NCBI RefSeq assembly: GCF_000143985.1
Contig: NC_014364.1
Span: 2,852,001-2,916,000 of the forward strand
Reading direction: 5' to 3'
Source of the DNA: Sediminispirochaeta smaragdinae DSM 11293
GTDB lineage: Bacteria > Spirochaetota > Spirochaetia > DSM-16054 > Sediminispirochaetaceae
Length of the DNA stretch: 64,000 nucleotides
The position numbers were made by a program, and so were the translations under genes. The stretch's first letter is position 1; each line of letters starts with the position of its first letter. A model generated the notes under the pieces. The model was given only the letters and a program-made list of their open reading frames with translations, did not search any database and was not told where the DNA came from. This document shows positions 1-64,000 of this stretch, in pieces.

Positions 1-1254
1 CCTCAGGGTTCGGTAATCATCTTTCTTACGGTGATTGCGTTGGCCTTGTTTTTTATTCTCAGCACCATGGCCCAGACGGTCATCGTTCAGAATCAAATTG
101 GTGCCAGCGAATTGATCTGCGGCTGGAAAGAGATCAAAGATCGTATACTCATGGCCGACAGCATGGGGACCCCCCTCTCCCTTGAGGATCTGGAGATCGG
201 ATCCTATTCTCAGCTTCTCCGCACAACAACTGAACGTAAGGAATACCGGGCCCTGAGACGCATAGATTCTTCCCTCAACCTGACGATGACAAGTATTCTG
301 CTTCAATGGTCTATTATTCGCCAACAGATTGTTGTCATCATATCGGAACATGCTACGGGAGTCCCAGAACTCCTGGTAAAATACATGACATCACCGCAAG
401 TAAATTTTTTCGAAAAGAATCTTGCCAATTTTCGTTCCTATATTCTCTCATACAGCGAGCGACAACGGGCACTATTTAGTCTGCAATACCTTTTTGTGGC
501 CGCTGTCATCATACTGATACTGCTGTTGCTCGTGGGCAATGCCTTTAGTTCAAGGGAAAAGCAGCTACTAGACCGCAACATCCGAACCCTCACCCAATCA
601 CTTATCCAGATTTTGGAAGGTGAACGGAAAAAAATCGCCTATGATCTACATGATGAAGTAATACAGGAACTGGCCTCCCTTAAGATGGAGAGTGAAGCCA
701 TCGGTGAAGAGGCGGAAGAGATAGCGCCCCTCCTTGCAGACCGAATGAGGACCCTCAGTGATAGACTGCAGGCGGTGATTAAACAAACAAGAGATATCAG
801 CCTTAATTTGCGACCTCACGACCTTGATCACCTCGGTCTTGTGGGTGGAATACGGGCACTGTGCAGCGATTTTTCCAGACAATACGGTATAACGGTTCAG
901 TTTTCAGCAACAGGTATGGATGCGATTAAATACGATTTTACCATTGCCATCAACCTCTATCGCATTGTTCAGGAGAGCCTGAATAATACAAAAAAACATT
1001 CCGGTGCCAGTGAGGTTTCGGTAACACTCCTCGGTGCCAGTCCCGATATCATCTTAAGAATCAGAGACAACGGAAGTGGTTTTTCCCCATCCTCGATACT
1101 CTACAAACCTGGACGCGGCCCCTATCAAATCGGTATTACCGGTATCAGAGAACGGGTCAGGCTTCTTTCCGGAACATTCAAAATCGTCAGCAAAGAGGGA
1201 AGCGGCACAGAAATACGGATTACGGTGCCCGCCCTTGAAGAGGTTGCCTTGTGA
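1..1254 (+). CDS. Sensor histidine kinase, NarX/LiaS type (HisKA_3), 5' end outside window
   Basis: The reading frame is open to base 1, so the N-terminus lies upstream; an internal GTG at 31 is not a convincing start. The visible part begins inside a first membrane segment, continues through an extracytoplasmic region of about 130 residues, then a second membrane helix (about residues 150-170 counted from base 31). The HisKA_3 dimerisation box follows, with the phospho-accepting His in E-R-x-x-I-A-x-D-L-H-D-E (about residue 207). A HATPase_c domain has an N-box (ESLNN) and a G-box (RDNGSGF). Such kinases phosphorylate NarL/LuxR-type regulators; the partner is not in view. The stop overlaps the next start (TGATG), implying co-translation. 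Confidence 0.88.
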   Translation, partial: PQGSVIIFLTVIALALFFILSTMAQTVIVQNQIGASELICGWKEIKDRILMADSMGTPLSLEDLEIGSYSQLLRTTTERKEYRALRRIDSSLNLTMTSILLQWSIIRQQIVVIISEHATGVPELLVKYMTSPQVNFFEKNLANFRSYILSYSERQRALFSLQYLFVAAVIILILLLLVGNAFSSREKQLLDRNIRTLTQSLIQILEGERKKIAYDLHDEVIQELASLKMESEAIGEEAEEIAPLLADRMRTLSDRLQAVIKQTRDISLNLRPHDLDHLGLVGGIRALCSDFSRQYGITVQFSATGMDAIKYDFTIAINLYRIVQESLNNTKKHSGASEVSVTLLGASPDIILRIRDNGSGFSPSSILYKPGRGPYQIGITGIRERVRLLSGTFKIVSKEGSGTEIRITVPALEEVAL

Positions 1255-2285
1255 TGGGCTTAACAAGGCGGGGATCAAGGCTCATTTTCATCGGAAATCC
1301 CATGATCGACGTGGTGGCAAGGGCTTTTCCCTCGGGAATTTCCCTCCCGGATGGTGCATCCCGCCATCTTCCCATGGAGGAACTAAAACTGATCGAGGAA
1401 GCCTTAAACCGGCAAGGAACCTTGCTTTTTCGCGGTCCCTCCGGCGGCGCTTACAGTGCAGCTGCGGCTGCGGCGATCTATCATTCGAAGGTAACGCTGA
1501 TCGGATCAGCGGGAAGCGACGGGGAATATTTCAGGAAGGGAGCCGCTATGGGGAAATTCCGCTTTTTTGATCCGGTCGCCGCAGAAAGGGAATCGGGACA
1601 CAAGGCACTCCCCGCCGGTAGATTCATATCCTTCACGGAGGGCAAGACAGGTCCCTTTGCGAACCCGTCAGCGGCACTCTCCTTTCGGCAAAACCATGTC
1701 CCCCCAATCTCCAGGCGGGATATTCCCTTTTTCGAGGGGTTTCTGCTTTCACGGCTTCCGGCCTCCCTCACCGTCGGCTCAAGCCTTTGTGCCGTCGATC
1801 TTTCCGCCCCCTTCATTGCCGAAAGACTCCACGATCATATAGTTTCCCTTGAAAAGAAAAGCCGTTTGATACTCTTCGGCAACATCGAGGAGAGCGAACA
1901 TTTTTTTGATGTCGATTTCGGTTCTGGCAGGCAGCCGGGTTCGGCTCTACGAAAAGCCATCGATACATTTTGCAAACGCGGTCACCGCTACCTCCTGAAA
2001 ATGGGTGCACAGGGGGCATGGATGTTTCAAAGGGAAGAGGAAAAGCTTGAAGAGCGCTACATTCCTCCCCTATCCGCAAAAGAAATTCACCCGGTGAACA
2101 CAGGTGATGCATTTGCGGGAGCCTTTCTCGGAAGCATTGCGGCAGAACACTCCCTTCAAGAGGCGTTAGAGGCAGCGGCATATGCAGGAGCGGCGGTCGC
2201 CTCCGTTATCGGAAATATTGCCGGAGCTGGAAGCGATCAAACAGACAAAGCCTCGTATTCGGAAGGCGAAACGACAACGGTATAG
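1254..2285 (+). CDS. PfkB-family carbohydrate/nucleoside kinase, divergent anion hole
   Basis: About 343 residues. The N-terminal IFIGNPMIDVV strand and the C-terminal V-N-T-G-D-A-F-A-G-A-F segment mark a ribokinase-like (PfkB) fold that phosphorylates a small sugar or nucleoside with ATP. The usual D-T-x-G-A-G-D-x-F motif is altered: the catalytic Asp is kept but the G-A-G before it reads N-T-G, so the substrate or even the activity is uncertain. The ATG at 1254 overlaps the kinase stop above; an in-frame GTG at 1251 is also possible. The 3' end overlaps the convergent gene below by 49 bp. Confidence 0.75.
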   Translation: MGLTRRGSRLIFIGNPMIDVVARAFPSGISLPDGASRHLPMEELKLIEEALNRQGTLLFRGPSGGAYSAAAAAAIYHSKVTLIGSAGSDGEYFRKGAAMGKFRFFDPVAAERESGHKALPAGRFISFTEGKTGPFANPSAALSFRQNHVPPISRRDIPFFEGFLLSRLPASLTVGSSLCAVDLSAPFIAERLHDHIVSLEKKSRLILFGNIEESEHFFDVDFGSGRQPGSALRKAIDTFCKRGHRYLLKMGAQGAWMFQREEEKLEERYIPPLSAKEIHPVNTGDAFAGAFLGSIAAEHSLQEALEAAAYAGAAVASVIGNIAGAGSDQTDKASYSEGETTTV

Positions 2286-3829
2286 CGTTTGAGAATTGCT
2301 ACCAAGAGATCGAGGCTTTCTTCGATATCCCGGAATCGTTCCTGGATATTTCGTTTTTCAACCCCTTCGATGGCCCGTATATTGGTAACGATCCCCGGCT
2401 GTCGCTGTTTTGCATCACGATTCAGTAGCATAACAAAGCGATAGAGCTTACCAAAAAGGGCTCCACTCTGCTTAACCAACTCGGCAGCTTCTTTATCGAG
2501 AATTTTTTGATACTCTTCAAGGGCGGTGCGGTCCTCGGCGGAAATTTCGTCGGATTGTAAAAGTGATGTAGCCTCTTTGTCTCCGATCGTACGGTCCCCG
2601 ATAGGTACATCACCTGCAAAGGTACAAAAGGCCTTCAAATTCGTTTCAAGCCCTTCGGCATCGCTCATGATGCGCACCAGACGCTGGCCCAATGTCGGAT
2701 CGGGGAAAAACCCCTCATCAAGGAGCTTTGCAAGCTCACGGGAAATCGAAGGGCGGTAGATGGCTTCCAAGAAGTTCATCACCGTTTCAAGGGGCAGGAC
2801 ATAACGAAAGCCTACAAAGCCGGCTGCAAGAAGAAGACGATCAATACCCACCCCATATTCCTTCAACGGTCTGTAGGGAATACCGAGAAAGAGCTTCTCC
2901 GCAATCGGTCGAAGCTTTTTCTCTTTTACCGACTTCTCCAACCGAAAGCGGTCCTGTAGAAATTTTTCTTTGATACGTTGAATCTCGTGTAGCTGACTAT
3001 TCTCAGGTTTCGGATAGGTAGAGGGCTGAAAAGCAGCATCCTCTTTTGCGATCTGGAGGAGAAGGAGCAATTCCTCGGCCGAAAATCCCCTTTCCCTGGC
3101 CTCACGCAGATGATAGAGCCGCTGTTCCAGGGTATCCGAGGCCTCATCTCCACTGAGAATCGATATATCCCTTTCAAAGGAAATCGATACCTCGAATTCC
3201 TCCCAGATATAATAGAAGTCAAGAAGCTCTTCCTCAACCTGTGCCAAGGCGATCGGTGAAAATGCCGAAACATAGCGGGGATTGAGTATACTAAATGACG
3301 GATCGAATTGTACCAATAGACCCTGGAAATCATAGCGGAGTAACTCGGCAAAAAGCAAAAGATGGAAAAAGCCATCCGAAAAACCGGAAAAATGATCACC
3401 GGAGAGGAGCGTAAACAACGACTCAAAACGTAGATCAAGCCTTTCAAGGACGGCAAAGGGATCTAAAGAGGAGGACACCTCAGCTTTCATTTTTTCGTAT
3501 GAGAGAGATTCCAACAGCGCAACCGCCTCATCATCCATCCAGGAACGAAACAAAGCTCCGGCTATCTTCTCCGTCGCCTGCTCATCCCGGCCAAAGGCAG
3601 AAAGGCGGGAGAATTCCCCGGCAAAGCTGTGGACACTTCGAGCCAGCTTCAGCATGGCTGAAGCGAATCCTTCCCCAAGACGCTTTCCTGAGGAATCAAG
3701 CCAATCAGGATGGCGTTCTCTAAGGCTTTTTATAATGGCTTTTCGCTGCTTATGCTTATACCACTCCTCCTCGCTGCCCCAGAAAATTCTGGCAAAGAGT
3801 TTCAGCAGGAAATCAAATAGCGAAGCCAT
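2237..3829 (-). CDS. Conserved spirochaete protein of unknown function (DUF5312-like)
   Basis: A 530-residue protein starting MASLFDFLLKLF, mostly helical and rich in charged residues, with no catalytic motif or signal peptide that I recognise. It recalls a family restricted to spirochaetes (I believe DUF5312), but that is memory, not a search. The frame is open further upstream, but those codons lie inside cdd and read as non-protein-like sequence, so I chose the ATG at 3829, 10 bp after the cdd stop. It is probably co-transcribed with cdd. Its last 16 codons overlap the convergent kinase gene. Confidence 0.7.
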   Translation of the reverse strand: MASLFDFLLKLFARIFWGSEEEWYKHKQRKAIIKSLRERHPDWLDSSGKRLGEGFASAMLKLARSVHSFAGEFSRLSAFGRDEQATEKIAGALFRSWMDDEAVALLESLSYEKMKAEVSSSLDPFAVLERLDLRFESLFTLLSGDHFSGFSDGFFHLLLFAELLRYDFQGLLVQFDPSFSILNPRYVSAFSPIALAQVEEELLDFYYIWEEFEVSISFERDISILSGDEASDTLEQRLYHLREARERGFSAEELLLLLQIAKEDAAFQPSTYPKPENSQLHEIQRIKEKFLQDRFRLEKSVKEKKLRPIAEKLFLGIPYRPLKEYGVGIDRLLLAAGFVGFRYVLPLETVMNFLEAIYRPSISRELAKLLDEGFFPDPTLGQRLVRIMSDAEGLETNLKAFCTFAGDVPIGDRTIGDKEATSLLQSDEISAEDRTALEEYQKILDKEAAELVKQSGALFGKLYRFVMLLNRDAKQRQPGIVTNIRAIEGVEKRNIQERFRDIEESLDLLVAILKRYTVVVSPSEYEALSV

Positions 3830-3839
3830 TGTCGTTTGG

Positions 3840-4238
3840 CTATTCCGGTATGCTGTTAAATGGAACAGGAAGTAATTCGCCGAAGGTGTAGGTGTGTACA
3901 ATCCCGGAAAGGTTTGCAACATACACGGGAGTCTCTGTCGAGCAAAATTCGGAAAGCACCTGAAGGCAAACGGCACAAGGTACAGCGGCTTGTGCGGCAT
4001 CACTGACCACCAGTAGGGCCTTGACGGAAAGGCCCCCCTCCTCCGATATTGCTTTCATCACTGCACCGCGTTCGGCACATATGGTGGCGCCGTAGCTTGC
4101 ATTTTCCACGTTGCATCCACTGTACACCGTTTTGGAAGCACTACTTACCAGGGCTGCACCGACCTTAAAACCAGAATAGGGTGCATAGGCGTTCTCCCTT
4201 GCGGCAAGCGCCGCTTCCAAAAGCTCACTCGTCTTCAT
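3840..4238 (-). CDS. cdd: Cytidine deaminase
   Basis: 132 residues, the usual length of the homotetrameric class. The zinc site is complete: Cys54 and the catalytic Glu56 in C-A-E-R-G-A, then Cys88 and Cys91 in P-C-A-V-C. The N-V-E-N-A-S-Y-G substrate loop is intact. It deaminates cytidine and deoxycytidine to uridine and deoxyuridine in the cytoplasm. Lying just downstream of a BMP-type nucleoside importer, it fits nucleoside salvage. It is followed after 10 bp by the 530-residue spirochaete protein. Confidence 0.96.
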   Translation of the reverse strand: MKTSELLEAALAARENAYAPYSGFKVGAALVSSASKTVYSGCNVENASYGATICAERGAVMKAISEEGGLSVKALLVVSDAAQAAVPCAVCLQVLSEFCSTETPVYVANLSGIVHTYTFGELLPVPFNSIPE

Positions 4239-4303
4239 AAAAGCCCTCTTTCATTTTTTCGGGGAAAAGGTGGCAACTATTTTCTTCCGACCCGTCGTTT
4301 CTG

Positions 4304-5497
4304 TCAAGATGCGCCGCTCCACCATCGCATAATAGCATCATATCCCTTCACGGCCTTACGGAGCTCTTCAATCTCAAGATACTCATCATTAATATGGGCG
4401 CACTCCTCTCTGCCAGGTCCAAAGCCGAGGGTGGGAATGCCCGCTATTCCGCAGCTCCAACTGCCGTTTGTACAGAAGCGATAGGTGCCCTCCCCCTCAA
4501 GAACTCCCGCCTTCGAAAGAACCGCCGAAATAGTTCGGCGAAAGGGGTCATCCTCTGAAAGCAACCACGCAGGGGGTGCCTTTTCAATCTCTTCCTTTTT
4601 ACCATCGGAACCCAGATATGATCCCTTTGCAATCTGGACCTCCGCCCTGTACTTCGGCTCTTTTCTCTCAAATGCCGCAATATGCTCCCGATATCTGGAA
4701 AGAACAGAGCTACCGGTCTCTCCCGGAAGGGTTCTACGATCAATGGTTACACGACATCGAGCAGGAAGGACCGATGCTCCGGGATATGGAGAAGAGAGTA
4801 TATCGGTTACAACCCCGATACCCGGCCCCAAAACGGGATCGACAGGAACCTCCATCTCATTCAGCGAGCTAAGCAAGCCGACCATTGCATCAACGGCGTT
4901 CACTCCCGCTTCAGGCGAAGAAGAATGAGCCGACGTACCGATGGTCGTCAATTCGATTTCAACACGACCCCGCTGTCCATACATCAATCGTCTTTTACTT
5001 GCTTCGCCGATAATAACCCCTTCAACCGAATATCCGGCAGAATGCAGTGCAGTGACCACCTTTCCGAGGGTAAAACCTTCAAAAAGCTCTTCTCCTGCGG
5101 TACCGCAGACGACTATACCGGAACCAGGGAGTTCCCCCTTCTCATCGACAAGTAAAGCTGCTGCGGCGATCATGGCGGCCAAAGCCCCTTTCATGTCTGA
5201 GGAGCCCCGGCCGTAAAGTTTTCCGTCGCGTACGGAGGCAGTGAAAGGATCGCTGCTCCAGAGCGAAGCGTCGGCATCGACCGTATCGATATGCCCGTCG
5301 AAAAGCAAAAGTCGTTTATTTTTTCCAGGAAACAGAGCTATGAGGCTACCCCAGCCATCTATAGAACAGTCGCAGCCTCGACAAGTGGCAAGCTGATTTT
5401 GCAGAAAAGCAGCAAGTCTCGATTCTGATCCGCTTACACTCGGAATCGAAACCATCTGCTTTGCCAATTCAACGGAATCACTAAGAATTGAATTCAT
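4304..5497 (-). CDS. M20-family metallopeptidase/deacylase (ArgE/DapE-like)
   Basis: 397 residues. The family's di-zinc motifs are present in order: D-G-H-I-D-T-V, then G-R-G-S-S-D-M-K-G, and the catalytic pair in G-T-A-G-E-E. The S-A-H-S-S-S-P-E-A-G segment marks the lid/dimerisation domain. It hydrolyses an N-acyl or peptide bond of a small substrate; specificity cannot be read from sequence, though YgeY/ArgE-like deacylases are closest in feel. I chose the ATG at 5497, preceded by GGAGG at 5 nt, rather than the upstream in-frame ATGs. A strong terminator separates it from the nucleoside transporter genes upstream, so it may have its own promoter or live on readthrough. Confidence 0.85.
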   Translation of the reverse strand: MNSILSDSVELAKQMVSIPSVSGSESRLAAFLQNQLATCRGCDCSIDGWGSLIALFPGKNKRLLLFDGHIDTVDADASLWSSDPFTASVRDGKLYGRGSSDMKGALAAMIAAAALLVDEKGELPGSGIVVCGTAGEELFEGFTLGKVVTALHSAGYSVEGVIIGEASKRRLMYGQRGRVEIELTTIGTSAHSSSPEAGVNAVDAMVGLLSSLNEMEVPVDPVLGPGIGVVTDILSSPYPGASVLPARCRVTIDRRTLPGETGSSVLSRYREHIAAFERKEPKYRAEVQIAKGSYLGSDGKKEEIEKAPPAWLLSEDDPFRRTISAVLSKAGVLEGEGTYRFCTNGSWSCGIAGIPTLGFGPGREECAHINDEYLEIEELRKAVKGYDAIMRWWSGAS

Positions 5498-5518
5498 ACG
5501 TTCCTCCATCATATACAC

Positions 5519-5554
5519 AAAAAGAAACCGGTTGTAGCATAGCCAACCGGTTTC
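5519..5554 (-). terminator. Intrinsic terminator of the nucleoside ABC operon
   Basis: Perfect 11-bp stem, GAAACCGGTTG (5524-5534) against CAACCGGTTTC (5544-5554), with a 9-nt loop. On the minus strand it is followed directly by five Ts (5519-5523). It sits between the last permease stop (5576) and the peptidase start (5497). Confidence 0.88.
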
Positions 5555-5575
5555 AAAGGTACAAGATCCGATCTT

Positions 5576-6508
5576 CTATTCTTCGAGAATATATGGATCT
5601 CCCCACGCCTTCGGAGCCACTCCGGAGCCGGCAATCAAAAAAGCAATCAAGGTAAGAAGATACGGCATCATAAGAGGGAACTGATAGGGAATGGAACTTC
5701 CCATGGCTTGAAGATTAAGTTGAAAGGCATCGACAATACCGAAAAAGAAGACCGTCAGGGCTGTGTATAAAGGATGGAAACGGCCGAGAATAATCGCCGC
5801 AAAACCAATATAGCCTTTTCCTGCAATCATGTTGTCGACAAAAAGCCCCAGGTCACCTATGGTCTGGCTTGCCCCCCCGATGGCAGCGAAAGCCGAAGCC
5901 CAAAGAATCGAAATGTAACGTATTTTATGGACCTTTATCCCCATGGTTTCGGCTGCTTTTGGATTTTCCCCCACCGCACGAATCTTCAAGCCCCAGTTTG
6001 TCTTAAAAAAGATGATATAGACGACGGGAACCAAAATATAGGCAATGTAGGTAAAAGGATTTTGCCGAAAGAGAACACCAATGATGGGGATGGATGAGAG
6101 TCCCGGAATGGCAACCGCCATAAGACGCTGCCCCATAAGCTGTTGTGTATGGGCTCCGAAAAGAACACGGGAAAAGGCTCCGGTGATGCCAAGGCCAAGG
6201 ATATTGACGGAAACACTCACCACTACCTGATCAACTGCAAGCGTAACGGTACAGAACGCATAGACCAGAGCAATGATCATATTAAACAGTACCGCTAATA
6301 TAATTCCCTGCACCGCCCCAAGGTAGTAGCTGCCGAGAAACCCAAAAAAGGCGCCCATCAACATAAAGCCCTCAAGTCCGAGAAAAAGCACCCCGCTACG
6401 CTCGGAAAAGATACCGCCCATGGCAGCAAGCAAAAGGGGCGTTGCAAGGCGAATACAGGAAGCCAAAAAATCCTGCGAAAAGATCATGTGTATGAGTTCG
6501 CTAAACAT
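5576..6508 (-). CDS. Nucleoside ABC transporter permease, BMP system (NupQ/YufQ-like)
   Basis: 310 residues, very hydrophobic, about 8-9 membrane helices. The signature loop E-N-P-K-A-A-E-T-M-G-I, which contacts the ATPase, identifies the RbsC/BmpFG permease superfamily. It is the second permease of a hetero-dimeric channel whose partner is the upstream gene, with which it overlaps by 8 bp. Its neighbours make nucleoside import the likely role. Confidence 0.88.
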   Translation of the reverse strand: MFSELIHMIFSQDFLASCIRLATPLLLAAMGGIFSERSGVLFLGLEGFMLMGAFFGFLGSYYLGAVQGIILAVLFNMIIALVYAFCTVTLAVDQVVVSVSVNILGLGITGAFSRVLFGAHTQQLMGQRLMAVAIPGLSSIPIIGVLFRQNPFTYIAYILVPVVYIIFFKTNWGLKIRAVGENPKAAETMGIKVHKIRYISILWASAFAAIGGASQTIGDLGLFVDNMIAGKGYIGFAAIILGRFHPLYTALTVFFFGIVDAFQLNLQAMGSSIPYQFPLMMPYLLTLIAFLIAGSGVAPKAWGDPYILEE

Positions 6509-7571
6509 TCTGAAGTCTCCTTTTCAGCCTGCGAAAGAAACGCGGCATTCCCTGGGCCGCAATGACAAAAATAATTGCCAAAGCCTGGATGATATAGATA
6601 AATGAGACGGGAATCCCGAAATCGATTTGCAGCCCACTCGCGGCGTTGCGAAGAGCACCGAAAAAGAAGGAAGAAAAGATGATACCCACAGGATTGAGAT
6701 TGGCCAGCAAAGCAACGGCGATGGCATCATAACCGTAACCAGGCGAAAAGCCTTCCATAAGACGTCGATGAACACCGAGGACCTCCACCGATCCTGCAAG
6801 ACCGGCCAAAGCCCCGGAGACAAGCATGGAAAGTACAAGAATCTTCCGGTAGTCGATTCCCGCATAAAGGGCCCCTTCCGGATTGAATCCTACCGCCCTG
6901 ATCTTAAAACCAAAGGTGGTTTTGTAGAGGATCACCCACACAATGACAACCATGAGAATGAAAACCCAAATTCCCTGGTGCAGGGTATAGCCTCGAATTA
7001 CCTTATGCAGTAATGCGGTATCAGGGAAGGCGTCGGTCTGGGGATAGTAAGCACCCTCCGCTTTTAAAGGCCCCTGGAGAAAAAAACTGACAAGCAAGAT
7101 GGCCACATAATTGAGCAGCATGGTAACAACAATTTCATTAAAGCCTTTATAAGCCTTTAGGATACCCGGTAAAAGTGCCCAGAGGGCCCCCATGATCATA
7201 CCACAGATGAGAACCACCGGCAGTAAGAGGGGGGATGATTCAAGAAAACCGCTGGTAGCGACAACGGCTGTGGCAAGGGCGGCAAGCTGAAGCTGTCCCT
7301 CGGCACCTATATTGAAGATACCTGCACTGTAGCTAAGAGCAATTGCAAGACCGGTGAAACCGAGGGGAATGGCGAATACAAGGCTTTGCGAAAAATTATT
7401 CAGGTTGCCGAATGCCCCATAGAAAAGCTGTCCCATAACGGTAAAAAGACTTCGGTCTTTGTTCACAATTACCAAGGATCCGACAAGCATTCCGATCAGG
7501 ACCCCGATCACGGGAATGACAACGGTTCGGAGCCTACTCCACTGTAATAGTTCTCGTAATTTTTCTTTCAT
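6501..7571 (-). CDS. Nucleoside ABC transporter permease, BMP system (NupP/YufP-like)
   Basis: 356 residues. A basic N-terminus precedes about nine membrane helices. The coupling loop N-P-E-G-A-L-Y-A-G-I-D corresponds to the permease loop that docks on the ATPase. The start overlaps the ATPase stop by 4 bp and the end overlaps the second permease by 8 bp, as expected for subunits made in fixed ratio. It is longer than its partner at the N-terminus, as in known NupP/YufP proteins. Confidence 0.88.
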   Translation of the reverse strand: MKEKLRELLQWSRLRTVVIPVIGVLIGMLVGSLVIVNKDRSLFTVMGQLFYGAFGNLNNFSQSLVFAIPLGFTGLAIALSYSAGIFNIGAEGQLQLAALATAVVATSGFLESSPLLLPVVLICGMIMGALWALLPGILKAYKGFNEIVVTMLLNYVAILLVSFFLQGPLKAEGAYYPQTDAFPDTALLHKVIRGYTLHQGIWVFILMVVIVWVILYKTTFGFKIRAVGFNPEGALYAGIDYRKILVLSMLVSGALAGLAGSVEVLGVHRRLMEGFSPGYGYDAIAVALLANLNPVGIIFSSFFFGALRNAASGLQIDFGIPVSFIYIIQALAIIFVIAAQGMPRFFRRLKRRLQNV

Positions 7572-9112
7572 AGCTGTACACGCTCCGTCTCATCGCAGCT
7601 GCCTGGAACCTTCCTACCAGCCATCTGCAGACCAATCTCCATGGGATCGACATGATGACCGACAAGTGAGCCGGTAAACTGCCCCTCGTAGATAACCTCA
7701 ATCCGATCGGAAAGCGAAAGGATTTCATCGAGCTCGGTAGAGATGAGCAGTATAGCGGCACCTGCATCTCGCTGCTTGACAAGTTCCGCCCGAACAAACT
7801 CTATTGCCGAAATATCAAGTCCGCGGGTCGGCTGGACCGCAATGATGAGCTTCGGTTTTTGCTCGAATTCCCGTGCGAGAATGACCTTCTGCTGGTTACC
7901 GCCGGAGAGCTGCTTTGCATAGGTTTCAGGAACACATCCTCGTACATCATAGGATGCTATAAGGCGTTTCGCATATTCTTTGATGACTCTTCTTTTAAGA
8001 AAACCGAATTGGGAGAATTTGTGGTTGGAAATCTCTTTTACCACCATATTATCCTGAACGGGATAATTCAATATCAAACCTGTTCGTTGACGGTCGGGAG
8101 GAATGTGGGAAACATTCTTACCATGCAACTTTGCAGTGGACCAGTTCGTCGTCTCCTCATCAAGAATTTCGATTTTCCCGGAGGTCACGGGAGCAAGTCC
8201 TGTCAGGGCATTACCAAGCTCGAGTTGACCATTCCCATCAACACCGGCAATACCGAGGACCTCGCCGCTACGTATTTCAAAAGAGAGGCCGCGAACAGCC
8301 TCTACGCCCATGCTTCCCTTCACATGAAGGTCCTGGACCCTAAGGACAACATCTCCGACCTTTTTTGTCGGCTCCGCCTCCTTGAGAAAGACTTCCCGGC
8401 CGACCATCATCTTTGCAAGCTCTGACTCGCTGGTATCCTTCACGGCAACATTACCAACAACCTTACCATCCCTCAGAACCGTAACCGAATCACAAATTGT
8501 CATCACCTCCCCAAGTTTGTGAGTGATGAAAAGAATAGTTCTCCCTTCTTTCTTGAAGAGCTTGATGATTTCAAAGAATTCAAGAACCTCATTTGGGGTC
8601 AGTACCGCAGTAGGTTCATCAAAAATCATGATGTTTGAATGTCTGTAAAGTACTTTTAGTATTTCGACACGCTGTTGAAGTCCAACGGAGAGATCCCCTA
8701 TAACGGCGTTTGGATTGATACAAAAATTATATCGATCGGAAAGCTCTTGTATCTTTTCCGCTGCCCCATGATAGTCAACCCAGGGGCCTTTTCCGCTTTT
8801 CAAACCAAGAATGACATTCTCGGTTACCGTCAACTTCTGAATCAGCATAAAATGCTGATTAACCATCCCAATTCCCAGGCGAATAGCATCTTCACAGTTG
8901 CCGATATAGACCGGTTTTCCATCGACCAGGATTTCTCCCGAATCCATTCCGTATAATCCATACAGACAACTCATCAGGGTTGATTTACCGGCACCATTTT
9001 CGCCGAGCAGAGCCCGAACCTCGCCTTTTTCAACCTGAAGAGAAACCTTATCGTTCGCCAATACCCGGGAAAACCTTTTGGTAAGATCCTTGATCTCTAG
9101 AATCGGTGCCAC
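7568..9112 (-). CDS. Nucleoside/sugar ABC transporter ATP-binding protein, double cassette (NupO/RbsA-like)
   Basis: 514 residues with two ATPase halves. The first has Walker A G-E-N-G-A-G-K-S-T (about residue 36), signature L-S-V-G-L-Q-Q-R and Walker B I-M-I-F-D-E-P-T. The second half has a degenerate Walker A (G-V-D-G-N-G-Q-L) but a good signature L-S-G-G-N-Q-Q-K; its Walker B Asp/Glu positions read Q-P-T (IAVQPT), typical of the inactive second site in BMP/RbsA-type ATPases. It powers import by the two permeases below. Confidence 0.92.
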   Translation of the reverse strand: MAPILEIKDLTKRFSRVLANDKVSLQVEKGEVRALLGENGAGKSTLMSCLYGLYGMDSGEILVDGKPVYIGNCEDAIRLGIGMVNQHFMLIQKLTVTENVILGLKSGKGPWVDYHGAAEKIQELSDRYNFCINPNAVIGDLSVGLQQRVEILKVLYRHSNIMIFDEPTAVLTPNEVLEFFEIIKLFKKEGRTILFITHKLGEVMTICDSVTVLRDGKVVGNVAVKDTSESELAKMMVGREVFLKEAEPTKKVGDVVLRVQDLHVKGSMGVEAVRGLSFEIRSGEVLGIAGVDGNGQLELGNALTGLAPVTSGKIEILDEETTNWSTAKLHGKNVSHIPPDRQRTGLILNYPVQDNMVVKEISNHKFSQFGFLKRRVIKEYAKRLIASYDVRGCVPETYAKQLSGGNQQKVILAREFEQKPKLIIAVQPTRGLDISAIEFVRAELVKQRDAGAAILLISTELDEILSLSDRIEVIYEGQFTGSLVGHHVDPMEIGLQMAGRKVPGSCDETERVQL

Positions 9113-9151
9113 AATACCGTCCTTCCAAATCTGTTTTCGACGTGTGGATAT

Positions 9152-9191
9152 TTGCAGACAGGACGCACAGGTATACGCGCCCCGTCTGCAA
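9152..9191 (-). other. Intercistronic stem-loop between binding-protein and ATPase genes
   Basis: Arms TTGCAGAC (9152-9159) and GTCTGCAA (9184-9191). The stem probably extends inward through partly paired GGACGC/GCGCCC. It lies in the 107-bp gap after the binding-protein gene. On the minus strand no T-run follows, so it is more likely a 3' mRNA stabiliser or attenuator than a full terminator, which would raise binding-protein levels over the membrane subunits. Confidence 0.6.
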
Positions 9192-9219
9192 TTTTACGTG
9201 ATTGATTTTGGTGAAAGGG

Positions 9220-10227
9220 TTAGTTAACCCTCTTGTGCAGCGTACCCGCCTTCATAGCTTCGAAATCGGCCATAACCTCATCCTTAAGCTCGGCAGGCAC
9301 CACTTTTGACCAGGTTCCAGGATATTCGACACCGTCGGCGATCCCCCATACCTTGGACATTCCCTTCCAATTTCCTTCTTTGAGCATTTTGCCCTGCATC
9401 AGGATCATATCGGGAACACTCTGAACCATGGAGGTAAGAACGATATCAGGAGCAAGACTGTTGAAATCACCGGACCATCCGATCACATAGGCCCCCCGCT
9501 CTTTGGCCGCCTGAATGGCACCGACGTCACAAGCATCACCGATGGCAACAATAACATCAACACCATTGGCAATCTGCGCAAGAGCTGCTTCTTTACCCTT
9601 GTTGACGTCGGTCCAGCTACCGGTATACGCAACGGTGAAACTTGCCTTGGGATTAACTTCCGCAATGGTTTCTCTCAGCATGTCGATTTCGGCCAGGGTG
9701 GTAGGAATTTCCATGGCACCGATGAAACCGATCTTGTTGGTCTTTGTAAACTTTGCGGAAAGCTTTCCAGCCAGATAAGATAACTCGCCGAGACCAAAGA
9801 CGCCGGATCCGACGTTATCGGCCTGAACTTCACCACCAACCTGATAGAATTTTACATCGGGGAACTCGGGGGCCACTTCCATGATTGAATCACCGAATTC
9901 AAAACCGTGGCCAATCACCAGATCATATCCCCTCTGTGCATAATTCCGAAGGATAGACTTCTGCTGAGACTGGGGAACCATCTCGGTATATGCAATTTCA
10001 AAACCGAGTTCGTCCCGCAGCCGCGTTAATCCCTCGTATGCAGACGTATTCCAACCACCGTCGTTGATGGGACCGGACATCAACATTGCAACTTTGACCT
10101 GAGCAGGCGCATCAGACGAAGTCGTATCGGCGGCTGGGGCCGCATCCTGCTGCCCGCCGGCAAACAGAACACCGGTGCACAGCACTGCGATGACCATCAT
10201 CGCAATAAGAATCTTGTTTCTCTTCAT
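9220..10227 (-). CDS. BMP-family (Med/PnrA-like) nucleoside-binding protein
   Basis: 335 residues. A signal peptide (about residues 1-23) ends V-L-F-A-G-G-Q-Q with no lipobox Cys, so it looks soluble or anchored by its uncleaved helix. The mature part has the BMP pattern: V-A-M-L-M-S-G-P-I-N-D-G-G-W-N, then G-H-G-F-E-F-G-D and V-I-A-I-G-D-A-C-D-V-G-A. PnrA-type proteins of this family bind purine nucleosides, which fits the nearby cytidine deaminase. It is first in the operon. Confidence 0.9.
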   Translation of the reverse strand: MKRNKILIAMMVIAVLCTGVLFAGGQQDAAPAADTTSSDAPAQVKVAMLMSGPINDGGWNTSAYEGLTRLRDELGFEIAYTEMVPQSQQKSILRNYAQRGYDLVIGHGFEFGDSIMEVAPEFPDVKFYQVGGEVQADNVGSGVFGLGELSYLAGKLSAKFTKTNKIGFIGAMEIPTTLAEIDMLRETIAEVNPKASFTVAYTGSWTDVNKGKEAALAQIANGVDVIVAIGDACDVGAIQAAKERGAYVIGWSGDFNSLAPDIVLTSMVQSVPDMILMQGKMLKEGNWKGMSKVWGIADGVEYPGTWSKVVPAELKDEVMADFEAMKAGTLHKRVN

Positions 10228-10330
10228 ACCCTTTTTCTCCTTTTTTTCGGGGCTGGGTCACCCCTATGTATGTATGCAGCAAACCGCTGCCAGGGTACTA
10301 AGCCACGGAACATCATACACCTATATGTAT

Positions 10331-10383
10331 AGATGTATAGATGATCTTGCAAATATTATCCCCTCTTTCTCTCCTGCTGTCAA
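10331..10383 (-). promoter_or_regulatory. Promoter of the nucleoside ABC operon with GATGTATA repeats
   Basis: Read on the minus strand: TTGACA (10378-10383), a 17-nt spacer, GATAAT (10355-10360). Just downstream is a tandem repeat; on the plus strand GATGTATAGATGTATAG starts near 10332. It sits where a repressor would block initiation. The same GATGTATA core forms the palindrome in front of the SDR gene at 18623-18636. Confidence 0.65.
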
Positions 10384-10478
10384 CACGGACTTACTTATTT
10401 TTGAGAACGGTTTCAGATACTATATACAGAAACATACTATTTTATCCACCATAAGGGAAAAATGAATGCCACAAAGAA

Positions 10479-11693
10479 CTATCGGGCGGCGGTCCGACCT
10501 TTTCGCTCTCCCCTTGCCAAAACACTAAGAAAGGGAATCGTCATGATAAAGAGGGCCATAGCGGCAAAGAGAACGGGAAAAGAGAAGAGGGAAAGGGCCG
10601 AGCCGAAAATAAAAATGCCAAAGGCATTTCCGCCATCAATGGCACTTTCTTGAAACGCAAGAGCCGAGGCCCGAAGCCTGGCAGGAACGGAATCGACCAC
10701 CTTGGCGATCAGGAGTGCAAGAGCCCCGGCATACCCGACACCGGAAATAACGGCGGAAAGATAGTAAAGTAGACGGGGCGAAACTTCCATAAAGGCGAGG
10801 GTGGCACAACCGGCGGCAAAAGAGAGAAGAACGGGACCGAGAAGCCGGTCGCGCCCCACCCTGTCGGAGAGGGCTCCAAGCGCCAGGGTCCCCAGGGCCC
10901 CCAGGGATTCCCGTATGGTGAAATAGAAGGCCGGATTACCGATAGAGGGAAAACCAAGCGCATATCCGGTAAGAAAGGTAAGCAAAATCCCACTTGCCAT
11001 GCTCAAGGCAAAAATTCCCAAATAGGTGCTCCGCAGATCCGGAATACGAAAAAGATCGAACAGTTCCCTGACAGAGACGCTTTTTTCCTCATCCGGAGAA
11101 GCGTGGTGTCGTTCTCCGATTTTTTCAGGAAGTGTAAGAATCAAAAGTGTTCCAGCCACCCCGCAAAGAGATGAAGCAATAAAAAACGATGCAAATCCAA
11201 AGTTTTGAATAAGCGTCATGCCTAGTGCAGGAGCAATCATAACCGACAAGGTAACAGCCGTTCGATACATTCCGATGCTTGTTCCCCTAAGCTCATCGGG
11301 AGTGTGGTCGGCAACGTAACTGGTTGCAGCGGAGAGAAACGTGGCCATCCCTATTGCCTGATAGACGCGAAACAGGGCCATGACCACAAGGTTGGGGCTG
11401 AGCCAGATACCGATAGGCGCCGTGGAAAAGACAAGGGCACCGATGAGAAGCGAGAGCTTCCGGCCTCGACTGTCGGCAAGGGATCCAAGAAGAAACCGAA
11501 AGAGTACGGAAAAGAGGGTAAAAATCGCCGCCTGTACTCCAATGGCGAAATCCCCACCGCCTGCATGTTTGACATAGAGGGGAATAAGCGTAAAGCTGGT
11601 CATAACCGTCGAAAGCTCGAGGAAACCGGCAAGATATACGGTACTCAGCTCTTTTCCAAATATTTCTCTTCTATGTAAGAAGATACTATTCAT
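10479..11693 (-). CDS. MFS transporter, drug/metabolite exporter type
   Basis: 404 residues with about 12 membrane helices. The MFS motif A equivalent is seen in the loop after helix 2 (G-S-L-A-D-S-R-G-R-K) and again in the second half (G-A-L-S-D-R-V-G-R-D). It resembles MFS_1/YfcJ-type efflux proteins. The ATG at 11693 has GGGAAG upstream and overlaps the amidohydrolase stop by 8 bp; 11 extra in-frame codons upstream lack a ribosome site. As last gene of the LacI-led operon it probably moves the substrate or product of the amidohydrolase and reductase; direction is unknown. Confidence 0.85.
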   Translation of the reverse strand: MNSIFLHRREIFGKELSTVYLAGFLELSTVMTSFTLIPLYVKHAGGGDFAIGVQAAIFTLFSVLFRFLLGSLADSRGRKLSLLIGALVFSTAPIGIWLSPNLVVMALFRVYQAIGMATFLSAATSYVADHTPDELRGTSIGMYRTAVTLSVMIAPALGMTLIQNFGFASFFIASSLCGVAGTLLILTLPEKIGERHHASPDEEKSVSVRELFDLFRIPDLRSTYLGIFALSMASGILLTFLTGYALGFPSIGNPAFYFTIRESLGALGTLALGALSDRVGRDRLLGPVLLSFAAGCATLAFMEVSPRLLYYLSAVISGVGYAGALALLIAKVVDSVPARLRASALAFQESAIDGGNAFGIFIFGSALSLFSFPVLFAAMALFIMTIPFLSVLARGERKGRTAAR

Positions 11694-13092
11694 CGCATCT
11701 TCCCATTCGTCGTCCCCACTGAACATTACCGAGGCCCGACCGACGTATCAGCGAGCTTGCAACACGTTGAGTCTCCCTCCGTATCAAAGCCTCATCGGCA
11801 GTTACAAGTATTCCATTCTCGAGCAGGGGGCGGCCGGCAACCACCGTCGTTTCAATATTTGCCTGTGTCGAGGAATAGACCAGTGATGAAATCGGATCAT
11901 GCACCGGAATCGACCGAACATGTTCGGGATTGTAGATGAAAAAATCGGCCTTTTTTCCGATCTCCAAACTTCCTATCTCCTTCTCCCGCAAGAGGGCTCT
12001 GGCCCCTCCGAGGGTAGCCATTTCAAGGACCTCCGCAGCACTGACTAGCGAGGCATCCTTTGAAACAAGCTTGTGAAGAAGGGCCGTCGTCTTCAAAAGC
12101 TCAAGGGTATCCTGGCTATCGTTGCTCGCAGCCCCATCGGGGCCGAGACTGACGGGAATTCCTTCCCTCAAAAATCTCGGTACCGGTGCGGTGCCGGAGG
12201 CAAGGATCATATTGGAGACGGGACAGTGGCAGACACTGACGCCGTATCGCTTGAAGCGTTCGATATCCCTTTCAGTCACATAGACACTATGAACCGCCAC
12301 AAAATCGGGACCCAGCATGCCGGTTTCTTCCAGAAGGTCGATCGAACCGATTCCGTAGTTGGCATGAGCATACTGATCGTCATCTTCGGTCTCTACCAGA
12401 TGCATGGTGATGGGAATTTTCCACTTATCGGCAAGTTCCCGGGTAAGCTGGTAGCCACGGCGACTCAGATCCCAGATAATTCCCGGGGCAACAGAGATGC
12501 TTATGGAGGGATGATGCTCATATCTGCAGCAGAGATCGTCGCTGTCGCGGATAAACTCATCCTCACTTTCGATCCATTCGCAGGCTATCTCGGGGGAAAA
12601 GCCGGAAACATCGGTATGACTCTTACTCAATACCCCCCGAATACCAAGATCCTCGTAGGCATCAAGAACCGGCTGGTCGAGTCCCGGCACGGCATGGCAA
12701 TACTGAAAATCCGTTACCGTTGTGGTCCCTGTCCTGAGGGCCTCTGTGAGCCCGGTCATCGCACCCCAATACATGCATTCCGGATCGTAGTTATGCAGCG
12801 CAACCCTCACCGAGCTGTTGAGCCACTCAAAGAGGGACTTATCCCGTCCCAGTCCCTTGAGGAGGGTTTGAAAGAGATGGGTGTGCGTGGTGATAAAACC
12901 GGGAAAGAGGAACCTACCTGAGGCATCGATTCGTTTCTTCGCCAGATAGCGGCCGGCAAGCTCCTCATCGGGACCAAGATCGATAATGGTGTCTTTGGCA
13001 ACGGCAAGAGAACCATTTCCTATTATTCGCCGCTCGGGATCCATGGTGACCACATAATCGGCATGCTCGACAAGAAGATCAATCTCCCTCAT
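11686..13092 (-). CDS. Amidohydrolase, TRZ/ATZ family (guanine/8-oxoguanine deaminase-like)
   Basis: 468 residues. The metal ligands of subtype III amidohydrolases are visible: H-T-H (70-72), His in I-T-M-H-L-V-E-T-E, His in V-A-V-H-S-V, and Asp in L-G-P-D-G-A-A-S-N-D. The family hydrolyses exocyclic amines or halides of purine-, pterin- or triazine-like rings. The L-V-E-T-E-D-D-D substrate loop recalls 8-oxoguanine deaminase and AtzB-type enzymes, but specificity is inference. It lies between a RibD_C reductase and an MFS transporter. Confidence 0.85.
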   Translation of the reverse strand: MREIDLLVEHADYVVTMDPERRIIGNGSLAVAKDTIIDLGPDEELAGRYLAKKRIDASGRFLFPGFITTHTHLFQTLLKGLGRDKSLFEWLNSSVRVALHNYDPECMYWGAMTGLTEALRTGTTTVTDFQYCHAVPGLDQPVLDAYEDLGIRGVLSKSHTDVSGFSPEIACEWIESEDEFIRDSDDLCCRYEHHPSISISVAPGIIWDLSRRGYQLTRELADKWKIPITMHLVETEDDDQYAHANYGIGSIDLLEETGMLGPDFVAVHSVYVTERDIERFKRYGVSVCHCPVSNMILASGTAPVPRFLREGIPVSLGPDGAASNDSQDTLELLKTTALLHKLVSKDASLVSAAEVLEMATLGGARALLREKEIGSLEIGKKADFFIYNPEHVRSIPVHDPISSLVYSSTQANIETTVVAGRPLLENGILVTADEALIRRETQRVASSLIRRSGLGNVQWGRRMGRCDE

Positions 13093-13115
13093 TGTTTCCT
13101 CCTCTCCAAATAGGC

Positions 13116-14135
13116 TTAGTACTTGTAGCTGTTCAGATCCACTTCCCTATTCACGCCGTAAGAAAGTCTCTGTCGGGTATACATGAAAGAGGGCCCATGC
13201 GTGGCCAGGGTAAGGAGCCTTGAATGAGGGTGGGCCTCGCAACCGAAGGGTGAGCCGCTGTTCGGGGTTATCGGCCCACCGGCAAATACCATTGAATAGT
13301 TGATGAAAAATTCATCGAGCATTGCCTGCCGCATCAAAGCCGAGGTGTAACTGGGGGATTCAATCAATAATCGATGGAATCCGGCAAGTCGAAGCAGCTT
13401 CAATAGGGCGGAGGCGTCAGGCCGTACCCCTTCTCCGGTAATAAAAAGCGGAACCTCATCGGCAGAAAGAGAGGCAAGGAGCCTGGCAGCCTCCGCTCCC
13501 GCCTCCTTATCGACAGAAACAGCATTAAAGAAGGGGCCTATCTCCCGAAGCTTTCTCGGAAAACAGGAAGCAAGATAGGAGGCACCGGCAGGACCGGTGG
13601 CAATGGCTATGGGAAAACCCTCTTCCGGATCAATGTTGAAAATCAAATGACGAAGAGGAATATCGGTGGCATCGAAGGAAACAACGATATTCATGGGATG
13701 AATCGGTTTTCCCAGCAGGTTTACCCGCTCCTTCGCAAGCTCGGGATCAAAAATGTGGCTGGTGTTGTTGGCTTCCGTCTGAAGGGTTCGGGCACCGAGG
13801 ATAACAGCGTCACTATAGGCCCGTAAGGCATTCAGTATCCAGAAATCGGCAAGAGCCCCGTTTGGATCGAAAAAATTGTTTTTGGCAATAACCGGTCCTG
13901 CCGGCATATCGGCAAAGGCCATCTTCCCATCGGAAGAGAGAACGATAGAACTCATAACATAAGGTCGATCCGCCGGTGCGGGGGGAAAAAGCAGTTCATC
14001 GTACACGGCTTTTACCTTCGGCAGGGCCGCGTCCGACGAAGATGCGGCTATAGTCTTTAGCCTCTCGTCATCCCGATAGCAAAGATTAAGTCTGACTTGG
14101 TCCGTCGGGAAATCAAACGTAACCAACTTCTCCAT
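13116..14135 (-). CDS. RibD C-terminal-domain (dihydrofolate-reductase-like) reductase
   Basis: 339 residues. The central part (Y-V-M-S-S-I-V-L-S-S-D-G-K, then A-V-I-L-G-A-R-T-L) is the DHFR-like RibD_C fold that reduces pyrimidinone or pterin-type carbonyls with NAD(P)H. There is no deaminase domain, so it is not the classical bifunctional RibD. It is larger than stand-alone RibD_C proteins (about 200-230 residues), having about 50 extra residues at the N-terminus and a C-terminal extension. It sits 23 bp before the amidohydrolase gene, so the two may act on one heterocyclic compound. Confidence 0.75.
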   Translation of the reverse strand: MEKLVTFDFPTDQVRLNLCYRDDERLKTIAASSSDAALPKVKAVYDELLFPPAPADRPYVMSSIVLSSDGKMAFADMPAGPVIAKNNFFDPNGALADFWILNALRAYSDAVILGARTLQTEANNTSHIFDPELAKERVNLLGKPIHPMNIVVSFDATDIPLRHLIFNIDPEEGFPIAIATGPAGASYLASCFPRKLREIGPFFNAVSVDKEAGAEAARLLASLSADEVPLFITGEGVRPDASALLKLLRLAGFHRLLIESPSYTSALMRQAMLDEFFINYSMVFAGGPITPNSGSPFGCEAHPHSRLLTLATHGPSFMYTRQRLSYGVNREVDLNSYKY

Positions 14136-14182
14136 AAAGCCTTTCGCCTCCTTTTACGCTCCCCCAGCAGGGGTACAGGGTT

Positions 14183-15223
14183 CTATATGCTATGCAACTC
14201 GGTTGTAGAATTGCGCTGGATCAACTCCAGAGGAATGACTTTTCGAATAATTCGCCTATCCTTCAGGCGAAGGCGGCGAAGAACGGCTCTGGCCGCAAGC
14301 CGACCAAGCCGGTAGTTGGGATATTTTAGGGTCGTCAACGAAGGATAGATAAAGGGGCTACTTGGTGCATTATCAAAACCGGTTACCGATAGCTCTTCGG
14401 GAATTCGTATTCCAAGCTCGCGGGCCCCTGCCATCGCTCCGAGTGCGATGAGATCGGTAGAGCAGATGATTGCCGAGGGACGATGAGTTCTTTTCACCAG
14501 CCTCAGCATGGCCTCATAGCCGCCGTGAATGGACCAGTCGCAAAAGGTATTGTACTCGGGATGCCAGGGAAGTCTCAGATGATCCAAAGCGTCTTTAAAA
14601 TAGTCGAAGCGCAACATGGCGGAACTGTTCCCGAAGGCGCCTCCTATATGTCCGATCTCCTTATGGCCCAAAGCAGCAAGATGTTCCGCCAAGAGGCGCA
14701 TTCCGTGCCGCTCATCGCTTACAAAGGTGTCGACCTTAGTGGGGGTTTCCGGACGGGAGATCAATGCAACCGGCATTTTTTCCGCAAGCGCATCGAAATC
14801 AAGTTCTCTTCCTGCAGAAGCAAGGAAAATGGCTCCCTCCACCATTTTATGGGGCAAGAGCTCATAAAAGGTCTGTTCCCTGGTAAAGTCCTCGTTTGAA
14901 TCAAAAACGATGGCGTCATAACATCCTTCATCCAGGACCTCGATGATGCCCCGCATCGCCTCGTTCATTAACGGGTTGAGAATTGTCGGAACAACAATGG
15001 CAATAGAACCAACCTTACGGCTTCCCAGGGCCCTGGCAACCGGATTTGGAACGTATCGTAGTTCCTCTATTGCACGGTTAACCCTCAGACGTTTATCCTC
15101 GGTTACGCTTTCAGGGTTATTCAGAACCCTGCTTACTGTAGAAATTGAAACCCCAGCCAATTTGGCAACGGTTTTGATTGTGACGGTTCCCCTTTGTTCA
15201 CTGCCATCCTGTATGACGTCCAC
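14183..15223 (-). CDS. LacI-family transcriptional regulator
   Basis: 346 residues. The N-terminal helix-turn-helix T-I-K-T-V-A-K-L-A-G-V-S-I-S-T-V-S-R-V-L-N is textbook LacI/PurR, followed by the hinge helix (N-P-V-A-R-A-L-G) and a periplasmic-binding-protein-like sensor domain. The start is GTG at 15223 with AGGAG 7 nt upstream. It is first in its operon and directly behind a strong promoter with nested palindromes, so it is probably autoregulated and controls the reductase, amidohydrolase and MFS genes below. Confidence 0.93.
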   Translation of the reverse strand: MDVIQDGSEQRGTVTIKTVAKLAGVSISTVSRVLNNPESVTEDKRLRVNRAIEELRYVPNPVARALGSRKVGSIAIVVPTILNPLMNEAMRGIIEVLDEGCYDAIVFDSNEDFTREQTFYELLPHKMVEGAIFLASAGRELDFDALAEKMPVALISRPETPTKVDTFVSDERHGMRLLAEHLAALGHKEIGHIGGAFGNSSAMLRFDYFKDALDHLRLPWHPEYNTFCDWSIHGGYEAMLRLVKRTHRPSAIICSTDLIALGAMAGARELGIRIPEELSVTGFDNAPSSPFIYPSLTTLKYPNYRLGRLAARAVLRRLRLKDRRIIRKVIPLELIQRNSTTELHSI

Positions 15224-15230
15224 GAACTTT

Positions 15231-15297
15231 CTCCTTTGAAAACGTTTTTGAAAATGGTTTCAAAGGAGATTGTATCTACAACCGCCCCATCTGTCAA
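15231..15297 (-). promoter_or_regulatory. Promoter and nested LacI-type operator
   Basis: On the minus strand: TTGACA (15292-15297), 17-nt spacer, TACAAT (15269-15274). Immediately downstream, from 15268 to 15231, is a 38-bp element with perfect 11-bp arms CTCCTTTGAAA and TTTCAAAGGAG. Inside it lie AAAACGTTTT (15239-15248) and TTTGAAA-N4-TTTCAAA (15247-15264), both LacI/cre-like. The distal arm contains the AGGAG ribosome site of the lacI gene, so bound repressor or an mRNA hairpin could affect transcription and translation. Confidence 0.8.
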
Positions 15298-15320
15298 TTT
15301 TTATACGATTTCATATAGGA

Positions 15321-15668
15321 TCAAGCATCGCCCTCCGGGGGAACAATGCAGATAAAAGAAACATCACTCCCCTGATCCGCACGAAACTGGTGTTCGAGCC
15401 CGGGCGAAACATACGCGATGCTTCCCTTTTTTATCGGATATTCATGTTCACCAAGCAGCAGTGTTCCCTTGCCCGAGGTGATATAGTTTATATGGAGCCA
15501 GCCATGGCTATGGCGAGGAGTAAAACCACCCGCTTTCAGGTGGAACTGCCGCATCACATAATCATCCCACCCTTCTTTAGGTCCGATAAGTACCTGCTTT
15601 CTCACACCCTTTAACTGATCTCCGGAAAGTTCAACCACGGGGACATCATCTTCATGCGATATAAACAT
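15321..15668 (-). CDS. Small cupin-domain protein
   Basis: 115 residues, a single double-stranded beta-helix. The cupin metal motif 1 (P-R-H-S-H-G-W-L-H-I-N-Y) and motif 2 (Y-V-S-P-G-L-E-H-Q-F) are visible. Such proteins are ligand sensors, isomerases or dioxygenases; none can be chosen here. The ATG at 15668 has AGGAG 7 nt upstream; upstream in-frame codons overlap the thioesterase gene and look non-coding. The lacI promoter lies in the 97 bp that follow it. Confidence 0.8.
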   Translation of the reverse strand: MFISHEDDVPVVELSGDQLKGVRKQVLIGPKEGWDDYVMRQFHLKAGGFTPRHSHGWLHINYITSGKGTLLLGEHEYPIKKGSIAYVSPGLEHQFRADQGSDVSFICIVPPEGDA

Positions 15669-15708
15669 AGACGCTTCTCCTTTGCTATATATTTGCTGTT
15701 TATTTCGA

Positions 15709-16236
15709 TCAGGATTTATTTTGATCGGGCAATGCAATAGATTCGGGATCGTTCACCTCGGAAATAACACGCCAATCAAGTTCATCCTCCAACCCTTCGC
15801 CGGTGATCTGCTCGAGACTCATCTTCAAGTAGCGCCCGGTAGCCTCCACGGCGACAGTTCCGTCTGGAAGAAAGAGTTCACCACTTCCCTCGAAAAGCCT
15901 GCCGCGATCACTGGTAATTCGTCCGACGGCACGAAGTTCGACACCAAGCGGGACAGGCTTGCGAAAGCGTGTGGTAAGGTCAACCGTCACCCCCCACACA
16001 GTACCCCCTGCACCAACGGCAATTGCCCTGCCAATGGTCTCATCGAGGATGGAAGCGGCGATTCCCCCGTGCAGCCGCCCGGGATAGCTCTGATGCTCCT
16101 CCCCCGTGCTAAAGACCGCTACGAGCTCGCCATGCTCAATTGAGTAGAATCTAGCTTTCAGCCCAAAAGGATTCTGCATACCGCAGACAAGACACATCCG
16201 CGAATTTTCCTGTTTTCCTGTTACCTTGTATTCCAT
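15709..16236 (-). CDS. PaaI-like acyl-CoA thioesterase (hotdog fold)
   Basis: 175 residues. The hotdog signature L-H-G-G-I-A-A-S-I-L-D-E-T-I-G with catalytic-type Gly/Asp residues matches 4HBT/PaaI proteins. A short C-x-x-C-G-M-Q-N-P-F-G-L segment at the N-terminus is common in this subfamily. It should hydrolyse acyl-CoA thioesters in the cytoplasm; chain length is unknown. It diverges from the carbonic-anhydrase-like gene with only 37 bp between, so promoters overlap. Confidence 0.85.
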   Translation of the reverse strand: MEYKVTGKQENSRMCLVCGMQNPFGLKARFYSIEHGELVAVFSTGEEHQSYPGRLHGGIAASILDETIGRAIAVGAGGTVWGVTVDLTTRFRKPVPLGVELRAVGRITSDRGRLFEGSGELFLPDGTVAVEATGRYLKMSLEQITGEGLEDELDWRVISEVNDPESIALPDQNKS

Positions 16237-16273
16237 AACGGAGCTATAGTATCATGAAAGCCGGAGGAAACCA

Positions 16274-16792
16274 ATGATTTACGACTATCAAGGCACCTAT
16301 CCGGATACCGGTGCAGGAGCTTTTATTGCGGAGAGTGCAGATATTGCCGGGGCCGTTACCGTGGGAAAAGACGCCTCTATCTGGTTCAATGTCTCGATTC
16401 GTGCAGATCTGGCTGAGATTGCTATTGGCGACAGGAGCAATATACAGGACAATGCCATCGTCCATGTCGACAAGGGGAAACCTGTAGCCATCGGTTCCGG
16501 GGTAACCATCGGACACGGAGCCATCATCCACAGCTGCACCATTGGTGATGACTGTCTCATCGGGATGGGAGCGATCATCATGAATGGCTCGGTCATCGGA
16601 GAAGAGAGCATTGTCGGTGCCGGTGCCCTTATCACGGAACATAAAACATTTCCGGCAAGGAGTCTCATCATTGGTTCTCCGGCGAAGGCGGTTCGAACGC
16701 TTACAGAGGAAGAGATCGAAGCGATTAAAGAAAATTGCAGAGAGTATGTTGCATTGGCGGAAAAGTACCATCGCAAGGAGCGGGAAAATTAA
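16274..16792 (+). CDS. Gamma-carbonic-anhydrase-like left-handed beta-helix protein (YrdA/PaaY type)
   Basis: 172 residues with hexapeptide repeats through residues 20-135 (patterns such as I-G-D-D-C-L-I-G-M-G-A-I). The three zinc His of the family are in place: one in I-V-H-V-D-K, and two in I-G-H-G-A-I-I-H-S-C. Many YrdA-type proteins lack measured carbonic anhydrase activity, so the function is tentative. GGAGG precedes the ATG. Confidence 0.85.
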   Translation: MIYDYQGTYPDTGAGAFIAESADIAGAVTVGKDASIWFNVSIRADLAEIAIGDRSNIQDNAIVHVDKGKPVAIGSGVTIGHGAIIHSCTIGDDCLIGMGAIIMNGSVIGEESIVGAGALITEHKTFPARSLIIGSPAKAVRTLTEEEIEAIKENCREYVALAEKYHRKEREN

Positions 16793-16840
16793 ACCGGGAA
16801 AACAACACTTCGCATGCAGTTTCCCATAGAAACCATACGA

Positions 16841-17716
16841 TCAGGGGTATGGCACCGGCACTCCCCGTAATTCCACCATCTCGTCGGTATGGTAAAAACT
16901 GAAGGAAAGAAGTGCCATAGACATAATAGTATTTGTCGGCCGACGAAATCTGATGTCGGCCATGGTTGGAATTCCAGGTGGGAAAGAAACTCCGGCGGCA
17001 AGAGAACCGCCATCCCCCAGGTCGGCATATTGGTACTCATTGCCCTCCCTGTCTATGATTCGTGCCGAATAAGGATAGAGAACAAGCTTCTGTTCCTCAC
17101 TTTCTCCGTTATTTCCCGTAAAGGTGATGACAAGCCGTTCCGGTCTTTTCTCTACGGCAACAAGGGTAAAGCGGATCCCATTCACCGACGAGGTAAAATC
17201 CTGTTGAACCTCGGGCGCGGCCGCTTTTCCTTGCTGCTGATCAGGCTCTGCCGTGAGGTTCTGATCAGTAGTGACAATCCCAACACGAAACTCAACCCAG
17301 CCACGGTACTCTTTCAAAGTATGGGCATCAACGAGGGAAAAACCAAGGCCGTAGCTCCCCTCCGGAATGGTCGACGGCAGGCTTATCGTCACTACCTCGG
17401 AAAAATTCCATGAAGGATCTGAACTCCTCCTGCTTACCGGCGTAAAAGGAGACGCCCAGATAATCTTTCCATCGGAACTTTGGTAGTAGTATTTCCACTT
17501 AACCTGCCCCTCTCCCCATTTTACCCCGAGATTGTTGACCAGAATATACACGTACATCGTCTGACCGGGAGAAAAAAGCGGCTCAGAAACCCGCTGAAGA
17601 CTTGATGCCGAGCCGGTATGTTCCTTAACGATCCACATCTGATCGACAGATTCGGCAAAGAGAGAGACGTTCCAGAAGAAGGTGAGAAAAACAATTCCCA
17701 GTATCACCTTTTTCAT
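16841..17716 (-). CDS. Secreted protein of unknown function
   Basis: 291 residues. A clear signal peptide (MKKVILGIVFLTFFWNVSLFA, cut after the A-E-S step) precedes a beta-rich mature protein. The two halves look like immunoglobulin-like beta domains: one about residues 40-150, and a second about 165-290, where V-R-L-V-I-T-F-T-G-N-N-G-type strands recall a DUF4352-like fold. No catalytic residues were recognised. It is probably periplasmic. It faces the carbonic-anhydrase-like gene convergently. Confidence 0.65.
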   Translation of the reverse strand: MKKVILGIVFLTFFWNVSLFAESVDQMWIVKEHTGSASSLQRVSEPLFSPGQTMYVYILVNNLGVKWGEGQVKWKYYYQSSDGKIIWASPFTPVSRRSSDPSWNFSEVVTISLPSTIPEGSYGLGFSLVDAHTLKEYRGWVEFRVGIVTTDQNLTAEPDQQQGKAAAPEVQQDFTSSVNGIRFTLVAVEKRPERLVITFTGNNGESEEQKLVLYPYSARIIDREGNEYQYADLGDGGSLAAGVSFPPGIPTMADIRFRRPTNTIMSMALLSFSFYHTDEMVELRGVPVPYP

Positions 17717-17813
17717 ATTTTACTCCCATAATCCTTTGAGTGAGAGTATACACCATCCCCCGGGTTTTTCAAAAATCTTCTGCCGCTTTGCATCCGTTGA
17801 AAGTCAGAACGGA

Positions 17814-18590
17814 TTACAGCACCATGCCGCCGTCCACAGATAAGGATTGTCCCGTAAGGTATCGGCTGTCACGGGAAGCCAAAAACGATACAACTCCCGC
17901 CATTTCCCAAGGTTCGGCAAGCCGCTGCATGGGGCAGTCGCGAGCCCGCATATCGAGCCATTCCTGTGCGGTCATACCATCCCTTCCTCCGACCACCCCG
18001 GCAACCGACTTAACCATAGCAGTTAAGGTATTCCCCGGGCAAAGGGCATTGCAGGTTGCACCGTAGGGGGCAAGTTCCATTGCTACGGAACGTGTCAAAC
18101 CGATTACCCCGCTTTTGCTTGCAGAATACTCGGCAGAGGCAGGCCAGCTTGTTTTTCCCGCCATCGAAGAAATGTTGATAATCGAACCGGACTTCTGCTC
18201 CATCATAACAGGAGCCACCGCCTGGTTATACAGGAAGGTACCGGTCAGATTTATATCGAGAAGGCGTTTCCACTGTTCATAGCTAACATCCACCAGGGGC
18301 GCCCCGGTGTAGAGCCCGGCCGAACATACCAAGATATCAATTCTATCAAATTGCGAGAGGACCTTCTTGGTCACCTCTGCCGCCCCCGTTTTATCGGTCA
18401 CATCCCCCATAATGCTTACGGCCTTTACGCCAAATTTCTCACAGGCTTCGACTGTCAATCTATTCTCATCCTCTTTCAGATCAACACAGACGATATTCGC
18501 CCCCTCCTCGGCAAACCGAAGGGCACAAGCCGCTCCTATACCAGTAGCCGCCCCGGTAATCAGGGCAAGTTGTCCGTTAAAACGTTTCAT
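17814..18590 (-). CDS. Short-chain dehydrogenase/reductase (SDR)
   Basis: 258 residues. The nucleotide motif T-G-A-A-T-G-I-G, D-L/V-T cofactor region, catalytic Ser in I-I-N-I-S-S-M-A-G, and Y-S-A-S-K (catalytic Tyr and Lys) are all present, so this is a classical FabG/KduD-type NAD(P)-dependent oxidoreductase. I favour ATG at 18590, with GAGG 8 nt upstream; ATG at 18608 lacks a ribosome site. It has its own promoter and palindromic operator and may be a separately regulated part of the carbohydrate catabolic region. Confidence 0.92.
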   Translation of the reverse strand: MKRFNGQLALITGAATGIGAACALRFAEEGANIVCVDLKEDENRLTVEACEKFGVKAVSIMGDVTDKTGAAEVTKKVLSQFDRIDILVCSAGLYTGAPLVDVSYEQWKRLLDINLTGTFLYNQAVAPVMMEQKSGSIINISSMAGKTSWPASAEYSASKSGVIGLTRSVAMELAPYGATCNALCPGNTLTAMVKSVAGVVGGRDGMTAQEWLDMRARDCPMQRLAEPWEMAGVVSFLASRDSRYLTGQSLSVDGGMVL

Positions 18591-18613
18591 TCCGGTGACC
18601 TCGCTCATGTATC

Positions 18614-18671
18614 ATTCATATAGATGTATATACATCATATGAATAATACCTCGTCATACTGGGGGTGTCAA
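18614..18671 (-). promoter_or_regulatory. SDR promoter with overlapping palindromic operator
   Basis: On the minus strand: TTGACA (18666-18671), 17-nt spacer, TATTAT (18643-18648). The downstream edge of the -10 overlaps a near-perfect inverted repeat (18614-18644) whose core GATGTATATACATC (18623-18636) is an exact 14-bp palindrome flanked by ATTCATA/TATGAAT. The form suits a GntR-type repressor, which is inference. No such regulator is encoded nearby. Confidence 0.72.
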
Positions 18672-18732
18672 TCGTAGATTGATCAATAATAAAGGAGGAC
18701 AGCTATCACAGGTGTGTATGCTCGTATCATCC

Positions 18733-19695
18733 CTATTTGCTCTTTAGGTTACTCATCGAAACAGCAAAAAGTAGTACAAAGCCTTTAACCAGCCACTGCC
18801 AATATTCATTCAGACCCAACATGATCATACCATTACTGAGAATGCCCATAATAAATGCACCAAAGAATACATTGACAATGCTTCCTTTACCGCCGTTTAC
18901 ACTAATCCCGCCCAAAACAGTAGCAGTTAAAACATCCATCGGGAAATTTGTACCGATGGACGGTTGCCCGGAACCAAGACGACCAGCCATGAGAATCCCT
19001 GCCAATGCAGCAAAGAAGCCGCACAATGCATATGTCGAAATAATTACTTTTTTTGTATCAATTCCGGAGAGCCTTGCGGCTTCTTTATTGCCCCCGACAA
19101 CATATATTCTTCTACCAAAATAGGACTTTTCAAGGAACCACCATCCGACAACAAATAAGAGTAACATGGTAAGAAAAGGAACAGGTATCCATCCCCACAA
19201 ATATCCTTGTCCCAGATATTTAAAGGAATCAGAGACACCTTTTACCGGAAGTGCATTTGTAATTAAGAAAGCTATGCCCTTTAGAATAGTTTGCATTGCC
19301 AAAGTTGAAATAAGCGGTGGGACATGCATAATTTCCGATGTAACACCATTAATCAAACCGAAAAACGTTCCAACCAGAAGGGTTAGAATAATTGCAAGAG
19401 GAAGCGGCACGCCTCCGTCGACTAAAAGTTTAGCACTCACCACACCAGCCAAAGCAAGCATCGATCCTACTGAAATATCAATGCCTCCAGTTATCATAAC
19501 CATCGTCATACCGATTGATGCAATGCCAATAAAAGATATCTGCCTTCCTACACTAAGCAAATTCGTACTGGTTAAAAAATTCTCGTGAGCAATTGCAAAA
19601 AAGATAATCTCAAGTACTAATATAAAAAGGATGCCATACTTTTGATAGAAAACACCTACAGTCGGCATCTTCTTCGATAATTTGATCCTATTCAT
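18733..19695 (-). CDS. Ribose-type ABC transporter permease (RbsC family)
   Basis: 320 residues, about nine to ten helices. The family's G-G-I-D-I-S-V-G-S segment and the ATPase-coupling loop G-N-K-E-A-A-R-L-S-G-I-D are present. It forms the homodimeric channel of the importer whose ATPase and binding protein are the next two genes upstream. It is the last gene of the eight-gene carbohydrate operon running from 27290. Confidence 0.92.
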   Translation of the reverse strand: MNRIKLSKKMPTVGVFYQKYGILFILVLEIIFFAIAHENFLTSTNLLSVGRQISFIGIASIGMTMVMITGGIDISVGSMLALAGVVSAKLLVDGGVPLPLAIILTLLVGTFFGLINGVTSEIMHVPPLISTLAMQTILKGIAFLITNALPVKGVSDSFKYLGQGYLWGWIPVPFLTMLLLFVVGWWFLEKSYFGRRIYVVGGNKEAARLSGIDTKKVIISTYALCGFFAALAGILMAGRLGSGQPSIGTNFPMDVLTATVLGGISVNGGKGSIVNVFFGAFIMGILSNGMIMLGLNEYWQWLVKGFVLLFAVSMSNLKSK

Positions 19696-19722
19696 TACTG
19701 CCTACTCCTCATCATAAGTACA

Positions 19723-21228
19723 TCACACAATGCCGGATGCCAATTCCATTATTCGAGGCTGGGTTGCTTCCTCATGAGTAAGCTCACCAGTAATTCTTCC
19801 TTCGTACATGACTAAAATTCTGTCACACATCCCGATAATTTCTGGCATTTCAGACGATACCATAATTATCGCTTTTCCATCGTTGCGTAAGGTGTCCATC
19901 AATTCATATATTTCGCTTTTTGCCGCAACATCAATACCGCGAGTTGGTTCATCAAAAAAAATAATGTCAGGCTGCATGGCAAGCCATTTTGCTAATACAA
20001 CTTTCTGCTGATTTCCTCCGCTCAAACTTGATGCCGGGAAATGAGGTGAGGCAAGTTTAATTGACAGGATGTCAACATACCTATCAATGAGCTTCTGCTC
20101 TTCTTTCTTTGATATGGTAGCGAAAATACTCAAATCTTTTATTTTGATCAGCGTCATATTATTCTTAATCGATTGCGATAAATGTACACCTTGACGCTTT
20201 CTATCCTCAGGAATCAATCCTATTCCTTTCTTTATTGCATCTTTTGGTGTTTTTATGGTGACTTTATTATCCCCATGTAATAGTACGTCTCCTGATGTCA
20301 TCTTATCAGCACCAAAAATTGCGCGTAAGGTTTCTGTTCTCCCCGACCCGACTAATCCCGCCAGACCAAGAATTTCTCCCCTATATAAATCAAAGGAGAC
20401 ATCTTGTAGCATGCTATTTTTGATATTTCTGACACTAAGAACCTTTTCTTTTTTTCCAAGAACCTGTTTCTTCAGAGGGAAATTCATACCTAATTCCCGA
20501 CCAACCATTCGTGAAATAATTTCATGCTGCGTCGTATCACTTGTTTTTAACGTTGAAATAACAGCACCATCGCGCATAATTGTTACACGATCGGATAGAT
20601 TTGTAATTTCTTCCATTCTATGAGAGATATAGATTATTGTAATGCCGTGTTCTTTCAAATTATTAACAAGTTTAAATAAAACATCTACTTCTTGATTTGT
20701 TAGAGGAGCGGTCGGCTCATCCATAATGAGAACTTCAACATGCTCTTTCAAGGCTTTTGCAATCTCTATCAGTTGACAATAAGCAACTGATAAATTGCAA
20801 ATATACGCCTTGGGGTCAATCTTAACCTCCATTCTTTCAAACAATTCTTCAGTCTGCAAAATCATTTCTTTTGTATCAACGGTAATCCCTTTCCTAATTT
20901 CTTTTCCTATAAAAATATTTTCATACACAGGCATATCAGGAACCAAATTAAATTCCTGATATATCATTCCAACTCCTGCAAGTTTTGCTTCTTTCGGTGT
21001 AAGGCGTGTATGAGGTATACCGTTGATACGTATCGTCCCGCTGTCAGGAATTATAGCTCCAGAAAGCATTTTACAAAGGGTTGACTTTCCCGCACCATTC
21101 TCTCCAGCTAATGCATGTACCTCACCTTTTCTGAAGTCAATATCAGCATTATGTAAAGCAATGATTCCTCCAAAGCTTTTCGTTAATCCTTTTATGTCAA
21201 CAACGATTTGGCTATGTGCAACAGCCAT
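19723..21228 (-). CDS. Ribose-type ABC transporter ATP-binding protein, double cassette (RbsA family)
   Basis: 501 residues. First half: Walker A G-E-N-G-A-G-K-S-T, Walker B L-I-M-D-E-P-T. Second half: G-L-V-G-S-G-R-T-E, signature L-S-G-G-N-Q-Q-K, Walker B I-I-F-F-D-E-P-T-R-G-I-D. The ATG at 21228 is preceded by GGGAGGA at a good distance; the first in-frame ATG at 21243 would itself cover that ribosome site. Base composition is noticeably more AT-rich than the nucleoside operon upstream, as is the whole 18.7-27.5 kb segment. Confidence 0.92.
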   Translation of the reverse strand: MAVAHSQIVVDIKGLTKSFGGIIALHNADIDFRKGEVHALAGENGAGKSTLCKMLSGAIIPDSGTIRINGIPHTRLTPKEAKLAGVGMIYQEFNLVPDMPVYENIFIGKEIRKGITVDTKEMILQTEELFERMEVKIDPKAYICNLSVAYCQLIEIAKALKEHVEVLIMDEPTAPLTNQEVDVLFKLVNNLKEHGITIIYISHRMEEITNLSDRVTIMRDGAVISTLKTSDTTQHEIISRMVGRELGMNFPLKKQVLGKKEKVLSVRNIKNSMLQDVSFDLYRGEILGLAGLVGSGRTETLRAIFGADKMTSGDVLLHGDNKVTIKTPKDAIKKGIGLIPEDRKRQGVHLSQSIKNNMTLIKIKDLSIFATISKKEEQKLIDRYVDILSIKLASPHFPASSLSGGNQQKVVLAKWLAMQPDIIFFDEPTRGIDVAAKSEIYELMDTLRNDGKAIIMVSSEMPEIIGMCDRILVMYEGRITGELTHEEATQPRIMELASGIV

Positions 21229-21278
21229 CCATCTTCCTCCCAACTATTGAAATAAAGGAAATCGTAACTATAGAAATT

Positions 21279-21313
21279 TGCATATTCCATACTATAGAAG
21301 TATGGAATATGCA
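21279..21313 (-). other. Perfect 14-bp intercistronic hairpin after the binding-protein gene
   Basis: Arms TGCATATTCCATAC (21279-21292) and GTATGGAATATGCA (21300-21313), loop TATAGAA, no mismatch. It lies 27 nt after the binding-protein stop and before the ATPase gene. No T-run follows on the minus strand, so it probably protects the upstream message or attenuates transcription, making binding protein more abundant than the membrane complex. Confidence 0.72.
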
Positions 21314-21340
21314 TTATCATATAATAGTAAATTTTTACTC

Positions 21341-22387
21341 TTATCGAAACACCGCGGCCAAATCGTCATCAAGCGTATATTCCGGCTCCCGTGACATGTA
21401 TTCAGCCACATTTGTTTTGTCTACAAGGAAGGTTGGAGCAATATAGTCACCATCGTAATCCATCCCAAGGCAGGCTTTTGTGAGTTTCTGGAGCAAAGCG
21501 AATCCCATATCCTGGACCAAATACTGATTTGCACACGTAGCTCGGAAGACAGAGCCTTTCGCTATATAACCAAGAGCTTCTGAAATACCGTCACACCCAC
21601 CTAAAAACATCTTGCTTGTATCAATACCCGCACCTACAATTGCCTGGTATGCCCCAACCGCAGCTGCATCTGCAGAACAAAGGACAACTTTGGCATCGGG
21701 ATGTGCCTGCAGAATATTTTCCATTCCTTCCATTGCAGAAACCGGCTCTACCGTTGAAATGGGCTCCAAGAACGTTATGTTCTCTTTCTTACAAACAGAA
21801 AGTACGCCATCGACATAACCGTAGTAACGTCCCAATGCCGTCTCAAGTTCAGCCTGGTTGAAACAAGCTACTACAGCTTTTCCAGCCAGTTCATCGTTGA
21901 TCCAGTTACCTGCAGCAACACCAAGACTGAATCCCCACTGATATTCATCAAATACAAAGTTCATTGTAACTCCATCCATTGAAGGATAGATACCCACTTT
22001 TATACCGGAATCCATTGCCCGATGCACTACATCTTCAACCGCACTTAAATCCAGTGCATTAAGCATAATCGCATCAACGCCAACACTGATAAAATTCTCA
22101 AGTGCTTCAACCTGTCTCTCCGGTTGCGAAGAACCATCAACAACAATAAGCTTTACTTTATTACCGGTGGCTTCACAAAAGGCTTTATAGCCTTCAACGT
22201 ATTGGACAAAAATTTCATTTGCCATATCCATCACACAACAGCCAATAGTAATTTCCGGTGCACTACTATTGTCTGATGCGGCTTGTTGTTCGTCAGCCTT
22301 GGCAGCAGACCGCTCAGATGATTTGTGACATGCAATAAAAGGCAGGCACAAGACAACAACCAAAAAAATTAAACCTATTCTTTTCAT
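21341..22387 (-). CDS. Sugar-binding lipoprotein, ribose/galactose type (Peripla_BP_4)
   Basis: 348 residues. A lipobox L-P-F-I-A-C (Cys20) marks a lipoprotein. The mature domain begins I-T-I-G-C-C-V-M-D-M-A-N-E-I-F-V-Q and carries the family's I-S-V-G-V-D-A-I-M-L-N-A-L-D hinge segment and D-A-A-A-V-G-A-Y-Q-A. It delivers a sugar or polyol to the RbsA/RbsC pair. GGAGG precedes the ATG. The ligand is not readable from sequence. Confidence 0.92.
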   Translation of the reverse strand: MKRIGLIFLVVVLCLPFIACHKSSERSAAKADEQQAASDNSSAPEITIGCCVMDMANEIFVQYVEGYKAFCEATGNKVKLIVVDGSSQPERQVEALENFISVGVDAIMLNALDLSAVEDVVHRAMDSGIKVGIYPSMDGVTMNFVFDEYQWGFSLGVAAGNWINDELAGKAVVACFNQAELETALGRYYGYVDGVLSVCKKENITFLEPISTVEPVSAMEGMENILQAHPDAKVVLCSADAAAVGAYQAIVGAGIDTSKMFLGGCDGISEALGYIAKGSVFRATCANQYLVQDMGFALLQKLTKACLGMDYDGDYIAPTFLVDKTNVAEYMSREPEYTLDDDLAAVFR

Positions 22388-22444
22388 TCGTTCCTCCCGC
22401 TACTATGTAAATATTCTTGTATCTCTACAAGATGAACACCCAAT

Positions 22445-23500
22445 TTAGAAACCATCGAAGTCAATCATAATTTTTCCCGTTACTTTGCCTGGGACACTCC
22501 AATCGGATACCAGATCAATGAGGTTACCTGGGGTTCCAATATTTGAAACAAGAGACATACCATCAATCTTTTTAGAATCTAAATAGTGAATTCCCAGGCG
22601 CCATGCATCACCAGGAAAGTTCAAATCATAAGATTGCCATATACCAAAGAGATTAATTTCGTTTTCCAGCAGGAATCTCATCTCATCTGATAAGAACGTT
22701 ATTGGTTTATCAAGATAGCCGACAAGGGCAACCTTACCATGTACAGCACATAATTTAATGGCCAGCATAGTTGTAGCCTGCAGACCCACGGCTTCAACGG
22801 TATAAAGGCATCCAAGACCAAACGTATCATCAAGATAGTGCTCAAAGAAACCTTCGGTCGTTGTATTGTAGCAATAATCCGCTCCCTGCCCTCTTGCTTT
22901 ATCAAGTTGATTATCATCTGAATCAAAAACAAAAATCCGCTTTGCACCTAAAAGCCGGGCACATTGAAGCAGCAACTGTCCAATGGTGCCCATTCCAATA
23001 ATGGCTATATCGTGTCCGGGATGAAAATCGATTCGAATCAAAGCATGAATGGCAACGCTTAACGGTTCCACCAATGCAGCAGTCACTTTATCCATTCCGA
23101 CAGGAACCTTCAAAACATTTCTTTCAGGAAGCACATTGTATTGTGCAAAAGCACCCATATTTTCCGCACGTAGCCCAATAAACTGTTTACTAACACATTG
23201 TCCGTAATGCCCTGTTCTGCAATGCACACAGCTATTGCAAACGAGTAAAGGAACAACGGTTACGAGATCACCTGCTTCTACGGTCGTGACCCCCTTACCG
23301 GTCTCAACAACAATCCCAGAAAATTCATGTCCGATCGTACTTGGAAAAAAAGGAACCTCGCCAAACAAAATTCTTGGCTTATCAGACCCGCAAAGGCCAC
23401 AGCAACTCGTTTTAACCTTTACTTCACCAGGTCCGCATGACGGCTCATCTACACTATCAATTCGAAAATCCATTGGCCCATATAATCGCATTATTTTCAT
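22445..23500 (-). CDS. Zinc-dependent alcohol/polyol dehydrogenase (MDR family), first copy
   Basis: 351 residues. Catalytic zinc ligands are in C-C-G-L-C-G-S-D and G-H-E-F; the structural zinc lobe is the four-Cys run C-N-S-C-V-H-C-R-T-G-H-Y-G-Q-C; the NAD site is I-I-G-M-G-T-I-G. This is the sorbitol/L-threonine/galactitol-phosphate dehydrogenase layout. The ATG at 23500 has a GGGGGTG ribosome site; upstream in-frame codons overlap the neighbour. It oxidises a hydroxyl of the imported sugar or polyol (inference). Confidence 0.9.
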   Translation of the reverse strand: MKIMRLYGPMDFRIDSVDEPSCGPGEVKVKTSCCGLCGSDKPRILFGEVPFFPSTIGHEFSGIVVETGKGVTTVEAGDLVTVVPLLVCNSCVHCRTGHYGQCVSKQFIGLRAENMGAFAQYNVLPERNVLKVPVGMDKVTAALVEPLSVAIHALIRIDFHPGHDIAIIGMGTIGQLLLQCARLLGAKRIFVFDSDDNQLDKARGQGADYCYNTTTEGFFEHYLDDTFGLGCLYTVEAVGLQATTMLAIKLCAVHGKVALVGYLDKPITFLSDEMRFLLENEINLFGIWQSYDLNFPGDAWRLGIHYLDSKKIDGMSLVSNIGTPGNLIDLVSDWSVPGKVTGKIMIDFDGF

Positions 23501-23513
23501 AAAACACCCCCTA

Positions 23514-24335
23514 TTATCGAATCCATTCCATGGTCCGATAATTCGGAAAATTCCAAGGATCGTGATGAAATATGATGTTTGCATCGTACTCTTTCTCAAG
23601 CTTACGTAATCGTTTTAACGTACGATCGAATCCAAGGGAATCATAAATAGTACCAGGCCGTACAATAGGTTCTTTGTAACAGATCTCTGCAGTTACCGCA
23701 TCGCTGGGGAAAATATAGGTACTGTTCTCTAGATGTAACATGAGCCCAATGACACAAGGTGAATGGCCTTCAAACAAAATGAGCTTTACATCAGGAAAAA
23801 GCTCAATATCCTCTTCAATCAAATTAAATTCAGCTCCATCGACATCAAGATTCTTTTTATAGTACAAAGCATCAGAATAACCTTTGCTGCTTTTATGACT
23901 TGCAACCAGTGCAAACGAAAACTCTTCTTTCCCAACATAAATATGTTTAATTGCCGGAGTACCTTTAAAGAATTCAAGTCCGCCAATATGATCCCAATGA
24001 CAATGTGAAATAATTATTGTTGAGATATCATTCACACAAAGGCCTAATTGCATTAATCGCTGGTCGACATACTCGTCACGTTTGATCATCACAGGATTAA
24101 TCAGGCGGTGCTCTTCGGGTCTTCGATCTATTTCTTCCCGCGCACCACATCCGACATCATACATAATATATCCTGCTTCAGGATGTTTGATGACGACACA
24201 CTGAAGTGGAAAAGTCATCCATGCTTCACCACGGTCCTTTTTAGCCGCCGTAGCAAAATTATATCCGGCAAAATTCCATGCAGCATCGTTTTGTCCCCAC
24301 CCATTTGGGAATAAGGCAAATTCTATCCCTTTCAT
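23514..24335 (-). CDS. Metallo-beta-lactamase-fold hydrolase, N-acyl-homoserine-lactonase-like
   Basis: 273 residues. The metal motif S-H-C-H-W-D-H-I-G-G gives His111, His113, Asp115 and His116, with a further metal Asp in F-P-S-D-A-V. The overall layout is that of AHL-lactonase-like proteins. Inside a sugar operon between two dehydrogenases, a sugar lactonase role is more plausible than quorum quenching, but this is inference. The ATG at 24335 has AGGAG at 7 nt. Confidence 0.8.
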   Translation of the reverse strand: MKGIEFALFPNGWGQNDAAWNFAGYNFATAAKKDRGEAWMTFPLQCVVIKHPEAGYIMYDVGCGAREEIDRRPEEHRLINPVMIKRDEYVDQRLMQLGLCVNDISTIIISHCHWDHIGGLEFFKGTPAIKHIYVGKEEFSFALVASHKSSKGYSDALYYKKNLDVDGAEFNLIEEDIELFPDVKLILFEGHSPCVIGLMLHLENSTYIFPSDAVTAEICYKEPIVRPGTIYDSLGFDRTLKRLRKLEKEYDANIIFHHDPWNFPNYRTMEWIR

Positions 24336-24383
24336 TATTCGACTCCTGTATGGACCTGCACCCATTGGTGCGTCTCATATAAA

Positions 24384-25427
24384 TTAAAACGTAAGCACGA
24401 CCTTAAGTGCTTCCTTTCTTTTCACCAAGCGGAGACACGCTTTGATTTCTTCCGCAGGAAGTACATGGGTATAGAAATCTTTTAGATTAATTTTTTTGTG
24501 ACGGATCATTTCTACCAAATCATCAATATGTGCCATCCGTTTATACGGCATATTCAACATATGGAGTACGGTATTATTTTGAAGCTGCCTCACATTGATC
24601 AGGGCATCATCTTTATGCAAGACACCCATCCCACATAAGATTCCCCCTTTTTTAAGAAAAAGAGTCCCTTCCAATAAAATTCTACTTGACCCTACTACAT
24701 CAAGTACGGCATCAAAGGAATTTTTCTCGATACAGTTTGCTACTGAGTCATTTGCAATATTAATAGTTTGATTAACGCTAAAATGTTTACAGGCATAGTT
24801 TAAACGTGACTCCACCGCATCAATCAGTACAATTTTACGTACGCCTATTGCATTTAGACAGGCGACAATGCCTAAGCCCATGGGGCCTGCACCGTAAACA
24901 AGGACATCCATACCAGCTTGTAGGTGAAAATTTCTTACCGCACTTAAGCATTCCAACAACGAAAGGACTACCGCACCGTCCTCAAATGAAATATCTCCGG
25001 GAATACGACCACAATTCTCTTCGGATGGAAAAGAATCGAAAGGAAGTCCGTCCTCCTCCATTGCCTTCCTATCAATTGCAACAGCATATTCCGCCATATT
25101 CCCATGGGTACAGGAATATTTTCCATACCAATACGGCGTATCCGGTCGCACAAACCTGTCCCCGATGGCAATGTGCCGTACCTTAGCCCCCAGTTCAATA
25201 GCCTCTCCGCAAGCCTCATGCCCTAAAACCGTTGGGTAGGGCTTTAAGCCCTCTGCTTCCGTTATAGTACCATTGATAATCTGCATATCTGTTCCGTTAC
25301 AAAATCCACAAGTATGAATTTTCACTAAAGCCTCATACGGTTTTGGTTTTGGCTTTGGAACGTCCGTTACCACGCTAATCTCGCCTGCTCTCAGAACAGC
25401 AATTGCTTTCATTGTTTCTGCCATCAT
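24384..25427 (-). CDS. Zinc-dependent dehydrogenase (MDR family), second copy, lacking the structural zinc lobe
   Basis: 347 residues. Catalytic zinc site C-G-F-C-N-G-T-D and G-H-E-A; NAD site Y-G-A-G-P-M-G-L-G. The four-Cys structural lobe present in its neighbour is missing and replaced by a Y-W-Y-G-K-Y-S-C-T-H-G segment, so it is a distinct branch rather than a duplicate. The start is ATG 25427 or 25424 behind AAGGA. Two different dehydrogenases around a lactonase-like protein suggest successive oxidations of one carbohydrate. Confidence 0.87.
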   Translation of the reverse strand: MMAETMKAIAVLRAGEISVVTDVPKPKPKPYEALVKIHTCGFCNGTDMQIINGTITEAEGLKPYPTVLGHEACGEAIELGAKVRHIAIGDRFVRPDTPYWYGKYSCTHGNMAEYAVAIDRKAMEEDGLPFDSFPSEENCGRIPGDISFEDGAVVLSLLECLSAVRNFHLQAGMDVLVYGAGPMGLGIVACLNAIGVRKIVLIDAVESRLNYACKHFSVNQTINIANDSVANCIEKNSFDAVLDVVGSSRILLEGTLFLKKGGILCGMGVLHKDDALINVRQLQNNTVLHMLNMPYKRMAHIDDLVEMIRHKKINLKDFYTHVLPAEEIKACLRLVKRKEALKVVLTF

Positions 25428-25498
25428 CTTATCCTTCTTTCCTTTTTGGTACCTTTGCCATAAAAATCCACCGTTTACGAAACTTGTGTGGGATGGGC

Positions 25499-26347
25499 TT
25501 AATACCTTCCTCCCGCATAGCAAACATCTATCCACTCTTTCACCATTGCCTTTACCGCATCTTTTACCGGTGTCAGGAGAGTCACTACATTATAGTCTTC
25601 CTTCTTTTCCAACTCGATTCGTAGCTGTTTGACATAGGTGCTATGCAGCATTGTCCCGACATTCACCTTGGCAATCCCATTTTTTATACAGGCCCGTACC
25701 GTCTCGTAGGGAATTCCCGTGCTTCCATGCAGAACCAAAGGAACAGAAACCGCATGATGAACATCACGTAAAAGATCAATATGTATGTGCGGAGGTTGTT
25801 TATAAAATCCATGCGCGTTGCCGATGCCAACAGCCAAAGAATCAACGTTTGTTGCAGAGACCATTGCCACCGCTTCTTCCACAGAACCAAGATACTCATT
25901 GCCTGTATAGGTGCCTTCTTCATTTGAACCACGGATTTTTCCGATTTCCGCTTCAACAATTACCCCTTTGTCATGGGCGTAACGAACCACCTCTTTTACC
26001 ATAGCAATGTTTTCCATCAATTCTTTTAAAGACCCGTCGATCATCACCGACATGTAGCCGCTATCAATAGCCTTTCGGCAAAGATCAACTTCCATGGCAT
26101 GATCTAAATGGTTCAGTACATATCCGTGTGATTCTTTATAGGCAACCTTCCCAAGAGCACCACAATAGTCGATGCCGAGGGTATTGACGACTAAGCTATT
26201 CGAGGCAATATACACCGGTGCCTTTCGGTCCCTTGCAGCTTCAACTATTGCAAGCAGTTCCCAGATATCGGAATAGTTGAATGCGGGAATGGCAAAACCT
26301 TCCCGATTTGCTGTTTCAATGAGTCCTTTCATATTGTTGTTATACAT
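25499..26347 (-). CDS. Class II ketose-bisphosphate aldolase (GatY/KbaY/FbaA-like)
   Basis: 282 residues. The zinc and substrate motifs of the family are seen: N-H-L-D-H-A, V-E-A-E-I-G, G-N-A-H-G-F-Y, L-H-G-S-T-G-I and K-V-N-V-G-T. These enzymes cleave fructose- or tagatose-1,6-bisphosphate, or related ketose phosphates, to dihydroxyacetone phosphate and an aldehyde. The ATG at 26347 (GGAG upstream) overlaps the kinase stop by 8 bp, so kinase and aldolase are made together, as expected for phosphorylate-then-cleave catabolism. Confidence 0.92.
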   Translation of the reverse strand: MYNNNMKGLIETANREGFAIPAFNYSDIWELLAIVEAARDRKAPVYIASNSLVVNTLGIDYCGALGKVAYKESHGYVLNHLDHAMEVDLCRKAIDSGYMSVMIDGSLKELMENIAMVKEVVRYAHDKGVIVEAEIGKIRGSNEEGTYTGNEYLGSVEEAVAMVSATNVDSLAVGIGNAHGFYKQPPHIHIDLLRDVHHAVSVPLVLHGSTGIPYETVRACIKNGIAKVNVGTMLHSTYVKQLRIELEKKEDYNVVTLLTPVKDAVKAMVKEWIDVCYAGGRY

Positions 26348-27290
26348 GTAAAATCTCCAGTTCAGTTTCAGTAGATAGGAAGTGTGTGATTTCCTGGAAC
26401 GTTGGCGAACCTTCTGTGGCACCAACTTTTTGAATAATGAAAGAAGCTACTGTTGTTCCATATTTCACGCAGCTAACGGGATCAGCTCCCTTTGCTAAGC
26501 CCGTAAGAAAGCCGGAAACAAACCCATCTCCGGCTCCTGTGGTATCAACAACCTTGACCCTATGTGTATTACAAAAGAATTGTTTTCCTTGAATATCACC
26601 ATATGCCCCTTTATCTCCCATTTTAATTACGACGTTTTTTACGCCAGCCGCTTTGAGCCGGAATGCCATCTCCCTAACGTCGTCTGTACCAGTAAGCATC
26701 CTGGCTTCATTATCACTTGGAATAAAATAATCGATAGAAGGAAGACAACGGCCGATCTTTTTCAGCCATTGCCCCGATCGATCCCAAGCAACATCCATAG
26801 AAGTGATCAAGCCCATACCCTTTGCAGCCTTGAGTAACTGCAATGTTCCCTCTCCGTCAAATGCAGGAAGATGGAATGTACCTCCGATGTGCAGAAACGT
26901 ATACTTTTTTAAAAGTGAGAGATCGATGTCCGAGATACAAAACGAGTCGTTGCTGCCATTGAAATGCAGAAACGTTCTCGCACCATCCTCTCTGATTAAG
27001 GCAATAACAGCCGATGTCGGAATCTCATCACAAACGCAAAGATTTCTTAGATCAACCTTTCTTTCCGCCGCTGCACCCTTAAGAAATTTTCCAAGAAAGT
27101 CACGACCTATTTTCCCCGAGAAACCCACTTTATTTCCGAGGCGTGCCAGATTGAGAGAAACATTAAATGCATCCCCCCCGCTTTTCAACGAAATTTCATC
27201 AACTGACATGCTGTCGATCGTAAAATCAATTCCATCGACGGATCTAACCAAGATATCAGCTACCAATTCTCCAACACAAAGAATAGACAC
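26340..27290 (-). CDS. PfkB-family sugar kinase
   Basis: 316 residues. N-terminal V-G-E-L-V-A-D, substrate glycines K-S-G-G-D-A-F-N-V-S, and the intact anion hole D-T-T-G-A-G-D-G-F-V-S-G-F mark an active ribokinase-fold sugar kinase. It is the first gene of the operon and starts with GTG (27290). Together with the aldolase it probably turns a ketose or ketose phosphate into the aldolase substrate. Confidence 0.92.
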   Translation of the reverse strand: MSILCVGELVADILVRSVDGIDFTIDSMSVDEISLKSGGDAFNVSLNLARLGNKVGFSGKIGRDFLGKFLKGAAAERKVDLRNLCVCDEIPTSAVIALIREDGARTFLHFNGSNDSFCISDIDLSLLKKYTFLHIGGTFHLPAFDGEGTLQLLKAAKGMGLITSMDVAWDRSGQWLKKIGRCLPSIDYFIPSDNEARMLTGTDDVREMAFRLKAAGVKNVVIKMGDKGAYGDIQGKQFFCNTHRVKVVDTTGAGDGFVSGFLTGLAKGADPVSCVKYGTTVASFIIQKVGATEGSPTFQEITHFLSTETELEILHV

Positions 27291-27601
27291 CTTGCAAAAT
27301 CTCCTCTTTTGACCTGATGAAAAACCATAGTATTCTTCAATAATCTTTATTATAATTGCACGACATCATCATTATGTCAAATTTTATTTCATAAACTTTC
27401 ACAATCTTTTATTAACTATTATTACATCAAAAAATATAGGTAATTACAAGACAAAATGCATGTAATATCGAAATTATTAACACTTTACCGACTTGATTCG
27501 GAAAAGTGCATAGCGTATAATATTTTATAATGTTTTACTTTACAATTTATCAAAACTTCAATTGTAGCGAATAATAAGTGATAGCACAGAGGAGAACCGG
27601 A
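27291..27601. promoter_or_regulatory. AT-rich divergent control region of the carbohydrate operon and deoR
   Basis: 311 bp without a gene. The plus-strand promoter and inverted repeat at 27481-27521 are listed separately. For the minus-strand operon there is TTGACA (27375-27380 as TGTCAA on plus) and TATAAT-like sequence about 20 nt further on (27349-27354), a non-optimal spacing. No other structure of note was seen. Confidence 0.5.
27481..27521 (+). promoter_or_regulatory. deoR promoter with inverted repeat over the -35
   Basis: TTGATT (27493-27498), 17-nt spacer, TATAAT (27516-27521). The -35 lies inside a 28-bp inverted repeat (27481-27508) with arms CACTTTaCCGA and TCGGaAAAGTG, paired except for one A/A position, and a 6-nt loop. 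The placement suits autorepression by the DeoR protein. Confidence 0.75.
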
Positions 27602-28372
27602 ATGCAGCAAATAAGTAAACGGCAAAACGAGATTTTGCAAATTATCAAAAAGAACGCTTCCATAAATGTAAAAGATCTTTTTCCGCTTTATCCCGTCTCC
27701 TCGGCTACCATCCGGAAAGATTTATCAATTCTGGAAGAGGCCAATCTCATCATAAGAAAAAGGGGAGAAGCCCACATAGTAGATAGCAACACCCTGACCC
27801 CCTTTGAGTTACGAAGTCGAATAAACCATGAAATAAAGGTAGAGATTGCAAAATGCGCGGTTAATTTTATTAATGACGGTGATTCAATCATTTTAGATTC
27901 CGGCACAACAACTCTGGAAATCGCCCGGCTTTTGAGCAATAAAAACAGCATTACCGTACTGACCAATTCACTTCCCGTTGCTACCGTCCTTGCCAATACA
28001 CAAGTTTCCGTGTCTCTTTCCGGAGGCATGCTCTTCAGCCAGAATATGTCGACGCAGGGACCCGATGCAGAGGCCTTTTTCAGTCGCGTAAAAGTTGATA
28101 AGGCGTTTATCGCAGCCAGCGGAGTAAGGCTAAACGAGGGGCTGGCCGCTTTGAGCCCCTTTGAAGCACATCTTAAGCGTTTCATGATAAAAGCGGCAAA
28201 TGAAGTCTTTGGAGTCTTTGATTCCACAAAATTCGATGCGGCGGGAATCAACCTATTTGCCGGATACGGTGATATCGACTATGTAATTACCGATAAGACA
28301 CATCTGCCTGAAATGGCATTAGAAAAATTTGAGAGAGACGGCCTTTCGTATATTCTTGCAGATAAACAATAG
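27602..28372 (+). CDS. DeoR-family sugar-phosphate-sensing repressor
   Basis: 256 residues. N-terminal helix-turn-helix (R-Q-N-E-I-L-Q-I-I, then S-S-A-T-I-R-K-D-L-S) and the DeoRC domain with L-D-S-G-T-T-T-L-E-I-A, which binds a phosphorylated sugar effector. The ATG at 27602 follows GAGGAG at 8 nt; an in-frame GTG at 27578 lacks a ribosome site. It is divergent from the kinase-aldolase-dehydrogenase-ABC operon and is the obvious regulator of it. Confidence 0.93.
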   Translation: MQQISKRQNEILQIIKKNASINVKDLFPLYPVSSATIRKDLSILEEANLIIRKRGEAHIVDSNTLTPFELRSRINHEIKVEIAKCAVNFINDGDSIILDSGTTTLEIARLLSNKNSITVLTNSLPVATVLANTQVSVSLSGGMLFSQNMSTQGPDAEAFFSRVKVDKAFIAASGVRLNEGLAALSPFEAHLKRFMIKAANEVFGVFDSTKFDAAGINLFAGYGDIDYVITDKTHLPEMALEKFERDGLSYILADKQ

Positions 28373-28411
28373 AGAGGAGCGCCTGCAGAGCCCGCTATCC
28401 GATAGCACAAC

Positions 28412-28693
28412 TTATTTCCGCTCTTTCTTCGGAAACCATCCCTTCTCTACCCTGCGTTTCTGGTGAAAGAGCTCGCCGATGCTCCAGAATGAAGAAAATC
28501 CGGCTACACCGAGGATGGCAGAGAGTACAACCTGTCCGATATAAAGGGAAAGGCCGCAAAAAAGAAGCCCGGCGATAAGAAATAGCGGCCAAATTTTTGT
28601 TCCGAAGTGATACTCACCATGGATTACCAGGGGATGAAAGAGGCCAATCAATACAAAGGCGGCAAGGCCGATTAGGATACCCTCAATGTGCAC
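28412..28693 (-). CDS. DUF4491-type small membrane protein
   Basis: 93 residues, three hydrophobic segments (about 4-18, 30-47, 50-68), then a basic tail F-H-Q-K-R-R-V-E-K-G-W-F. The run I-E-G-I-L-I-G-L-A-A-F followed by G-L-F-H-P-L-V-I-H-G-E-Y-H-F-G fits DUF4491 as I remember it. The start is GTG at 28693 behind GGAGGAGGAAGGGG, overlapping the end of the ACT-domain gene by 11 bp. Function unknown. Confidence 0.75.
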   Translation of the reverse strand: MHIEGILIGLAAFVLIGLFHPLVIHGEYHFGTKIWPLFLIAGLLFCGLSLYIGQVVLSAILGVAGFSSFWSIGELFHQKRRVEKGWFPKKERK

Positions 28694-29078
28694 GGTTTGC
28701 CCCTTCCTCCTCCAGAAAGCAAAACTGCCCCAAAACCCTTTCTGCCGTTTCAACATCAACTCCCTTGACCAAAAGGTAATCGGTGTCAAAGGTGGAGAGG
28801 GCAAACACAGGAATCCCTGCTTCGGCAAGAGGAAGGGTAAGGGAGGAGAGAATGCCGGTGAGCGAGAATTCCAGGGGTCCTTCGACCTTGAAAGCACGCC
28901 AGCCGCCTTCCATGGTTACACCGTCGGGGACCCTTTGCTGAGAACAAACAACGGAAAGTTCATCACCGGTTCGGGTAATAGAGACAAATTTCTCGCCCCC
29001 GGTCCAGGACGGCACTGGGGCATCGTGCTCCAAGCGGCATATCGCAAGGATATGAGGCAGTAGCGTTAGGTGCAACAT
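28683..29078 (-). CDS. ACT-domain protein (ACT_7/CASTOR-like)
   Basis: 131 residues. Begins L-T-L-L-P-H-I-L-A-I-C-R-L and contains T-G-G-E-K-F-V-S-I-T-R-T-G-D-E-L-S-V-V-C, the pattern of small two-ACT amino-acid-sensing proteins. The second ACT unit (G-I-L-S-S-L-T-L-P-L-A-E-A-G-I-P-V-F) follows. The ligand is unknown. ATG 29078 is chosen by domain boundary; the ribosome site is poor. It is translationally coupled to the DUF4491 gene. Confidence 0.75.
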   Translation of the reverse strand: MLHLTLLPHILAICRLEHDAPVPSWTGGEKFVSITRTGDELSVVCSQQRVPDGVTMEGGWRAFKVEGPLEFSLTGILSSLTLPLAEAGIPVFALSTFDTDYLLVKGVDVETAERVLGQFCFLEEEGANRAH

Positions 29079-29110
29079 AGGCTTAAAGCATAACGGAAAA
29101 GGAGAGAAAC

Positions 29111-29147
29111 GAAAAGTCCGACCCACCCATAACAGGGCAGGCCGGAC
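29111..29147 (-). terminator. Probable terminator of the fasciclin/lipoprotein operon
   Basis: On the minus strand, GTCCG and CGGAC arms (29143-29147 and 29116-29120) with inner G/C-rich pairing (CTGCCC...GGGTGG), followed by TTTT (29112-29115). It lies between the lipoprotein stop and the ACT-gene start. Confidence 0.55.
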
Positions 29148-29210
29148 AAGAAACAGAAACAGAGACGAACGGGCTTTATCTATATCGTCTCAATCAATAC
29201 GTATTCATAC

Positions 29211-29510
29211 CTATTCATTTGTTTCGATGTTCTCCCCTTCCTCAGCATCGGCAGCACCTTCGGTAGTGCCTTCGGAGGGCAAAACATCATCTGAATAGGA
29301 TTCCTCCTGATCGGGAATCTCGAAAAGATCCTGTTCGGGAGCCACATCGGGGCTCTCGGGAGCAGGCTCGGCAAAGGCAGGAGGATTTTCGTTTTCCGGC
29401 ACCGGAGCGGCGACGGTATTCTCCTCCTCATGCCGGCAGGAGAGGATACCGGCCAAAAGCAAGAATACTGCAAGGAGCAGTGACACATGTCGTACGTTTC
29501 TCTTTATCAT
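29211..29510 (-). CDS. Small acidic lipoprotein
   Basis: 99 residues. Lipobox L-A-G-I-L-S-C, then a low-complexity tail rich in Glu, Pro and Ala with no recognisable fold. The ATG at 29510 is one base after the fasciclin stop, with GAGG overlapping that stop, so the two are translated together. Likely a disordered surface or periplasmic anchor; function unknown. Confidence 0.72.
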   Translation of the reverse strand: MIKRNVRHVSLLLAVFLLLAGILSCRHEEENTVAAPVPENENPPAFAEPAPESPDVAPEQDLFEIPDQEESYSDDVLPSEGTTEGAADAEEGENIETNE

Positions 29511-29511
29511 A

Positions 29512-29994
29512 CTATTCCTCCCCCTTTTCAACGGCGTCGGTGGGACCGGAAACACTATACACGGAGACCAATTCGGTACCGAGATTCTTCTCGCTCGTCA
29601 AAACAAGGTCGCCGATATGGACACGTCCATCACTGTCAAGCGCTACCGATAGGGTGTCGCCGCCGAGGGTGATGACCTTTTCACTGTTTCGCAGCTGATC
29701 GTAGCTTAGAGCGCCTATAAGGATATGCCCTTTTAGAAATCGATCAACAGCCTCTGCATCATCGCTTGCCTGAGCCGTTACTGCCTCCAAGGTTTCATTC
29801 GACGGAACCAAAAGAGTAAGCTCTTCGTTCTCAGCAAGAAGGGCTTTGGTATCACCCTCGTTAATCAGCTGGGCAAAGCGGGCGAAATCGGGATTGCTAT
29901 CCATAACTTGTGTCAGGGAATCATTAGCCGACACAGCAAAGGCCGACAACAAAAATACGATAGATGCACCAATAATCATTATTCGTTTCTTCAT
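29512..29994 (-). CDS. Exported fasciclin-domain protein
   Basis: 160 residues. A signal peptide ends A-V-S-A before N-D-S. A single FAS1 domain follows, with the family's L-T-L-L-V-P-S-N-E-T-L, G-H-I-L-I-G and V-I-T-L-G-G-D-T-L elements. FAS1 domains mediate weak protein or carbohydrate adhesion outside the cytoplasm. It is paired with the small lipoprotein below. The 285 bp upstream (to 30280) holds divergent promoters but no clear structure that I could define. Confidence 0.85.
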   Translation of the reverse strand: MKKRIMIIGASIVFLLSAFAVSANDSLTQVMDSNPDFARFAQLINEGDTKALLAENEELTLLVPSNETLEAVTAQASDDAEAVDRFLKGHILIGALSYDQLRNSEKVITLGGDTLSVALDSDGRVHIGDLVLTSEKNLGTELVSVYSVSGPTDAVEKGEE

Positions 29995-30279
29995 AACTAT
30001 TCTCCTTCATGGTAAAGTGTTTTCAATCGATCAAAACTAACAAATCTTCCGGCGTATCACCTCCTTACCCGTTTTCTCAATCTACAAGGGATAAGCTATA
30101 TGCCGGATATCAAGCTGACTTGGGGCAATTGTTAAGCTTTTGCAAAGATGTAACGAGATTTCGACCTCTTCGGTAGACAGGGGGGCGGAGCTTTGGTAGA
30201 TAACAGTGCAGCGTTGATATGATTCCAAAGGGTATATGTTTTATACAGAAACGGATCTGTCAAGAACGAGGTATGAATT

Positions 30280-31161
30280 ATGAATCATGTGAAAAAAATT
30301 ATTCTTTTCCTTCTTTTTCTTCCCTGGCTTCTATGGGCACAAGATAGCACCACCGATGTTCCCGAACCCTGGACACAGCACCTTTGTGGCAATGTGGTAA
30401 GCCTTTCCGAATATACTGGACAGGCCCTCTCATCACTGGCCCTGAAGCGGACCATTCTCTTTGACGAGCATAATAGACCGCAAACAGAAAAAGGTTATGG
30501 TGATGGGGGAGCTCTAAAAAACAAAACAAGCTTTGCCTATAACGATGCGGGGCTTATTGCAGAAATTGTGGGTTCGGGGGCGGACGGCGATTTCCGCTGG
30601 AAGTATGCATATCAATACGATGAAAAGAACAGACTTTTGCGTGAATCCTCTTTCGATGCGCAAATGCAGCTGGAATGGTACGATATCTATCGATATAACG
30701 AAGAAGGAATTTTGATTGAAAAAGTCAATTATCAGGCGGACGGATCGGTCAACTTGCAAAACAGTTATCAGTACGACGATCAAGGCCGCATCTCACTCTG
30801 GTTGACCCTCTATTCGGACGGGAAACTGCTCAAGAGGGTGGCTTTTTCCTACAACCAAGCCGGTAAAGTGACAAAAGAGGAACGCTATAACGCAAACGGT
30901 CTCTATGAGCAGGTTCAATACAGCTATAATGAAGCGGGGCAGCAGACCAGAGCAACGGTATCCGATCCGGAGGGCACGATAAAAGAGACAAGCACCCGCC
31001 TTTACGATGAGAGGGGCAATCTGTATCGTGAAACGGTACAAAATGTAGAGACAAAGGAAGAGAGCAGTACCTCATATATCTATGATCCGCAGGGGAACTG
31101 GGTTCGAAAGCGGGAAGCCTCGGGTAACTACATCTTGCGAGAGCTTAATTATGCCCGGTAG
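30280..31161 (+). CDS. Secreted YD-repeat (RHS-like) protein
   Basis: 293 residues. A signal peptide ends L-L-W-A-Q. Nearly the whole mature chain is a series of YD-type repeats of about 20-25 residues: Y-x-Y-D-E-K-N-R, Y-R-Y-N-E-E-G, Y-Q-Y-D-D-Q-G-R, F-S-Y-N-Q-A-G-K, Y-S-Y-N-E-A-G, L-Y-D-E-R-G-N, Y-I-Y-D-P-Q-G-N. There is no toxin tail or protease motif, so it is a small stand-alone repeat protein, perhaps a ligand-binding or surface shell fragment. It lies 10 bp before the response-regulator gene. Confidence 0.78.
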   Translation: MNHVKKIILFLLFLPWLLWAQDSTTDVPEPWTQHLCGNVVSLSEYTGQALSSLALKRTILFDEHNRPQTEKGYGDGGALKNKTSFAYNDAGLIAEIVGSGADGDFRWKYAYQYDEKNRLLRESSFDAQMQLEWYDIYRYNEEGILIEKVNYQADGSVNLQNSYQYDDQGRISLWLTLYSDGKLLKRVAFSYNQAGKVTKEERYNANGLYEQVQYSYNEAGQQTRATVSDPEGTIKETSTRLYDERGNLYRETVQNVETKEESSTSYIYDPQGNWVRKREASGNYILRELNYAR

Positions 31162-31171
31162 GAGATAAAAG

Positions 31172-31873
31172 GTGGCGTGCATACTTTTGATCGAAGACAA
31201 CCCATTTATTCGCGAGGCTTTGAGCGGATACCTCCAACTGGAGGAGCATCAGATTGTGGAGTTTGAGGGGACGAAAGGCGTTATAGAAACAATCAAACGC
31301 GATATTGCAGATCTTGTGATCCTTGACATCATGCTGCCAGATGGAAACGGCTTCTCGCTGGCAAAAACAATTCGGGAATTTTCCAATGTTCCGTTGATGT
31401 TTTTAACAGCAAAAGATTCGGAATCCGACCGCATTCTCGGCTTCGAAATGGGAGCCGACGACTACGTAACAAAGCCCTTCTCGACAAAGGAACTGGTCCT
31501 GCGCGTGCAAGCCCTTTTGAAGCGGTATACATACAGCCGCTCGGAACTTACAGGCAAAAACAGTTGGTACTGTGAAGAGCATAAACTTGAAATCGACCAA
31601 AAGACCCATCACCTTCTCATAGACGGCAACGAGGCATACCTGACAGGTGCCGAATGGAAAATACTCCTTTATCTTGCAAAACAGGAAAGCATCGTCGTTT
31701 CCCGTGAAAGAATTCTGGCCGAATGTCTGAATTACTTTTTCGAAGGATCGGAAAGAACCGTTGATACACATATTGCCAATCTCAGATCAAAATTGGGAGA
31801 AGGAGAATGGATCGAAACGGTTCGCGGTTATGGATATCGCTTTCAAGGCCATAGGGACAGGGAAGAGGGATGA
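31172..31873 (+). CDS. OmpR-family response regulator
   Basis: 233 residues. Receiver domain with acidic pair E-D-N, phospho-acceptor Asp52 (L-D-I-M-L-P-D-G), Thr and the conserved Lys in Y-V-T-K-P-F; then a winged-helix DNA-binding domain ending R-G-Y-G-Y-R-F. The start is GTG at 31172 with AGGAG 7 nt upstream, right after the YD-repeat gene stop. It overlaps its kinase gene by 4 bp (ATGA). Confidence 0.95.
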   Translation: MACILLIEDNPFIREALSGYLQLEEHQIVEFEGTKGVIETIKRDIADLVILDIMLPDGNGFSLAKTIREFSNVPLMFLTAKDSESDRILGFEMGADDYVTKPFSTKELVLRVQALLKRYTYSRSELTGKNSWYCEEHKLEIDQKTHHLLIDGNEAYLTGAEWKILLYLAKQESIVVSRERILAECLNYFFEGSERTVDTHIANLRSKLGEGEWIETVRGYGYRFQGHRDREEG

Positions 31874-33225
31874 GAAGCATCTTTTCCAGAACCTTTTTCG
31901 GCCTCCTCGCCTCATCTCTCTTTGTTCTCACCGTTATGTCGCTCATGGTGGGATTTGCCATAAAAGCCTCGATTCTCAATTGGAACGAGGGGAAAAAGGA
32001 GGAGCTGGAGGCCCTTCTCATACCCATCATATCCAAGGTCCACAGGCTTAATGGGGGGCTGTCGGAAGGGAGCCTGGAGAGTGCACTTACCCCATACATG
32101 ACCGACTCTTTATACGTGTATGTCTTTGATGAACAAAAACACCCTCTCTTTCTTTTAAAACAGGGGAAACGACTTACGCTTCAGGAGTTGGAAAAGGAAG
32201 AGGGACCGCTCCAGGCCCTACTTCACCAATCCCAGCCCCTGGAAATCCGGGATGGAGATAATGTGATAGGTTACCTGGCGGTAGATAGTGTCGACTTTTT
32301 TGCCTATGAGGCGAATAGACAATTCGTTGCAACCATGCGCCGGGCAGTCACCACCGGAACGATTATCACCACAGGGCTCACGTTGGTATTTTCGCTTCTG
32401 TTCTCATCATCCTTTTCACGACAAACCAGGGGGCTCGTGAAAGGGATAACAGCCATGAGCAAAGGAGCCCGTAACGTAGATTTTCCCAGTCTGGGAACCA
32501 GGGAGATGAACAAAATTTCCCAGTCCGCCCTTGATCTCCAAAACCAGCTTTCAAAGGAGGAGAGCCTAAGACGGCAGTGGATGCAGGATATCTCACACGA
32601 TTTGCGAACCCCCATTACCGCCATCAAGGCCCAATTCGAAGCGATGCTGGACGGGGTGCTCGATATCGGCAGGCCTCGTCTTGCAAATCTCCTTACGGAA
32701 CTAAACCGTGTAGAGACACTGGTACGGAATCTTCAGGAACTCAGTCGATATGAGTCACCGGAGATGAAGATCAATGCCCGCTACTTCCACGCCTCGGCCT
32801 TTCTTGATGATATTAGAGAACGCTTTGCCCTCCTTGCCGGGCAAAAGGAGATAGCGCTGTGCTGCGAGGGGGAAGAGTTCTGGTTTTTGATTGATGAACA
32901 CCTTATGCAGCGTTGTGTCTCCAATATTGTTCAGAACGCCCTTCAGCATACGCAACCAGGCGGAACCATTCGAGTCACATTGGAATCGAAGGTGAAGGAT
33001 GTCGTACTGATCGTCGAAAACAGCGGCCACATTGCAGCACGGGATCTTGACCGAATGTTTGACCGTCTCTATCGGGGCAACAGTGCCCGTATGGGAGGTG
33101 GATCGGGTTTGGGGCTTTCGATAGCAAAAGCGATTGTAGATCTTCATCACGGCAGAATCAGGGCGGAAAACAGCGAAACGACGGCACGATTTATTCTATT
33201 CTTTCCGGGTCGAAGGCGATTATAG
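31870..33225 (+). CDS. Sensor histidine kinase (HisKA/HATPase_c)
   Basis: 451 residues. A membrane helix at 9-31, an extracytoplasmic sensor of about 125 residues, a second helix at 160-180, a HAMP-like linker, then the H-box I-S-H-D-L-R-T-P with His243. N-box (N-I-V-Q-N-A-L-Q-H), G1 (V-E-N-S-G) and G2 (G-G-G-S-G-L-G-L-S) are complete. Partner of the OmpR-type regulator with which it overlaps. Signal unknown; the flanking secreted proteins suggest an envelope cue. Confidence 0.94.
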   Translation: MRSIFSRTFFGLLASSLFVLTVMSLMVGFAIKASILNWNEGKKEELEALLIPIISKVHRLNGGLSEGSLESALTPYMTDSLYVYVFDEQKHPLFLLKQGKRLTLQELEKEEGPLQALLHQSQPLEIRDGDNVIGYLAVDSVDFFAYEANRQFVATMRRAVTTGTIITTGLTLVFSLLFSSSFSRQTRGLVKGITAMSKGARNVDFPSLGTREMNKISQSALDLQNQLSKEESLRRQWMQDISHDLRTPITAIKAQFEAMLDGVLDIGRPRLANLLTELNRVETLVRNLQELSRYESPEMKINARYFHASAFLDDIRERFALLAGQKEIALCCEGEEFWFLIDEHLMQRCVSNIVQNALQHTQPGGTIRVTLESKVKDVVLIVENSGHIAARDLDRMFDRLYRGNSARMGGGSGLGLSIAKAIVDLHHGRIRAENSETTARFILFFPGRRRL

Positions 33226-33326
33226 GATAAAGTTATGGTGTCGATGGCTTTGACACATGTATCACCAATATTCGGAACACTACATATGTGCTACACTCCA
33301 CACGATATCGAAAAAAGGAGAACCTT

Positions 33327-34742
33327 GTGAAACCTTGCATTCTACCAGTATTTGTAGCAATTATCTTGATCCTAAGCGGTTGTGTAAGCAGCAATACACT
33401 TTCTGAGAATAGACCGGCCCCTCAGGCCGATGAGACCAGCGAAAAAAGTCCCGGGGCAGAGACAGCAGAGACAAGAGAGCAAAGCCCGGAAAAAGAGCCC
33501 TTCTTTCAGGACGGCCTGTATCTCTACAATTTTGAGAAGGCCACGACTTCCCCTGAACTGGAAGCACAGTATGCACAATCGGGGATACTGCTGAAACAGT
33601 CGACCATCAATATCTACGACAATGTTGTGGTTGCGGTCAAAGAGAGGCAATTTACCGATCCCGTTTCCATGCTCCACTTTACGGTGGCAGAAGATGGATC
33701 GATGAGCTGCAGCGAAACCCCAAGCATTACAGGCAAACTTCAGGACGACGGTTCCTTTCTTTGGGGAGGTTATCGCGAACAATTCGATTCCTTACACAAA
33801 GTTGAGGTTGAAGGATCGCTTCAGCTGGTGAAAGAAAACCTGCGGGCATCCTCCGGTTATAACGGTGTCTATCACATCACCGAATCCATGGGCGACAAGG
33901 CCTTGGAGGCAACGGTAAAGGATGGATATCTCATCTATCGTCCCATTAATCCGGAGGAAGCCGACGAAACATTCCAGGGCTGGCCCACCTTGGTACACCC
34001 CGACGGCAGCTTCAGCTCGAAGCTGGAGATCATCGTACGAACAGAGATGGGCTATTCTCTCACGGGGGACGGTGAGAACATGCAAACACAGAGTGCCGAC
34101 AATACCACCTACATCATTTCAGAAGGTCATGTAGACCCGAACGAGGGCTTGGTTCTCAACTATGCAGCATCCTTTAACACCGCCATCGACGACACATCGG
34201 GAGAGGGTACAAAGGTCTATGCAGGTATGAAGGTCGGCGACGCCCAGCTGGGAAATCTCGACCAATCCGGTTATCCGGCCCCCATGGTACCGGCAGCGGC
34301 ACAAGACGAAAAAGCGAAAACGATAGCACATTATCCCGACTGGTATCTTAGCCCTCCGCTCTTAGCCGATAAGCTTACCGCGGCGGGGGCACGCCATCTA
34401 TCGGATCAAGAGGGTGCATTACGTTCCGCAGAGACCATTGCAATCGGTGAGATGGCCTTTCAGCTGCAAGTCAGTCTAAAGAGTGCGGTAAACCGCTATT
34501 TTACCGAAGCAAGCTCCGGAGAAAAGCGCGATAGCCAGGAATCTGTGGAGGCGATAACAGAACAGGCCTCTCAACTCCAATTCGACTATACCGTTATCCG
34601 GTCGGAATACGACCAAGAAAGCCAAACAGCCTTCGTCCTCATCTCAGTGGATAAGGCAAAGGCCAGGGAACAGGTACGAAACTTTTTAGAGAAACAAGGG
34701 GTCGGAAACAGGTCAGAAGAAATCATCGATGCGATGGAATAA
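33327..34742 (+). CDS. Lipoprotein with C-terminal LPP20-like domain
   Basis: 471 residues from a GTG with AAGGAG 6 nt upstream. Lipobox L-I-L-S-G-C. A Ser/Glu-rich linker leads to a beta-rich middle part (about 60-330, with two repeats of a T-x-x-G-x-L-x-D-D-G-S-F pattern). The C-terminal 130 residues (D-W-Y-L-S-P-P, then A-I-G-E-M-A-F-Q-L-Q-V) look like LPP20/FlgP-type outer-membrane lipoprotein domains. It may report to the kinase upstream; that is inference from order only. Confidence 0.65.
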   Translation: MKPCILPVFVAIILILSGCVSSNTLSENRPAPQADETSEKSPGAETAETREQSPEKEPFFQDGLYLYNFEKATTSPELEAQYAQSGILLKQSTINIYDNVVVAVKERQFTDPVSMLHFTVAEDGSMSCSETPSITGKLQDDGSFLWGGYREQFDSLHKVEVEGSLQLVKENLRASSGYNGVYHITESMGDKALEATVKDGYLIYRPINPEEADETFQGWPTLVHPDGSFSSKLEIIVRTEMGYSLTGDGENMQTQSADNTTYIISEGHVDPNEGLVLNYAASFNTAIDDTSGEGTKVYAGMKVGDAQLGNLDQSGYPAPMVPAAAQDEKAKTIAHYPDWYLSPPLLADKLTAAGARHLSDQEGALRSAETIAIGEMAFQLQVSLKSAVNRYFTEASSGEKRDSQESVEAITEQASQLQFDYTVIRSEYDQESQTAFVLISVDKAKAREQVRNFLEKQGVGNRSEEIIDAME

Positions 34743-34756
34743 TTTCCCATCGCATC
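34728..34756. terminator. Hairpin between convergent lipoprotein and dhaM genes
   Basis: Arms GATGCGATGG (34728-34737) and CCATCGCATC (34747-34756), overlapping the lipoprotein stop codon. The loop is A/T-rich but no long T-run follows on either strand, so it is a likely but not textbook bidirectional terminator. Confidence 0.45.
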
Positions 34757-34762
34757 ATTCGA

Positions 34763-37285
34763 CTACCGGCCTTCCTCCAGCTCTTTAAGGAAGGAGCGTA
34801 TAGCCTTTGCACTCCCTTCTTCCTCCAGGTGGGGAAGAAGGGATAGAAGCCTGGATCGATCAAGGGATCTGATACGTTCTTTTGCCTCGGGTATTTTTGC
34901 AGGACTCATGCTGATCTCATCCACCCCGAGAGCCAGCAATGCGGCAATTCCGTCCCGATCGCTACCCATCTCTCCACAGACGCCGATCTTTTTGCCGTGC
35001 AGGTGTGCCGATTCGACAGCCAGTTTGATTGCAGACAAGACCGCGGGATGTAGAGGATCGGCAAAGTGAACGAGATTGGGGTTTCCCCGTTCGGCAGCCA
35101 TGATATACTGAGTCAGGTCATTTGAACCAATACTGAAAAAGTCCACACGACTTGCCAGTTTTCCTGCAAGAAGCGCTGCCGCCGGTGTTTCGATCATAGC
35201 CCCTATCGGTAGTGGCCAGCGATGCTGAACCCCTTCCCTTTCCAGATCGGTATGGACCTCTTCGATAGCGCTTCGGATTCGGATACACTCGTCGACCTCG
35301 GCAACCATGGGTACCATGATCTGAAAATTGAAAGAGAAAGCCGCCCGAAGAATCGCACGGATATGGGCCGTAAAAAGCTCCCGATGGGTTTCATAGAGCC
35401 GTAGTCCCCTTACCCCGAGAAAGGGATTCGCCTCATCGGGAAGCCTCATATAGTCGATCTGCTTATCCCCACCGATATCAAAGGTACGGATGATAACGGG
35501 CTTTTCTCCGAAAGCCTCACCAACTTTTACAAACGCCCCAAACTGCTCCTCCTCGGTCGGCGCCGTTTTCCTATTGAGAAAGAGAAATTCGGTCCGAAAC
35601 AGGCCGCTTCCCTCTGCCCCGTTACGTATTGCCGCCTCGGCATCACGAGGCGATGCAATATTGGCAAAAACCTCCACCCGGCTGCCATCGATGCTGATTG
35701 CCGGGGCCTCCGCTTTCTGCCGCAACCTTTCAAGCTCCTCTCTCTTCTGCTTTTCCGCTTCCCGGGCCTCGGCAAGTTTCTCTTCCTGCGGGTCTATGGA
35801 TACGGCCCCCGCTTTGCCGTCGATGATAACCATCGTCCCATCGGCAACAGATTCCATGTCGGCGAATCCGCCGACAGCCGGTATGCCCAAGGCCCTGCAC
35901 AGAATTGCGGTATGCGAAGTGGGCCCTCCGAAGCGGGTAACCACCCCCTTTACAATGGAAAAATCAAAGGAAGCAGTCTGGGTCGGCGTCAGATCATCGG
36001 CAAAAAGGACTACCGGCGAGGATATCCCCGTCAGGAGCTCCCCGGAGCCATCCTTACCAACAAGCGCATCATGAAGCTGAGCCCCTACATCCCGTACATC
36101 CTTTGCCCGCTGCCTGAGATATGCATCCGAAAGGCTCTCATACGCCTGGCTCACCTCCTGGACGCGAAGGCTCCACGCGTATGCGGCTTTATATCCTTCA
36201 TCCGCGATCAGTTTTAGGGTCTCATCAAAGAGTTCAGGGTCTCTCAACAGGATTGCATGAGCGTCAAAAATTTCAAGTTCCTGTTCCGAGAGCCTTGAGA
36301 CGAGCATACGCTTTTTTTCGGCAAGATCGGCTTCGACCCTTTCGACGGCTTCGGTAAAAAGCCTGGCTTCGGTGTCTCGATCTTCGGCAAAAGCCTTTTC
36401 GGCTTCGAATCCATGACTTGTAAGCAAGAAGGCTTTTCCAATCGCAATACCATCGGAGATGCCGATCAGTCCTTCCGGGTTTTCCGACTCCGACCGAGGG
36501 ATCGTTTCGAGCTGCTCTTCGGCCTCTCCGAAATTATCCGCAATCAGGGCCTCCACCGCCTCAAGAAGGGAGGTGGCCTGGGGACCTGAAGCGGAAAAGC
36601 GTACCCGATCGTTTTGCAGGACATTCAGTGACGAAAGCCTGTTTAGACTCCGTCCCGACACCGGTCCAAGCTTCCTCGAGAGATTGGAAACCTCCACTTC
36701 CGCATCGAAGGAACCGATCAGGCGTATCAGCTTCGCAGCCGGGCGGGCATGCAGGCCATGCACATTGGTGATGGTCATCACCCGTTCGACATGATTACCT
36801 GTTTCAGAGGCGACAGAGCCGCTTGCAGAAGAGACAGCATCTGCTTCAGGCGCATCGGTAGAGGACGATGTTTCAGGTTGATCCAGGTGCTCCTGTTTGG
36901 GAACAAGCCCGCCACGTGCCTCAAGCTCCACTTCCTGAAGAGAAGACCCCAATCCGATCTGAACCGCCGCAGAGACAGCACCCTCGACAAGGGGAGCCGA
37001 AGAGATACGAATATGCGGTTTTTGCTCGTCGGGGAGAAACTCCAGGGCAAGTTCGGCACTCAGCACGGCGCTTCCCAGGTCGGTGAGGACCAGTACCCCC
37101 TCGTCGGAATAAACGGAACCGATGGCATCGACGATGTCACCGGCATCCGTTCCGAGTTCCTGGGCTCCCTCGCCCACTCCGCCTGTCGCAACCACGGGTA
37201 TAGCCTCGTTGCCGGTTCCCCGTATCAAGGAAACCAGCGCTTCGGCAAGCTGCCGACTGTGAGAAACAATAACAAGTCCGACCAT
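34763..37285 (-). CDS. dhaM: PTS-type dihydroxyacetone kinase phosphotransfer protein DhaM fused to full-length Enzyme I
   Basis: 840 residues with three phosphotransfer modules. Residues 1-125: EIIA-mannose-like DhaM domain with His9 (V-S-H-S). Residues 168-252: HPr with His179 (V-H-G-L-H-A-R-P). Residues 270-840: Enzyme I with His458 (G-G-P-T-S-H-T-A) and a complete PEP-binding barrel (F-R-T-E-F-L-F, F-D-I-G-G-D-K, G-S-N-D-L-T-Q-Y, V-C-G-E-M-G). E. coli DhaM has only a truncated Enzyme I and needs the general PTS; this one could pass phosphate from PEP to DhaL-bound nucleotide by itself. A linker rich in Ser/Ala/Asp separates the first two modules. Confidence 0.93.
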   Translation of the reverse strand: MVGLVIVSHSRQLAEALVSLIRGTGNEAIPVVATGGVGEGAQELGTDAGDIVDAIGSVYSDEGVLVLTDLGSAVLSAELALEFLPDEQKPHIRISSAPLVEGAVSAAVQIGLGSSLQEVELEARGGLVPKQEHLDQPETSSSTDAPEADAVSSASGSVASETGNHVERVMTITNVHGLHARPAAKLIRLIGSFDAEVEVSNLSRKLGPVSGRSLNRLSSLNVLQNDRVRFSASGPQATSLLEAVEALIADNFGEAEEQLETIPRSESENPEGLIGISDGIAIGKAFLLTSHGFEAEKAFAEDRDTEARLFTEAVERVEADLAEKKRMLVSRLSEQELEIFDAHAILLRDPELFDETLKLIADEGYKAAYAWSLRVQEVSQAYESLSDAYLRQRAKDVRDVGAQLHDALVGKDGSGELLTGISSPVVLFADDLTPTQTASFDFSIVKGVVTRFGGPTSHTAILCRALGIPAVGGFADMESVADGTMVIIDGKAGAVSIDPQEEKLAEAREAEKQKREELERLRQKAEAPAISIDGSRVEVFANIASPRDAEAAIRNGAEGSGLFRTEFLFLNRKTAPTEEEQFGAFVKVGEAFGEKPVIIRTFDIGGDKQIDYMRLPDEANPFLGVRGLRLYETHRELFTAHIRAILRAAFSFNFQIMVPMVAEVDECIRIRSAIEEVHTDLEREGVQHRWPLPIGAMIETPAAALLAGKLASRVDFFSIGSNDLTQYIMAAERGNPNLVHFADPLHPAVLSAIKLAVESAHLHGKKIGVCGEMGSDRDGIAALLALGVDEISMSPAKIPEAKERIRSLDRSRLLSLLPHLEEEGSAKAIRSFLKELEEGR

Positions 37286-37299
37286 ACGAGCTTTAATCC

Positions 37300-37926
37300 C
37301 TATTTCCAGGTCTCAAGAGCCGCTTTCAGCAGATAGTAGGAAGATGTTGCCCCCGGATCCTGATGTCCCTTGCTCCGCTCGCCGAGGTAACTCGCCCTTC
37401 CTTTCTTTGCGACCATTTCGATTGTCGATGCAAGTCCCGCTTCGGCCGCTTCCACGGCGCCACCCAACATTGTGGGTATATCTTTACCTTCACCTGCAAG
37501 GACTTCCATTTTTTCCACGGCGGGGACCAGAGCATCAAGCATGGTTTTATCGCCCACATGGGCTTTTCCCCGTTTCTTGATCGCCTCCAGACCAGCCTGA
37601 AAGGCTGCAGCGACATCTGCACTTTCTGCCGTATCCTTACCGTCTAGAGCTTTTGAAAAATCAAGAAAAAAGCTGCCGTAAAGGGGGCCGGAAGCCCCCC
37701 CGACCGTTCGTATCAGGACAAACGCCGTCGATTTCAAGGCAGCACTTATCGAAGAGGGGGACTGTTTGTCGAGCTCGGCACAAACAGCGGAAAATCCTCT
37801 GTTCATGTTGATGCCGTGGTCGGCATCCCCAATCTCAGAATCCAATCTTGTCAGGTACTCTTTCTGTTCGGCATATACCCGTCCAAGCTCCCGCAGCCAC
37901 TTTTCTGTCATTTCCAGTGTCAGCAT
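37300..37926 (-). CDS. dhaL: Dihydroxyacetone kinase ADP-binding subunit DhaL
   Basis: 208 residues. The Mg-ADP site I-G-D-A-D-H-G-I-N-M-N-R-G and G-G-A-S-G-P-L-Y-G-S-F-F are as in DhaL. In PTS-type systems ADP stays bound and is rephosphorylated by DhaM. The ATG at 37926 follows GGAGGG at 5 nt; 34 in-frame codons further upstream run into the dhaK gene and are not protein-like. It lies 14 bp before dhaM. Confidence 0.95.
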   Translation of the reverse strand: MLTLEMTEKWLRELGRVYAEQKEYLTRLDSEIGDADHGINMNRGFSAVCAELDKQSPSSISAALKSTAFVLIRTVGGASGPLYGSFFLDFSKALDGKDTAESADVAAAFQAGLEAIKKRGKAHVGDKTMLDALVPAVEKMEVLAGEGKDIPTMLGGAVEAAEAGLASTIEMVAKKGRASYLGERSKGHQDPGATSSYYLLKAALETWK

Positions 37927-37963
37927 ACATTCCCTCCGATCGTTTGTAAAAAATCCTCTGAAG

Positions 37964-38965
37964 TTAGATTCCCCAACGCAGGCCCGCGGTATGTACAGGA
38001 GCGTCCCACAGAGCAAGCAGCTTTTCATCAGCCTTTACCGCAGAGATGGAAAATCCCTGCATCTCAAGGGAGGTAATGTAATTACCTACAAGACGACGTA
38101 CGATTTTCAAGCCTTTTGCCTTACAGAACTGTTCGAACTCATTATAAAGAAGATAGAGCTCCATGAGTGGAGTTCCTCCCATCCCATTGAGCAGAACGAT
38201 AAGTTCATCACCATTTTTGTAGGGGATATCGGAGACCACAGCCTCTCCCATCATCTGCACGTATTCATGAGCGGTTTTCTGCTTCATTCTTTCGCGACCA
38301 GGCTCACCATGAATGCCGACCCCCATCTCGATCTCATCAGCACCGATTTCAAAGGTAGGCTTGCCGGCGGAAGGAACGGTACAGGATGTCAGGGCCATTC
38401 CCATAGACCTGCCGACCTCGTTGACCCGACGGCAGAATTCGGCGGTCTTCTTGAGATCATCACCACGTTCTGCCGCAGCACCCGCAATCTTTTCCGCGAA
38501 GACGGTGCAACCGACCCCCCGTCTTCCCTCGGTATAGAGACTATCTTTTACGGCGACATCATCGTCGATAATAACGGATTCAACACTTATTCCCGCTTCA
38601 CCACAAAGATCTGCGGCCATTTCGAAATTCATCACATCACCGGAATAGTTTTTCACGATGTGAAGAACACCGGCACCTCCGTCCACAGCCTTTGTCGCCT
38701 CTTCCATCTGATCGGGAGTCGGAGAGGTAAAGACGGCACCGGGACAGGCGGCATCAAGCATTCCCAACCCTACAAAACCGCCATGTAACGGCTCATGGCC
38801 ACTTCCACCGCCTGAAATAACCGCAACCTTTCCCTTCCGTGTCTTGCTGCTACGCGTAATAAAGTTCGGATTACGATGGACCTTAAGGATGTCGGAATGA
38901 GCAAGTTCCATTCCCGTCAAGGCCTCTTCAATGACATCATCAGGCGCATTGATCAATTTCTTCAT
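37964..38965 (-). CDS. dhaK: Dihydroxyacetone kinase substrate-binding subunit DhaK
   Basis: 333 residues. Begins M-K-K-L-I-N-A-P-D-D-V; S-G-G-G-S-G-H-E-P-L-H binds the substrate, and the His of G-I-H-G-E-P-G forms the covalent hemiaminal with dihydroxyacetone. ATG at 38965 with GGAGG at 5 nt. With DhaL and DhaM it makes dihydroxyacetone phosphate for glycolysis. First gene of the operon, behind a near-consensus promoter. Confidence 0.96.
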   Translation of the reverse strand: MKKLINAPDDVIEEALTGMELAHSDILKVHRNPNFITRSSKTRKGKVAVISGGGSGHEPLHGGFVGLGMLDAACPGAVFTSPTPDQMEEATKAVDGGAGVLHIVKNYSGDVMNFEMAADLCGEAGISVESVIIDDDVAVKDSLYTEGRRGVGCTVFAEKIAGAAAERGDDLKKTAEFCRRVNEVGRSMGMALTSCTVPSAGKPTFEIGADEIEMGVGIHGEPGRERMKQKTAHEYVQMMGEAVVSDIPYKNGDELIVLLNGMGGTPLMELYLLYNEFEQFCKAKGLKIVRRLVGNYITSLEMQGFSISAVKADEKLLALWDAPVHTAGLRWGI

Positions 38966-39024
38966 GGTAACCTCCGAAAGTTTTGCTATTTTTCCTTGCA
39001 ACCCCAGGATGGTAGTTCAATCTC

Positions 39025-39052
39025 ATTATAAAACAGAATGAACATTTGTCAA
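39025..39052 (-). promoter_or_regulatory. Promoter of the dhaKLM operon
   Basis: On the minus strand: TTGACA (39047-39052), 16-nt spacer, TATAAT (39025-39030), both hexamers matching consensus exactly, about 60 bp before the dhaK start. Confidence 0.75.
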
Positions 39053-39093
39053 ACAGATTGTAACAAGGGTTCATAACCATAACATTATCAATT

Positions 39094-39122
39094 TTGTCAG
39101 ATATAGAAAAAGATAGTATATT
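39094..39122 (+). promoter_or_regulatory. Promoter of the msrA-msrB fusion gene
   Basis: TTGTCA (39094-39099), 17-nt spacer, TATATT (39117-39122), then AAGGAGG and the ATG at 39144. The transcription start would lie only about 15 bp before the start codon, giving a very short leader. Confidence 0.6.
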
Positions 39123-39143
39123 AATCATACAAGGAGGCCTGAA

Positions 39144-40268
39144 ATGAAAGGCGCGAGCTTCCTTTTGATTGCCCTTCTTTTGCCCTGGAATCTCCATGCT
39201 TCGGGAGAAGTCGAACAAAGGCTTCCCGAAATGCTCTTTAGCGAAACGCACCTTCAGGCGCTGGAAGCCTACGATAGCGCTGTCTTTGCAGGTGGGTGCT
39301 TCTGGTGTCTGGAAAAACCCTTTGAAGAGCTGGTTGGAGTAGCAGAAGCCGTTTCCGGTTACAGCGGTGGTGATGAGAAAGACCCTAGGTACCAAGACGT
39401 TGCAAGCGGCCGCACCGGACACAGGGAAAGTGTTACCGTCTACTATAATTCGGAGGTCATCACCTACAGGCAGCTGCTCGATGTCTTCTGGAGAAACATC
39501 GATCCGACCGATGGCGGAGGGCAGTTTGCAGACAGGGGTAGCCAGTATGCCCCCGCAATCTTTGTCGGCACCAGGGGCGAACGGGAGGCCGCAGAGGCAT
39601 CAAAAAAGCAGCTTGAGGCATCGGGTACATTTTCCCGCCCCATCCTTGTCGAGATTCTCGACCGTCGTCCCTTTTATCCGGCAGAGGAATATCACCAGGA
39701 TTATTACAAAAAAAACAGGGAGGCCTACGACCGTTATTATACAGGCTCGGGAAGAGGTCCTTTCGTCGATTCCCTCTGGAACAAGGCAGAAACCTCCGGC
39801 GGTCTGGCCACAAAGGAGGGACGGTGGGGTAATTTTGACAAGCAAGAAAGGCTTTCGTCGCTCACCGATTTCGAATACCGCCTCACCCAGGAGGGAGAGA
39901 CGGAACCCGCCTTTGCAAACGAATTCTGGGATAATAAAGAGGAGGGCATCTATGTCGATATCGTCAGCGGAGAACCCCTTTTCAGCTCCACGGACGCCTT
40001 TTCATCGGGAACAGGCTGGCCCAGTTTCATCAGACCGATAGATCCCGATCATATACGCTATCTTCAGGATACTTCCGGTACCATGCAGCGAATCGAGGTC
40101 AGGAGCAGATATGCAGACAGCCACCTTGGCCACGTTTTTACAGACGGACCCGATCCTACCGGCCTGCGGTTCTGCATAAACTCTGCAGCCCTCAGGTTTA
40201 TACCCAGGACAGAGATGAAGGAGGCAGGCTACGAAGAATATCTGTTGCTTTTTGACGGCTACCGATAG
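39144..40268 (+). CDS. msrAB: Exported peptide methionine sulfoxide reductase, MsrA-MsrB fusion
   Basis: 374 residues. A signal peptide (about 1-20, L-H-A-S) is followed by MsrA with the catalytic Cys52 in G-G-C-F-W-C, and by MsrB (about 245-374) with T-G-W-P-S-F, S-H-L-G-H-V-F and the catalytic Cys344 in R-F-C-I-N-S. It repairs both S- and R-methionine sulfoxide in proteins outside the cytoplasm. Periplasmic fusions usually carry a thioredoxin-like module or rely on a CcdA-type partner; none is adjacent here. The last 10 bp overlap the convergent binding-protein gene. Confidence 0.94.
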
Positions 40269-41566
40269 CCCTTCAGCATCTTCTCCATATCCTCCCGCAA
40301 CTCCTTTATGCCGATTGAAGTATCAAGATCCTGAGCAACGATCTGAAAGATCTTCTGGTCGATGAATTCGTCCATGGAGGCGTACCATTTGAAATTGGGG
40401 TCGATATAACTGTCCCGAATGATATTGTTCAAAAAAGGATAGTTCAGGATCTTTCGTTCCTCGTCTGAGGAAGCATGATAAAGATCGTTTACAACCCGTC
40501 GGTTGGCAGGAAGCATGTTGGTACCGCTCCATACCGCTTCCTGAAATTCCCGATCGCCGGTCATGAAACGGATAAAAGAGAAGGCCTCCTTTTTATGATG
40601 CGATCGGGAACTCATGCCAACCTGTACCGTATAGAGTTTAGAGGAACTTGTTCCGCTGGGCCCTGAGGGAAAGGGGATGGTCTCCCACTCGAAATTTTCG
40701 TACCGAAGTATTCTGTAGGGATACGTTCCGTAGACCTTATACTCGGAAAGATTAAAAACCTTAAAGCCTGTCTTTCCCTGATCAAAATCCTTTTCTCTGA
40801 GAATATGCCCCTTGTTGAGGCGGTTCATTTTCTTCAAAAACTGAAGGGTCTCCTCCAGGCGACGGCTATTAAACTGGATTGCCGGATCGTCGGGGTTGAA
40901 CAGATACCGATCGTTTGTATAAAAGGCGTTGTGCCAGTCATAGCCGTATACGCCGAACTGATCGGGGATGCTGTCGCCATCCAGGTCCTTCGTCAATTGC
41001 CGACAGATGGCATAAAACTGATCCCAGTCCCAATCTTCCCGATCTATCCTGATCTGGTTATCTTCCAAAAGTGTTTTGTTCACAATCATGAAGGAAGGTA
41101 CCAGAGAAATGGGAAGCGAGTACTGAATTCCGTTAAACATTCCCGCTTCCAGCCCTCGGGGATAGTATTCCTGCTTGTTAAAATCGCTGCATCTGGAAAT
41201 GAAGGGTTCCAGGTTCTGGAGGAGTCCGATGGAAGCATAGGTGTTGAAATCCTGTTCCACCAGCAAAAAGATATCCGGTTCCTTTCCCTGAAGAACCAAC
41301 TGGGCCAGCCATTCTGAATAGTGATTATACATGATACCGGTCTTCAGCTTGATAGTTATATGACGGTTTTCCGGGCGGCTTTCAAACAGCTCCACAGCCT
41401 TATCATAGATGGCATAGGCAAAATTCTGGGGGACGCCCCAGCTATTGCCGGAATATAGTGCCATTTCAATCTCAACGTCGTCAGCTGCGGCCAGGTAATG
41501 GGAAAAAAGAACTACAGACACGATCAGGAGCAGCAGAAGAGCGGTCAGACGGATCTTATTTTCCAT
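40259..41566 (-). CDS. Extracellular solute-binding protein, family 1, without cognate permeases
   Basis: 435 residues. A signal peptide or anchor helix (about 7-27, Y-L-A-A-A-D-D) is followed by a two-lobed carbohydrate-binding protein (SBP_bac_1) with [16 protein letters not shown] and F-I-R-F-M-T-G-D. No family-1 permease genes are near. It overlaps the response-regulator gene by 11 bp, so it is translated with a two-component system and probably works as a ligand-capturing co-sensor for the kinase. Confidence 0.85.
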
Positions 41567-42227
41567 GGATATCCCTCAGCATGATGCCCGACTGGATGGC
41601 AAAAATAGCGATCTGGGTTCTGTCCCTGAGTTGGATTTTTTTTAGAATCATGCTGATATAATTTCTGATGGTTCCTTCGGAAAAATTCACCTCACCCATG
41701 ATCTCTTTGTTGCTGTAGCCCCTGCCGATAAGCTGTATGATGCGTATTTCCTGGTCCGTCAGATTTGCTATATCTTCGGCATCCTGATTCAGAAAATAGG
41801 ATTTTGCCATTTTTCCGAAAATAGTAAAAACCTTCTGGGCAGTCTGAGGTTCAATACTTGCTCCCCCGTTATAGACCGTTTCAATGCTGTTTATCAGGTC
41901 TCTTTTGGAAATTCCCTTTAGAAGGAAACCGTCCGCACCGTTTTTCAACGACTCGTATATGTATTCGTCGCTGTCAAAGGTGGTTAGCATGATAATCTTG
42001 ATAGCCGGATTCCTTTCCTTGATAAGTTTGACACATTCTATTCCGTTGAATTCCGGCATCCGGATATCCATAAGAACAACATCGGGATTCAATTCAGCCG
42101 CCAGCCGGACAACTTCCCGGCCGTTTTGGGGCAGGCCGACGACCTCGAATCTCTCATCGGAATTAACAAGAAGCTCCAGACTGTCCCGTATGATCTCCTG
42201 ATCATCCGCTATTAAAACCTTAATCAT
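41556..42227 (-). CDS. NarL/LuxR-family response regulator
   Basis: 223 residues. Receiver with acidic pair A-D-D-Q, phospho-acceptor Asp54 (L-M-D-I-R-M-P), then a LuxR-type helix-turn-helix (D-Q-E-I-R-I-I-Q-L-I-G-R-G-Y-S-N-K-E-I). The ATG at 42227 has GAGGG 5 nt upstream and lies 8 bp inside the kinase gene. It is the best candidate to bind the tandem TGTCA-N9-TGACA sites in front of the divergent sugar operon. Confidence 0.94.
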   Translation of the reverse strand: MIKVLIADDQEIIRDSLELLVNSDERFEVVGLPQNGREVVRLAAELNPDVVLMDIRMPEFNGIECVKLIKERNPAIKIIMLTTFDSDEYIYESLKNGADGFLLKGISKRDLINSIETVYNGGASIEPQTAQKVFTIFGKMAKSYFLNQDAEDIANLTDQEIRIIQLIGRGYSNKEIMGEVNFSEGTIRNYISMILKKIQLRDRTQIAIFAIQSGIMLRDIHGK

Positions 42228-43524
42228 CGATTCCCTCTTTTCGAAGGGGAATAAAGGCAGATGTCGTGAAGCCTCCGCCATCTTCCGTGATGAACGATAT
42301 GCTTCCCCCGAGAAATTGTACCTGCTCTTCCATATGGCTTAAACCAAAATTTTTCTCCAGGTGATGACACCCCAGCCCATTATCCCGTATGGCAATGGCA
42401 AGTTGATCCTGACCGTATGTCAGTTTGATAAAGATGTCCTCCGCCTTTCCATGACGAATTGCATTTGTTGTACTTTCCTGAACCAATCGGTATACCGTCA
42501 ACTCCTCATCGTGCTGCAGCGTGACAGGCTCTCCGGAAATCTCCAAAAAGGCTCTCTGTTTTCCCAGGGCATTAATATTAGCAATCAATTCATGGATGGC
42601 TTCTATCAGGGACGATTTTACGATGACATCGACCTTCAGCTCCTTGACCGAACGCCTGATATCCATCAGTCCCTTATCACTGACCTCCTTTATTCTCTGC
42701 AGCTGCCGGGCCAGGACCGGATTTGATGTTCCCGTAACCTCCATACTTGCTTCCAGGCCGGTCGAGATACAGGTCAGCGAATGCCCCAGAATGTCATGAA
42801 TTTCATGGGCAAGCCTGTTTCTTTCTTTCATCCTACCCGCCTCTTCCAACTGAACGTTGGCAATCTTCAATTTTGCCAAATTCTCCTTCAGGCGGTTATT
42901 CAATTGAACGAACTCCTTATTCTCCCGGATCTTGCTGTGAATAAACATATAGAAAAAAAGCACGACCAGAATGAGGTTGGCGGAATCAAGAGCACTTTTG
43001 ATGCTGTATAAATAGATCTGGATATTCGGATCGTAATAGTCAATGTAATCCTGAAAAGAAAGCAGATGAATCCTGACCGTCAGCAGATCGTAATCAAAAA
43101 GAATGAAGCATATGAGGGTAATCGCCAAGGTTATCAGCCTGACAGACATGTTGTTTACAAACAGAAAAAGGCCCGCGGTAATAAAAAGGAAAAAGCCTTT
43201 GTAACTAAAATTTAGCAAGTAGGTAATAAGACCAAATAAGATAAGATCGGCAATATAAAGGAAAATGATTTTTACCGGCTGGTTCTTGAAAACCCCTTCC
43301 TTCAGCACATTGGAAATTCCGATCAAGGTAAAACAGATGATGGTATACGTAGGAACGGTCCATGCGACATGAGGCAAATATCGCGCCATCTCCAAGAAAT
43401 CTCTGGCCTGGTAATCATCGCATATCTTAAAGATGGTGAAGTACATGGTCATAGAAAGGAATACGATGATAACAAAATTTAATCCATAGATGGCAATATA
43501 GACTTGTTTAACCCGATCCTTCAT
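42220..43524 (-). CDS. Membrane sensor histidine kinase, HisKA_3 type with multi-helix N-terminus
   Basis: 434 residues from ATG 43524 (a weak ribosome site; a TTG at 43569 is the alternative). About six membrane helices fill residues 8-195 with very short external loops, so ligand sensing is unlikely to be direct. A short coiled coil (about 200-235) leads to the H-box H-E-I-H-D-I-L-G-H-S with His243. HATPase_c follows with I-R-D-N-G-L-G. Kinases of this shape often read an accessory protein, here plausibly the co-translated binding protein. Confidence 0.9.
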   Translation of the reverse strand: MKDRVKQVYIAIYGLNFVIIVFLSMTMYFTIFKICDDYQARDFLEMARYLPHVAWTVPTYTIICFTLIGISNVLKEGVFKNQPVKIIFLYIADLILFGLITYLLNFSYKGFFLFITAGLFLFVNNMSVRLITLAITLICFILFDYDLLTVRIHLLSFQDYIDYYDPNIQIYLYSIKSALDSANLILVVLFFYMFIHSKIRENKEFVQLNNRLKENLAKLKIANVQLEEAGRMKERNRLAHEIHDILGHSLTCISTGLEASMEVTGTSNPVLARQLQRIKEVSDKGLMDIRRSVKELKVDVIVKSSLIEAIHELIANINALGKQRAFLEISGEPVTLQHDEELTVYRLVQESTTNAIRHGKAEDIFIKLTYGQDQLAIAIRDNGLGCHHLEKNFGLSHMEEQVQFLGGSISFITEDGGGFTTSAFIPLRKEGIDD

Positions 43525-43560
43525 TTTACCGTCAATTGTACCCTTGTTTTCAGAATATGA

Positions 43561-43628
43561 AAAATCCAAAATACTGGATTTTTGTCATCACAAAAATGAC
43601 ATCTGTCATTTAAGTTGTGACATATTAT
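43561..43628 (+). promoter_or_regulatory. Divergent control region: hairpin plus two tandem TGTCA-N9-TGACA sites
   Basis: An inverted repeat AAAATCCA (43561-43568) / TGGATTTT (43575-43582) is followed by two copies of TGTCA-N9-TGACA at 43583-43601 and 43604-43622, start to start exactly 21 bp (two DNA turns). The second copy ends at the base before a -10-like TATTAT (43623-43628); no good -35 exists, which suits an activator-dependent promoter reading into the binding-protein gene at 43716. Confidence 0.75.
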
Positions 43629-43715
43629 TCATTGCTGCCCGGAGAAAAGGCCGGTATCCTGAATTCAAGTTTGGTGATGGTGCCACCCAAAACATTCACG
43701 TAATGTGGAGGAATT

Positions 43716-44651
43716 ATGAGAAAGATATTGTTAAGTCTCCTGATTTTGTTCATTGGAGCCGGCATGATTTTTGCCAGCGGACAAAACGAAGAAGAATCCG
43801 GCTATACCTTCGGCTACACCTGTATGACGATGAACAATCCTTTTTTCATCGCTTTGGAAAAGTCAATCCGGGATACCGTCGAGGCCAGGGGCGACAGGCT
43901 GATCACCATGGATCCTGCCATGGACGTGGCAAAACAGATTAACCAGATTGAAGATCTCATCATCCAGGATATTGATGCCATTTTTTTGAATCCCGTGGAC
44001 TGGGAAGGGATCCGACCCGCCCTTGTCGCTCTGGAGAAAGCGGAAATACCGATCATCAACTTCGATACGGAAGTCAAGGATATGGAGTACGTAACCGCCT
44101 ATGCTGGCTCCGACAACAAAAATGCCGGTTATGTCTGCGGTATGGATCTTGTCGACCGATATCCCGGAGGAGGGAATATTGTTGTTCTGGATTCGCCGAC
44201 CATGAACTCCATCAATGACAGGATCGCGGGCTTCATGAACGCCATTAAGGGCCATGGATTTACCATTGTCGCCCAGCAGGACGCCAAGGGAGATCTCCCC
44301 ACGGCCATGGAGAAGATGGACGACATCCTCCAGGCACACAGCGATATCATTGCTATCATGGGAGGAAACGATCCGACGGCCCTTGGAGCCCTTGCAGCAT
44401 GCAAGGCTGCAAACAGAACAGATATCCTGATCTACGGCGTGGACGGGTCTCCGGAAGCAAAATCCGAAATTGCCTCAGGGAGTCAGTTCGTAGGATCCGG
44501 TGCCCAATCTCCCATCTCTATCGGACTGGAATCTGTCAAGCTTGCCTATAAAATCCTGAACGGTGAAACGTATGAGACGAGGGTGCCTGTCAAGACTTTC
44601 TTAATCAATAGCGACAACGTTGACGAATACGGAACGGACGGCTGGCAGTAG
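43716..44651 (+). CDS. Sugar-binding protein, ribose/galactose type (Peripla_BP_4)
   Basis: 311 residues. The signal peptide ends M-I-F-A-S-G-Q-N, without a lipobox Cys. The mature protein has Y-T-C-M-T-M-N-N-P-F-F (ligand loop), I-F-L-N-P-V-D-W-E-G and G-V-D-G-S-P-E-A-K, all family landmarks. GGAGG precedes the ATG. It is the first gene of a three-gene ribose/galactose-type importer controlled from the divergent region above. Confidence 0.93.
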   Translation: MRKILLSLLILFIGAGMIFASGQNEEESGYTFGYTCMTMNNPFFIALEKSIRDTVEARGDRLITMDPAMDVAKQINQIEDLIIQDIDAIFLNPVDWEGIRPALVALEKAEIPIINFDTEVKDMEYVTAYAGSDNKNAGYVCGMDLVDRYPGGGNIVVLDSPTMNSINDRIAGFMNAIKGHGFTIVAQQDAKGDLPTAMEKMDDILQAHSDIIAIMGGNDPTALGALAACKAANRTDILIYGVDGSPEAKSEIASGSQFVGSGAQSPISIGLESVKLAYKILNGETYETRVPVKTFLINSDNVDEYGTDGWQ

Positions 44652-44672
44652 GCTGTTTCGATTATCACATGC

Positions 44673-44708
44673 CGACTCTGTTCTATGGAAGAGCAGAGTC
44701 GTTTTTTT
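44673..44708 (+). terminator. Intrinsic terminator or attenuator between binding-protein and ATPase genes
   Basis: CGACTCTG (44673-44680) pairs with CAGAGTCG (44694-44701), followed at once by seven Ts (44702-44708). It lies inside the operon, so partial readthrough would give excess binding protein over the membrane subunits. Confidence 0.85.
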
Positions 44709-44730
44709 GAGGCAGGAAAGCGAGGTAACC

Positions 44731-46236
44731 TTGAGTAATCAGACACTACTTGAGATGAAACATATCCGAAAACAGTTTCCCGAAGTGCTGGCATTAAAGG
44801 ATATCAGCATAGCGGTAATGGCCGGAGAGGTACACGCTCTTCTTGGTGAAAATGGTGCGGGCAAATCGACACTGATCAAGGTTCTTGGTGGAATTTACTC
44901 CATGGACGGCGGAGAAATTTTCATTGAAGGCAGCAAAACCGATATACATACGGTCCATGATGCCCAGGCAAACGGAATAAATGTTATCCATCAGGAACTT
45001 GTACTTGTGCCGAAGATGACCGTTGCCGAGAATATTTTCCTCGGCAGGGAACCGGTCAGACACGGTACCGTTGACAGGATAAGGATGAATGCCGACGCAA
45101 AGACCCTTCTTGACTCCTTTGATCTTGATATCGATCCCGACATCAATCTGGGAGAACTGACAATAGCCCAGCAGCAGATGGTCGAGATCACCAAAGCACT
45201 CTCGTTCAACTCCCGTATTCTTGTCATGGATGAGCCGACCTCTTCTCTTTCGGAAAAAGAGGTCAACTTTCTTTTCGATACCATACGAAAGCTGAAAAAG
45301 AGGGGGGTCGGAATCATCTATATCTCACACAGAATGTCGGAGCTCTTCGAGATCAGCGACAGAGTTACCGTCATGAGGGACGGGGAATATATCGGAACCG
45401 TTATAACCCAGGAGGCCACACCTGAGAGGCTTATCACCATGATGGTGGGTCGGAAGCTCACAAGCTACTACACCCGAACCTATTCCCGGTTATCCGAGAA
45501 GATCCTGGAAGTGAAGCATCTTAGCGACGGGAAGCTCCTTAACGATGTGAGCTTTGATCTCTACAAAGGAGAAATTCTTGGATTTGCCGGTTTGGTCGGC
45601 GCAGGAAGAAGCGAGGTTATGAAATGCATCTTCGGTCTGGCTCCTTTTACAGAAGGCCACATTATCATTGAAGGGAAACAGGTACGGATACAAAACGCAT
45701 CGGAAGCAATGGCCCATGGATTGGCCCTTGTTCCCGAAAGCAGGAAAAAAGAGGCATTGTTTCCGGTACAAAGCGTAAAATTCAACATATCCATAAGGAT
45801 CTTGTCCCGGTTTATCAAGGGAATTTTTGTAAACGACAGAAGGGAAGAAGCAATCACCAACAATTATATACGACAACTTTCGATAAAGACCCCTTCTTCC
45901 GAACAAACCATTGGAAATCTGTCGGGTGGGAACCAGCAGAAAGTTGTTATCGGCCGGTGGTTGGCGACAACCCCCAAGATCCTGATCCTGGACGAACCTA
46001 CGAGAGGAGTGGATGTTGGAGCGAAGGCGGAGATCTACGCCATCATGAATAAGCTCGCCGCCCAGGGCATGGCCATCATCATGATATCGTCAGAACTTCC
46101 CGAGGTTATCAACATGAGCGACCGCGTCGTGGTCATGTGTAACGGTTCGGTAACCGGCTGTCTGCCAAAAGAGGAGCTGAACCAAGAGAAAATCATGCAT
46201 TTGGCTACGCTGCATGGAATGCCGGTGCAAAGCTGA
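44731..46236 (+). CDS. Ribose/galactose-type ABC transporter ATP-binding protein, double cassette
   Basis: 501 residues. First half: G-E-N-G-A-G-K-S-T and V-M-D-E-P-T; second half: G-L-V-G-A-G-R-S-E, signature L-S-G-G-N-Q-Q-K and L-D-E-P-T-R-G-V-D. The start is TTG at 44731 with GAGG 5 nt upstream, giving an N-terminus L-S-N-Q-T-L-L-E-M-K-H as in RbsA/MglA proteins; the next ATG (44755) would cut into the first strand. Confidence 0.93.
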   Translation: MSNQTLLEMKHIRKQFPEVLALKDISIAVMAGEVHALLGENGAGKSTLIKVLGGIYSMDGGEIFIEGSKTDIHTVHDAQANGINVIHQELVLVPKMTVAENIFLGREPVRHGTVDRIRMNADAKTLLDSFDLDIDPDINLGELTIAQQQMVEITKALSFNSRILVMDEPTSSLSEKEVNFLFDTIRKLKKRGVGIIYISHRMSELFEISDRVTVMRDGEYIGTVITQEATPERLITMMVGRKLTSYYTRTYSRLSEKILEVKHLSDGKLLNDVSFDLYKGEILGFAGLVGAGRSEVMKCIFGLAPFTEGHIIIEGKQVRIQNASEAMAHGLALVPESRKKEALFPVQSVKFNISIRILSRFIKGIFVNDRREEAITNNYIRQLSIKTPSSEQTIGNLSGGNQQKVVIGRWLATTPKILILDEPTRGVDVGAKAEIYAIMNKLAAQGMAIIMISSELPEVINMSDRVVVMCNGSVTGCLPKEELNQEKIMHLATLHGMPVQS

Positions 46237-46247
46237 GGAGATACGGA

Positions 46248-47249
46248 ATGGGTAACGATACAATACAGCCTGTGGATTCGAGAGGTAAACGTCAAATTTA
46301 TATAGGACATTCTGTCCTTCAGTTCCTGAAGGAAAACATGGGAATACTGATAGGACTTGCCCTGCTTTGTTTGATTCTGGCAATCAAATCTCCGGTCTTT
46401 TTATCCAGGGCCAATATTTTTAATGTACTGCGGCAGGTGGCTACAAACCTTTATATAGCCTGTGCCATGACAATGATCATTATCCTTGGAGGAATAGACC
46501 TTTCCGTGGGCTCGATCATCGCCCTTTCAGGAGTCGTCACCGGTGGCCTCATCGCCTTTGACGGAGCCTCCCTTGCAGCCGCCGTCACTTCAGGGCTTGT
46601 TGTGGGAACCGCTGTCGGGGCCTTCAACGGGTTTGTCATATCGACTACAACCATTCCCCCCTTCATCGTCACCCTTGCAACGATGAATATTGCAAGGGGC
46701 GCCGCATATGTCTATACCGGCGGGCAACCCATCAGAGTCATGTCCGACAGCTTCAACTTCATTGGAGCCGGTTATGTCGGTGATATTCCCATGCCCATCA
46801 TCTATCTCCTTTTCATAGTCCTTATTTCCTTCTTTATTTTAAGCCAATCCAAACTTGGCCGGCACATCTATGCTGTAGGGGGGAACTCCCAGGCAGCACG
46901 CTTTTCGGGAATAAAAATCAAACGGGTGATTTTTTTCACCTATCTTTTTTCGGGGCTAATGTCTTCGATCGCCGGTATCGTTCTTGCCTCCCGCATGTTT
47001 TCAGGTCAGCCAACCGCAGGACAGGGGGCAGAGATGGATGCCATTGCCGCAGTAGTGCTCGGAGGAACAAGTATGAGCGGCGGTTCGGGAAAGATCGGGG
47101 GAACGATTATCGGAGCTCTGGTGATTGGCATGCTCAGCAATGGTCTTAATCTCATGGGAATCAATTCCTTTTGGCAATATGTCGTAAAGGGGGTGGTAAT
47201 ACTGATAGCGGTCTATGTGGATTATTTTAAAAAGAATGTAACGACTTGA
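46248..47249 (+). CDS. Ribose/galactose-type ABC transporter permease
   Basis: 333 residues, about nine to ten helices. G-G-I-D-L-S-V-G-S and the coupling loop G-N-S-Q-A-A-R-F-S-G-I-K are the RbsC signatures. It lies 11 bp after the ATPase gene with AGGAG upstream. The GC-richer composition than the permease at 18733 argues against recent duplication between the two systems. Confidence 0.93.
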   Translation: MGNDTIQPVDSRGKRQIYIGHSVLQFLKENMGILIGLALLCLILAIKSPVFLSRANIFNVLRQVATNLYIACAMTMIIILGGIDLSVGSIIALSGVVTGGLIAFDGASLAAAVTSGLVVGTAVGAFNGFVISTTTIPPFIVTLATMNIARGAAYVYTGGQPIRVMSDSFNFIGAGYVGDIPMPIIYLLFIVLISFFILSQSKLGRHIYAVGGNSQAARFSGIKIKRVIFFTYLFSGLMSSIAGIVLASRMFSGQPTAGQGAEMDAIAAVVLGGTSMSGGSGKIGGTIIGALVIGMLSNGLNLMGINSFWQYVVKGVVILIAVYVDYFKKNVTT

Positions 47250-47287
47250 TATATCCTTCGGACGGATCATGACAAAAAAGGCCTCAA

Positions 47288-47314
47288 CGGGCTGTCTGCT
47301 CCTGAGACAGCCCG
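47288..47314 (+). terminator. Terminator-like hairpin after the sugar ABC operon
   Basis: Perfect 10-bp arms CGGGCTGTCT (47288-47297) and AGACAGCCCG (47305-47314) with a 7-nt loop. T-runs are present only some distance away (AGCTTTTTTG near 47335), so termination strength is uncertain. Confidence 0.5.
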
Positions 47315-47349
47315 ACACTTCGGATTCATCCAAAGCTTTTTTGTTTCTA

Positions 47350-47401
47350 TTGACACAAACACAAAGAAAAGTTATCGTGTCTTTAGATTAGTCTTACCTA
47401 A
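47350..47401 (+). promoter_or_regulatory. Iron-operon promoter with DtxR/IdeR-like box
   Basis: TTGACA (47350-47355) with a -10-like TTATCG at 47372-47377 is followed at 47383-47401 by TTAGATTAGTCTTACCTAA. This matches the DtxR/IdeR consensus TTAGGTTAGSCTAACCTAA at 16 of 19 positions, and S accepts C or G. A metal-bound repressor here would block early elongation of the siderophore-uptake operon. Confidence 0.75.
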
Positions 47402-47449
47402 TTTAAAAAGCTGAAACAAATTCATACCAATAACGGAGGCTACTACAAC

Positions 47450-48577
47450 ATGAACCATCCCCCTTATCGCACCATGATACTGTTGCTGACCATGGTACTG
47501 CTGACCGCCTCCGGCTACCTTTTTGCCGGAGGACATCAGGAACAGGAAAACACCCCACCTTCAGCAGCCAAGGAAACTATTTCCATCATCGATCAGACCG
47601 GACGGGAAGTCTCTGTTCCGAAGGAAGTCCGACGGATTGTCACCATCCCTATCCCGGCGGCCAGCATGCTGATTGCGATCGACGGCGGCACAGAACGGCT
47701 TGTGGGGATGCACCCAAAATCAAAATCCGCTCTTGAAGAAGGCATTCTCAAAGAGTTCTACCCGGAAGCCTTGAGGATAAACAGTGAGGTTGTGGGAGAT
47801 GGCTTTATGCCGAATGTAGAGGCGATGCTTGCGCTTAATCCCGATCTCATTTTTCAGTGGGGGCATCTGGGAGTCGATGTCGTCGAACCACTGGAAAATG
47901 CGGGTCTGAATGTTGCACTGCTTTTGTACGGCAGCCAGGAAAATCTCGAAGGCTGGATCCATGACTTTGGCCTCTTGTTGGATAAAGAGGAAAAGGCGCA
48001 AAAAATCATTGCGTGGCACCATGAGGTACAGGAAGAAATCGGCAGCGCAGTGGCCGAGATTCCCGAAAATGAAAAGCCAAGGGTCCTCTATTTTCTCCGG
48101 TGGCTTTCGAGTAAAACCGTTGCGGCACAGGGAACCTATAATGATTTCTACATCAACCTTACCGGGGGAATCAATCCCGCAGGTGAGTTGACACAGTTTC
48201 CTCAGGTCAGCGAAGAACAGATCATCGCATGGGACCCGCAGATCATCCTGCTCAACGGCTTCGAATCCGAACTGACGCCTCAGGATATCTACGGCAACCC
48301 GAAGCTGGCCGATGTCAGTGCGGTCAGAGACCATCGTGTCTATAAAATTCCCCTTGGCGGATACCGATGGGATCCCCCGAACCAGGAATCACCCCTGATG
48401 TGGAAATGGCTTGCCATGCTGTTCCATCCCGAGCGCTTCGGCTGGGACCTGCGGAACGAGATTAAGGAAAACTATCTCTGGATATATGGGAAGGTACCCA
48501 CGGAAGAGCAGATAGACGGTATTCTGAGAAAAACCATGAATAGCGAAGCCGCCGGGTACGACCGCTTTCTACAATAA
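47450..48577 (+). CDS. Iron-siderophore/cobalamin-type ABC substrate-binding protein (FepB/BtuF family)
   Basis: 375 residues. The signal peptide ends Y-L-F-A-G-G-H-Q with no lipobox. The mature protein begins I-S-I-I-D-Q-T-G-R-E-V-S-V-P and has the helical-backbone layout of class III binding proteins (L-N-P-D-L-I-F-Q-W, W-D-P-Q-I-I-L-L-N). A DtxR-like box upstream points to iron or a metallophore rather than cobalamin. Confidence 0.9.
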   Translation: MNHPPYRTMILLLTMVLLTASGYLFAGGHQEQENTPPSAAKETISIIDQTGREVSVPKEVRRIVTIPIPAASMLIAIDGGTERLVGMHPKSKSALEEGILKEFYPEALRINSEVVGDGFMPNVEAMLALNPDLIFQWGHLGVDVVEPLENAGLNVALLLYGSQENLEGWIHDFGLLLDKEEKAQKIIAWHHEVQEEIGSAVAEIPENEKPRVLYFLRWLSSKTVAAQGTYNDFYINLTGGINPAGELTQFPQVSEEQIIAWDPQIILLNGFESELTPQDIYGNPKLADVSAVRDHRVYKIPLGGYRWDPPNQESPLMWKWLAMLFHPERFGWDLRNEIKENYLWIYGKVPTEEQIDGILRKTMNSEAAGYDRFLQ

Positions 48578-48590
48578 ACAGGCACTTCCT

Positions 48591-49616
48591 ATGCAACAAC
48601 GGAGAAACGAAAAGAAGGCGTGGATTCTTCTTTGCACTGCTCTGCTTCTTTCGGCTCTCATCTCCTTCGGCCTGGGCAGATACACCATAGCCATACCTAA
48701 AGTGGCTGGAATTCTCGCCTCGAAACTTTTTCCGATTGCGCCCTACTGGAGTCAGACCGATGCCAGAGTGGTGACATTAATACGACTTCCCCGGGTTCTG
48801 TTCGCAATCTTGTCGGGAGCAGGCCTTGCCATGAGCGGGGCCGTGCTCCAGGGGGTATTCAGAAACCCACTGGTGGGACCACAGGTCATCGGAGTGACGG
48901 CGGGCAGCGGCTTCGGTGGAGCGCTTGCAATCATGCTCTTTAGCAGCCAATTCCTGAACATGATCTTTGCCTTTGCCTTTGGCCTTGCGGCAGTGGCGGC
49001 GGTCTTCCTTTTGAGCCGAAGCAAGGGGCACTCACCAATCTTGATGTTGGTATTATCCGGTGTCATTGCAAGTGCTTTTTTCACCGCCCTCACCTCTCTC
49101 ATTAAATATGTCGCGGATCCCTACGATAAGCTTCCCGCAATCGTCGTTTGGCTTATGGGAAGCTTCTCCACCATTACCTACAAAAAGCTTGTTGCATCGG
49201 CCATTCCCCTGATTTTGGCCGGCAGCTTCCTCTTTCTCATCAGATTTCGTATCAACATCGTCAGTTTGGGTGAGGAGGAAGCCGAAGCGATCGGAGTAAA
49301 AACCGATAGACTGCGCTGGATGATTCTGATTGCCGTGGCGGTCATCACGGCAGCGGTCGTGTCGGCGGCGGGAATTGTGGGATGGGTTGGTCTTGTTGTT
49401 CCCCACATGGCGAGAATGATCGTCGGTCCCGATCACCGGAAGCTTTTGCCGGCATCGGCCTTGATGGGCGGCACCTATATGCTTTGGGTCGACAACCTTG
49501 CACGAAGCGCCACTGCCGCGGAGATTCCTTTGGGAATCATCACCGCAATCATAGGAGCCCCGGTATTCGGCTATCTGCTCAAGAAAAATCAGGCGAAGGG
49601 ATGGAAACATGATTAA
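48591..49616 (+). CDS. FecCD-family metal-chelate ABC permease
   Basis: 341 residues with ten predicted helices. L-R-L-P-R-V-L-F-A-I-type helix 2 start, L-Q-G-V-F-R-N-P-L-V-G-P and G-L-V-V-P-H-M-A-R-M-I-V-G are FecCD/BtuC landmarks. A single permease, so it should act as a homodimer. It overlaps the ATPase gene by 8 bp. Confidence 0.94.
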   Translation: MQQRRNEKKAWILLCTALLLSALISFGLGRYTIAIPKVAGILASKLFPIAPYWSQTDARVVTLIRLPRVLFAILSGAGLAMSGAVLQGVFRNPLVGPQVIGVTAGSGFGGALAIMLFSSQFLNMIFAFAFGLAAVAAVFLLSRSKGHSPILMLVLSGVIASAFFTALTSLIKYVADPYDKLPAIVVWLMGSFSTITYKKLVASAIPLILAGSFLFLIRFRINIVSLGEEEAEAIGVKTDRLRWMILIAVAVITAAVVSAAGIVGWVGLVVPHMARMIVGPDHRKLLPASALMGGTYMLWVDNLARSATAAEIPLGIITAIIGAPVFGYLLKKNQAKGWKHD

Positions 49617-50349
49617 AGTTGAGGGAATTTCTTTTCGCTATACAAGAGAACAGACCGTCTTTGCAAACCATTCGTTTCAGCTTGAGAGCGGAAGGTCCCT
49701 TGCAATCCTTGGTCCAAACGGACAAGGGAAAACAACGATGCTCAAATGCATGATAGGACTGTTACGGGTCGATACAGGGAGCATCTTTATCGACGGTGAA
49801 TATGGCTATGTTCCGCAACGGGAATCTTCGATCTTCTCATATTCGGTTCTCGACATGGTGGTCATGGGCAGGGCACGACACATCCCGCTTTTCACCTCAC
49901 CCAAGCCAAAGGACTATCGAATAGCCGAATCCGTGTTATCGATGATGGAAATGGAATCCTTTGCAGAACGCCCTTTTAACGAGCTATCGGGTGGAGAGCG
50001 ACAATTAGTTTTGATAGCCCGGGCACTTGCCTCGGAATGCTCCATTCTGGTTCTGGACGAACCGACATCGGCACTGGATTTCAGAAATCAGAGCAGAGTG
50101 TTGCAAGTTATACGTGGCCTGAGTCAGGAACATGGCATAAGCGTGGTGTTCACAACCCATTCACCGAACCACGCAGTCCATGCGGCCGATGATGTACTGC
50201 TTATGTACGACCCGGCAGACTATCGCTACGGGACTGTTGAAGAGGTGATGACCGAAGAAAACCTAAAGCGGCTTTACGGTCTTGAAATACGAACGTTTGA
50301 GTATGTACATGAAAACGGCAAAGGCCGGGCAATCGTGCCGGTCTTATAA
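49609..50349 (+). CDS. Metal-chelate ABC transporter ATP-binding protein (FecE/BtuD family)
   Basis: 246 residues. Walker A G-P-N-G-Q-G-K-T-T, Q-loop V-P-Q-R, signature L-S-G-G-E-R-Q, Walker B I-L-V-L-D-E-P-T-S-A-L-D and switch His (T-T-H) are complete. The start has AAGGGATGG upstream and overlaps the permease stop. The 3' neighbour begins 28 bp later. Confidence 0.94.
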   Translation: MIKVEGISFRYTREQTVFANHSFQLESGRSLAILGPNGQGKTTMLKCMIGLLRVDTGSIFIDGEYGYVPQRESSIFSYSVLDMVVMGRARHIPLFTSPKPKDYRIAESVLSMMEMESFAERPFNELSGGERQLVLIARALASECSILVLDEPTSALDFRNQSRVLQVIRGLSQEHGISVVFTTHSPNHAVHAADDVLLMYDPADYRYGTVEEVMTEENLKRLYGLEIRTFEYVHENGKGRAIVPVL

Positions 50350-50377
50350 GACGTTAGAAAAAAGAAAGGAGACGCAT

Positions 50378-51631
50378 ATGAACAAGATAGGTGTGCTGTA
50401 CTCGGGAATAAGCTTTCAGCATCAGACATTGAACGATCCACAGTACCGGGGTCAGTTTATTCCCATCAATATATATGACCTACCCGAGATAGACCTCTCG
50501 CTATACGATGCAATAATCGTACCACGTTCGGTCGACCAGGTGGCCTTAAGGGATTATAAGAGAGTTATTGAAGAGTTTCTGGATCTTCCCGGCATCCTGA
50601 TTGTGCTCGGAGATTACAACGGCGGTTGGCTACCGGGATGTCAGCCGGGAGGCTTTACACGAGAGGATGATGAGCCCCTCATTAAGGTGGAAGAGCACCC
50701 GATCCTAAAGGATATCGAATCGGAAGATTTGCATTGGCATAAAGGGATCAACGGGCTCTGCAGCCATGGGCACCTGGTCCCCCCTGCCGGGGCGAAAACC
50801 CTCATCAGGAATCAGCGGGGAGATACCATCCTCTATGAAGACAGAAGCAGTACAAAGGGGATCATCATCGCAGGAAGCCAGTTTGATATTTTTTGCCACT
50901 GCTTTTCAAGGGATGAAGGTGCGGCACGAGCCTTACGAAACATCATTACCTGGGTTGGGGAAGAGGCCCCGCTGATTCGGGAAAAACGGAAGCAGCATCC
51001 CATAGGGGTCATCTACAGCGGCCTTCATTTTCATTACAACCTTTTTACCCGCCCGGAATACGAGGATATGGAACTGCTTTATATTCGTCGGCTTCCCCGG
51101 CTCGATCTGAACAGGTATCGGCTTATCATCATCCCCAGGGAAAGCAACCAGGAAATGCTCTATGCCCAACGGGAAAAATTAATCAGGTATCTGGAGGCAG
51201 GCGGTACTATTCTCTCTTTTGGAGAGGTTATTCTCCCGTGGATGCCGGGGCTGATATGGAACAAGGATTTACCGCAGGTCTGCTACCCCAAGGATGCCGA
51301 CAAAGCGTACAAGCCCGGCGAGGTGTACACAGATAATTTACTCATTGAAAAACCGGAACACAGCCTCTTTGAAGGCCTCAGCATGGAAGATCTCAAGTGG
51401 CATTATCATGGAGTTTTCGCCCCTCAGCCGGGACAGGAAATCCTGCTTTCCAACGGACAAGGTAAGGCGGTCATCCTCCTGGACGAGGCGAGCTTCAAGG
51501 GCAGATTGCTGGCCACCACCCTGGATCCCGAGGAACACGCAGGTTTCGGCGAGGTAAAGATTACCGAACGCTTTCTTGCCCGCTGTATGGCCTGGGCCAG
51601 AGAGATCATTGCGGAAGGGAGTCCCGTATGA
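50378..51631 (+). CDS. Tandem-duplicated protein of unknown function in the iron operon (amidotransferase-like fold suspected)
   Basis: 417 residues made of two homologous halves, about 4-197 and 209-410. Both start I-G-V-[LI]-Y-S-G-x-x-F, then have L-P-x-[IL]-D-L-x-x-Y-x-x-I-I-[VI]-P-R, a G-x-I-L-x-x-G-[DE] turn, W-L/M-P-G, and a late E-D-L-x-W-H motif (residues 119-123 and 340-345). The alternating strands recall class I glutamine-amidotransferase-like (ThuA-type) domains. However, the nucleophile elbow has Asp or Glu where Cys is expected, so ordinary amidotransfer is unlikely. No signal peptide. I do not recognise a family. The ATG at 50378 has AGGAG upstream. The gene overlaps the next by 4 bp, binding both to iron uptake. 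Confidence 0.8.
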   Translation: MNKIGVLYSGISFQHQTLNDPQYRGQFIPINIYDLPEIDLSLYDAIIVPRSVDQVALRDYKRVIEEFLDLPGILIVLGDYNGGWLPGCQPGGFTREDDEPLIKVEEHPILKDIESEDLHWHKGINGLCSHGHLVPPAGAKTLIRNQRGDTILYEDRSSTKGIIIAGSQFDIFCHCFSRDEGAARALRNIITWVGEEAPLIREKRKQHPIGVIYSGLHFHYNLFTRPEYEDMELLYIRRLPRLDLNRYRLIIIPRESNQEMLYAQREKLIRYLEAGGTILSFGEVILPWMPGLIWNKDLPQVCYPKDADKAYKPGEVYTDNLLIEKPEHSLFEGLSMEDLKWHYHGVFAPQPGQEILLSNGQGKAVILLDEASFKGRLLATTLDPEEHAGFGEVKITERFLARCMAWAREIIAEGSPV

Positions 51632-52323
51632 ACAACGGTATGAACAATATCAGCATAGAGACAGCAGCCCTCAAAACGATACTCTACGGTATTCTAAGCT
51701 GCCAATGTCCCGTATCGGAGAAAACGGAAGCGTCTCTTTTTGCCGAATATCGAAAAACGCCCGAAGAAGGAACGGTGGCAATTGCACCCTTTCTTACCAT
51801 TGCAGATACAAATCCGGTAAAGACACCGTTACACCTCTTTGTTGAATTTGCATCCCTCTATCGGGAAGATCCCTTTGAATTCACCATCACACAAGATGAT
51901 GCTCTCCGATATTTCAGCACCAGGCCTCATTTCGACCGTATGCTCGGTCCCATCAATCCCCTTACCATATATGATCCGGCTTCTCATTTGGTAGGCCATA
52001 TGATGCTGCCGGTCAGCCCGGGAGAAAAAGACGGTGAATACCGATTTGAACATGAAGGGCACGTAATTCAGCTGAAGCATATCTTTCTTCCTCCGGATAT
52101 GGCAAAGCAAAAAGTCGAGGACTATGGCGTTCATTTCGGTATGATTCTCACGACTATCGATGCGCGCCAAAAAACGATGCTCCACTCACATTTGCAATTC
52201 ATAAAAGAGTTTCCGCAGCTCCTGGAGCGGGTCTCTGAAATAGATTATACAAGTTATCAGGGGCTGGGAGACTACCATATGCACATCAAAAGACGATATG
52301 AACGTGTTTTTCCTAAAGGATAA
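51628..52323 (+). CDS. Protein of unknown function, last gene of the iron operon
   Basis: 231 residues, no signal peptide or membrane helix. Mixed alpha/beta with a His-rich distribution: G-H-M-M-L-P, E-H-E-G-H-V-I-Q-L-K-H, D-Y-G-V-H-F-G-M, M-L-H-S-H-L-Q and G-D-Y-H-M-H-I-K-R-R-Y. Eight or more His lie in the second half, which could make a metal site. I do not recognise the family. It overlaps the duplicated protein by 4 bp (ATGA), and a terminator follows, so it belongs to the DtxR-box operon. Confidence 0.78.
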   Translation: MNNGMNNISIETAALKTILYGILSCQCPVSEKTEASLFAEYRKTPEEGTVAIAPFLTIADTNPVKTPLHLFVEFASLYREDPFEFTITQDDALRYFSTRPHFDRMLGPINPLTIYDPASHLVGHMMLPVSPGEKDGEYRFEHEGHVIQLKHIFLPPDMAKQKVEDYGVHFGMILTTIDARQKTMLHSHLQFIKEFPQLLERVSEIDYTSYQGLGDYHMHIKRRYERVFPKG

Positions 52324-52346
52324 AACAGGAAAGAAGATCCTAACAG

Positions 52347-52379
52347 GGGGAGGACCCACTCCCCTTCTTCCTCTTTTTT
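52347..52379 (+). terminator. Terminator of the iron operon
   Basis: Stem GGGGAG (52347-52352) / CTCCCC (52359-52364), with pyrimidine-rich sequence and six Ts at 52374-52379, 24 bp after the last stop. Confidence 0.6.
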
Positions 52380-52442
52380 CCTGCAGTATTTATATGTCGT
52401 GAAATAAAGACTTGGGGTCAAATATCTTTTCGGATAATACCA

Positions 52443-53495
52443 TTACCGCCACTTCCGCTCATGGGCCAATAACCAGCTTTTTCTTTCAAGTCCTCCTCCG
52501 TAACCTGTCAAATGGCCGTTCTTACCTATGACACGATGGCAGGGAATGATGATTGCAATACGATTGTGGCCGTTAGCCGAAGCTACGGCCCGCACGGCCT
52601 TAGGACGCCCGATATGCTCCGCCTGTGACTGATAGCTTACGGTATCGCCGTAGGGGATATCGTTGAGAGCGTTCCAAACAATGTTCTGGAATTCCGTGCC
52701 GGGCGTGTGTAGCGCTACGGAGAATACTTTTCGCTTCCCGGAAAAGTATTCTGCTAATTCTTTTTTTGCCTGCCTGATATGGTAATTCTCTCCTGCGATG
52801 ATGGTGGCGCGCAATAATCTCTGAAGATCCCTGAATTCCGTCTCCAGCATCCTTCGGTCGACAAATTCCAGCAAACAAATCCCATTCTCCGTTGCGCAGA
52901 CGAACATGGGGCCGATGGGAGTGGTAAGCCGGTCGATGAGAATGACATTCTGCCCAGCGCTATTTGAAGGTGATGAACCGATGTATTTCTTGTAGGTATA
53001 GCCGAAGCCGCTTAGCGAATCATATCCCATATCGAAGGCAACCTCTGTGGCAGATTTACCCGCCTGTAATTCCTGAAACGCATTATTAATGCGGTACATT
53101 CGCTGGAAGGCCTGAAAGGTCATGCCGTACTGCCTTTTAAACCAGCGTCGTACCAGTTCGGGGCGTATACCGTTCTGAATCAATTGATAGTCGGAAAATT
53201 TTTCCTTGGGATTCTTTTTGACCAAGTTGATTGCCGCTGCAACCTGAGGCGGTGCCTTGGCACTATTTTCCGTCGGCCTGCAGATCTTGCAGGGACGAAA
53301 ACCGGCATCAAGAGCATCCTTGAAGGTCGTAAAAAAGAGAACATTCTCCTTCTTTGGTTTACGAGCCCTGCACGTAGCGATGCAGAATACCGAGGTAGTC
53401 TTTACTCCGGCGAAAAAGCTTCCAAGATAAGAGGGGTCTTTATGTACAAAAGCATGGTAGTAATCATCAATCGTTCTTTTATCGGAAATCTGCAT
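52443..53495 (-). CDS. ada: Ada: methylphosphotriester-responsive regulator and O6-methylguanine-DNA methyltransferase
   Basis: 350 residues. N-terminal zinc domain with Cys38, Cys42, Cys69 and Cys72 at the same positions as in E. coli Ada; a middle AraC-type helix-turn-helix (A-T-E-V-A-F-D-M-G-Y-D-S-L-S-G-F); and a C-terminal methyltransferase with the acceptor Cys319 in I-P-C-H-R-V-I-G. It transfers methyl groups from damaged DNA to its own cysteines and, when methylated at Cys38, activates repair genes. The ATG at 53495 follows GGGAGA at 7 nt. Confidence 0.95.
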   Translation of the reverse strand: MQISDKRTIDDYYHAFVHKDPSYLGSFFAGVKTTSVFCIATCRARKPKKENVLFFTTFKDALDAGFRPCKICRPTENSAKAPPQVAAAINLVKKNPKEKFSDYQLIQNGIRPELVRRWFKRQYGMTFQAFQRMYRINNAFQELQAGKSATEVAFDMGYDSLSGFGYTYKKYIGSSPSNSAGQNVILIDRLTTPIGPMFVCATENGICLLEFVDRRMLETEFRDLQRLLRATIIAGENYHIRQAKKELAEYFSGKRKVFSVALHTPGTEFQNIVWNALNDIPYGDTVSYQSQAEHIGRPKAVRAVASANGHNRIAIIIPCHRVIGKNGHLTGYGGGLERKSWLLAHERKWR

Positions 53496-53605
53496 ATGGC
53501 ATTCTCCCAAAAGTAGCTTAGAAACTGATGAATCAAAGCTACTACTGTCCTTTCAGGACTGCAACCGAAAAATTGACAAGTATGTGGAGAAGGGGGGAAA
53601 ATATA

Positions 53606-53645
53606 TAGTGTTCGGAATCCTGGTGGTTTTATGCCGTTTTCCCGG
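53606..53645 (+). repeat. 40-bp direct repeat, left copy beside the flavodoxin gene
   Basis: Begins TAGTGTTCGGAAT and ends TTTTCCCGG. It matches 54167-54207 except for one C/T change and a short difference (TTTTCCC against TCTTTCCC). The two copies bracket the flavodoxin gene about 560 bp apart, in the same orientation. Confidence 0.85.
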
Positions 53646-53720
53646 AAAATCCTTGGGGTTCCAGGATTGCTTGATCTATAGTAAAAGAAACTAATACTTT
53701 TACCAATATGGAGGCTAAAG

Positions 53721-54155
53721 TTGACGATAAAGGTTTTATATCACAGTATGACAGGCAATACCAGAAAAATTGCTGAAGCCATAGCCAAAACAGTGGGCAC
53801 AGAAGCTGAAGAAGTCTCTTTGGATAAAGCGACTGAAGAGATCGACTTATTGTTCTTGGGAGATGGTGTTTATGGTTCAAAGGCAAGTAAAAAAATGCGG
53901 CTGTTTGTCGATCAGATGGATGCAAAGAAGATAAGAAATATTGCTATATTTGGAACATACGGCGGGCTGGTAGAAGTCATTGAAAAACGCGTTTCGGATT
54001 TGCACGATAGAGGATTCAACGTCGTATCCGATGCCTTGACAAGTAAAGGCAGAGCGTGGCTGGTGCTTAACAGACACCATCCAAATCAGGAAGAACTGGA
54101 AAACGCAAAACAATATGCGAAGCGTGTTTTAAAGGAAATCTACCACAGTCAATAG
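53721..54155 (+). CDS. Flavodoxin-family protein
   Basis: 144 residues. The FMN phosphate loop H-S-M-T-G-N-T-R-K-I-A is intact, followed by L-F-L-G-D-G-V-Y-G and I-A-I-F-G-T-Y-G-G. A short-chain flavodoxin, carrying electrons in the cytoplasm or acting as a flavodoxin-like oxidoreductase. The start is TTG at 53721 with GGAGG 6 nt upstream. It is a single gene between two direct repeats, which suggests arrival as a small cassette. Confidence 0.87.
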   Translation: MTIKVLYHSMTGNTRKIAEAIAKTVGTEAEEVSLDKATEEIDLLFLGDGVYGSKASKKMRLFVDQMDAKKIRNIAIFGTYGGLVEVIEKRVSDLHDRGFNVVSDALTSKGRAWLVLNRHHPNQEELENAKQYAKRVLKEIYHSQ

Positions 54156-54166
54156 TGACAATTTAG

Positions 54167-54207
54167 TAGTGTTCGGAATTCTGGTGGTTTTATGCCGTCT
54201 TTCCCGG
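54167..54207 (+). repeat. 41-bp direct repeat, right copy beside the flavodoxin gene
   Basis: Partner of 53606-53645; begins 11 bp after the flavodoxin stop. Same start (TAGTGTTCGGAAT) and same G-rich middle (CTGGTGGTTTTATGCCG). No transposase gene is next to either copy. Confidence 0.85.
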
Positions 54208-54257
54208 CTATAATTCCACACCCCTTCTACCTGGTTTGCAGCTACAATGCTCCCCAC

Positions 54258-54326
54258 AAATAGGAGGTGACAATCGTGCAGGCCATGGAATCTGAACGAA
54301 ATGAACTCCTATTTCATAACGTATAG
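54258..54326 (+). other. 16-codon open frame whose ribosome site is paired by its own 3' part
   Basis: AAATAGGAG (54258-54266) contains a strong ribosome site (GGAGGTGA) for a GTG frame (54276-54326, 16 codons). The exact complement CTCCTATTT lies at 54306-54314 inside the frame, so the message can hide its own ribosome site. It could be a leader peptide or the scar of a mobile element. The 309-bp stretch 54156-54464 otherwise holds the right direct repeat and nothing else I can name. Confidence 0.4.
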
Positions 54327-54464
54327 GCAAAAGGGGCTATTTTATATGTGCATTGCATAAAAAGTCACCGTTATTTTGGGATTACGGACTTGACGAATTT
54401 TCCATGAGTCCCTCTATGATACCAAAGGCCAAATATAGTATCATCAACCACGGCTGAGGTATTC

Positions 54465-55304
54465 ATGGTGCAAAACTATAAATTACTCTGTGTCGATCTT
54501 GATGGAACGTTGCTTACGGATTCAAAAGAGATCAGCCAGGAAACATTAGAGGCGATCCGCGCCGCAAAGGCGAAAGATGTCAAGGTTGCTATAGCCACAG
54601 GGAGGGCACTTTTTAGTGCCCTTTCGGTAGGAAGCAGCTTCAACAATGATGATGATCATATCATAGCTTCAAACGGAGCGATTATTAAGCATCTTGCGCT
54701 TGAGCCGTTGGTACGGGAAAATCCATTTTCCTATGATCAACTTGTTCGTATCATTGACACGGCATCCGAACAGGGGCTCTCGCCCGTCTTTTTTTCCACA
54801 GAACAGGCATATACCACCAGTACTTCGGATTTTCAGATGTACCTCGGTTTCGGTTCGGGAACAAATAACGTCTTTAACAAGCAAAGCATCTCGCTCATCC
54901 CCTCAACAAAGGATCTGAAGGAACTAATACGGCAGGAACACATAAAAATCCAGAAATGTAATATTCATACGTTGGGCGACGGACAAAAACGTTTTTTACA
55001 TAATGCACTCAAACGAGAGGGAGAATTCGAAATGCTTTTCTCCACAAACCCGGCCCTGGAAATTACCGCAAAAGGGGTGACAAAGGGAAACGGAGTTGCC
55101 GTTCTTGCAGAAGCACTAGGCATCAGACAACAAGAGGTGATTGCAGTCGGTGATAGTGAAAACGACATTTCGATGCTTAGCTACGCAGGCCTGGGAATAG
55201 CAATGGAAAATGCCATCCCGGCTGTTAAGAATGTCGCTTCCTATATTACCGAAAGCAATAACAATAACGGTATTGCCCGTGTCATCAGGAAGTTTATTTT
55301 GTAA
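54465..55304 (+). CDS. HAD-superfamily phosphatase, Cof type
   Basis: 279 residues. Motif I D-L-D-G-T-L-L, motif II A-T-G-R, motif III Lys in the A-K-G-V-T-K-G segment, and motif IV G-D-S-E-N-D-I-S-M-L are all present, with the C2 cap of YidA/Cof proteins between. It dephosphorylates sugar phosphates or similar metabolites in the cytoplasm. Stand-alone gene with no partner. Confidence 0.92.
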   Translation: MVQNYKLLCVDLDGTLLTDSKEISQETLEAIRAAKAKDVKVAIATGRALFSALSVGSSFNNDDDHIIASNGAIIKHLALEPLVRENPFSYDQLVRIIDTASEQGLSPVFFSTEQAYTTSTSDFQMYLGFGSGTNNVFNKQSISLIPSTKDLKELIRQEHIKIQKCNIHTLGDGQKRFLHNALKREGEFEMLFSTNPALEITAKGVTKGNGVAVLAEALGIRQQEVIAVGDSENDISMLSYAGLGIAMENAIPAVKNVASYITESNNNNGIARVIRKFIL

Positions 55305-55326
55305 TATCAAGGGATTATGATTATTT

Positions 55327-55680
55327 CTATTTACAGGCCAAGGAGATGAAGTATTCATTAATTACGTTTTTACAGTAGCGGTAAAGCATAAGAGAAAACA
55401 GAAATGCCACAGCAGCCATTCCCGCAAGTATCAGGATAGCGATCGTATAGGCAGCCGTATAAACATGTTCATCGTCTCCCAGCGAAAACGCCTCCGACTA
55501 TCAGATTGCCGCCAAAACGCGACGTCTGTTCCACTACTTCGGGTTTGTTGCCCTCGAATGGCAAGGACAGGGGCAGCCTCGCAACCAGCTACTCCCCCCG
55601 ATGACAAGTCCCTGTTTCAACCGCATGTTCACAACTACGATGAAGAATATTTTTCTTCATCCAGAGGCTGAGAAATTACT
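55327..55680 (-). pseudogene. Decayed C-terminal fragment, probably of a membrane transporter
   Basis: On the minus strand, 55497-55327 encodes 56 residues without a start: an acidic stretch (S-L-G-D-D-E-H-V-Y-T), one long membrane helix (A-I-L-I-L-A-G-M-A-A-V-A-F-L-F-S-L-M-L-Y) and a short tail ending in a stop, like the last helix of an MFS-type permease. A neighbouring frame just upstream (containing E-G-N-K-P-E-V-V-E-Q-T-S-R-F-G-G-N-L-I-V-G-G) seems to continue it after a frameshift. The rest of 55305-55782 shows no other gene. Confidence 0.4.
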
Positions 55681-55782
55681 CGCAGCACCTTCAAAAACGC
55701 TAACAATATGCTGATGGATGGAATTTGCCTAAAAAAAGGGACTACCGTGGCAGCCCCCTCCCCTTGTATATTACCGCAAAAA

Positions 55783-57084
55783 TTATTCGTTTTTATCCAG
55801 CATCATCTCGAGAATAAGTTTATCCGTCTCCTTCATCCCAACCGAGCCAAGCCGACCGATATTTTGGATGGTCTGTTCGACGTTCCCCGCAACAATGCCT
55901 TCAATCGAAGAAACGGAACGTCCTTTCATCGCAAGAAGTGCAGCCTGTCCGGCGGCATGAACGCTGCTTGCAACCTTCAGAGCGCAGCTGCTTTTGGCCC
56001 CGTCACAGATGATTCCTGCTACATTTCCAGCCATATTTTGTATAGCTCGTTCTACTTCGGGATAACCTCCTCCCAAAAGATATACAAAACCGCAGGCAGC
56101 ACCGGTAGCGGCCAGGGTTGCTCCGCATAATGCAGAAAGCCGACCAAGACTGCTCTTCATATGGATTGTTGTAAGATGGCTCAGAGCCAAAGCTCGGTTT
56201 AAATGTTCCTGATCAAGTTCTAAATCTTTCGCCATCGAGACAATTGGCATAGTAGCCGTTATGCCTTGATTTCCACTGCCCGAATTACTCATGACAGGCA
56301 AAAGGCAACCTGCCATTCTGGCATCAATGGCTCCTGCCGTTCGTTTCACCGCACGATTTAGGATGTCATCGGCTAGTAAGCCATTCTTGATATCATCTTC
56401 CAATGAACGCCCTACTTCGAGACCATATGCATCCTGCAGGCCTTTTTCGGAAACAGCCGTATTCAGCCGTGCAGTTTCCATGAGAAAAGCTATTTTCTCG
56501 AGGGGAACATTCATGGCAAAATCCCAGATCTCTTTCTCGGTAAGCCCTTTATCAATGCCGTTAGCTGCTCCAACGCCGGATTCATTGTCATCCTGACGTC
56601 TATCGAGAATAACCATGCCATTGTGCCCCACATAGGCAATATTGGTATGCTCGTGCTGGATAATTACCGTTGAAGTATCCTGACCATTACTGACCCTCAC
56701 TTCTATGTATAGGTTATAAGGACTTTGCCGCTGTTTGATTTTTACCGAACCACCAGCACATAACTCCTTTGCTCTGGTAAGAGCTTCTGCGGATATGCCA
56801 CTGAGTACCTCTAGGCCTTTTTTATAATCACCAGCAACCGCTCCGACAGCCGCCGCAATCTCGAGTCCGTATAATCCAGTCCCAGGGATCCCCACGCTCA
56901 TGCCATTCTTCAGGATATTTCTGCTTAGGTTTGCCTCGATCAGTTTCGGCGTCTTACCGAGCTGAGCCGCTGCACGGGCAGCCGCCAATGCAACAGCAAT
57001 CGGCTCGGTACAGCCCAAAGCCGGTGCCACCTCTCTTCTTAACAATGCCGCATAGCTATTCCACACATGATGATCTTGTTTCAT
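55783..57084 (-). CDS. L-cysteine desulfidase-like protein (CyuA/UPF0597 family)
   Basis: 433 residues. The family's iron-sulfur/catalytic Cys is in A-L-G-C-T-E-P (Cys25); G-N-S-G-S-G-N-Q-G-I-T-A and G-G-G-Y-P with further Cys (G-I-I-C-D-G-A-K-S-S-C-A) follow. Members split L-cysteine into pyruvate, ammonia and sulfide, or act as related L-serine dehydratase-like lyases. It is the last gene of the eight-gene operon and directly follows ridA, which would clear the aminoacrylate intermediate. Confidence 0.9.
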   Translation of the reverse strand: MKQDHHVWNSYAALLRREVAPALGCTEPIAVALAAARAAAQLGKTPKLIEANLSRNILKNGMSVGIPGTGLYGLEIAAAVGAVAGDYKKGLEVLSGISAEALTRAKELCAGGSVKIKQRQSPYNLYIEVRVSNGQDTSTVIIQHEHTNIAYVGHNGMVILDRRQDDNESGVGAANGIDKGLTEKEIWDFAMNVPLEKIAFLMETARLNTAVSEKGLQDAYGLEVGRSLEDDIKNGLLADDILNRAVKRTAGAIDARMAGCLLPVMSNSGSGNQGITATMPIVSMAKDLELDQEHLNRALALSHLTTIHMKSSLGRLSALCGATLAATGAACGFVYLLGGGYPEVERAIQNMAGNVAGIICDGAKSSCALKVASSVHAAGQAALLAMKGRSVSSIEGIVAGNVEQTIQNIGRLGSVGMKETDKLILEMMLDKNE

Positions 57085-57092
57085 AGCTTACC

Positions 57093-57467
57093 TCATTCAG
57101 CGGCGATTACTTCGATTTCTACCTTGGCATCCTTAGGCAGACGCGCAACTTCGACACAGCTTCTGGCCGGAAAACTCCCGGAAAAGTATTCCGCATAAAC
57201 TGCATTCATCTTCGAAAAATTATTCATATCGCTTAAGAAAACAGTTGTTTTAAAAACAGTCCCTAAATTCAAACCCCGTTGCTTTAAAATGGCCTTCACG
57301 TTTTCAAGAGACTGCCGAGTCTGTGCTTCAACGGTTTCCGGCATCTGCCCGGTTTTGGGGTCAATCGGTAACTGCCCTGAAGTATAGATACAGCCATCTA
57401 CTTCAATGGCCTGCGAATAAGGTCCAATTGCCTTGGGGGCACCATCCGTCGTTATAATCTTTTTCAT
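57093..57467 (-). CDS. ridA: RidA-family enamine/imine deaminase
   Basis: 124 residues, starting M-K-K-I-I-T-T-D-G-A-P-K-A-I-G-P-Y-S-Q-A. The active-site Arg is in P-A-R-S-C-V-E-V-A and the Glu at the C-terminus (I-E-V-I-A-A-E). RidA hydrolyses reactive 2-aminoacrylate or similar imines to keto acids. Its place directly before a cysteine desulfidase gene fits exactly. GGAG precedes the ATG. Confidence 0.95.
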   Translation of the reverse strand: MKKIITTDGAPKAIGPYSQAIEVDGCIYTSGQLPIDPKTGQMPETVEAQTRQSLENVKAILKQRGLNLGTVFKTTVFLSDMNNFSKMNAVYAEYFSGSFPARSCVEVARLPKDAKVEIEVIAAE

Positions 57468-57492
57468 TGTTTTGCTCCGTTTTCCTTAGTTA

Positions 57493-58035
57493 TTATCCAC
57501 TATGATTAACCTGCAACCCCTGAAACAGCGGATTGGATTGCAACAGATCCTTCAACTCGTCGACTTCTTCTTCAATATTTTTTTCATCGGTTCTGAAGAC
57601 ATAATCGGCAGCCGTATAATACTTGTTCTTTGACTGCTTCCACATCAAACTAATGTCCTCTTCTATGGTTGTGCCTTTATTTACTCGCGGCCGGTCAGCT
57701 TGAGAAACTCTATGCACAAGCTCTTCGATAGAAGCCTCAAGCAAAATGAGTCTACCCGATTCCTTCAGCACATCCACATTCCAGTCATAACGGACGGTAC
57801 CACCACCGAGGCATATAATGGAGTTATTTCTCTGCGAGAAAAATTTACAAATGTAATATTCCAACTCGCGAAACGCTAACCATCCTTCTTCTGCAACTAA
57901 ACGGTGGAAAGAATAGCCTAAACGTTTGTTCATTTCCTGATCAAGATCGTAAAAGGGCATGGATAAGTCATCAGCCAAACGCTGTCCCAATGTTGTTTTT
58001 CCGGTGCCGATCATCCCGCAGAAGTAGACATTCAC
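57493..58035 (-). CDS. Shikimate-kinase-like P-loop kinase
   Basis: 180 residues. Walker A G-M-I-G-T-G-K-T-T, D-L-D/E acidic site (Y-D-L-D-Q-E), substrate Arg in A-F-R-E-L-E, G-G-G-T-V-R, and lid R-P-R-V all match AroK. It lies inside a catabolic operon rather than with aromatic biosynthesis genes, so a gluconate- or other small-molecule kinase role is possible. Start GTG 58035 with GGAGG at 7 nt; the upstream TTG frame has none. Confidence 0.8.
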   Translation of the reverse strand: MNVYFCGMIGTGKTTLGQRLADDLSMPFYDLDQEMNKRLGYSFHRLVAEEGWLAFRELEYYICKFFSQRNNSIICLGGGTVRYDWNVDVLKESGRLILLEASIEELVHRVSQADRPRVNKGTTIEEDISLMWKQSKNKYYTAADYVFRTDEKNIEEEVDELKDLLQSNPLFQGLQVNHSG

Positions 58036-58048
58036 TCCTCTGCCTCCC

Positions 58049-58546
58049 TTACTCCTCAATTATCTCTAAACGGCAAAATTTACAGCCTTTGCCAATTGTT
58101 TCATGCAGCTTCATCTGTATACCGTCATGGCTGTCTGCCCTACCACGATCACCATCCATCGCAATATCGCAGAAAAGATCAATCTTGTCAGGTGAATACC
58201 CAAGTTTACTCCAACTTTCAACCAACGGACAGTAGTTCATCTTCTGGGTTGCTCTGGTTTTGGAGAAATCAATATCTGAGTCAAAAACAGCAGCCGATCC
58301 TTTCTCTTTGTGGCGAAGTACCCAATCTTTGGCATGAAAAGGCTCAGGATCATTTTTTGCCTTGAGCGTCCCGAATTTATGAATGGCTCTTCGTGAAGCC
58401 TCAATCACTTTTTCTTCCGGTAAAAGCTTTGTAAACTCATCATATAAAAATGCAAACCATGCTGCACGATCTTCGATGGCAGCTCTGATTTTCGTGAGCA
58501 TTTCCTGTTTTGTGACAAATTCATCTTTTTTTTCCATTGTAAGCAT
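58049..58546 (-). CDS. L-2-amino-thiazoline-4-carboxylate (ATC) hydrolase-like protein
   Basis: 165 residues. The C-terminal region (Y-C-P-L-V-E-S-W, D-L-F-C-D-I-A-M-D-G-D-R, G-C-K-F-C-R-L-E) matches the ATC_hydrolase family as I remember it. The Pseudomonas member opens the thiazoline ring of ATC to N-carbamoyl-L-cysteine. Together with a cysteine desulfidase and RidA this suggests sulfur-compound breakdown, but the family is broader than ATC. The start may be 58546 or 58537; AAGGAG sits 2 or 11 nt upstream respectively, neither ideal. Confidence 0.75.
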   Translation of the reverse strand: MLTMEKKDEFVTKQEMLTKIRAAIEDRAAWFAFLYDEFTKLLPEEKVIEASRRAIHKFGTLKAKNDPEPFHAKDWVLRHKEKGSAAVFDSDIDFSKTRATQKMNYCPLVESWSKLGYSPDKIDLFCDIAMDGDRGRADSHDGIQMKLHETIGKGCKFCRLEIIEE

Positions 58547-58576
58547 ATCTCCTTTTCTACTTCTTGTTCAAATTCA

Positions 58577-60073
58577 TTATTGCTCCGGATGTTCTCGAAG
58601 TTGTATTTTTTCCAAGTCCCAGTAAATTTCGTCAACATTCTCCAAACAATGCTCGAATAATGCAAACAATTCACCATAATAAGCATGCCGTCTTTCATCT
58701 GGAGAGAATTCACACTGTGGTACGATCCAAGATTCGCTAAGCTTTTCGGGAAGAGCTTCCTTATCCACTCCTAAACGGCAAAGGAGTGCAATTCCAAGAG
58801 CAGTTGCCTCGATCTCTCGAGGCTGGGTAAGAGAAATTCCACAAACATCGGCTTTGATTTGGTTCCATAGATTTATACGGCTACCACCCCCTACTATATT
58901 TACTTTGCCAATATTGATTTTTGTCTTACGCAATGTCAAAAGCCATCGCAGGATGCGGTATGAACAGCTCTCGAACAAGGCACGTGTAAAATGAGCAGGC
59001 CCATGCGTAGGCGTCCAACCGAGGACCCCTCCACTCAGATAACTTTTCCAGTAAGGAGACCGCTCCCCGGTAAATCCAGGTAAAAGCAATAAACCTTCTG
59101 ATCCAGCAGGAATTTTTTCTGCTTGCTCAATGAGGTTACTTACTTCCATCCCAAACAATGCAGACAACGGTCGCAAAGTCCCCCCGGCCAACCCGGAGGC
59201 ACCTCCGACCGCGTATGTATCGACAATCATTCCAGTATTGATACTTAAAAGTGAATCACAGCCAGAAAGCGGTCTCGCTGTTAGCGCCATAAGAACATCG
59301 GTGGTACCGGATACCAAAACCGCGGTATTCGGCACCAATATTCCACCTCCGTACATAGCAGCTGTACCATCGGAAGTCCCACATATTACCGGTATTCCTT
59401 GCGGAAGCCCTGTTAAGACAGAAGCGCTCCGATTAACTTCTCCTATTATTGTTTGTGCGGGTACCGCATTGGGCAATGGGTATCTCTTTAATCCAGTCCA
59501 TGCGACAAAAGCATCATCAACCTTACCGTTACGATAATCGCAAAGCATCGAATAATTCATATGCGAATAATCGGTAACAATTTCCCCGGTTAAACGTCGT
59601 ATCAGTTCATCCTTCAGCCCGATTATCCGCCGTATTTTGCGAAATACACCATTATCATGTTTGGATGACCAACGGATTTGAGGAGCCAAAAGCTCGGGAC
59701 TTATTCTTCGTCCAGTAACGGCATAGATGAAATCTTCCGAAAAAAACTTCGTCATTTCCAAGGCTTCTCGGTCTGCTCGGGTGTCCATCCAGATAAAAGC
59801 AGGCTTAATCGGCTGATCTTTACTATCAAGATATACGTATCCAAGTAAAGCGCCGATCCCCACTACGTCGATATCTTTAGAAGGTACGTTCCTCAGTAAA
59901 CGCTTAACAAGAACACAAACCGTTTTCCAGGCTTCATCCGTATCAATCTCGGCATAAGGGCCCTTAATGCTCACTTTTACAGGAGCCCGTTCCTCTTTAT
60001 TACAGTTTCCTCCCTCATCTATAAATACGGCCCGGCAATTTGAAGTTCCTAAATCAATTACTAGAAAGCCCAT
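58577..60073 (-). CDS. FGGY-family carbohydrate kinase (xylulokinase-like)
   Basis: 498 residues. N-terminal D-L-G-T-S-N-C-R-A phosphate loop, W-M-D-T-R-A, G-T-S-D-G-T (substrate Asp), V-S-G-T-T-D and G-G-G-S-R-I-N-L-W nucleotide motif are all present. The family phosphorylates sugars and polyols such as xylulose, ribulose, glycerol or erythritol; which one is open. A sugar kinase between a UroD-like gene and a thiazoline-hydrolase-like gene is unusual. Confidence 0.9.
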   Translation of the reverse strand: MGFLVIDLGTSNCRAVFIDEGGNCNKEERAPVKVSIKGPYAEIDTDEAWKTVCVLVKRLLRNVPSKDIDVVGIGALLGYVYLDSKDQPIKPAFIWMDTRADREALEMTKFFSEDFIYAVTGRRISPELLAPQIRWSSKHDNGVFRKIRRIIGLKDELIRRLTGEIVTDYSHMNYSMLCDYRNGKVDDAFVAWTGLKRYPLPNAVPAQTIIGEVNRSASVLTGLPQGIPVICGTSDGTAAMYGGGILVPNTAVLVSGTTDVLMALTARPLSGCDSLLSINTGMIVDTYAVGGASGLAGGTLRPLSALFGMEVSNLIEQAEKIPAGSEGLLLLPGFTGERSPYWKSYLSGGVLGWTPTHGPAHFTRALFESCSYRILRWLLTLRKTKINIGKVNIVGGGSRINLWNQIKADVCGISLTQPREIEATALGIALLCRLGVDKEALPEKLSESWIVPQCEFSPDERRHAYYGELFALFEHCLENVDEIYWDLEKIQLREHPEQ

Positions 60074-60085
60074 CCGGAAATTCCT

Positions 60086-61021
60086 TTATCGTCTTTGCTG
60101 CGCTACATCAACAATCGCTTTCAAAGCATACGTATCCATTTCTGCTGGTGAACTACATCCATTTGCCAGAAAGAAACGGGATTTTCCCCCCATCTCTATT
60201 CCTTCCAAAGTATGTTTCATCAGAAATTCAGGTGTTCGCCGAGTCATGATAGTATTGTCTATACCACCCATCACAGCACCGGACCATTTTCGTTTAACCT
60301 CTTGCAGAGAAGGATTTCCGACCTGGCGATCTTCCCAACTAAGGACAGCAACAGGAAAATCAAGGCATTCGTCAATGTCGATGTGTTTGCCATGTAGATG
60401 GGCCGTATTCATCGGCCCCATTTCTTTTACGGCAGCAAAGACTTTCATGGCAAAAGGTTTTTCAAATACAAGGAAATCCTGTTTCGATATTTTGTCTTCT
60501 CCTGAGAGGATAGACATAAAAATCCCATGGGTTCCTAACGCAAGGGTCCTCTTCGCATATTCGATTGTATTCTGTGTTACTATTTCGAGGGCATCAAGAA
60601 CGGCCTGGGGTTCTTCTTTCATCAGCCTTGGTAGATATTCTCCTACCGGGCTTTTCTGCAACGATTGATACGGATCAAAAATTGTGTCGCAGACATAAGC
60701 CTCCCCTTTTAAACGATTGTTAATAATATCAATGGCCGTCAGCTGTTCATGCAAGGGCGTTGCATCAATTTCTATAGGCTTAAGTTGTTTTAGGTCTTCC
60801 ACACTTTTTAATGCATCATATCCAACAGGCATTGGATAGAAATAATCATTCATAACTTTGAGCCAGTCAAAACCGTAATATTCATAAAATGAAAAAACAA
60901 TATCAGCATATTTTTCTCCCGGTAGATACTGGGTTCCAAAATGGTACCAGCAAGAAATCGGATCACGGTCCGGCTTTTGGCCTGATAAAACAGCATCAAT
61001 GCGCTCAGTTTTCGTCATCAT
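60086..61021 (-). CDS. Uroporphyrinogen decarboxylase-fold protein (UroD/MtaA/CmuA superfamily)
   Basis: 311 residues. The TIM-barrel family is shown by R-I-D-A-V-L-S-G-Q-K-P-D-R, the H-L-H-G-K-H zinc-type motif near residue 215 and V-M-G-G-I-D-N. Only the methyltransferase branch (MtaA/CmuA) keeps such a metal-binding H-x-H/C site; true UroD Arg residues for porphyrin are not evident. So a corrinoid- or thiol-linked methyl- or carbon-transfer role in catabolism is more likely than haem synthesis. The ATG at 61021 has AGAAGGG upstream. Confidence 0.8.
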   Translation of the reverse strand: MMTKTERIDAVLSGQKPDRDPISCWYHFGTQYLPGEKYADIVFSFYEYYGFDWLKVMNDYFYPMPVGYDALKSVEDLKQLKPIEIDATPLHEQLTAIDIINNRLKGEAYVCDTIFDPYQSLQKSPVGEYLPRLMKEEPQAVLDALEIVTQNTIEYAKRTLALGTHGIFMSILSGEDKISKQDFLVFEKPFAMKVFAAVKEMGPMNTAHLHGKHIDIDECLDFPVAVLSWEDRQVGNPSLQEVKRKWSGAVMGGIDNTIMTRRTPEFLMKHTLEGIEMGGKSRFFLANGCSSPAEMDTYALKAIVDVAQQRR

Positions 61022-61058
61022 TTTTTTCCCTTCTTCTTTCACGTAGGTCTAAAACCGA

Positions 61059-62666
61059 TCATCTTTCATAAACAATGTTGCCACCAAGAATGGTCATAAG
61101 AACTTGTGTTGTTTTAATTTCATTCGAAGGAACGGAAAAAATGTTTTTATCCAGCATAACAATATCAGCATACTCTCCTGGTTTAATGCGTCCTTTCTCA
61201 TTTTCTTCAAATGAGGCATAGGCACTTGCAACAGTATAGTTATCGACAGCACGATAGATATCGACTTTTTCATCCGAATAAAAACCATTATCAGGATAAT
61301 TGCTTAGATCCTGCCGACTAACAGCACAATGCAGGTTAGCAAAAGGATCAAGATCTTCTACGGGGCAGTCCGTTCCGTATGAAACATGAACTCCTAAACG
61401 ATCCATGGTATTAAAGGCATAGGAAGTTGACGCTAATTTCTTTCCGACCCTGTTTTCAACAATATGCATATCGTAATGAAGAAATATCGGTTGCACAAAA
61501 GCCAATACATTTAAATCACGAAATCGCTTCAGTAATCCTATGTCGGTAATTTGACAATGAACTACACCATGCCGTAAAGGATTGTTGCCATTTTTAATAA
61601 CCTTTTCATAGCTATTCAACACTTCTTCAATTGCAGCATCACCGATTGCATGAGTTATGACCTGCATCTTATGTTTCGAAGCCTTAGCAACAATTGCATC
61701 CATTTCTTCCTGCGGCATAACTTGGAGTCCCTTTGTTTGAGGATCATCAAAGTACGGGGATCGCATAAATGCAGTTCGAGATCCTAAAGATCCATCAGCA
61801 AATATTTTCATAGGACCAAATTTTAAGTAAGAATTTCCATAATTTGTTACATAGCCTTGCTGAATACAATCTTTAAACGGGCCTTCATGGTCAATACTGC
61901 ACTGCATACACACGCGTGTTGATAATTCACCGGATGTATAAAGATCGTTGAAAACCTTAAGCATTAATTGATAATTATCATTCAGAACATCTCTAGATTG
62001 AATGGAAGTAACACCCTTGGTCCTCGCATAATCCATAGCCATTTTTACGCTTTCGCGCATATCTGCATACGAAACATGAGGAATAATTTTTTTGATGCAC
62101 TGTATGGCATTTTCACCGAAAACGCCATTTGGCTCACCGTCGTGATCAAAACCAATAGAACCGCCTTCCGGCTGATGCGTATTTCTGTTGATTCCGGCCA
62201 TCTTAAGTGCTAATGAATTACAAGAAACGAGATGTCCACAAACGCGATCTAAAATGATTGCATGTTTCTTTGATATCTTATCGATATCAAATTTCGTCAA
62301 GACTCGTTTTTTATCAGTAAAATAATCCTGGTTCCAACCGACACCACGCAACACAGTGCCAGGAGCAGGTCTATTTTTCTCAATAAACTCCTGACCGCGA
62401 GCTATAATCTCGTCGATAGATGTTGCACCGGAAACCTTAATCATCTTCATCTTTGATCCAAGATCATAGAGGTGCATATGAGAATCATTAAAGCCCGGTA
62501 TCACGGTATTCCCTTGTGCATCAATTTTTTTTGCGTCGGAAGGAATGGCATCACGTAAATCTTCTAAACTTCCAACAAGAGAAATTTTTCCATCTTCGAT
62601 CAATAAGGTGTCAGCAAAAACTCCACGATCAACGTAGATGCGTGCATTATATATTGCAATATTCAT
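61059..62666 (-). CDS. YtcJ-like metal-dependent amidohydrolase (Amidohydro_3)
   Basis: 535 residues. Metal motif G-F-N-D-S-H-M-H, then a catalytic Lys/His set in K-F-G-P-M-K-I-F-A-D-G-S-L-G-S-R-T-A, V-I-T-H-A-I-G-D-A-A, V-H-C-Q-I, and G-T-D-C-P-V. These are typical of YtcJ/NfdA N-substituted formamide or amide deacylases. The ATG at 62666 has GGAGG at 5 nt. Substrate unknown; next to a permease it probably makes the first cleavage of an imported compound. Confidence 0.88.
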   Translation of the reverse strand: MNIAIYNARIYVDRGVFADTLLIEDGKISLVGSLEDLRDAIPSDAKKIDAQGNTVIPGFNDSHMHLYDLGSKMKMIKVSGATSIDEIIARGQEFIEKNRPAPGTVLRGVGWNQDYFTDKKRVLTKFDIDKISKKHAIILDRVCGHLVSCNSLALKMAGINRNTHQPEGGSIGFDHDGEPNGVFGENAIQCIKKIIPHVSYADMRESVKMAMDYARTKGVTSIQSRDVLNDNYQLMLKVFNDLYTSGELSTRVCMQCSIDHEGPFKDCIQQGYVTNYGNSYLKFGPMKIFADGSLGSRTAFMRSPYFDDPQTKGLQVMPQEEMDAIVAKASKHKMQVITHAIGDAAIEEVLNSYEKVIKNGNNPLRHGVVHCQITDIGLLKRFRDLNVLAFVQPIFLHYDMHIVENRVGKKLASTSYAFNTMDRLGVHVSYGTDCPVEDLDPFANLHCAVSRQDLSNYPDNGFYSDEKVDIYRAVDNYTVASAYASFEENEKGRIKPGEYADIVMLDKNIFSVPSNEIKTTQVLMTILGGNIVYER

Positions 62667-62717
62667 TACAACCTCCAAGATTGTAAGACATCAATTTTAA
62701 AATACGATTTACGATAA

Positions 62718-64000
62718 TTATGCGTTATGTTCCATTCCTTTCTGGTTTCTGGCTTTAAAATAGCGATAAAAAAGATATCCAACAGCCGGGACAACCAAGC
62801 CGACCAAAGAAGTAGTGGGATCATTAATCAATGTATTAATAATCAATCCAACCATAACCAAAATGGTAATAACGACAGTCGTTAAACCACCCCAAACTTT
62901 GTACGGGCGTTCAATATTTGGAAGTTTCTTTCGAAAGACAATAACAGCACCTATTGTCAACGCCTTGAAAGTCATGCTGGAAAAAATAACTAAAGAAGTT
63001 AGTTGATTTAAATCTCTTAACAACACCAGCAGGCTCGAAATAATCATCTGCACAATAATTGCTGTTGAGGGGGTTTTGTATTTCGGATGGAGTTTTTTAA
63101 ACGACTTAAAAAAAAGGTTATCATGTGCCATTGCATAATACTCACGTGGGAAAGACATAATACAACCATTCAATGATCCAATCATAGAAATAACCATCGT
63201 TACTGCAACAATTATTCCACCGATACTTCCCAATACTACTTTTGCAACTTTTGTTCCAAGATATAAATCACCGTTGTTTATCATGTTATTAATCTGATCA
63301 GCAGGTAATACTCTGTAGATTGCAAAATTGAATAGCACATACAAAACAGTAACCGAGCTAATTGCAATAATTATTGAGAGCGGCAAATTCTTCTTTGGAT
63401 TTTTAATTTCTTCAGCAACTGCATTGAGGTTGGTCCATCCGTCATAGGCCCATAGTGTAGCAATAGTTGCAAAGGCAATCATCCCAAGTATTCTTGACAG
63501 TCCAGGATCAGAGACGGGAATCAGACTTAGGTTAAGTGGCTGTTTCCCCATAAAAAGACCTAATACAAGAATCAGAACAAGTGGTATTGTTTTTGCAATC
63601 ATAAAAATATTCTGAATAACTGACCCTTGTTTAACTCCTCTATAATTAACTCCTGACAAAATAATTATCGTTAAAATTGCAACAAATTTTATTGTAATAG
63701 TCCCCATTGGAATAAGGACGGCTAAAGCAGTAGAAAAAGCAAGAGCAATTGCAGCATTAGAGCCAGCGCCACTAATTAGCCAACTAGTAAATTCGTTCAT
63801 AAATCCAACGGCTGGTGAATATGCTCTGCTGAGGTATACATACATACCTCCTGCCTTTGGCATCATTGCTCCCAACTCTGCAAAACAGAGCCCACCCAGC
63901 AAAGATATAACGCCACCAATAATCCATGCCAAAAGGGAAAGCCCCATGCTCATACCACTTCGTTGAAGGGCATATGCACCTATATAAAAAATACCCGAAC
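62718..64000 (-). CDS. Amino acid permease, APC/LAT type, N-terminus outside window
   Basis: At least 427 residues; the frame runs through the right edge (S-G-I-F-Y-I-G-A-Y-A-L just inside it), so the first helix and start lie beyond 64000. About 11 helices are visible. G-G-V-I-S-L-L-G-G-L-C-F-A-E-L-G and P-K-A-G-G-M-Y-V-Y-L are the APC/LAT signatures. Presumably the uptake system of the catabolic operon below (51 bp to the amidohydrolase). AT-rich relative to the rest. Confidence 0.88.
   Translation of the reverse strand, partial: SGIFYIGAYALQRSGMSMGLSLLAWIIGGVISLLGGLCFAELGAMMPKAGGMYVYLSRAYSPAVGFMNEFTSWLISGAGSNAAIALAFSTALAVLIPMGTITIKFVAILTIIILSGVNYRGVKQGSVIQNIFMIAKTIPLVLILVLGLFMGKQPLNLSLIPVSDPGLSRILGMIAFATIATLWAYDGWTNLNAVAEEIKNPKKNLPLSIIIAISSVTVLYVLFNFAIYRVLPADQINNMINNGDLYLGTKVAKVVLGSIGGIIVAVTMVISMIGSLNGCIMSFPREYYAMAHDNLFFKSFKKLHPKYKTPSTAIIVQMIISSLLVLLRDLNQLTSLVIFSSMTFKALTIGAVIVFRKKLPNIERPYKVWGGLTTVVITILVMVGLIINTLINDPTTSLVGLVVPAVGYLFYRYFKARNQKGMEHNA

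Follow-up and report, generated by a model that had tools for sequence, protein, structure and literature searches.

What might two proteins without a recognised family contribute to an operon that otherwise codes for a metal-type ABC importer? The question is raised by a locus in Sediminispirochaeta smaragdinae, from whose genome (one contig of 4,653,970 bases) a stretch of 64,000 nucleotides, here called the window, was analysed. A sequence-only reading of the window had described a protein of 417 amino acids (protein A) and a His-rich protein of 231 amino acids (protein B), which were thought to be locked into an iron-regulated siderophore-uptake operon and which might release or modify iron from an imported chelate, or to make or hydrolyse the chelator. 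Based on the analysis presented here, we tentatively propose, with somewhat less than even confidence, that the locus is an iron-repressed operon for the import of metal chelates and that protein A handles the chelate in the cytosol.

Organisation and control of the import operon

Proteins A and B are encoded by real open reading frames, which overlap by 4 bp as had been reported. They are preceded by genes for a substrate-binding protein (SBP), a FecCD permease and a FecE-type ATPase, and only 28 nt separate the stop codon of the ATPase gene from the start of the gene for protein A (Table 1). We infer that the operon is read as a single transcript. The FecCD permease, the Peripla_BP_2 SBP and the ABC ATPase all score above the cut-offs that mark a FecCD-type importer. 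The earlier description of a FepB/FecCD/FecE-type set therefore stands for these components, but not for FepB, as the SBP reaches 29.2 bits against the enterobactin SBP model (NCBIfam PRK10957), the cut-off of which is 205. The nearest solved relatives of the SBP are 4ovk, followed by 4pag, 4hn9, MolA (HI_1472; molybdate) and Ni-CeuE, and the protein is more similar to MolA/CeuE-type proteins than to FepB. FepB-like siderophore import is therefore not established, and neither is a siderophore in general, given the Nik/CntA-, Fbp- or NMT1-type importers with which protein A is paired in other lineages (see below).

Four promoter-type matches were found in the region versus 5.4 expected in shuffled sequences, and the one at position 47350 directly precedes a DtxR/IdeR-type operator, TTAGATTAGTCTTACCTAA, which begins 5 bp past the -10 box. 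This operator, with its low chance expectation in the window (Table 1), backs the earlier claim of iron regulation. The operator core, RTTAGNNTNNNCTAAY, is found at four sites genome-wide, all of them upstream of genes: feoAB, a flavodoxin-FecCD-FecE operon, an MMPL transporter gene and the protein A operon. As this count is near that of the reversed control (5 over both strands), the weight of these sites rests on the identities of the downstream genes. A DtxR-family C-terminal domain is matched once in the genome. Furthermore, TTAG-N6-CTAA-like sites are present upstream of two homologous operons (L009 and L022) and, in degenerate versions, upstream of those in L018 and L023.

Iron-dependent expression has been reported for an iron ABC transporter of the Aliivibrio salmonicida plasmid pVSAL320 (PMC2627896). 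The annotated stretch of this plasmid contains one such transporter with a fused protein A directly downstream, and we believe that this operon, which is homologous to that in the window, codes for the transporter of that study. The MMPL-family transporter gene, which is preceded by the operator-core site and adjoins an unclassified gene coding for 324 amino acids (L058, 2329-4765), is possibly a further member of the iron regulon.

Table 1. Features of the import operon in the window.
Feature	Position	Strand	Remarks
Import operon, whole	47350-52366	+	Order: promoter, DtxR-type operator, SBP, FecCD, FecE, protein A, protein B, terminator
Sigma-70-like promoter, TTGACA-17-TATCGT	47350..47378	+	10/12 matches; consensus match only
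DtxR/IdeR-type operator, TTAGATTAGTCTTACCTAA	47383..47401	.	Differs from TTAGGTTAGNCTAACCTAA at 2 positions; 0.01 sites expected by chance in window
Peripla_BP_2 substrate-binding protein, MolA/CeuE/4ovk-like	47450..48577	+	Pfam E=3e-23; PDB 4ovk E=4e-63; MolA 3psa E=1e-16
FecCD permease	48591..49616	+	Pfam PF01032 E=2e-85
FecE-type ATPase	49609..50349	+	Pfam ABC_tran E=2.7e-25; FecE model E=9e-36, under its cut-off
Protein A, 417 aa, fused N-type and C-type GATase1-like domains (predicted fold)	50378..51631	+	
N-type domain of A	50378..50995	+	Elbow G78-D79; family-invariant D53, G126, G131, G161
C-type domain of A	50996..51631	+	Elbow G282-E283; family-invariant W341, H342, G375, L382, D383, P384, H387, G389
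Codons of W341-H342-Y343-H344	51398..51409	+	W and first H in 22/22, second H in 18/22 C domains
Codons of D383-P384-E385-E386-H387	51524..51538	+	D, P and H in 22/22 C domains
Protein B, 231 aa	51628..52323	+	ORF; no family
Terminator-like hairpin, 3' of B	52345..52366	+	Consensus match; number found near chance

Protein A is a pair of related domains

The two halves of protein A are homologous, as the sequence-only reading had recognised. They align by blastp with an E-value of 5e-23 and 28% identity over about 200 amino acids, and both contain the motifs described for them (YSG, LPEIDL/LPRLDL, GD/GE and EDLHWH/EDLKWH). A comparison of the two broad domain families, N-type and C-type, by hhalign gave a probability of 99.8%. 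In a tree of 42 domains, the N-type and C-type domains form the two sides of one branch with a support of 100/98, indicating that the duplication predates the spread of the family and that the pair has been kept together. The two domains stay paired, usually as adjacent genes for about 200 amino acids each or as one gene in which they are fused in either order (N-C or C-N). A fusion of protein A to an ABC component was not seen. Protein A has no evident signal peptide and would be located in the cytosol.

It had been stated that protein A is unrecognised, and indeed neither a known unrelated enzyme family nor any other family in Pfam or NCBIfam was matched. Sequence-profile searches gave no significant solved relative, and no paper on the protein A family was found in the literature. 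Below threshold, homologues show similarity to ThuA, DUF4159, DUF4350 and GH42M in Pfam, which is consistent with the predicted fold. For ThuA (PF06283), the best homologue scores 17.4 bits versus a gathering cut-off of 33.4; for DUF4159 (PF13709), the C half encoded in the window scores 12 bits and a Rhizobium homologue 25.1 versus a cut-off of 25.9. Weak ThuA similarity is seen in 5 of the 22 C domains, and weak DUF4159 similarity likewise in 5 of 22.

A ligand-free AlphaFold model of protein A, built from 3 sequences only, has a pLDDT of 73.6 and a pTM of 0.66, with several loops, including residues 386-394, below a pLDDT of 50. In this model, the N half (residues 1-203) matches 8hx9 (Z 16.4, rmsd 3.0, 189 residues aligned), and the C half matches 2gk3 (Z 14.6, rmsd 3.1, 184 residues aligned) and the ThuA-like protein 1t0b (Z 13.9). 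Both halves are thus predicted to have a flavodoxin-like alpha/beta fold of the GATase1/ThuA-like type. The amidotransferase-like turn noted earlier indeed lacks the nucleophilic Cys: the elbow glycines are followed by D79 and E283, and no conserved Cys column is present in the 22 C or 20 N domains. Across the family, the elbow residue is variable (E, C, A, S, R or D). D383-P384 follows a late strand, apparently at the place where H-P-E is expected, as judged by inspection of the secondary structure and not by residue-level superposition. The residues listed in Table 1 as family-invariant are found in all 22 C domains and all 20 N domains, respectively, and the C domains also share H328 (21/22) and H344 (18/22).

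Distribution and genetic context of protein A

Protein A is rare in spirochaetes, being present in 3 of 98 relatives and in 4 of 393 genomes of the phylum. The survey beyond spirochaetes was based on plasmid records, and its counts are therefore not unbiased frequencies. In these plasmids, tblastn detected the family in Rhizobium, Ensifer, Agrobacterium, Methylosinus, Methylocystis, Cupriavidus, Aliivibrio, Paenibacillus and the haloarchaeon Natribaculum, where the homologues, if annotated, are labelled as hypothetical proteins. Neither A nor B was found in viral contigs.

At every apparently intact locus checked whose context could be read, an ABC importer is encoded beside or near protein A, and these loci span spirochaetes, alpha-, beta- and gammaproteobacteria, Paenibacillus and haloarchaea. 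Homologues of A are hence not mostly found away from metal transporters; rather, ABC importers adjoin them in distant taxa. In most loci the importer is of the FecBCD type, as in the window, in four further loci or genomes (G008, L009, G407 and L010, the last of which ends upstream at the contig end) and in Methylosinus, Methylocystis, R. etli, Shinella, Rhizobium BT03 and SL42, A. vitis, Labrenzia, Martelella, Aliivibrio, Cupriavidus and Microvirga. TonB siderophore receptors adjoin A in Methylosinus and Methylocystis, and in many proteobacterial loci A and FecBCD are joined by a third partner, an FmdE-like protein of 170 amino acids. NikA/CntA/Dpp-like importers accompany A in Paenibacillus, Paracoccaceae and genome G370, in which an ArsC-like gene is located between the SBP_bac_5 gene and A. 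Natribaculum luteum has an Fbp-like importer and Chelatococcus one of the NMT1/SsuA type. In genome G049 (L022, 3715-5297), FecBCD is present in an operon that looks to be decaying, with a frameshifted SBP gene and a protein A truncated in its N domain, and two degenerate plasmid remnants (L047 and L048) contain no intact importer. The A pair is also present in N. breve (L046), whose flanks come with no annotation table and are outside the importer-context tally. That relatives of protein A adjoin metal-type importers in haloarchaea as well as in several bacterial phyla probably reflects a general, overlooked step in the use of imported metal chelates.

Further genes lie close to some of these loci. 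In genome G370 (L019, 447-7408), genes for a NicO nickel transporter, a Nik/Opp-type SBP and a MinD/CbiA-like P-loop protein are located within a few genes of the A pair; CooC was considered for the P-loop protein and rejected, as the libraries return CbiA/MinD-like matches only. On plasmids of Proteus, Rhizobium, Martelella, Agrobacterium and Labrenzia (L050, 9001-13709; L051, 8998-13832; L040, 6803-12573; L044, 9830-15161; L037, 8382-12839), FecBCD and the FmdE-like gene are directly followed by phnG, phnH, phnI and phnJ, the phn set being shorter if it runs into the end of the stretch or plasmid, and the FecBCD importer occupies a position in which one might have anticipated a PhnCDE phosphonate importer. 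An E. coli ED1a plasmid (L049, 8995-12430) carries an NMT1/SsuA-type ABC importer flanked by two FmdE-like genes. The C-P-lyase genes near some A/FecBCD operons and the importer of Chelatococcus suggest that the substrates need not be iron chelates.

Protein B

Protein B is more narrowly distributed. With 12 His among 231 residues (5.2%) it is enriched in histidine, as had been described, but not to an extreme degree. No NCBIfam or Pfam family and no solved relative by sequence was found for it; in plasmids, only chance-level matches were obtained, and the structural model, with a pLDDT of 50, is unusable, its best PDB match reaching a Z-score of no more than 2.7. Homologues are present in five genomes including that of the window (the others being represented by G008, L009, G079 and G090), here in spirochaetes only. 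G008 has a second, partial copy of B; in this genome (L023, 3014-4363 and 10415-11821), a second copy of the SBP gene lies beside the broken partial B in what looks like a duplicated segment. The notion that both proteins are locked into the uptake operon holds for A, which is unrecognised, preceded by an iron-type operator and accompanied by importers in distant taxa, but not for B: in two of the five genomes, G079 and G090 (L020, 8282-9945; L021, 8663-10200), the B gene overlaps a MerR gene and precedes a 2,4-diaminopentanoate dehydrogenase-like gene, and neither a transporter nor A adjoins it. Protein B thus has no general link to metal import. C25, C27, H101, H124, H169 and H188 are invariant across the five homologues, which suggests that B may bind a metal, and it could possibly be a spirochaete-specific accessory protein with conserved CxC and His residues, perhaps a metal-binding or sensing partner. 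A kinship with the FmdE-like proteins, to which B is roughly collinear by eye, was dismissed after hhalign returned a probability of 1.3%.

Discussion

In our tentative model, the SBP, FecCD and FecE would import a metal chelate, and protein A would receive it in the cytoplasm. A would act as a pseudo-dimer, its two GATase1-like domains being ancient paralogues that have lost the amidotransferase nucleophile and the N-type domain mainly serving as a scaffold. In the C-type domain, W341-H342-x-H344, D383-P384 and H387 are probably located at the face of the old active site, and this site would bind the incoming chelate, coordinate the metal and help to release it. The main rival is a close one, though we consider it rather unlikely: protein A could be a metal-dependent enzyme (a hydrolase, lyase or isomerase) that, instead of passively accepting the chelate, chemically alters the imported chelator at the C-domain site like a ThuA-like enzyme and releases the metal in this way. 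Many enzymes share the GATase1/ThuA-like fold, an invariant Asp and two His are typical components of a catalytic site, and the weak ThuA and DUF4159 similarity of some C domains also favours an enzyme. However, the Cys nucleophile is missing, the elbow residue varies, and the use of one A family with several importer types suggests a reaction that is general and not specific to one substrate. We regard it as quite improbable that A is instead a regulatory partner of the importer, which senses the cytoplasmic substrate or metal and gates the ABC ATPase or permease. While the tight operon linkage, the two-domain fusion and the occurrence of A with unrelated permease types would fit such a role, we know of no binding surface common to FecE, Nik, Fbp and SsuB ATPases, the conserved polar residues resemble a site for a small molecule or a metal, and fusions of A to ABC components were not encountered.

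A further alternative concerns the substrate. It seems unlikely that A acts on a complex of another metal (nickel, cobalt or molybdenum), or on an anionic organic ligand, for instance a phosphonate chelate, instead of an iron siderophore. MolA and Ni-CeuE among the relatives of the SBP, the NikA/CntA-like SBPs adjoining A, the NicO gene near A in G370 and the C-P lyase genes that follow some A/FecBCD operons all point in this direction; against it stand the operator core common to feoAB, the reported iron-dependent expression of the pVSAL320 transporter (PMC2627896) and the TonB receptors in Methylosinus and Methylocystis. That A and B synthesise the chelator, as had also been suggested, is very improbable: apart from the position in the operon, nothing favours it, and no chelator-biosynthesis genes are present in the annotated or ORF-read flanks of A, which is always accompanied by uptake genes.

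With regard to known proteins, A shares the predicted fold of class I glutamine amidotransferases and differs from them by an elbow without the catalytic Cys and, by inspection, by a D-P in the apparent place of H-P-E. Each half of A resembles GATase1-like/ThuA-like proteins (1t0b, 4jqs, 3rht, STM3548 2gk3 and STM1381 3soz) with Z-scores of 13-16 over approximately 180-190 residues, and some homologues show the weak ThuA/DUF4159 sequence similarity described above. In contrast to these proteins, A remains under the Pfam gathering scores for ThuA and DUF4159, is composed of two paired domain types, carries its own W-H-x-H / D-P-x-x-H signature and is tied to ABC importers. A GATase1-like domain without the triad has been examined as a binding module in Agd3, where conserved exposed aromatic residues are found at the end of the old active site (PMC7229062). 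The likeness lies in the triad-less domain, with no claim of sequence similarity, and the Agd3 domain differs in being part of a fungal carbohydrate esterase. The importer itself has the SBP, FecCD and FecE components of FecBCDE, MolABC and CeuE-type systems, whereas its SBP belongs to a 4ovk-like branch and the operon adds protein A as a partner. The FmdE-like protein, the third partner in many proteobacterial loci, is absent from the window operon, and B is not detectably related to it.

To our knowledge, the release of metals from imported chelates in the cytosol has been explained for a few systems only, by reductases and esterases. FhuF, SIP and Fes are cytosolic proteins that release iron. 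A would have the same presumed place in the pathway, in the cytosol after FecCDE, but their folds and cofactors are unlike those of A, and they were not seen beside it. We speculate, at a level of confidence that makes this somewhat unlikely, that A represents a general class, unnamed so far, of acceptors of metal chelates in the cytosol of bacteria and haloarchaea, which consist of paired GATase1-like domains without Cys, need neither flavin, heme or an Fe-S cluster nor ester hydrolysis to take the metal from imported chelates and serve at least three unrelated types of ABC importer. If this is true, A could help to annotate many 'iron ABC transporter' operons that lack a known substrate, and next to FhuF, SIP and Fes the conserved, unnamed A pair, encoded together with importers of the metal type in organisms as distant as spirochaetes and haloarchaea, would provide a new and directly testable route of metal release.
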